From a virus: a stretch of 21,205 bases of DNA. Within the stretch, counting starts at the first letter, position 1; each line of letters begins with the position of its first letter. Shown here one piece after another: positions 1 to 21,205 of this stretch. The DNA is taken from positions 1 to 21,205 of IMG/VR virus record IMGVR_UViG_3300009155_000322, one strand, 5' to 3'. Below the pieces are notes generated by a model, which saw only the letters and a list, made by a program, of their open reading frames with translations, ran no database searches and was not told the origin of the DNA. Both the position numbers and the translations under genes were made by a program.

Positions 1-1
1 A

Positions 2-253
2 ATTAATGATGGTTTAATAAAAGCAACAGGAACACATCCTATTTGGGTATGGGATGCTGAAATTGAAAAATATAGATTTAAATTAGCAGAAGATATATTA
101 CCTGCTGATAAAATTGTTAAATATGATGATTTTGATGGTGTTCAAGAAATTGAAGTTTATAATATAGAAATAGTAAATGAAGATGTTGAAATTGCAACTC
201 TAAATGTTGAAAATTTTGACGTTTATTTAGCAAATGGCACTATATCACATAAT
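2..253 (+). other. Hint (intein-like) domain, C-terminal part
   Basis: Seen: T9-G-T-H12 (block B-like), a conserved-looking LAEDILPADKIV segment, then VYNIEIVNE and DVYLANGTISHN ending in His83-Asn84. In inteins the terminal Asn cyclises and the next residue is Cys, Ser or Thr. Here the next residue is Lys85 (HNKG), which is not a splicing nucleophile. That is the pattern of bacterial intein-like domains that cleave rather than splice. The N-terminal half, with the first catalytic residue, lies outside the window. Confidence 0.7.
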
Positions 254-997
254 AAAGGTACAACAACTCAACCTTATATCCCATCGTCTGGATTAAGAAT
301 GTATGTAGACCCAGGTAAAGCATCATCATACCAATCAGCAGATACGGCAGATTTGTTAGACCTTTCAGGATATAATACAGGTATAAGACCTGCAGGTGTT
401 GCAAACGCAGCAAGTATCACAGGTGGTAATCCGGTATATAATGCAGGGGCAACTAAAAAGGATAAATACTTTGCAGCAAATGGTACAAACCAATTCTGGT
501 ATAAAGATACTACTACAAATATCAATGGTGGAATTTCTCAATTCAATACTAATACCGGTACGATTCATATGTGGGTTAGACCTACTACAACATTAGGTAC
601 AACTACAAGACATATTTTTGACTATGCAGGGTTTTATGGTTTAGCAATTGAATCATCTGATAGTTCTACTTTAAATAGAGTAAAATTCTATGGTAGTACA
701 TTGGGTAATAGTGCACAATTGACAACATCATTATCAGCAAACGTTTGGTATATGATTTCAGCAACATTCCAACCATCAGGAACTGTAACAGTTTATGTAG
801 ACGGAACATCGGTAGGAACATTTACAGCAGCAGCATTTACGGCACCATCATCTACTAACTATTTAACAATAGGAAGTAATAGTGCAAGAACAACATTTTG
901 GAATGGACAAATAGGACCAGTGTTGTTTTATAATACATTACAAAATTCGACAGCAGTAACACAAGTATATAATTATTTCTCTCCAACATATAAGTAA
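2..997 (+). CDS. Tail adhesin with C-terminal Hint and LamG domains (5' partial)
   Basis: The frame is open from the first base, so this is the 3' end of a longer gene; 331 residues are visible. Visible residues 1-84 look like the second half of a Hint (hedgehog/intein) domain. They carry the T-x-x-H motif (ATGTHP, residues 8-13), a following LAEDILPADKIV strand and the closing ANGTISHN. Residues about 97-328 look like a LamG/concanavalin-type lectin fold: SGLRMYVDPGKASSY, a DLSG motif, GTIHMWVRP and VTVYVDG followed by a GQIGPVLFYN end. LamG domains in phage tail proteins usually bind glycans, so host-surface recognition is the likely role, and its position just before the sheath gene fits a tail fibre or adhesin. 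An ATG at 299 would give a 232-residue LamG-only protein, but the upstream frame is clearly coding. Domain calls are by eye. Confidence 0.75.
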   Translation: MNDGLIKATGTHPIWVWDAEIEKYRFKLAEDILPADKIVKYDDFDGVQEIEVYNIEIVNEDVEIATLNVENFDVYLANGTISHNKGTTTQPYIPSSGLRMYVDPGKASSYQSADTADLLDLSGYNTGIRPAGVANAASITGGNPVYNAGATKKDKYFAANGTNQFWYKDTTTNINGGISQFNTNTGTIHMWVRPTTTLGTTTRHIFDYAGFYGLAIESSDSSTLNRVKFYGSTLGNSAQLTTSLSANVWYMISATFQPSGTVTVYVDGTSVGTFTAAAFTAPSSTNYLTIGSNSARTTFWNGQIGPVLFYNTLQNSTAVTQVYNYFSPTYK

Positions 998-1022
998 GAT
1001 TTATTGTTTTGGTTGAAATTTT

Positions 1023-1033
1023 TATATTTATAT
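1023..1033 (+). promoter_or_regulatory. Candidate late-gene promoter motif upstream of sheath gene
   Basis: TATATTTATAT lies 36 nt before the sheath ATG. The core TATTTATA recurs exactly before the genes starting at 3422, 5072 and 15542 and in the gp32 upstream region, with a near match at 8274. Here TTTG at 1008-1011 followed 17 nt later by TATATTGA also fits the Bacteroidetes sigma consensus. In such AT-rich DNA the call is tentative. Confidence 0.4.
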
Positions 1034-1068
1034 TGAGAATTATAAATTTTTAAAATTAAGCATATACA

Positions 1069-3375
1069 ATGGCAGAGAAATTAGTATCACCGGGCGTATT
1101 CACAAGAGAAAACGACCTTTCATTTTTACAACAAGGTGTAGGTGAAATAGGTGCAGCATTCATTGGTCCTTTTAAAGAAGGTCCTTTAACCCCAACAATC
1201 GTAAATTCACAAGCAGAATTTGAAACATTGTTTGGTTCAGTAGATGACACGTATTACACACCTTTAGCAGTGCAATCATATTTAAGAGAAGCAGGAACTG
1301 CAACAATTTGTAGAGTAGCTGGTAAATTGGGATATATAGAAACCGGCTCTATAATGTTAATCGCATCTAGTGGTTCATTATCGGCATCTTTGGGTGTTTT
1401 ATTTAATACAACCTCAAGTGTACAAGTAGGATTTTCTGATGTTACTGCAAGTGCATTAGGAAGTGGAGATATTGGATTATCTGGAAGTTTATTTGGAGTA
1501 TACACTACATCATTGGATTTAAGTGATTCAAATGATATAGAAGCTACATTTGGTGCATCTGCATATGGTACTAAAAAAGGGTACGCATATATGTATTTTA
1601 AAAATAATGCATTTGTAGCTAATACAAGTACATATTCATTATCGGGAGCAGATGGATTAGGAACGGGCTCATTTACAGCATCATTTAATGCAAATGTGAG
1701 TGCAAGTGCAATTGTTTTAGGAGAACAAAGATTTAATAGTGAAGCATGTGAAGCATTGACTCCATATATTCAATCTCAATTAATTAGTGGACAAAGATAT
1801 AACCTTTTCCAATTTGAAACAATTACTGCAGGAAATGTAGCAAATACAAAAATTAAAGTTGGTATTTCAAATGTTAAAGCAGCGGGTTCAATTAACGGAA
1901 CAGATTTCGGTGCATTTACAGTCGTAGTAAGAAGTTTCTCTGATACTGATAAGAAAAAAACTATAATTGAAACATTTGCAAACGTAAATTTAGACCCTAA
2001 TTCTCCAAACTATATTAGTAGAGTAATTGGTGATAGAAAAAGAACAATCAACGCAACAACTGGTAAAATTACAGAAATTGGAGATTGGGTTAATAATTCA
2101 AAATATATTAGAATTACAAACTTAAACGAACAAGCACCAGTTCAAGCAGTACCATTTGCACACGCAGCATACAAATTACCAATAAGAGCAGCAGGACAAT
2201 CGGAAGCAGTAACTGCAACAACTTACGCAAATTTGGTTCCAAGAGTAACATTCTCAACGGGTTCAGTAACGGATTCTACAAAATATAGTGGTATTGATTT
2301 AGACAACAATGAAGATAACAAAATCTATATGAAACCAATTCCAGCATCTGCAGGTAATGGTTCAAATGCAGTATTCTCATTAGATACTATTTGCGGATTA
2401 AGTTTAACTTCAAATGTATCAACTGATGTTTCAAAAAGACAATTTGTTGTAGCATTCCAAGAAGGATTTGACGGGTTTGCACCAAACAATAATGCAGCGG
2501 ATTTAGACCCAGCTACAACAGCAGGTAAGGCGGCATATCAAAAACATATTGCAGCATTATCAAACGCTGATGAATATGATATCAATATGGTAATTGCACC
2601 GCATGTTAATAGAGCTGACCATAGTTCAGTTTGGACTTCAATATTAGATATGGTTGAACAAAGAGCAGATGCATTCTTCATTGGAGATGCAGGTAACTCA
2701 ACAACATCATTATCAGCAACTATTACACAAGCACAAGGAGTTGATTCAAACTACGCAGCAGTTTACTATCCTTGGATTAAAACAATTGATTTAAACACAA
2801 ACAAATTAATAACAGTCCCACCATCAGTATTATTACCTGGAGTATTTGCGGCAAACGACAATGTTGCAGGAGAATGGTTCGCACCAGCAGGTTTGAATAG
2901 AGGTGGATTAGTAGGAGCAGTTAGTGTATTAGATAGATTATCTCAATCTGAAAAAGATGATTTATATGAAGGTAAAGTAAATCCAATTGTACAATTCCCA
3001 GGACAAGGTATTGTGGTATTTGGACAAAAAACATTACAAGATAAACCATCTGCATTAGATAGAATCAACGTAAGAAGATTATTATTGACTGTTAGAAAGT
3101 ACATCGCATCTACATCAAGATATTTAGTATTCGAACAAAATTCAGCAGAAACTAGAACTAAATTCTTAAACATTGTAAACCCTTATTTAAGTGGAATACA
3201 AAGTAGACAAGGTTTATACGCTTTCAAAGTAATTATGGACGATTCAAACAACACACCAGATGTAATTGATAGAAACATTTTAAAAGGAGCTATCTACTTA
3301 CAACCAACAAAGACAGCGGAATTTATTCAAATTGATTTCAACATCTTACCAACTGGCGCAAGTTTTAACGGATAA
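1069..3375 (+). CDS. Contractile tail sheath protein (gp18-like)
   Basis: This 768-residue protein has the hallmarks of myovirus tail sheath subunits. The N-terminus (KLVSPGVFTRENDLS) carries the SPGVFTrE.D signature. It is followed by GEIGAAFIGPFKEGP and a NSQAEFETLFG segment. The C-terminal domain has INVRRLLLTVRKYI and ends with AEFIQIDFNILPTGASF, typical of the conserved sheath core. Sheath subunits polymerise around the tail tube and contract to drive it through the host envelope. It is longer than T4 gp18 (659 residues), probably because of insertions in the variable middle region (about residues 90-330). The ATG is preceded by an A/T-rich leader without a Shine-Dalgarno. The tube gene follows, as in T4. 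Confidence 0.95.
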   Translation: MAEKLVSPGVFTRENDLSFLQQGVGEIGAAFIGPFKEGPLTPTIVNSQAEFETLFGSVDDTYYTPLAVQSYLREAGTATICRVAGKLGYIETGSIMLIASSGSLSASLGVLFNTTSSVQVGFSDVTASALGSGDIGLSGSLFGVYTTSLDLSDSNDIEATFGASAYGTKKGYAYMYFKNNAFVANTSTYSLSGADGLGTGSFTASFNANVSASAIVLGEQRFNSEACEALTPYIQSQLISGQRYNLFQFETITAGNVANTKIKVGISNVKAAGSINGTDFGAFTVVVRSFSDTDKKKTIIETFANVNLDPNSPNYISRVIGDRKRTINATTGKITEIGDWVNNSKYIRITNLNEQAPVQAVPFAHAAYKLPIRAAGQSEAVTATTYANLVPRVTFSTGSVTDSTKYSGIDLDNNEDNKIYMKPIPASAGNGSNAVFSLDTICGLSLTSNVSTDVSKRQFVVAFQEGFDGFAPNNNAADLDPATTAGKAAYQKHIAALSNADEYDINMVIAPHVNRADHSSVWTSILDMVEQRADAFFIGDAGNSTTSLSATITQAQGVDSNYAAVYYPWIKTIDLNTNKLITVPPSVLLPGVFAANDNVAGEWFAPAGLNRGGLVGAVSVLDRLSQSEKDDLYEGKVNPIVQFPGQGIVVFGQKTLQDKPSALDRINVRRLLLTVRKYIASTSRYLVFEQNSAETRTKFLNIVNPYLSGIQSRQGLYAFKVIMDDSNNTPDVIDRNILKGAIYLQPTKTAEFIQIDFNILPTGASFNG

Positions 3376-3388
3376 TTTAAAAAATAGA

Positions 3389-3396
3389 TATTTATA
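3389..3396 (+). promoter_or_regulatory. TATTTATA motif upstream of tail tube gene
   Basis: An exact TATTTATA within GATATTTATAAAAG, 25 nt before the tube ATG, in a 46-nt gap. It is one of the set of matching junction motifs. Promoter function is inferred only from recurrence and position. Confidence 0.35.
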
Positions 3397-3421
3397 AAAG
3401 AACAATAAAATATAAACAAAG

Positions 3422-3913
3422 ATGCCAACAATATTAGGATTTGACAAGATGTTTTACAAAGAGTTTGAACCAAAACTTCAGAATAGATTTATTATGACAG
3501 TTGATGGTATCGAATCTTACATCATCAAAACAGCAAGTAGACCAACTTTCACATCGGAAGTAGTTGAATTAGACCATATAAACGTAAAGAGAAAGATTAA
3601 AGGTAAATCAACTTGGGATGATATAACAATTACACTTTATGACCCAATTGTTCCATCTGGAGCACAACAAGTAATGGAGTGGATTAGACAATCACACGAA
3701 TCATTGACAGGTAGAGATGGTTATTCTGCTTTCTACAAAAAACAACTTACATTCCAATTATTAGGACCAGTAGGTGATGTTGTAGAAGAATGGTCATTAG
3801 TTGGAGCATTTATTTCTCAAGCTAATTTCGGTGAATTAGATTGGTCAAACACAACTGACCCTGTATCTATCGAATTAACAATTTCTTACGATTACGCAAT
3901 ATTAGAATACTAA
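3422..3913 (+). CDS. Tail tube protein (gp19-like)
   Basis: At 163 residues it matches the length of T4 gp19. The fold signature is present: an N-terminal KLQNRFIMTVDGIESYIIKT strand pair, RPTFTSEVVELDHINVKRKI, then WDDITITLYDPIVP, and the late EEWSLVGAFISQANFGELDW followed by ISYDYAILEY. These proteins stack as hexameric rings to form the rigid inner tube that carries DNA. The position directly after the sheath gene is the standard myovirus order. The start at 3422 follows an A-rich stretch (ATAAACAAAG) without a Shine-Dalgarno. An intrinsic terminator follows 20 nt after the stop codon, consistent with a strongly expressed sheath-tube unit. Confidence 0.93.
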   Translation: MPTILGFDKMFYKEFEPKLQNRFIMTVDGIESYIIKTASRPTFTSEVVELDHINVKRKIKGKSTWDDITITLYDPIVPSGAQQVMEWIRQSHESLTGRDGYSAFYKKQLTFQLLGPVGDVVEEWSLVGAFISQANFGELDWSNTTDPVSIELTISYDYAILEY

Positions 3914-3932
3914 TAATATTCAAATTATAAAA

Positions 3933-3973
3933 AAGAAGGGGATGCAGAAATGTTATCCCCTTTTTATTTTTTT
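3933..3973 (+). terminator. Rho-independent terminator after tail tube gene
   Basis: AAGGGGAT (3936-3943) pairs perfectly with ATCCCCTT (3955-3962) around an 11-nt loop. A G-U and flanking A-T pairs can extend the stem to 3933/3965. The stem is followed by TTTTTATTTTTTT. It is the only GC-rich hairpin with a T tract found between genes in the window. The A-rich left flank could also let it act weakly on the opposite strand. Confidence 0.85.
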
Positions 3974-4013
3974 AAAAACATAATATATATAATAAACACA
4001 ATAGTTATATATT

Positions 4014-4835
4014 ATGGAACAAAACATTGAACAACAAGTTACAAGAGGTGGTATCACACCAACTGCATATCCAACTGCATTACCAAAAACATTCCCATTT
4101 GCAACAGAGATAATTTCACTTCCATCGGAAGGATTATGTTATCCAGAAAATCATCCTTTATCAAAAGGTAGTATTGAAATAAAGTTATTAACTGCAAAAG
4201 AAGAAGATATTTTAACTTCTATAAATCTAATAAGAAGAAACGAACATATAAATAAAATGTTGGAATCTATCGTAGTAGAGCCTGGAGTTAATATAAATGA
4301 TATTTTAGTAGGTGATAAGAATGCAATATTAGTAGCATCTCGTATGTTGGCTTTTGGTGCAGAATATGATGTAACGATTGATGACCCAGAAACAGGCGAA
4401 CCAACTCATGTTAAAATTGACCTTTCACAAATACAAACAAAAGAATTAAATAAGGAAATTTTAAATAGAAAAAATGAATATGAATTTGTTTTACCTATTT
4501 CAAAAACTCCTATTAAATTTAAATTCTTATCACATGGTGATGAAATTGCAATCAGTAAGGATGTTGAGGCTATTGAAAAAATAACAAAAACATCCGGTGA
4601 AATTACTGCAAGATATAGGAGACAGATTGTTGAAGTAAATGGTATTAGAGATTACGGCCATATAAGCAATTTTGTTACAAATGGTTTATTGGCAGGTGAT
4701 TCTAAAGCACTTCGAAAATATGCAAATTCAATAACTCCTGATTTGAACCTAACATTCAAATATACAACTGCTAGTGGTGAGGAGGAGGCTCTCAGAATCC
4801 CATTCGGGGTTGACTTTTTTTATCCTATCGACTGA
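4014..4835 (+). CDS. gp26-like baseplate/tail assembly protein
   Basis: This 273-residue protein resembles the T4-type baseplate family that includes gp26. Recognisable parts are an N-terminal SLPSEGLCYPENHPL (residues 35-49), the acidic TAKEEDILTSINLIRR (60-75), a VGDKNAILVASRMLAFG segment and the end IPFGVDFFYPID. In T4 gene 26 is followed by gene 51, needed to assemble the central baseplate hub. The same kind of small frame overlaps the 3' end here. The genes upstream (sheath, tube) and downstream (tape measure, hub) agree with a tail-assembly or chaperone role. The ATG at 4014 follows an AT-only stretch after the terminator. The final codons contain TTTTTTT, where a ribosome could move into the +1 frame. 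The family call is fairly firm, the biochemical role less so. Confidence 0.7.
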   Translation: MEQNIEQQVTRGGITPTAYPTALPKTFPFATEIISLPSEGLCYPENHPLSKGSIEIKLLTAKEEDILTSINLIRRNEHINKMLESIVVEPGVNINDILVGDKNAILVASRMLAFGAEYDVTIDDPETGEPTHVKIDLSQIQTKELNKEILNRKNEYEFVLPISKTPIKFKFLSHGDEIAISKDVEAIEKITKTSGEITARYRRQIVEVNGIRDYGHISNFVTNGLLAGDSKALRKYANSITPDLNLTFKYTTASGEEEALRIPFGVDFFYPID

Positions 4836-5040
4836 TTATAGCATAGCTTTACATCAAAAGATTTTTCAATTAATATATAATTCCAATGGTGGTTTCACAT
4901 GGAATGACGTATATTATATGTCAATTAAATTAAGAGAATTTTATTGGAACGAATTGGTTAGAGTTAAAAAATCCGAATCAGAACAAATAGAGCAAGTAAA
5001 TAAATCAAAAGGAGCAAGTTCTAAAGTTAGACGAAAATAG
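4774..5040 (+). CDS. gp51-like frame, probably expressed by +1 frameshift
   Basis: This frame overlaps the end of the gp26-like gene by 62 nt in the +1 frame. Its only starts in the overlap are GTG at 4774 or TTG at 4810, and residues before about 16 look like a shadow of the gp26-like gene. From 4822 on it reads as a real protein: LHQKIFQLIYNSNGGFTWND, then VYYMSIKLREFYWNELV and a charged tail. This resembles the small T4-type protein encoded after gene 26. After FF in the upstream protein, a +1 slip on TTTTTTT would give a fusion of about 345 residues. It sits before the tape-measure gene, where tail-assembly chaperone frameshifts occur in many tailed phages. Independent GTG initiation, or a one-base homopolymer sequencing error that hides a simple fusion, are alternatives. 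Confidence 0.6.
   Translation: MVRRRLSESHSGLTFFILSTDYSIALHQKIFQLIYNSNGGFTWNDVYYMSIKLREFYWNELVRVKKSESEQIEQVNKSKGASSKVRRK
4815..4821 (+). other. Candidate +1 frameshift site (T7 run)
   Basis: The zero frame reads GAC TTT TTT TAT. Phe-tRNA on the second TTT (4818-4820) can re-pair perfectly with TTT at 4819-4821, so the next codon becomes ATC in the +1 frame. Only 14 nt remain before the zero-frame TGA at 4833-4835. A purine-rich GAGGAGGAGG (4779-4788), the best Shine-Dalgarno-like run noticed in the window, lies about 27 nt upstream, farther than known stimulators. RNA polymerase slippage on the T run is another route to the same fusion. Confidence 0.5.
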
Positions 5041-5048
5041 TATTGATT

Positions 5049-5060
5049 TATATTTATATA
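5049..5060 (+). promoter_or_regulatory. TATATTTATATA motif upstream of gene at 5072
   Basis: It contains TATTTATA at 5051-5058, 13 nt before the ATG at 5072. It closely matches the sites at 1023 and 15514, including the preceding TTTA. No TTTG box sits at the expected distance, so a phage-modified polymerase rather than host sigma is the likelier reader if it is a promoter. Confidence 0.4.
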
Positions 5061-5071
5061 CAAACACGAAT

Positions 5072-5302
5072 ATGGCGAAGCAAAAATTAGTTGAAATAAA
5101 TGTATTTTCTAAATTACTTAATTTATTTTTTACAGCAAAATCTAAAAATAAAGAAGGTGCATTTTTGAATAAAATTAAAAATTCAGATGAAGATGTATGG
5201 AAAGCATTTGATGATATAAATTCTAGAATAAATGCTTCTACTGATAAATTGAACAAATATAATTCCAAGTTCAAAGATATTGACTTTTCCGATTTAAACT
5301 AA
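5072..5302 (+). CDS. Small hypothetical tail-module protein
   Basis: 76 residues, lysine- and asparagine-rich, and not recognised. The C-terminal half (VWKAFDDINSRINASTDKL and on) is predicted by eye to be helical with a heptad-like spacing of hydrophobic residues. No signal peptide or cysteine is present. It lies between the gp51-like frame and the tape-measure gene, 8 nt before the latter, and has its own upstream TATATTTATATA motif. A small partner of the tape measure or of the hub assembly factors is possible, but only from position. Confidence 0.6.
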   Translation: MAKQKLVEINVFSKLLNLFFTAKSKNKEGAFLNKIKNSDEDVWKAFDDINSRINASTDKLNKYNSKFKDIDFSDLN

Positions 5303-5310
5303 TTTAATCA

Positions 5311-8253
5311 ATGGCAAAAGGCAAAAAACCTACTAATAAAAATAATAATCTAAAAAATAGATTAAAAAACGCCGCGCCTAAACCAGCTGCACAACCTACT
5401 AATGCTCCTCCACCAATTGTTGATGATAAAGCGGCAAAAAATTCCGAAAAAATGGCTAAGTCTCTTTTAGAGGCAAGAAAAGAAGCCAAAGATATGTTTG
5501 AGGATGTATCAAATATTGATGATTCGGTTAAAAGTATTGGACAGGGAATTGATAAAAATAATAAAGGATTTAAAACATTTGCAAAATTTGCAGAAACCAT
5601 TAAAGCGAGTAGTAAAAGTATAGGTACTGCACTTGGTAAGCAAAATGATTTAACAATAAATGAAGTAAAATACCTTAAAAAAGTAGATTCTGCTAAAAAT
5701 AAATTCTTTTCAGAGGAAAAAAGATTAGGAAAATTGCTTAAAAATAAAGCAATTACTGAACAACAATTTAATAAATATACCGAAGCGGCTGCTAAAAATT
5801 ATTCAAAAGTAGTTGATGGGTTTGAAGCAACTTCTGAATCCGGAAAACAAATACAAAAATCATTAGAAGCTACCTCCGATGGTGCTATGGATTTTACCAA
5901 AAATATGCAAAAAGCAGATGGATTTATGGAATCATTCCTAAGTAATATGGAAGGTTCTGTCCCATTGGCAAGTGAGATTGGTAATGTGTTTAAATCGTTG
6001 GGTAATGGTGGAGCCGGTATAAAAGCTGCAATTGGTGCATTAGCAGGTGCAGCTACATATCTTGCATATAAACAAGGTATGTTGGGTGATTATTTTGGTA
6101 AGGTTGCATCTTTCAATATGAAAGACCAAATTGTTGAAAATGAAATAGCACTTAAAAAAGCACAAAATTCTGCAAGTTTTGCAATACAAGAAGCAGGTAT
6201 TCAATTTAGTGCACAAATGGAAACCGCAGCTTCTGATTTTAAACAAGAAATGAGAAATGCATTTTTTGGTGAAGCATTAACTCAATTGGGTTCAAAAGCG
6301 GCTAATATGTTAGCTAAAGCAGGTTTTAGTGCAAAAGATATAGCTGAGGCAAGTTTAAGTGTTGCAGGAAATTTAGGTGCAGGTGCGGCTAATTCACAAA
6401 TATTAGGTAAAGAAGTTGCAGTATTCTCGAAATATATGGGAATAGGTGCAGACCAGGCAACTGATTTAGCGGCTAATTTTCGTATAATTGATAATTCAAA
6501 CGCTGAATCTGCATTAAATATGTTGGAAGGAACTCGTCAAATGGCTATTATGATGGGATTGAATCCTGGTGATGTGATGAAAGATATGGCGGATTCTACA
6601 AAAGAAATTGCACAATATAATTTTAGGTCTGGCAAAGAATTACAAAAACAAGTGATTGCTGTAAAAGCAATGGGTGGTAATTTTAATAAAATAGCAGCGG
6701 CTGGTAGAAATATGGTATTGAACTATAAAGATAGTATCAAAGCCGAAATGGAATTATCTGCAATGCTTGGAAAATCTATAAATCTTTCAGAAGTAAGAGC
6801 TAAATTTGCATCCGGTCAAATACCAGAAGCAGTTAAAGCTTTACAAGATGAATTGGGAGGCGTTGATTTATCTTCATTGGATTTTTTTAGTAAAGATGCA
6901 ATATCACAAGCATTGGGTGGAATGGATTTTGAAGAAATTGCAAGAGTTGGAAAAAGTCAATATGGAGAAATAGCTAAAAATACAAAAGATTTAGATGCTG
7001 GAATAGATAAATCTTCAAAGGCAGTCATTAAAGCGAGTATTCAACAAACAAATAATCAAAAATTAAATTTAGAATATAACATTGCTGAAACAAAAGCAAT
7101 GAATGCGGCATCAATACAAGCGCAGGCTCAAATAGCACAACAACAAATACAAAATCAAAAGTCATTAAATGATGTAATGATTGATAACGATTATTTACAA
7201 CTTAAAGCTAATTTAGCGTTTTTAAGAACATTGGGAACGGAACTTCCTGGAATGTTATTAAGTGGTATAATTGGTGGTTTAACATCATTTTTACCACAAA
7301 TTTTAAGTGGAGCTTGGAAAATGATTTCAGGAGGAGGAGTAAGTTCCGTAGCCGGTGGAGCAGGTGGAATGAGCGCAGCAACAGCCGGTGCATATGCGGC
7401 CGGTGCCGCGGGTATATTTTCATTAGGCCAAGCGGCTTATGACATATATGATAAAAAAGCATTAAGAGGTAATGGTTATCAAACTACTGGTAACTATGTA
7501 GCCGGTGTAGGTGCGGATTTTATGAATGTTGCGAATTTGGCAACATTCGGTGGAATTAAAGCACTTTCAAACGCAACGGGAACTACTATACCTGGAATTA
7601 GTATTAGACAACTTGAACATCTTAGAGGTGCATATCGTCAAGATGTTGGCCAAATTGGAGTAGGAAGTGAGTCAAATCAAAAATTAGCAGAATGGACAGC
7701 TGCAAATGCTCAAAAATTGATAGAAGGTGGATTGGGTTCAGATGTTGCGGATTTACAAAAAGCAGTACAAGATGGATTATATAGTATTAATACTCCATTC
7801 CAAACCGCAGTAACAACTACTGCAACTGGTGTACAACAAGAAATTAAACAAACAGCAATTTCTTCAATTGATGACATTGAAAGACAGGCAACAGAAGCAA
7901 TGAATAAGTCAAAATCGACAAATAGTAAAATAATTGGTGATACTAGTAAATCTATAACCGATATGACAAAAACTGCATTAACAAGTGTTACAACTGCAGC
8001 AACTAGTACGGGTGCATCTACTGGTGCGGCACCAGTAAATACGGGCCCGGTAGCGGGTTCTATTAAAGCTACTGCGGTGTGGGATGTGAATTCGGAAATA
8101 ACTTCAAATATGAGTATTAAAATATATTCACTATTAGAAGCATGGTCAAAACAAGCAAGTGGTGGTGATAAGGTTTATTTAGATTCTAAACTTATAAATG
8201 ATGGACTTAGAGATTCCGTAAGGGCTACTAGAGCTATGTATGTTGTAAAATAG
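5311..8253 (+). CDS. Tail tape-measure protein
   Basis: This 980-residue, mostly helical protein occupies the tape-measure position after the tail-assembly factors. The N-terminus (residues 1-45) is basic and Pro/Asn/Ala-rich. Long Ala/Lys/Gln-rich helical stretches follow (46-235), then a hydrophobic Gly/Ala segment around 236-254 (AAIGALAGAATYLAY). A second hydrophobic Gly/Ala-rich region lies at about 640-715 (PGMLLSGIIGGLTSFLP onward), before a Thr/Ser-rich tail. Helical scaffold plus membrane-like segments is typical of tape measures, which set tail length inside the tube and may help DNA enter the cell. At about 0.15 nm per residue it would specify a tail near 145 nm; that is an inference. 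Among T4 genes the counterpart would be gp29, but length and sequence differ. Confidence 0.85.
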   Translation: MAKGKKPTNKNNNLKNRLKNAAPKPAAQPTNAPPPIVDDKAAKNSEKMAKSLLEARKEAKDMFEDVSNIDDSVKSIGQGIDKNNKGFKTFAKFAETIKASSKSIGTALGKQNDLTINEVKYLKKVDSAKNKFFSEEKRLGKLLKNKAITEQQFNKYTEAAAKNYSKVVDGFEATSESGKQIQKSLEATSDGAMDFTKNMQKADGFMESFLSNMEGSVPLASEIGNVFKSLGNGGAGIKAAIGALAGAATYLAYKQGMLGDYFGKVASFNMKDQIVENEIALKKAQNSASFAIQEAGIQFSAQMETAASDFKQEMRNAFFGEALTQLGSKAANMLAKAGFSAKDIAEASLSVAGNLGAGAANSQILGKEVAVFSKYMGIGADQATDLAANFRIIDNSNAESALNMLEGTRQMAIMMGLNPGDVMKDMADSTKEIAQYNFRSGKELQKQVIAVKAMGGNFNKIAAAGRNMVLNYKDSIKAEMELSAMLGKSINLSEVRAKFASGQIPEAVKALQDELGGVDLSSLDFFSKDAISQALGGMDFEEIARVGKSQYGEIAKNTKDLDAGIDKSSKAVIKASIQQTNNQKLNLEYNIAETKAMNAASIQAQAQIAQQQIQNQKSLNDVMIDNDYLQLKANLAFLRTLGTELPGMLLSGIIGGLTSFLPQILSGAWKMISGGGVSSVAGGAGGMSAATAGAYAAGAAGIFSLGQAAYDIYDKKALRGNGYQTTGNYVAGVGADFMNVANLATFGGIKALSNATGTTIPGISIRQLEHLRGAYRQDVGQIGVGSESNQKLAEWTAANAQKLIEGGLGSDVADLQKAVQDGLYSINTPFQTAVTTTATGVQQEIKQTAISSIDDIERQATEAMNKSKSTNSKIIGDTSKSITDMTKTALTSVTTAATSTGASTGAAPVNTGPVAGSIKATAVWDVNSEITSNMSIKIYSLLEAWSKQASGGDKVYLDSKLINDGLRDSVRATRAMYVVK

Positions 8254-8273
8254 ATTTAAATACTATAAAGAGA

Positions 8274-8284
8274 TATTTATTATA
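8274..8284 (+). promoter_or_regulatory. TATTTATTATA motif upstream of gene at 8302
   Basis: GATATTTATTATA in a 48-nt gap, 17 nt before the ATG. It is a one-base variant of the TATTTATA motif at the other late-gene junctions, preceded by GA as at 3387. Confidence 0.3.
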
Positions 8285-8301
8285 AAAATCAAAAGAATTA
8301 A

Positions 8302-10290
8302 ATGCCATCATTATTAGAATTATTAGATAGAGCAAAAAAAGATAAAGTAGTAGCCTACGGCGATACTACTTATTTGCCTATTACGGATACAGATTCTTTA
8401 AATTCAGATGTTGGTAAATACGAATCAAAAGATACATCTTTAGAAAAAGTTTTAAAAAAATCATTAAAAAATCCATTAGATATACAAAATATGTTTGATA
8501 AGGCGGATAGGCTGATGATGGATACTAGAGGCATCATAAATCCGTATAGAACAACAATATTAACTGAAAAATTTCAAGCAGATACAATAGGTGGCGAAGT
8601 ATTAAAACAAACTTTAGCATTAGCTGGTTCGATATTAAAACAAAGAATTAGAATAGCAGATACTATATTTCCAGAAAAAAATAAACCTGGACCAATAAGT
8701 AATATACTATTACAACCTCAAAATGCGGCCAGAGGCGAAAAAGATATTGAAAAAAATAAACCATATTTTGTTAAAACGGTCTTTAAACCTGGAGCTGAAA
8801 TATTAGGAGGAGCTGCAAGGTCTGCAATACAAGGAGATTTACGAAGTGCAAAACAAGAAGCATTGCAAGCAGGATTAAATCTAGGGAGGTCAATGGGTAG
8901 AAAAAGTAAAATAACACTTGATGATACATACATTGAATCCTCGTATCACCCAGCATCGTTTGATTTAAATTTGGATGGAAGAATCGGTGGTAAAAAGGGA
9001 ACGAATAATGGAGAAGAAGGCCCAAAAACATTTTTTAAATTTAAAGAATATTATTTAAAGAAAGCGGATGCAATGGCGTTTAATGGTGTTCGTGCTTCAA
9101 ATGGTGCAATTAAAACTTTAAAAGAAAGAGACCCGGAAGAATATAAGCATCATAGTGATAGAATGATAGATTATTTAATCGCGGGAGTATTTCCAAAAGG
9201 TATAGTTCCAGAAGAATCATTGATTCCTTGGGTTAAATTTCATCCATTAGGATTTGAACCAATGTTTGTACCTGGTACAATATCAGGATTAAATGAAGAT
9301 GTTCAACCCAATTGGGAAACATACAAATATATTGGTTCACCATTTAATTCATATAAATACAATGGAGTAGAAAGAACTTTGCAATTTAATATAAAATTAT
9401 ATTGGCATGACCAAGGTCAAATATGGAGAATAAAACAACAAATTGAATATTTAAAACAATTATGTTTCCCTTCTTCAGATATATCAATTGCAAAATATAA
9501 AAACTCACCAACTGGCAGTTTAGGTTCTTCTGACCAATTATTTTATAGACCTCAATTTTTAGAATTAACAATACATGGTTATTCTAAAAAATTATTTGGA
9601 TTTGTAGAAAATTTAAGTGTAAATATTCCAGATGATGCAACTTGGCCATCAACAAATTCTAATATGGAGTTTTCAGATTCATCAACCCCACCAAAGGGAA
9701 TGGATAAAAAATTTTGGGGAAATTTTTTAGTTAATACTATATTTCCATCAAATGTTGATATTTCGGTAACTTTTAAAGTTATAGAAAATCCACATGCGGA
9801 ATTACAACAAAATGGTAGTAAAGTTAAATATAATTATAATTTAGATGGTATGGGTTTTGGACTATCCAGTACTATAATGCAAAACAAGTATCCATCTAGA
9901 CCATCTGTTACATTTGTTCCAGAAGAACCAACCAAAAGAGAAGAAACACCGGTAGTAGCTACTCAAACATCTACTGACACCAATAAAGTAACAAAAGCCC
10001 CAACAGGTAAAAAATCTAATAAAAATCCAAAATCATTAGGAAAATTAGTAAGTGCAACTTTAACAACATTAGATAAAGTTGCTACTAATCCATTAACAAA
10101 CGCGGTATTTCCTATAACAACTTTATATACGTTAGGAAAGGATGCGTATAATAAGAATCCATTATTTATAAATAATCTTGTTAATGGAAGAACTTGGCAA
10201 GACTTTAAAGCAAACCTGGCAAAAGCTAAAGCAGAAGAAGATGCTGCAATAGCAAAAAAGAAATTAAATGATGGTGCAACTGGCAACTAA
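8302..10290 (+). CDS. Baseplate tube-initiator-like protein (gp48/gp54 type)
   Basis: In this 662-residue protein, residues about 310-500 look like the tube-like fold of baseplate proteins that cap the hub and nucleate tail-tube polymerisation. The motifs are YIGSPFNSYKYNGVERTLQF, then NIKLYWHDQGQIWRIKQQIE followed by YLKQLCFP, FLELTIHGY and VDISVTFKVIENPHAE. A long N-terminal region (1-300) with Lys-rich helices precedes it. A Thr/Lys-rich tail (about 540-662) follows, including an LGKLVSATLTTLDKVATNPL hydrophobic stretch. In T4, genes 48 and 54 follow the tape-measure gene 29, and this gene has the same position, which supports the role. Which of the two it matches, or whether it replaces both, cannot be told here. 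Confident as a baseplate protein, less so for the exact type. Confidence 0.65.
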   Translation: MPSLLELLDRAKKDKVVAYGDTTYLPITDTDSLNSDVGKYESKDTSLEKVLKKSLKNPLDIQNMFDKADRLMMDTRGIINPYRTTILTEKFQADTIGGEVLKQTLALAGSILKQRIRIADTIFPEKNKPGPISNILLQPQNAARGEKDIEKNKPYFVKTVFKPGAEILGGAARSAIQGDLRSAKQEALQAGLNLGRSMGRKSKITLDDTYIESSYHPASFDLNLDGRIGGKKGTNNGEEGPKTFFKFKEYYLKKADAMAFNGVRASNGAIKTLKERDPEEYKHHSDRMIDYLIAGVFPKGIVPEESLIPWVKFHPLGFEPMFVPGTISGLNEDVQPNWETYKYIGSPFNSYKYNGVERTLQFNIKLYWHDQGQIWRIKQQIEYLKQLCFPSSDISIAKYKNSPTGSLGSSDQLFYRPQFLELTIHGYSKKLFGFVENLSVNIPDDATWPSTNSNMEFSDSSTPPKGMDKKFWGNFLVNTIFPSNVDISVTFKVIENPHAELQQNGSKVKYNYNLDGMGFGLSSTIMQNKYPSRPSVTFVPEEPTKREETPVVATQTSTDTNKVTKAPTGKKSNKNPKSLGKLVSATLTTLDKVATNPLTNAVFPITTLYTLGKDAYNKNPLFINNLVNGRTWQDFKANLAKAKAEEDAAIAKKKLNDGATGN

Positions 10291-10306
10291 TATCAATATT
10301 TTATAA

Positions 10307-10609
10307 ATGACAAGTAGATATCAAAATAGAAAAGTTTTAGAAAAAAAAGATACTAAAAAAAAGTATATGGAATCTACTATATACCCAAAAATAAAACCGT
10401 CCGATGCTGACACTTATTTAATAACAGAATCATCGGATAGATTAGATTTATTATCTCAAACATATTATGGTGATATTTCGTATTGGTGGGTAATAGCAGT
10501 TGCTAATAATTTAAATGAAGCATCTTTAAATATGACTCCTGGAATTCAAATTAGAATACCTGGAGACTTATCTAAAATTTTAAGTGATTTTGACAAAATA
10601 AATTCATAG
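10307..10609 (+). CDS. LysM-like baseplate wedge protein (gp53-like)
   Basis: 100 residues with a single LysM-like domain at about 35-90: ESSDRLDLLSQTYYGDISYW, WVIAVANNL and a closing PGIQIRIPGDL. The order (D.L..Ia...YGD...WW.Ia.aN.l.....l.pG..I.IP) is that of the LysM motif in T4 gp53 and in the small tail protein X of P2/Mu-type phages. Those proteins join baseplate wedges or tail tube and hub. It is about half the length of T4 gp53 (196 residues). It is 16 nt after the preceding gene, and the hub gene starts 3 nt after its stop. Confidence 0.75.
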   Translation: MTSRYQNRKVLEKKDTKKKYMESTIYPKIKPSDADTYLITESSDRLDLLSQTYYGDISYWWVIAVANNLNEASLNMTPGIQIRIPGDLSKILSDFDKINS

Positions 10610-10612
10610 GTT

Positions 10613-12997
10613 ATGGCGGGATTATTTATATCTGATTTAAAAAGTTGGGTTAAAGAAATATTTTTAAATAGAGAAAAACTAGTAGAAAGTGCTATGTTTA
10701 AAACTCCATGGGTTATACTAACCTCTCCGGCTCTTGTAGTACAGCAAACTGATAATAAAAAATTAAGCCTAAAAGAAAGAGCTGATATTTTTGATGATAT
10801 TATAAAAAATCCAGATGCATCAAAAGGATATCAGGGGTGTATAATTACAAACGAAGTACAAACACCTGAAAATGCATACGCAACAACTGGCCCATCTTAC
10901 ATTGGTACAGACTTTACTGGTAAAAAAATATTAGTTAGTGGTGAGAGTAATAGAGGAATACCAAATCCAATAATCGAAAATATAGAAATTGATACCGATG
11001 GTGTTGGAAACGCATTAAAAATTGCAACTATTAATGTTAGATTATTTTCATTAAAACAACTAGAAATGTTTGAATTGTTTTATTTGAAACCTGGAATGAA
11101 TATTTTATTAGAATTTGGAAATAATCAATCTTTATACGCAAATATAAGAAAAGAATATGTAGATTTAAGATATGGTAACAATTCAACATATCAGCAAAGT
11201 ATAGGAGCGCAAACTGATATATCATTAGCAAATGTAATTATAGATAAATCAAAATATGATACATTTTGTACAAATTTTGCAGATTTGTCTGTTGGTGATA
11301 TTGAATCACTTAGAAAATATTACAAAAGAGTTGAAGAATCTAGAGGAACATATGAACAAATTGCAGGAAAAGTTTTAGATTATACATATTCTATTCAAGA
11401 TAATGGAACGTATGTTGTTAGTTTTAAAATAACTGCAGGTAATGAGGTTTCAAGAGCCATTCCAAAATCTACAACTTCAACTAATAGTAAAACAAAAGGA
11501 CCGACAATTAATCCTATGATGTTTGATACCTGGATAAATCAAATAGAATCTGATTTTAATTTACCAGATTTATCTACAATTGTTACAAAAAAAGATGATG
11601 AAAAGCATTTTTTTAATTGGGGTATTACAAACGATAATAAAGCATATGAATCTTTATCAAAAAAACCATATATTACATTAGGATTTGTAATTGATAAGAT
11701 TTTAAACTATATATCTAAAACAAAACCTTCAATAGTTGATAGCAAATTTTTAGATATAGGTAAACAACAATTTTATACCGATAATAAAGGTGGTGGTAAA
11801 AGTTCAATAATATTGGCAAATTCTTCTAATAATTTGATATCTGCAAATGAAAATATTATATTTCCTGGACAATTACCTAAAATTATAAAAAATGTAAAAA
11901 ATAATACAATTGTATTATCAACAGATAGTAAAGGTAATATTGAAAAGACGGATTGTACTATTAATGGATTACAATTTAATTTAAAAGTCGATGAATTATA
12001 TATTGAAAATGAAAAATATAATGATTCAAATAAAAAAAACCCTGGTGAAAAATTTATAAAAGTATATGAAAAAAATGATAATGTTATTTTAGGAAACGCA
12101 TTAAATGTATTTTTATCATATGAAAAAGTAAAAGAAATTTGGCAAAGAGCATATACAAATATAGATTTTTTAGAATCAATATTGGCTATGGTAAACGATA
12201 ATTCATTTGGTATGATGAAGCTTATCATAGGTTCATTAGAAGGTGGAAAATCGGAATCATTTATTGTAGATGGTAAATTAAAACAAGGAACAAATATACT
12301 ATCACAGGCTATAAAAACTGATAAAGACGGCCCATATAGATTTAAACCTACAACTGTCCAATCAATTGTTAAGGAATTTACATATGAATTTAATATGAGT
12401 GATGCAATTGCAGGTAGAACATTATTTAATGCATATGCACATATAGCACAAGTTAAAAGCGCACAATCAGGCTCGGTAGACGATTCTTTATTAGGTATTC
12501 CAAAAAATGCATATGAGAGTGTTGATTTTTATACAACTCAAAATGCAGACGGATTTTATAGTTTAAATTATGTTGATGTAAAAGCGGTTGAAAAAACTAT
12601 GAAAAAAGCGGCACAAGATGCTGCAAAAGGATTACAAAAAGGGACAAACAGCCAAGCTCCACAGGATGTTTCATTAACTATAAATGCCAACTCTAAAAAA
12701 TTTAAGCTTGGTGGAACTGAAAAAGTTTTAATTTTTACTGATGAAAAATTTATAGGTAATATTGTTAGTAAAGCCTTTTATGAAAAAAATAAAAGTTTAT
12801 TAACTCCAATAGAAATTAGTTTAGTTATAGATGGTATAAGTGGTATAAGTTGTGGTGAGTTTTTTTTATGTGATGGTGTTCCTGAAATACATAATATAAT
12901 TGGTGCATTTCAAATTGAAAATGTGAAACATGCAATTAATCCAGATGGTTGGTATACTACTCTAGATGCTAGATGGAGAGTATTGGATATAAAATAA
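10613..12997 (+). CDS. Baseplate hub protein (gp27/gpD-like)
   Basis: 794 residues. The N-terminal part has the hub-type arrangement IENIEIDTDGVGNALKIATI, then NVRLFSLKQLEMFELFYLKPGMNILLEFG (about 121-168) and, near 260, VLDYTYSIQDNGTYVVSFKI. The C-terminus (about 735-794) has PIEISLVIDGISGISCGEFF followed by FQIENVKHAINPDGWYTTLD. This is the pattern of hub proteins in which a domain ends by relating a measured position to a tip protein. Such proteins form the trimeric central hub to which tube and spike attach. The middle (about 300-640) is Lys/Asn-rich and not recognised; it could hold an insertion. No lysozyme-like catalytic domain was seen. The gene follows gp53-like with a 3-nt gap. Family membership is inferred from motifs. 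Confidence 0.7.
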   Translation: MAGLFISDLKSWVKEIFLNREKLVESAMFKTPWVILTSPALVVQQTDNKKLSLKERADIFDDIIKNPDASKGYQGCIITNEVQTPENAYATTGPSYIGTDFTGKKILVSGESNRGIPNPIIENIEIDTDGVGNALKIATINVRLFSLKQLEMFELFYLKPGMNILLEFGNNQSLYANIRKEYVDLRYGNNSTYQQSIGAQTDISLANVIIDKSKYDTFCTNFADLSVGDIESLRKYYKRVEESRGTYEQIAGKVLDYTYSIQDNGTYVVSFKITAGNEVSRAIPKSTTSTNSKTKGPTINPMMFDTWINQIESDFNLPDLSTIVTKKDDEKHFFNWGITNDNKAYESLSKKPYITLGFVIDKILNYISKTKPSIVDSKFLDIGKQQFYTDNKGGGKSSIILANSSNNLISANENIIFPGQLPKIIKNVKNNTIVLSTDSKGNIEKTDCTINGLQFNLKVDELYIENEKYNDSNKKNPGEKFIKVYEKNDNVILGNALNVFLSYEKVKEIWQRAYTNIDFLESILAMVNDNSFGMMKLIIGSLEGGKSESFIVDGKLKQGTNILSQAIKTDKDGPYRFKPTTVQSIVKEFTYEFNMSDAIAGRTLFNAYAHIAQVKSAQSGSVDDSLLGIPKNAYESVDFYTTQNADGFYSLNYVDVKAVEKTMKKAAQDAAKGLQKGTNSQAPQDVSLTINANSKKFKLGGTEKVLIFTDEKFIGNIVSKAFYEKNKSLLTPIEISLVIDGISGISCGEFFLCDGVPEIHNIIGAFQIENVKHAINPDGWYTTLDARWRVLDIK

Positions 12998-13002
12998 TTT
13001 TT

Positions 13003-13383
13003 ATGGCATATAATGATTTAATAAAAGAAAAAATAATACATACAATTGTAATACCCGAAACAATTGTACCAACTCCAAATGAAATTGATTATACTAATGG
13101 TATTATCAAAAGATATTTTGTTCAAAAATCAAATGACGATCATGGTCATATATTTGAAGTAAAAAAAGATACATACGAAACATATTTACATAATCCTTAT
13201 TGGAAAGGTGTTGAATTATTTTGGAGAATTGAAGGACCAAAAGAAGTTGTTTACAAGAATGATGGAAGTATAGAAGATATAGGAGTATATAATTCAAACA
13301 CGGCTTCCATAAACATAGCATCTGCTAAATTAAAAAACATAGGACTTTATTTACCAAACATTTTACAATTTCATAAAGGTTGA
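13003..13383 (+). CDS. Hypothetical protein at end of tail module
   Basis: 126 residues from the ATG at 13003, chosen because it lies 5 nt after the hub stop. An in-frame ATG at 12973 would overlap the hub gene by 25 nt and is less natural. The protein has an N-terminal YNDLIKEKIIHTIVIPE, then YTNGIIKRYFVQKSND and WKGVELFWRIEGPKEVVY. This reads as a compact beta-rich domain; the family is not recognised. Its tight linkage to the hub gene suggests a virion or tail-assembly role. It is the last gene before a promoter-containing gap and a switch to metabolic genes. Confidence 0.65.
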   Translation: MAYNDLIKEKIIHTIVIPETIVPTPNEIDYTNGIIKRYFVQKSNDDHGHIFEVKKDTYETYLHNPYWKGVELFWRIEGPKEVVYKNDGSIEDIGVYNSNTASINIASAKLKNIGLYLPNILQFHKG

Positions 13384-13401
13384 TAAAAATCATATTTTAT
13401 T

Positions 13402-13432
13402 TTTGTAAATTTGAAAATAAGTTGTATATTTA
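13402..13432 (+). promoter_or_regulatory. Bacteroidetes-type promoter for dioxygenase gene
   Basis: TTTG (13402-13405), 19 nt, then TATATTTA (13425-13432), matching the Bacteroidetes -33 TTTG / -7 TAnnTTTG pattern in all but the last base. The ATG begins 5 nt after the -7 box, so the transcript would start at or next to the AUG. A 7-bp inverted repeat, TTATTTT (13397-13403) and AAAATAA (13414-13420), overlaps the -33 box and could be an operator. Confidence 0.6.
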
Positions 13433-13437
13433 ATTAT

Positions 13438-14199
13438 ATGAAACATCTTACACAAATAGAAAAAGAACAACTGCTGCATGACTGGAAATACAAAGGTTAC
13501 GTGATTGTTGATATTTTAACCGAATCTGAAGTGGATAATGTTATTGCTGAATTGGATAAATTAAGAATTAATAGAAACCAATCGGAAGAAACTTGGGGAG
13601 AGTATGAACCTTACATGCATCCTCATAAAGAATCGGAATTAGTAGAAAAAATATTGGCACATCCAAAAGCAATTGAATGTATGGAATTACTTTTGGATTC
13701 CGAAATACAAGGGGTACAAACTTGGGCATATTTCAAACCACCTGGAGAATTAGGTAGAGATGCTCACCAAGATGGATTTTATTCGCAGGCGGGTTGGAAT
13801 AAGATAGCAAATATTTCTATATCGTTAGACGAATCGGATGAAAGTAATGGAGGCCTATGGGCGTTTGAGGGTTCTCATTATTTACCTTTGTTAGATATTG
13901 AAGTTGATGAAAATAGAGTTAATTCAAATCCTGGTCATTGGAAAAATGAAAGAGGCAAAGCTAGTAAAATGCCAGAAGGGCATAATTTTCCAAAAATTTA
14001 TGCAACACTTAAAAAGGGCCAAGCATTTTTAATACATTCACATTTAGTACATGGTTCGGATACAAATAATGGAAACGCATTTAGACGTTCTATATTAAGT
14101 GGGTATATGTTAAAGGGTGGATATCTTCGACAAGGAGAACATATGAAAAGACAACCAATAGATGTATATGAAATTAGAGACAAACATTGGAAAGAATAA
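13438..14199 (+). CDS. Phytanoyl-CoA dioxygenase-family 2OG-Fe(II) oxygenase
   Basis: 253 residues from the ATG at 13438. The facial triad is visible: H110-Q-D112 (RDAHQDGFY), a distal His at 205 (HLVHGSDTNN), and an Arg at 216/217 (NAFRRSI) to bind 2-oxoglutarate. The NGGLWAFEGSHYLPL segment (137-151) is the usual conserved strand of PhyH proteins. The enzyme would use Fe(II), O2 and 2-oxoglutarate to oxidise a small molecule, nucleotide or nucleic-acid/protein group; the substrate cannot be deduced. The promoter -7 box lies 5 nt upstream, which sets the ATG. A TTG at 13411 is in frame but falls inside the promoter. It is followed after 37 nt by a PolA-like gene. The family is firm, the function unknown. 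Confidence 0.85.
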   Translation: MKHLTQIEKEQLLHDWKYKGYVIVDILTESEVDNVIAELDKLRINRNQSEETWGEYEPYMHPHKESELVEKILAHPKAIECMELLLDSEIQGVQTWAYFKPPGELGRDAHQDGFYSQAGWNKIANISISLDESDESNGGLWAFEGSHYLPLLDIEVDENRVNSNPGHWKNERGKASKMPEGHNFPKIYATLKKGQAFLIHSHLVHGSDTNNGNAFRRSILSGYMLKGGYLRQGEHMKRQPIDVYEIRDKHWKE

Positions 14200-14200
14200 T

Positions 14201-14231
14201 TTTGTAAATTCAGATATTTTTAGTATATTGT
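14201..14231 (+). promoter_or_regulatory. Bacteroidetes-type promoter for PolA-like gene
   Basis: TTTG (14201-14204), 19 nt, then TATATTGT (14224-14231); the ATG begins 5 nt later. The TTTTGTAAATT around the -33 box (14200-14210) is identical to 13401-13411 of the preceding promoter, so the two are related in sequence as well as spacing. Confidence 0.55.
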
Positions 14232-14236
14232 AGGGT

Positions 14237-15508
14237 ATGAATCTAATAGAAGATAAACATACCCTATTTTCTTTTTTAGGGGGTAATGTAAATATTGACC
14301 TTATTATTCCAGTATGGAGCTCACATAGAGCACATCCGTTTGGTACTCGTTTGTCCTTTATATATTTTAGGCATGTAAATGGTGATGATGGTATAATAAA
14401 TTTAAATCATATAGATGCTAAAAAATTAAATGAATTTGATATATCGAAAATAATTCATTCAAATACATTAGTTTTAGGTAATAGGTATTTAAACACAATA
14501 GGATTGGATTATGAGTGGGCACATTTTGAAGAGTATGGTAAACCATTTATCTTTAATGAGTTCGTTGCTGGGGTTTATAGAGGGTATAGAAACGACTTTA
14601 AAGAGTTGAATGATTGTGTACCTTTAATGAAGTGGTATGAAATCTTAAAGACAATCCCAAACATCAGTAATACGGATGAATCGTATCGTAAATATACAAA
14701 CGCAATCAATACTTTGGGAAAACTAGAAGGGGCTGGGGTAAAAGTCGATAGAGAAAAATTTATTGATAGTTTTAGCTTTGACGAGAAATACATCAAAAAA
14801 AATGATATTGTTTACACACAATACAACCCATATACAATAACAGGTAGACCATCTAACAGACATCTTAATGTGAACTACTCTGCTCTTAACAAATCGGATG
14901 GTAGTAGAGAATGTTTTGTTAGTAGACATCCAAATGGTACTTTATTACAATTTGATTTTGAGTCATACCACGTTCGTTTAATTGGAGGATTAGTTGGCTA
15001 TAAATTTCCAACGGATATTTCGGCACACCAACACCTTGCTCAATATTATGGATTACCAACGGAAGAAGCGAAACTATTGACATTCCGTTATCTATATGGT
15101 GGTTTGGATGAAATGGCGAGAGAGATTCCATTTTTTAAAAAGGTTGAGGAATATATAACATCTCAATATAATAGATTCGTTATAAATGGGTATTTGGAAA
15201 CTCCCTTATACAAACGAAAAATTAACTTTGATAGAATTGAATCTCCAACCGAACAAAAAGTATTCTCTTACTTATTACAAGCAATAGAGACTGAAGTGAA
15301 TTACATCAAAATTAGAGAGGTATTGGAAGTATTGAGTAGTAAGATGAGTAAAATGATTTTGTATACCTATGATGCGTTTCTTATTGATACACACCCAATT
15401 GAAAGAGATGAGATTTTAAAATCCGTAAACGACATTATGGAGTTGGGTGGATTTCCGGTACGAATAGAAGAAGGAGAGAATTATAACAATTTAAAGGTTA
15501 TAAGTTAA
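14237..15508 (+). CDS. Compact family-A DNA polymerase-like protein
   Basis: In 423 residues, the C-terminal part (about 195-423) carries the Pol I polymerase motifs in order. YTITGRPSNRHLNVNY (199-214) matches TxTGRLSSxxPNLQN. FDFESYHVRL (239-248) is motif A, with Asp240. AKLLTFRYLYGG (278-289) is motif B, with Lys279, Phe283 and Tyr287. NGYLETPLYKRK (318-329) matches the GYVxTxxGRRR strand, and YTYDAFLID (376-384) is motif C, with Asp379. The catalytic Asp pair is therefore present, but motif C has YDA instead of HDE, and the Arg before motif B is Thr. The fingers are very short. No clear 3'-5' or 5'-3' exonuclease motif is seen in residues 1-190. It may be a repair or specialised polymerase rather than the replicase. 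Polymerase activity is inferred. Confidence 0.8.
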   Translation: MNLIEDKHTLFSFLGGNVNIDLIIPVWSSHRAHPFGTRLSFIYFRHVNGDDGIINLNHIDAKKLNEFDISKIIHSNTLVLGNRYLNTIGLDYEWAHFEEYGKPFIFNEFVAGVYRGYRNDFKELNDCVPLMKWYEILKTIPNISNTDESYRKYTNAINTLGKLEGAGVKVDREKFIDSFSFDEKYIKKNDIVYTQYNPYTITGRPSNRHLNVNYSALNKSDGSRECFVSRHPNGTLLQFDFESYHVRLIGGLVGYKFPTDISAHQHLAQYYGLPTEEAKLLTFRYLYGGLDEMAREIPFFKKVEEYITSQYNRFVINGYLETPLYKRKINFDRIESPTEQKVFSYLLQAIETEVNYIKIREVLEVLSSKMSKMILYTYDAFLIDTHPIERDEILKSVNDIMELGGFPVRIEEGENYNNLKVIS

Positions 15509-15513
15509 AAATT

Positions 15514-15524
15514 TATATTTATAT
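15514..15524 (+). promoter_or_regulatory. TATATTTATAT motif upstream of gene at 15542
   Basis: It is preceded by AAATT and lies 17 nt before the ATG at 15542. It is almost identical to the sites at 1023 and 5049. It would drive the 100- and 813-residue genes, suggesting that this pair is expressed with the tail genes. Confidence 0.4.
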
Positions 15525-15541
15525 CATATAATTATGTTAGT

Positions 15542-15844
15542 ATGAGATTAGTAGACCTTATTCCTTTAAAAGAATATTATAACCCAGCCGAAGCTTTTAA
15601 TAAAAAAGTAAGTAGAATGACCGATAATAATGACCATTCTTCTGCGGCAGTTGAATTGGCAATCTATATGGATGACAAAGATGCCGTTCGTAAGTTACAA
15701 CAAATTAAAAAACAGCACGATAAGGATGGTAGTATTTCTCCAGAAGATGCAAAGAAGAGAGATAAGATGGTTGATGATTTGTTAAAGCAAGCAAAAAAAT
15801 CTCTAACAAATAAAGATTATACATTAGTAAGTGATTCATTTTAA
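15542..15844 (+). CDS. Hypothetical protein, likely helical
   Basis: 100 residues, not recognised. The N-terminus MRLVDLIPLKEYYNPAEAFN is followed by a charged, probably helical body rich in Asp/Lys (AVRKLQQIKKQHDKDGSISP and on). A nearby EDAKKRDKMVDDLLKQAKKS segment looks amphipathic and could form a coiled coil. There is no signal peptide, membrane segment or cysteine. The next gene begins 13 nt after the stop and is probably cotranscribed from the late-type motif at 15514. A structural or head-associated role is a guess from that pairing. Confidence 0.6.
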   Translation: MRLVDLIPLKEYYNPAEAFNKKVSRMTDNNDHSSAAVELAIYMDDKDAVRKLQQIKKQHDKDGSISPEDAKKRDKMVDDLLKQAKKSLTNKDYTLVSDSF

Positions 15845-15857
15845 TAAAAGATAAAAG

Positions 15858-18299
15858 ATGTCAATAAATTTTCAAGAAATCCTAAAAGAATTAGAATACC
15901 GAGTTAAAACTGGTATTATTGATTTAACAAATGAGGAACAAGTTACAACATTAAAACAAATTTTAAGAGAAAATGGTATTTCCGATGCAAATGAAATAGC
16001 ACAGAAAGCAAGAGTATATTATTCATTCTTAAAAGAAGAAAGAGTTGCACCACCAACTGGTAAAACTTGGGTAAAAAATAAACAAAGTGGAGCAATATAT
16101 GCGGTTGGTAAAGTAGATACTGCAGTTCATGATATTCCAACGGATAAAGAACTATCGGCTGCAAAAGCTAGTGGTACTCTTTCGTCAGAAGAACCAGCAG
16201 ATAAACCTAAACAACAAGGACCAAACGCATTTGGTGTAACCGGTGGTGGAGCTAAAGTATTCCCAGGAAACGACAATCAACCAAAAGATGATGGCAGAGC
16301 ACAAAAAAGAAGTGGAGAACCTACACAGCCTGAAAAAAGAGCTCCTCAAGTTTTGGGAAAATTAGATGATAAAGTATTAAGACAAGTTGAGCAAGAATAT
16401 GTAAAACAAAATAGTGGTGATAGTGCAGATATGGGAAATCCTAATCCAAAATATCCTAAAAAAGATATGGCCGAAGGTTATTCCGATAAAGAATATTATT
16501 CAAAAAGAGGTTCAAATGGGGAGGGGCATTCTACCAGAGTAAGAACCGAGCCATTTATATTTGATAAATCATTACATAACGATTTAACAAATGCGGGTTT
16601 TCCAGAAGAATACATTAAGTTTTTGGAAAGATGTATCAATACCGAAGTAGATGGTAAACAACCACCTGTAACAGAGTTAATTAAACAAGGTGGTGCAGGA
16701 CAAATTCAATCACAATTTGGTGAAGTTATGGCAATGGCTTTCATGTCATTAAGAGACCCTCGTCAAAGATTCGCGTTAGCAAATGTAATAAAACAACAAA
16801 TTCAAGAAACTAAATTAGATTTGTTAAAACAAAGTATGGGTGCCGCGGCATTTAATAAATTATCAAAAGACCCTAAAGCTTTGAAAAAAGCATTGGCAGC
16901 CGATACTGCAATTGCAACTGATAGTTGGGTGGATGCATCCCTATCACATGGTGAATCGTTTGATGCGGCTATGGATGAAAAATATGGTAAAGGTGGATGG
17001 CAATTTCAGGGAGCTGCTTGGGATAAGAGAGAAGATATTGAAGCATTGGGATTACCATATGCACAAAAAGGATTTTCAACGGATGTTCTTTTAAGAGTAC
17101 AACCTTTGAAAAATGGTAAACCTGCCGGTCCTGCCCAAGCTCAAAGATGTTCATTGAAGAAAGATGAAAATATTATGTTCTTTAATGGTTCTGTAAATGA
17201 AGTTGAAAATTTTATATTAAACTATGTAACTGATAGTGAGAGAGGTAGAACAAGAGCATTGGAATCATTATGGAGTAAAGCACAGGATGGTAATAAAAAT
17301 AAAGAAGAAAGATTAGCGGCTAGAGATACTATATTAAAATTAACTGGAGCTAAAACCTGGCAGCAAGGTGCTCAAATGGTTTCGGAAGAATCTAAAGCTA
17401 TTAGAGATAAAGCATTTAATAAAGCACCAGATGATGTTAAACGAGCCGTAACTGCTATTAGAGAGTTTAACGATAAACAAACTAAATCCGCACTTAAATT
17501 AGGATATTATGCATCGGTAGATTTAAAACCAAAAGAATTAGAAAACGCAGTTAATAGTTTGTATAAAACATCAGCTGATAGAAAATTCGCAACCGCTGCT
17601 CATCAAATTGTAAAACAATGTGGTAAAGCAAATGGTGAAGTTACACAAGAATGTGTAGCAGCTGGGTTAACAAAATTAAATCCTAAAAAAGCAGGAACTA
17701 AATATGTAAGTAAGGCATGTGTTGCAGCTGCAGAAGTTGCAAAGGCTGCTGGATATGATGTTGATAAACAATTAGAACAACATTATAGTATAGCAAAAGA
17801 AGCCGGAAATGCTTTAATTAAAGCAATTCCAAATAGTCCAGAATTATTAGGAGGTGTAATGCAAAAATTAGCAGAAGCATTTCCATTAAAAGTTTGTATG
17901 GATGGAACGGAATTTATGTTAATAGATGGTGTACATGTTACTACAAAAACATTACAGACCGTATTTGGTGTTAATAGTTATGATGAATTGAATAAAGGTT
18001 TGACAGTTGTTGAAGATTCAAATGGAGATGCATTATTAGTATTTAGTGCGGGTGGTAAAAAACAAATCCCCGTTGGATATGTTGATGCTAGACAAAAAGG
18101 TAAAGGATTTGAAGGGACTGTTGGGTTTGAAATTTTATGTAATGATGAATTTGTAAGACAATGTGCAGAAGCTAATAAAAAGAATGGTGATACATCCGGA
18201 GCAAACTCTAGAAAGGCGGACCAATTAGCACAAAGAAAAGCTGCAGGAGAAAAAAGAAAACAATCATCTAGCGATGATACAAACGATGATGAAGCATAA
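15858..18299 (+). CDS. Large protein with possible PD-(D/E)XK nuclease-like core
   Basis: 813 residues. An N-terminal helical domain (1-62) and a TGKTWVKNKQSGAIYAVGKV segment (67-86) precede a low-complexity Pro/Gln/Gly/Lys linker (110-205). Then comes a folded region of which 285-460 resembles a restriction-endonuclease fold. It has Glu289 in a helix (SQFGEVMAMAFMS), Asp409 (GFSTDVLLRV), and S432-L-K434 (RCSLKKDEN), the spacing expected for the E...D...x-x-K core. The rest (460-775) is Ala/Lys-rich and helical with several cysteines. The last 40 residues are highly charged and hydrophilic. The gene follows the motif at 15514 and overlaps the next gene by 1 nt (TAATG). It could be a DNA-binding virion or ejected protein or a nuclease. 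The nuclease idea is inference, and the family is not firmly recognised. Confidence 0.6.
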   Translation: MSINFQEILKELEYRVKTGIIDLTNEEQVTTLKQILRENGISDANEIAQKARVYYSFLKEERVAPPTGKTWVKNKQSGAIYAVGKVDTAVHDIPTDKELSAAKASGTLSSEEPADKPKQQGPNAFGVTGGGAKVFPGNDNQPKDDGRAQKRSGEPTQPEKRAPQVLGKLDDKVLRQVEQEYVKQNSGDSADMGNPNPKYPKKDMAEGYSDKEYYSKRGSNGEGHSTRVRTEPFIFDKSLHNDLTNAGFPEEYIKFLERCINTEVDGKQPPVTELIKQGGAGQIQSQFGEVMAMAFMSLRDPRQRFALANVIKQQIQETKLDLLKQSMGAAAFNKLSKDPKALKKALAADTAIATDSWVDASLSHGESFDAAMDEKYGKGGWQFQGAAWDKREDIEALGLPYAQKGFSTDVLLRVQPLKNGKPAGPAQAQRCSLKKDENIMFFNGSVNEVENFILNYVTDSERGRTRALESLWSKAQDGNKNKEERLAARDTILKLTGAKTWQQGAQMVSEESKAIRDKAFNKAPDDVKRAVTAIREFNDKQTKSALKLGYYASVDLKPKELENAVNSLYKTSADRKFATAAHQIVKQCGKANGEVTQECVAAGLTKLNPKKAGTKYVSKACVAAAEVAKAAGYDVDKQLEQHYSIAKEAGNALIKAIPNSPELLGGVMQKLAEAFPLKVCMDGTEFMLIDGVHVTTKTLQTVFGVNSYDELNKGLTVVEDSNGDALLVFSAGGKKQIPVGYVDARQKGKGFEGTVGFEILCNDEFVRQCAEANKKNGDTSGANSRKADQLAQRKAAGEKRKQSSSDDTNDDEA

Positions 18300-18706
18300 T
18301 GAACACACAACTACTTTGCCTATTTACGACAAAGGATGAGTTAGATAAATCAGTTAATTTTATATTAACAAACTATACTCTGACCAATCCAAATGTTTTT
18401 ATTTTAGAAAGTAAAATAAGACCTGAAGAAGCATTTATTACTTTTAATGTTGAAAAGGGTTCTAATGCAATCCCTTCCGAATGGAAAACTATTTTAGTAC
18501 ATAGAAAGAAACAATCTAATTCAATATACACTATTAACGCTTTAAATGAAGTAGTTAAGTCAAAAACAGGTGGTATGTTGGATAATTCTTATATGATTGA
18601 TTGGGAAGAATTTAGAAATTGTATTCTAACTACATCCAATACCGGCTACAAAAAAATTCCAACAAAAGTATTAAAATCTTTTAATACTCAAAATTTGGAG
18701 AATTAA
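18299..18706 (+). CDS. Conserved-looking hypothetical phage protein
   Basis: 135 residues. Features seen are TTKDELDKSVNFILTNYTL, then LVHRKKQSNSIYTINALNEV, GGMLDNSYMIDWEEFRNCIL and a C-terminal GYKKIPTKVLKSF. The combination of YTINALNEV with LDxxYxIDW is reminiscent of a small hypothetical protein that I recall in marine T4-like phages, but I cannot confirm this here. It starts within the stop codon of the 813-residue gene (TAATG), so translation is probably coupled. No catalytic motif is evident. Confidence 0.65.
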   Translation: MNTQLLCLFTTKDELDKSVNFILTNYTLTNPNVFILESKIRPEEAFITFNVEKGSNAIPSEWKTILVHRKKQSNSIYTINALNEVVKSKTGGMLDNSYMIDWEEFRNCILTTSNTGYKKIPTKVLKSFNTQNLEN

Positions 18707-18725
18707 ATTATTTTTCCTATATTTG
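18694..18725 (+). promoter_or_regulatory. Bacteroidetes-type promoter for small-gene cluster
   Basis: TTTG (18694-18697), 20 nt, then TATATTTG (18718-18725), a full match to TTTG / TAnnTTTG. The -33 box lies in the last codons of the preceding gene. The ATG begins 4 nt after the -7 box, predicting a leaderless mRNA for the gene at 18730. Confidence 0.7.
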
Positions 18726-18729
18726 ATTT

Positions 18730-19044
18730 ATGGGAAGAAAAAGAAAATTTGAACCAATACAAATATTTGCGGAAGAACCGAATGATGTATTCCAATCACA
18801 TAGGATGCAAATATCTAAAGCTATAATTCAAGGTATTGATTATGGTATTAAATACAAAAAGAAAAGAGTTGATTTTGCACAAGTAATAATTAAAGAGATA
18901 CTTGTTATTACATTATCTATTGATAGTAGAGAATTTACCGATTTATTAGACGAAAATCTACAAACACTAATTGATTTTGAAGAGTATGAAACTTGCGCAT
19001 TAGTCTTAAAATTAAAAAATAAATTAGAAACAATAAAAGAATAA
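18730..19044 (+). CDS. Small hypothetical protein, basic N-terminus
   Basis: 104 residues. It has a basic N-terminus (MGRKRKFEPIQIF), then a probable helical protein with HRMQISKAIIQGIDYGIKYK and VIIKEILVITLSID. The C-terminal half (FTDLLDENLQTLIDFEEYET onward) is acidic and helical. No known family is recognised. It is the first gene after a strong host-type promoter and heads a set of four tightly spaced small or accessory genes. A small regulator or host-interaction protein would fit that position, but nothing in the sequence shows it. Confidence 0.6.
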   Translation: MGRKRKFEPIQIFAEEPNDVFQSHRMQISKAIIQGIDYGIKYKKKRVDFAQVIIKEILVITLSIDSREFTDLLDENLQTLIDFEEYETCALVLKLKNKLETIKE

Positions 19045-19047
19045 ATT

Positions 19048-19353
19048 ATGGGAGAGCACCATGTACCACTTACAATTGATGAAAATGGATTAGTTACATC
19101 AGTAGGAAAAGAAAAAACAAATAACCTTTATGAAACCTGTGTTATGTGTGGTGGAGAAACTACTACATTAAAAACTACTCATATTGATTTTAGATATGGG
19201 TATGTAGAGGGAGCTGGTCAATTATGTAGAGAATGTTATATAGGAGAAAATAGAAATTTAATAACAATAGAAGGTAGAACAATATTAGATACACCTAATG
19301 ATTCCGAATTAGGAGCAAAAGTTAGAGAAATGTATTGGAATAATAAAAAATAA
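19048..19353 (+). CDS. Small zinc-ribbon-like protein
   Basis: 101 residues with two CxxC pairs, C31-x2-C34 (ETCVMCGGE) and C60-x2-C63 (QLCRECYIG), separated by 25 residues. This is a four-cysteine zinc-binding arrangement. Between them is an aromatic/charged strand, THIDFRYGYVEGAGQ. Flanking residues are polar, with a short helix near the C-terminus (SELGAKVREMYWNNK). Zinc ribbons of this size usually bind nucleic acid or protein. The gene starts 3 nt after the previous stop (TAA-ATT-ATG), which suggests translational coupling. Confidence 0.7.
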   Translation: MGEHHVPLTIDENGLVTSVGKEKTNNLYETCVMCGGETTTLKTTHIDFRYGYVEGAGQLCRECYIGENRNLITIEGRTILDTPNDSELGAKVREMYWNNKK

Positions 19354-19356
19354 GTT

Positions 19357-19659
19357 ATGGCACCAAAACAAAAAGAAGGAGAATATTACATTGGGGATAC
19401 AAGTTATCTAACAATGAAATCTAGTACGATTATTGAAATGAGAGACCAACTAAAATTATTGGTTGAAGATGGCAAAAGTGTAAATTTGGATATATCAATT
19501 AAAGCTGACTTTGATAAAATACCACCCGAATATCATCAGCTATTTTGTCAAATGATGATGGTTAGATATGGTGGCATAGTGAATGTATGGGATAATACCC
19601 AACCATTTGCTAAACCAGATGTTAAAAAGAAAAAATGGTATCAAATATGGAAAAAATAA
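19357..19659 (+). CDS. Small hypothetical protein
   Basis: 100 residues, not recognised. The middle holds a strand/helix pattern, MRDQLKLLVEDGKSVNLDIS, then PPEYHQLFCQMMMVRYGGIV. The C-terminus is basic and aromatic (KKKKWYQIWKK), possibly binding nucleic acid or membrane. The start is 3 nt after the preceding stop (TAA-GTT-ATG). The 3' end overlaps possible upstream starts of the next gene. Confidence 0.55.
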   Translation: MAPKQKEGEYYIGDTSYLTMKSSTIIEMRDQLKLLVEDGKSVNLDISIKADFDKIPPEYHQLFCQMMMVRYGGIVNVWDNTQPFAKPDVKKKKWYQIWKK

Positions 19660-19664
19660 ATAAT

Positions 19665-20330
19665 ATGAAAAATATATTTCAAGGACCTGTTTATGATTTT
19701 TTAATAAACGAATCACTTAATAATAGGATGGGATGGGGTGGTAACGCTGGTAGTATAGATGGATATACCGAAGGTGATTTAGAAAATTCAAAAAGAGGTA
19801 ATGTTTTTATTAGAGAATTTTTGATGGAAGTTAAACCATATAACATTTTAGAAACAGGAACAAACTATGGTTCATTTAGTTATACTTGTTATGAAAGTTT
19901 AGATGATTTTAGATTATACACTTGTGATAACCATCAAGATAACCACTCTGCAAGATGTGTTGGATTTATAAATGATTATTATGATGATAATAAAGTTATT
20001 TATAGAAATATACATAGTTTAGAACATTTGAACGAATGTAAACAGGCTAATATTGAATGGGATTTAATTTGGCTAGATAGTACACATACATTTGAGTACC
20101 TTTATAATGAAATGAAAATCACCGCTCAAATGAAACCAAAATTTATAATGGTTGATGATTTTTATATGTTAAAAGATATGCAATTAGCAGTTTTTGAATT
20201 TTTAAAAAATCATGATGAATATAGATTTTATTCATATAGTAATATTAGAGGAAATGTTGGCTCAATTGTAATTTTACAAAGAATTGAAGGACCTTCAAAT
20301 TTAAATAGTAGTATAAAAGATTTAATATAA
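19665..20330 (+). CDS. Class I SAM-dependent methyltransferase-like protein
   Basis: 221 residues from ATG 19665, taken as the start because it follows the previous stop by 5 nt. In-frame ATGs at 19635 and 19647 would overlap the preceding gene. Motif I is ILETGTNYGSFS (61-72) after strand NIL. An acidic residue ends strand 2 (YTCDNH, Asp88). DLIWLDSTHTFEYLYNEM (133-150) matches the xDxxHxYe loop of the Methyltransf_24 / sugar O-methyltransferase group, and FIMVDDFY (160-167) follows. It would transfer a methyl group from S-adenosylmethionine to a sugar, small molecule or macromolecule. The substrate is unknown. It shares a 1-nt overlap with the DUF3310 gene downstream. Confidence 0.75.
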   Translation: MKNIFQGPVYDFLINESLNNRMGWGGNAGSIDGYTEGDLENSKRGNVFIREFLMEVKPYNILETGTNYGSFSYTCYESLDDFRLYTCDNHQDNHSARCVGFINDYYDDNKVIYRNIHSLEHLNECKQANIEWDLIWLDSTHTFEYLYNEMKITAQMKPKFIMVDDFYMLKDMQLAVFEFLKNHDEYRFYSYSNIRGNVGSIVILQRIEGPSNLNSSIKDLI

Positions 20331-20554
20331 TGGCAGCAGAAATGGTTAACGGCCCTCAACATTATGGGGGAGTAGACAATCCATACGAAGTAATTAAAGT
20401 ATGCGAAGCATGGGGATTGGATAAAGATGCATATTTGTTCAATGTCGTTAAATATGTGGCAAGAGCAGGTAAAAAAGACCCCAAAAAAGAACTGGAAGAC
20501 TTAAAAAAAGCTATATTTTATCTAAATCGCAAGGTAGAAAACCTCCAAAAATAA
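20330..20554 (+). CDS. DUF3310 protein (nucleotide kinase-associated)
   Basis: 74 residues. The start is NGPQHYGG, then VDNPYEVIKVCEAWGLD, and it continues FNVVKYVARAGKKDPKKELE and DLKKAIFYLNRKV. This is a full-length DUF3310 domain; in T7 the domain occurs in gp1.7, a phage nucleotide kinase. The short protein lacks any extra catalytic region, so its own activity is uncertain. It overlaps the upstream methyltransferase gene by 1 nt (TAATG), so the two are probably translated together, and it is the last gene before the gp32 leader. Confidence 0.9.
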   Translation: MAAEMVNGPQHYGGVDNPYEVIKVCEAWGLDKDAYLFNVVKYVARAGKKDPKKELEDLKKAIFYLNRKVENLQK

Positions 20555-20555
20555 A

Positions 20556-20587
20556 TTTGGAAAAGTGGAAAAATAGTTGTATATTTA
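20556..20587 (+). promoter_or_regulatory. Bacteroidetes-type promoter for gp32 gene
   Basis: TTTG (20556-20559), 20 nt, then TATATTTA (20580-20587), matching the -33/-7 pattern except for the last base. TATTTATA also occurs at 20582-20589, so the phage late-type motif overlaps the -7 box. The AGTTGTATATTTA sequence matches 13420-13432. Unlike the three leaderless promoters, this one is about 100 nt before its gene start, leaving a long leader. Confidence 0.6.
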
Positions 20588-20617
20588 TAGTAATAAAAGA
20601 TGAAAAAGTTATATTTA

Positions 20618-20680
20618 GATATAGGAATATCGTGATATAAACCTCAACTTTAAAAACAAATTTTAAACCTTAAAAACAAA
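20618..20680 (+). promoter_or_regulatory. Candidate autoregulatory operator in gp32 mRNA leader
   Basis: A GATAT/ATATC hairpin (20618-20622 and 20627-20631) has loop AGGA; the loop AGG can pair with CCT at 20642-20644, giving a small H-type pseudoknot. Downstream are three TTAAA repeats (20650-20654, 20663-20667, 20670-20674) and the 10-nt repeat TAAAAACAAA (20651 and 20671). T4 gp32 represses its own translation by nucleating on a 5' pseudoknot and binding cooperatively along unstructured UUAAA repeats. The layout here is similar; only the repeats are strong. Confidence 0.5.
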
Positions 20681-20686
20681 AAAACA

Positions 20687-21205
20687 ATGGACATTTCATT
20701 GGCATTAAAGAGATTTAGCTCTTTACAAAACAACACTAAAAAGTCGGATTCAATCTACAAACCGGCTAACGGAAAATCTCAAGTGAGAATCGTTCCTTAC
20801 AAGTTCAACAAAGACATTCCTTTCATTGAACTTTACTTTCACTACAACATTAACAACAAAACTTATTTGAGTCCTATGTCATTTGGTAGACCTGACCCTA
20901 TCGTTGAGTTTGCAGAAAAACTTAAAAGAACAGGTGATACCGATGATTGGAAAGCAGGTAAGAAAATGGAACCAAAGTTAAGAACTTTTGTACCAGTTAT
21001 AGTAAGAGGTAAAGAATCGGAAGGAGTAAAATTCTGGGGATTCGGTAAGACAGTTTATCAAGATATTTTAGGATATATTGCAGACCCTGATTACGGAGAT
21101 ATTACAGACCCAAACACAGGTAGAGATATCGTATTGGAAGTAATGTCAGCAGAAGAGTCTAACGCATCTTATCCAACAACAACAATCAGAGTTAAACCTG
21201 CAACA
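20687..21205 (+). CDS. gp32-like single-stranded DNA-binding protein (3' partial)
   Basis: The first 173 residues are visible, and the gene runs off the window. The start MDISLALKRFSSLQN has a KRFSS stretch (8-12) like the LAST motif of T4 gp32 that mediates cooperative binding. SQVRIVPYK and the core IELYFHYNINNKTYLSP follow. A later KFWGFGKTVYQDIL matches the conserved gp32 OB-fold strand (FkyrFGKkiwd in T4). gp32 coats ssDNA in replication, recombination and repair and autoregulates its synthesis. T4 gp32 binds zinc through one His and three Cys; no Cys is present in the visible region, so the zinc site seems lost. The ATG has an A-rich upstream with no Shine-Dalgarno. Confidence 0.88.
   Translation, partial: MDISLALKRFSSLQNNTKKSDSIYKPANGKSQVRIVPYKFNKDIPFIELYFHYNINNKTYLSPMSFGRPDPIVEFAEKLKRTGDTDDWKAGKKMEPKLRTFVPVIVRGKESEGVKFWGFGKTVYQDILGYIADPDYGDITDPNTGRDIVLEVMSAEESNASYPTTTIRVKPAT

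Follow-up and report, generated by a model that had tools for sequence, protein, structure and literature searches.

The closest described system is the operator of gene 32 in T4, T2 and RB69 (PMC535899, PMC3014915). In T4, a pseudoknot nucleates gp32, which coats a UUAAA/UAAA stretch and in that way blocks the ribosome-binding site, and both parts are essential (PMC535899, PMC3014915). A review describes the gene 32 pseudoknot as perhaps the only viral pseudoknot in translational autoregulation, reports that RB49 has no conserved pseudoknot and calls for study in diverse T4-related phages (PMC3014915). Two other systems share traits with the locus described here. The gene 43 (DNA polymerase) operator of T4 and RB69 (PMC3014915) is likewise a plain leader hairpin without a pseudoknot by which a phage replication protein is self-controlled, but it concerns another protein, has a conserved loop sequence and no UUAAA array has been described for it. 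The STAXI motif (PMC2864571) also involves pseudoknots near genes for single-stranded-DNA-binding proteins; however, STAXI is tandemly repeated and occurs close to DNA-handling genes of several kinds, whereas the element reported here is single and lies strictly upstream of gp32. In the literature searched, which comprised open-licence papers, we found no gp32 operators outside the relatives of T4.

Here, we analyzed a virus record of 21,205 bases (referred to as the window, i.e. the whole stretch of DNA) that contains T4-like tail genes and ends within a gene for a gp32-family protein. The ORF starting at 20687 matches the Pfam gp32 family (E=7.6e-13) and a PHROG of ssDNA-binding proteins (E=1.3e-13). 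A full-length homologue of 282 aa, taken from the relative L006, has an acidic tail, and this tail is conserved in gp32 of these phages (e.g. DDVAAAFDDLFN), which is compatible with a T4-type regulated SSB. Based on the promoter type and a Flavobacterium phage relative with 41% identity, we infer Bacteroidota-type hosts. The features to which we refer are:

1069-3375: match to a tail sheath PHROG profile
20556-20587, plus strand: putative host-type (Bacteroidota) promoter, with TTTG at 20556-20559, N20 and TATATTTA at 20580-20587
20609-20615, plus strand: 5' arm of the outer helix P1, pairing with 20634-20640 in the minimum free energy (MFE) fold
20610-20617, plus strand: second promoter-like box, TATATTTA, overlapping the hairpin base and kept in nearly all related leaders
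20618-20631, plus strand: hairpin S1 of the MFE fold (GAUAU, AGGA loop, AUAUC), with compensatory arm changes in the clade
20634-20640, plus strand: 3' arm of P1 in the MFE fold
20642-20644, plus strand: CCU element, invariant in the clade and at the same position as the loop-pairing segment of sister clades
20648-20686, plus strand: G-free UUAAA array, with UUAAA at 20650, 20663 and 20670, extending into the start region
20687-21205, plus strand: gene for the gp32-family ssDNA-binding protein, with ATG at 20687, truncated by the record end

The leader resembles the T4/T2/RB69 operator in that it precedes the same gene, of the gp32 family, and in that its 5' part is folded and the rest, which reaches into the start region, is A+U-rich and unstructured and contains several UUAA(A). 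There are also differences. The T4 pseudoknot lies about 67 nt before the start, whereas the clade of the window has a nested AU-rich hairpin with a loop pairing of 3 bp at best; the T4 operator overlaps a Shine-Dalgarno sequence, whereas the window leader lacks one, yet its array still reaches the start region. The two folds have no recognisable sequence homology. Two promoter-like boxes, recognised by their sequence, may parallel the middle and late promoters of T4 gene 32. We suggest that, as in T4 gene 32, whose layout it shares, the gp32 leader probably serves as an operator for autogenous control of translation.

The original prediction had described a GATAT/ATATC hairpin with an AGG loop, a downstream CCT, three UUAAA repeats and a 20-nt direct repeat in this leader, and all of these elements are present. 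Direct reading of the sequence places GATAT at 20618-20622, AGGA at 20623-20626 and ATATC at 20627-20631, i.e. 56-69 nt upstream of the gp32 start; in the MFE fold, S1 is the tip of a longer helix (20609-20615 with 20634-20640), which in most clade members is lengthened to AAGGUU/AACCUU. The direct repeat is a near-repeat with a period of 20 (CTTTAAAAACAAA at 20648-20660 and CCTTAAAAACAAA at 20668-20680). There is no evident Shine-Dalgarno sequence before the gp32 ATG, and 20648-20686 contains zero G. The 34-nt hairpin has a folding energy of -6.2 kcal/mol (z -2.6), the leader as a whole folds with a z of about 0 to -1.7, and three UUAAA in 45 nt have a P of 0.037 (dinucleotide shuffle). In the window alone, the elements are thus marginally above chance, and they are clearly non-chance only through relatives. 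A search against Rfam 15 gave no family at the gathering score in the window, and none at E up to 10 in the leader.

Six protein-guided scans of viral contigs yielded several hundred loci for gp32, whose leaders comprise about 190 distinct sequences and were sorted into clades on this basis; apart from two distant cultured phages, all relatives come from metagenomes. The most distant clades aside, nearly all leaders share the same order: a TATATTTATA-like box, a hairpin at a distance of 0-15 nt, a short element containing C (ACCU, ACCA, AUCU, ACUU or ACUG), a UUAAA-rich stretch and the ATG. Compensatory changes, whose absence the original prediction had named as a refutation, are abundant, and the prediction is thus not refuted in this respect. 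In sister clades with an (A)GGA loop, 29 double-changed cells were found compared to 8.2 after shuffling (33 distinct cores), with slid controls far lower, and arm pairs include GGUGU/ACACC, GGUGA/UCACC, CGAGU/ACUCG, AGUGG/CCACU and GCAUGU/GCAUGU. For the window clade, per-sequence folds were used in place of the MAFFT alignment (A2), in which the hairpin's 3' arm is misplaced; here, GAUAU/AUAUC, GAUAUA/UAUAUC, CUAUAU/AUAUAG, GUAAUA/UAUUGC and UAGUUAU/GUAGCUA interchange, and 52 of 55 arm positions are paired where 27 are expected if arms are swapped between types. These patterns indicate that the hairpin is a real RNA structure that is maintained by compensatory changes in the window clade and, very strongly, in the sister clades. 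The covariance model of the sister clades did not match S1 when run on the window, indicating that the hairpin fold is without sequence homology between clades. The hairpin is lost in one subgroup (L150, L152, L154, L156 and L162), and neither the GG-loop nor the UUAAA array is clearly seen in the distant cultured relatives Flavobacterium phage immuto and Mel-JY01. A group of distant leaders (L332, L335-L347 and L354-L362) without the GG-loop has inverted repeats of other kinds close to the presumed start, e.g. UGACCUGAUAACAGUUAUCAGUUCA, which are perhaps further unrelated folds.

The proposal that the loop pairs with a downstream element fared differently in different clades. Pairs of loop and downstream element that change together between clades are GG/CC, AG/CU, ACAG(U)/(A)CUGU, AAGUUU/AAACUU and GAGUUU/AAACUU, and when the downstream elements are permuted among the loops, P is 0.0019 for all clades and 0.007 without the window clade. 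L193 is predicted to form an H-type pseudoknot with an S1 of 6 bp, a 1-nt loop, an S2 of 5 bp and a 7-nt loop (P=0.0017); L165 and L169 would have a pseudoknot of 9 bp with G-U (P=0.014), and the distant clade of L366 and L381 would combine an S1 of up to 9 bp with a 6-bp S2, UUGACC/GGUCAA (P=0.0003-0.006). The same routine recovers the published T4 helix with P=0.001, and the T4 pseudoknot is similar in size to those of some sister clades such as L193. H-type pseudoknots of 4-9 bp are therefore supported by sequence in clades E, L165, L193 and the L366/L381 group. For the phage of the window, in contrast, the proposed AGG/CCU pseudoknot is not supported: the pairing is no better than after shuffling of loop and tail (P=0.28), chance alone is expected to yield a match of 3 bp, and because AGG and CCU are invariant in the window clade the permutation test is uninformative there (P=0.80). 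Moreover, in most clade members the MFE fold pairs CCUU with an upstream AAGG, giving one long hairpin. In the window itself the outer helix is shorter than in relatives and the CC is unpaired, so that a pseudoknot would be possible; CCU may pair with the loop AGG or, as in relatives, with the upstream AAGG.

The UUAAA array is the second element common to the leaders. Per 45 nt, gp32 leaders contain 2.27 UUAAA compared to 0.39 in other intergenic leaders of the same contigs, 0.53 in other leaders of at least 80% A+T and 1.05 in shuffled gp32 leaders, i.e. UUAAA is 4-6 times commoner in gp32 leaders than in the remaining leaders of these contigs. In the window clade there are 3.4 UUAAA per leader, every leader has at least two and G falls to 1.5%. 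In 86 non-redundant leaders, the distance between adjacent UUAAA is 6-8 nt in 63% of cases compared to 17% after shuffling, and exactly 7 nt in 39% compared to 6%; given the shared ancestry of the leaders, these percentages do not represent independent counts. The spacings in the window itself are 13 and 7. The dominant 7-nt spacing equals the published site size of T4 gp32, which occludes 7 nt per monomer (PMC5892887, PMC10484735). However, in the leader sequence of T4 itself UUAAA recurs at 5-nt intervals, and the phasing of about 7 nt across this family thus belongs to these phages and not to T4.

Two boxes suggest early/middle and late transcription of gp32. Of the 102 leaders in the window clade and the L077 clade, 92 contain the host-type pattern TTTG-N-TAnnTTT[GA]. 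The box at 20610-20617 resembles a box of the structural region, [TG]ATATTTAT, that precedes the starts of five ORFs by 22-46 nt (at 1023, 3387, 5049, 8272 and 15514) and occurs only once on the opposite strand (5779). We suggest that the structural-region box is likely a late promoter of this phage group and that the box at 20610-20617 is possibly a late promoter as well. A late start some 6 nt past the second box would, in this clade, lie inside the hairpin, and the two messages may therefore fold differently. A terminator-like hairpin with a U-run between the two boxes of some sister clades (e.g. L070) was considered and discarded; it was not reported by the terminator scan.

Combining conservation, covariation and specificity for gp32, the T4-like operator layout that had been proposed for this leader is well supported at the level of sequence. 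As the same two-part layout is kept by selection at the same gene, the same logic as in T4 is the best explanation, and we infer gp32 binding, nucleation at the fold, cooperativity on the leader RNA and translational repression as follows: (i) the short 5' fold, an AGG-loop hairpin here and a pseudoknot in several sister clades, would mark the gp32 mRNA, (ii) gp32 in excess of available single-stranded DNA would nucleate at this fold, (iii) gp32 would spread cooperatively over the G-free UUAAA array with roughly one monomer per 7-nt repeat, and (iv) gp32 would thereby cover the start region and block ribosomes. Bacteroidota have no Shine-Dalgarno sequences, and initiation relies on low structure and an A-rich upstream sequence (PMC6847099). 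As the leader, too, lacks a Shine-Dalgarno sequence, the gp32 coat would cover the A-rich initiation region itself.

A more far-reaching scenario, which we regard as conceivable and somewhat doubtful, is that these leaders represent a widespread gp32 operator family in which the nucleating fold is freely rebuilt in evolution (nested hairpin, GG-loop hairpin with a short pseudoknot, or long H-type pseudoknot) and the readout is a 7-nt-phased UUAAA ruler with one repeat per gp32 monomer. In this scenario, the upstream-promoter and late messages of the window clade would fold differently and so respond differently to gp32.

Alternatively, the fold could be a stability or processing element of an mRNA that is abundant, or be recognised by a different RNA-binding protein of phage or host, with UUAAA merely keeping a start without a Shine-Dalgarno sequence open. 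In many clades the fold indeed lies near the presumed late transcript start, like 5' stabilising hairpins, and an open, A-rich start is what Bacteroidota initiation needs (PMC6847099). We consider this unlikely given the distribution of the motif, which was not observed at any further gene of these contigs or, among the matches listed, outside gp32 leaders. Viral contigs were searched with a sister-clade DNA pattern consisting only of the loop and the downstream AAWAAAACC, requiring neither a stem nor gp32; among the 80 matches listed, 60 have a closing stem of 4 bp or more, and every one of these is located 31-76 nt upstream of gp32, and the remaining 20 have stems of 0-1 bp and gp32 in none (0/20). 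Similarly, a covariance model gave a single strong match per contig in ten relatives, and the match in G001 is the gp32 leader by coordinates; a second R1 match in this 289-kb relative (G001:19894-19947, E=0.005) is weak and chance-like on reading. Moreover, other A+T-rich leaders lack a comparable density of UUAAA, and openness alone leaves the 7-nt phasing unexplained.

It is also improbable, and more so, that conservation in the window clade acts at the level of DNA, with the late box and an 8-12 bp palindrome (e.g. ATATCGCGATAT, AAGTAGCTACTT) serving a transcription regulator and the RNA hairpin as a by-product. The 5' side of the hairpin overlaps the box, and most clade members have a perfect palindrome of 8-12 bp just past it with several different centres (TCGA, CGCG, CATG, TGCA and AGCT). 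The window, however, is an exception, with ATATCGTGATAT at 20627-20638 and no perfect palindrome; the hairpin arms compensate independently of the palindrome, sister clades without it have a clear co-varying hairpin, and the UUAAA array would be unexplained. Finally, the leader could be ordinary A+T-rich sequence that regulates nothing and in which hairpin, CCT and UUAAA coincide by chance. This would fit elements that are each near chance in the window alone, but the covariation, the specificity for gp32 and the enriched and phased UUAAA of the relatives largely refute it, and we regard it as highly improbable.

Returning to the T4-like autogenous operator, this layout was apparently previously undescribed in the large phage group studied here, which is uncultured and has Bacteroidota-type promoters. 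The many leaders provide natural variation: the fold is conserved and compensating, pseudoknots take several geometries, UUAAA is phased and the promoters look Bacteroidota-like. This makes it testable how gp32 distinguishes its own mRNA from other single strands, i.e. by the fold, the repeat spacing or both.

Outside the leader, two ORFs of the window deserve mention. By eye, the opening segment of the first (2-250) resembles the terminal part of an intein/Hint domain (...GTISHN) and precedes a LamG-like region. A 423-aa ORF (14237-15508) matches DNA polymerase A profiles by its C-terminal part only and may be a partial or split polymerase gene adjoining structural genes. In Acinetobacter phage Ac42 (L528), a T4-type late promoter, TATAAATA, before gp32 at 592 is directly followed by a UGUCA-GAAA-UGACA hairpin, an order of box and hairpin that parallels the order described here.
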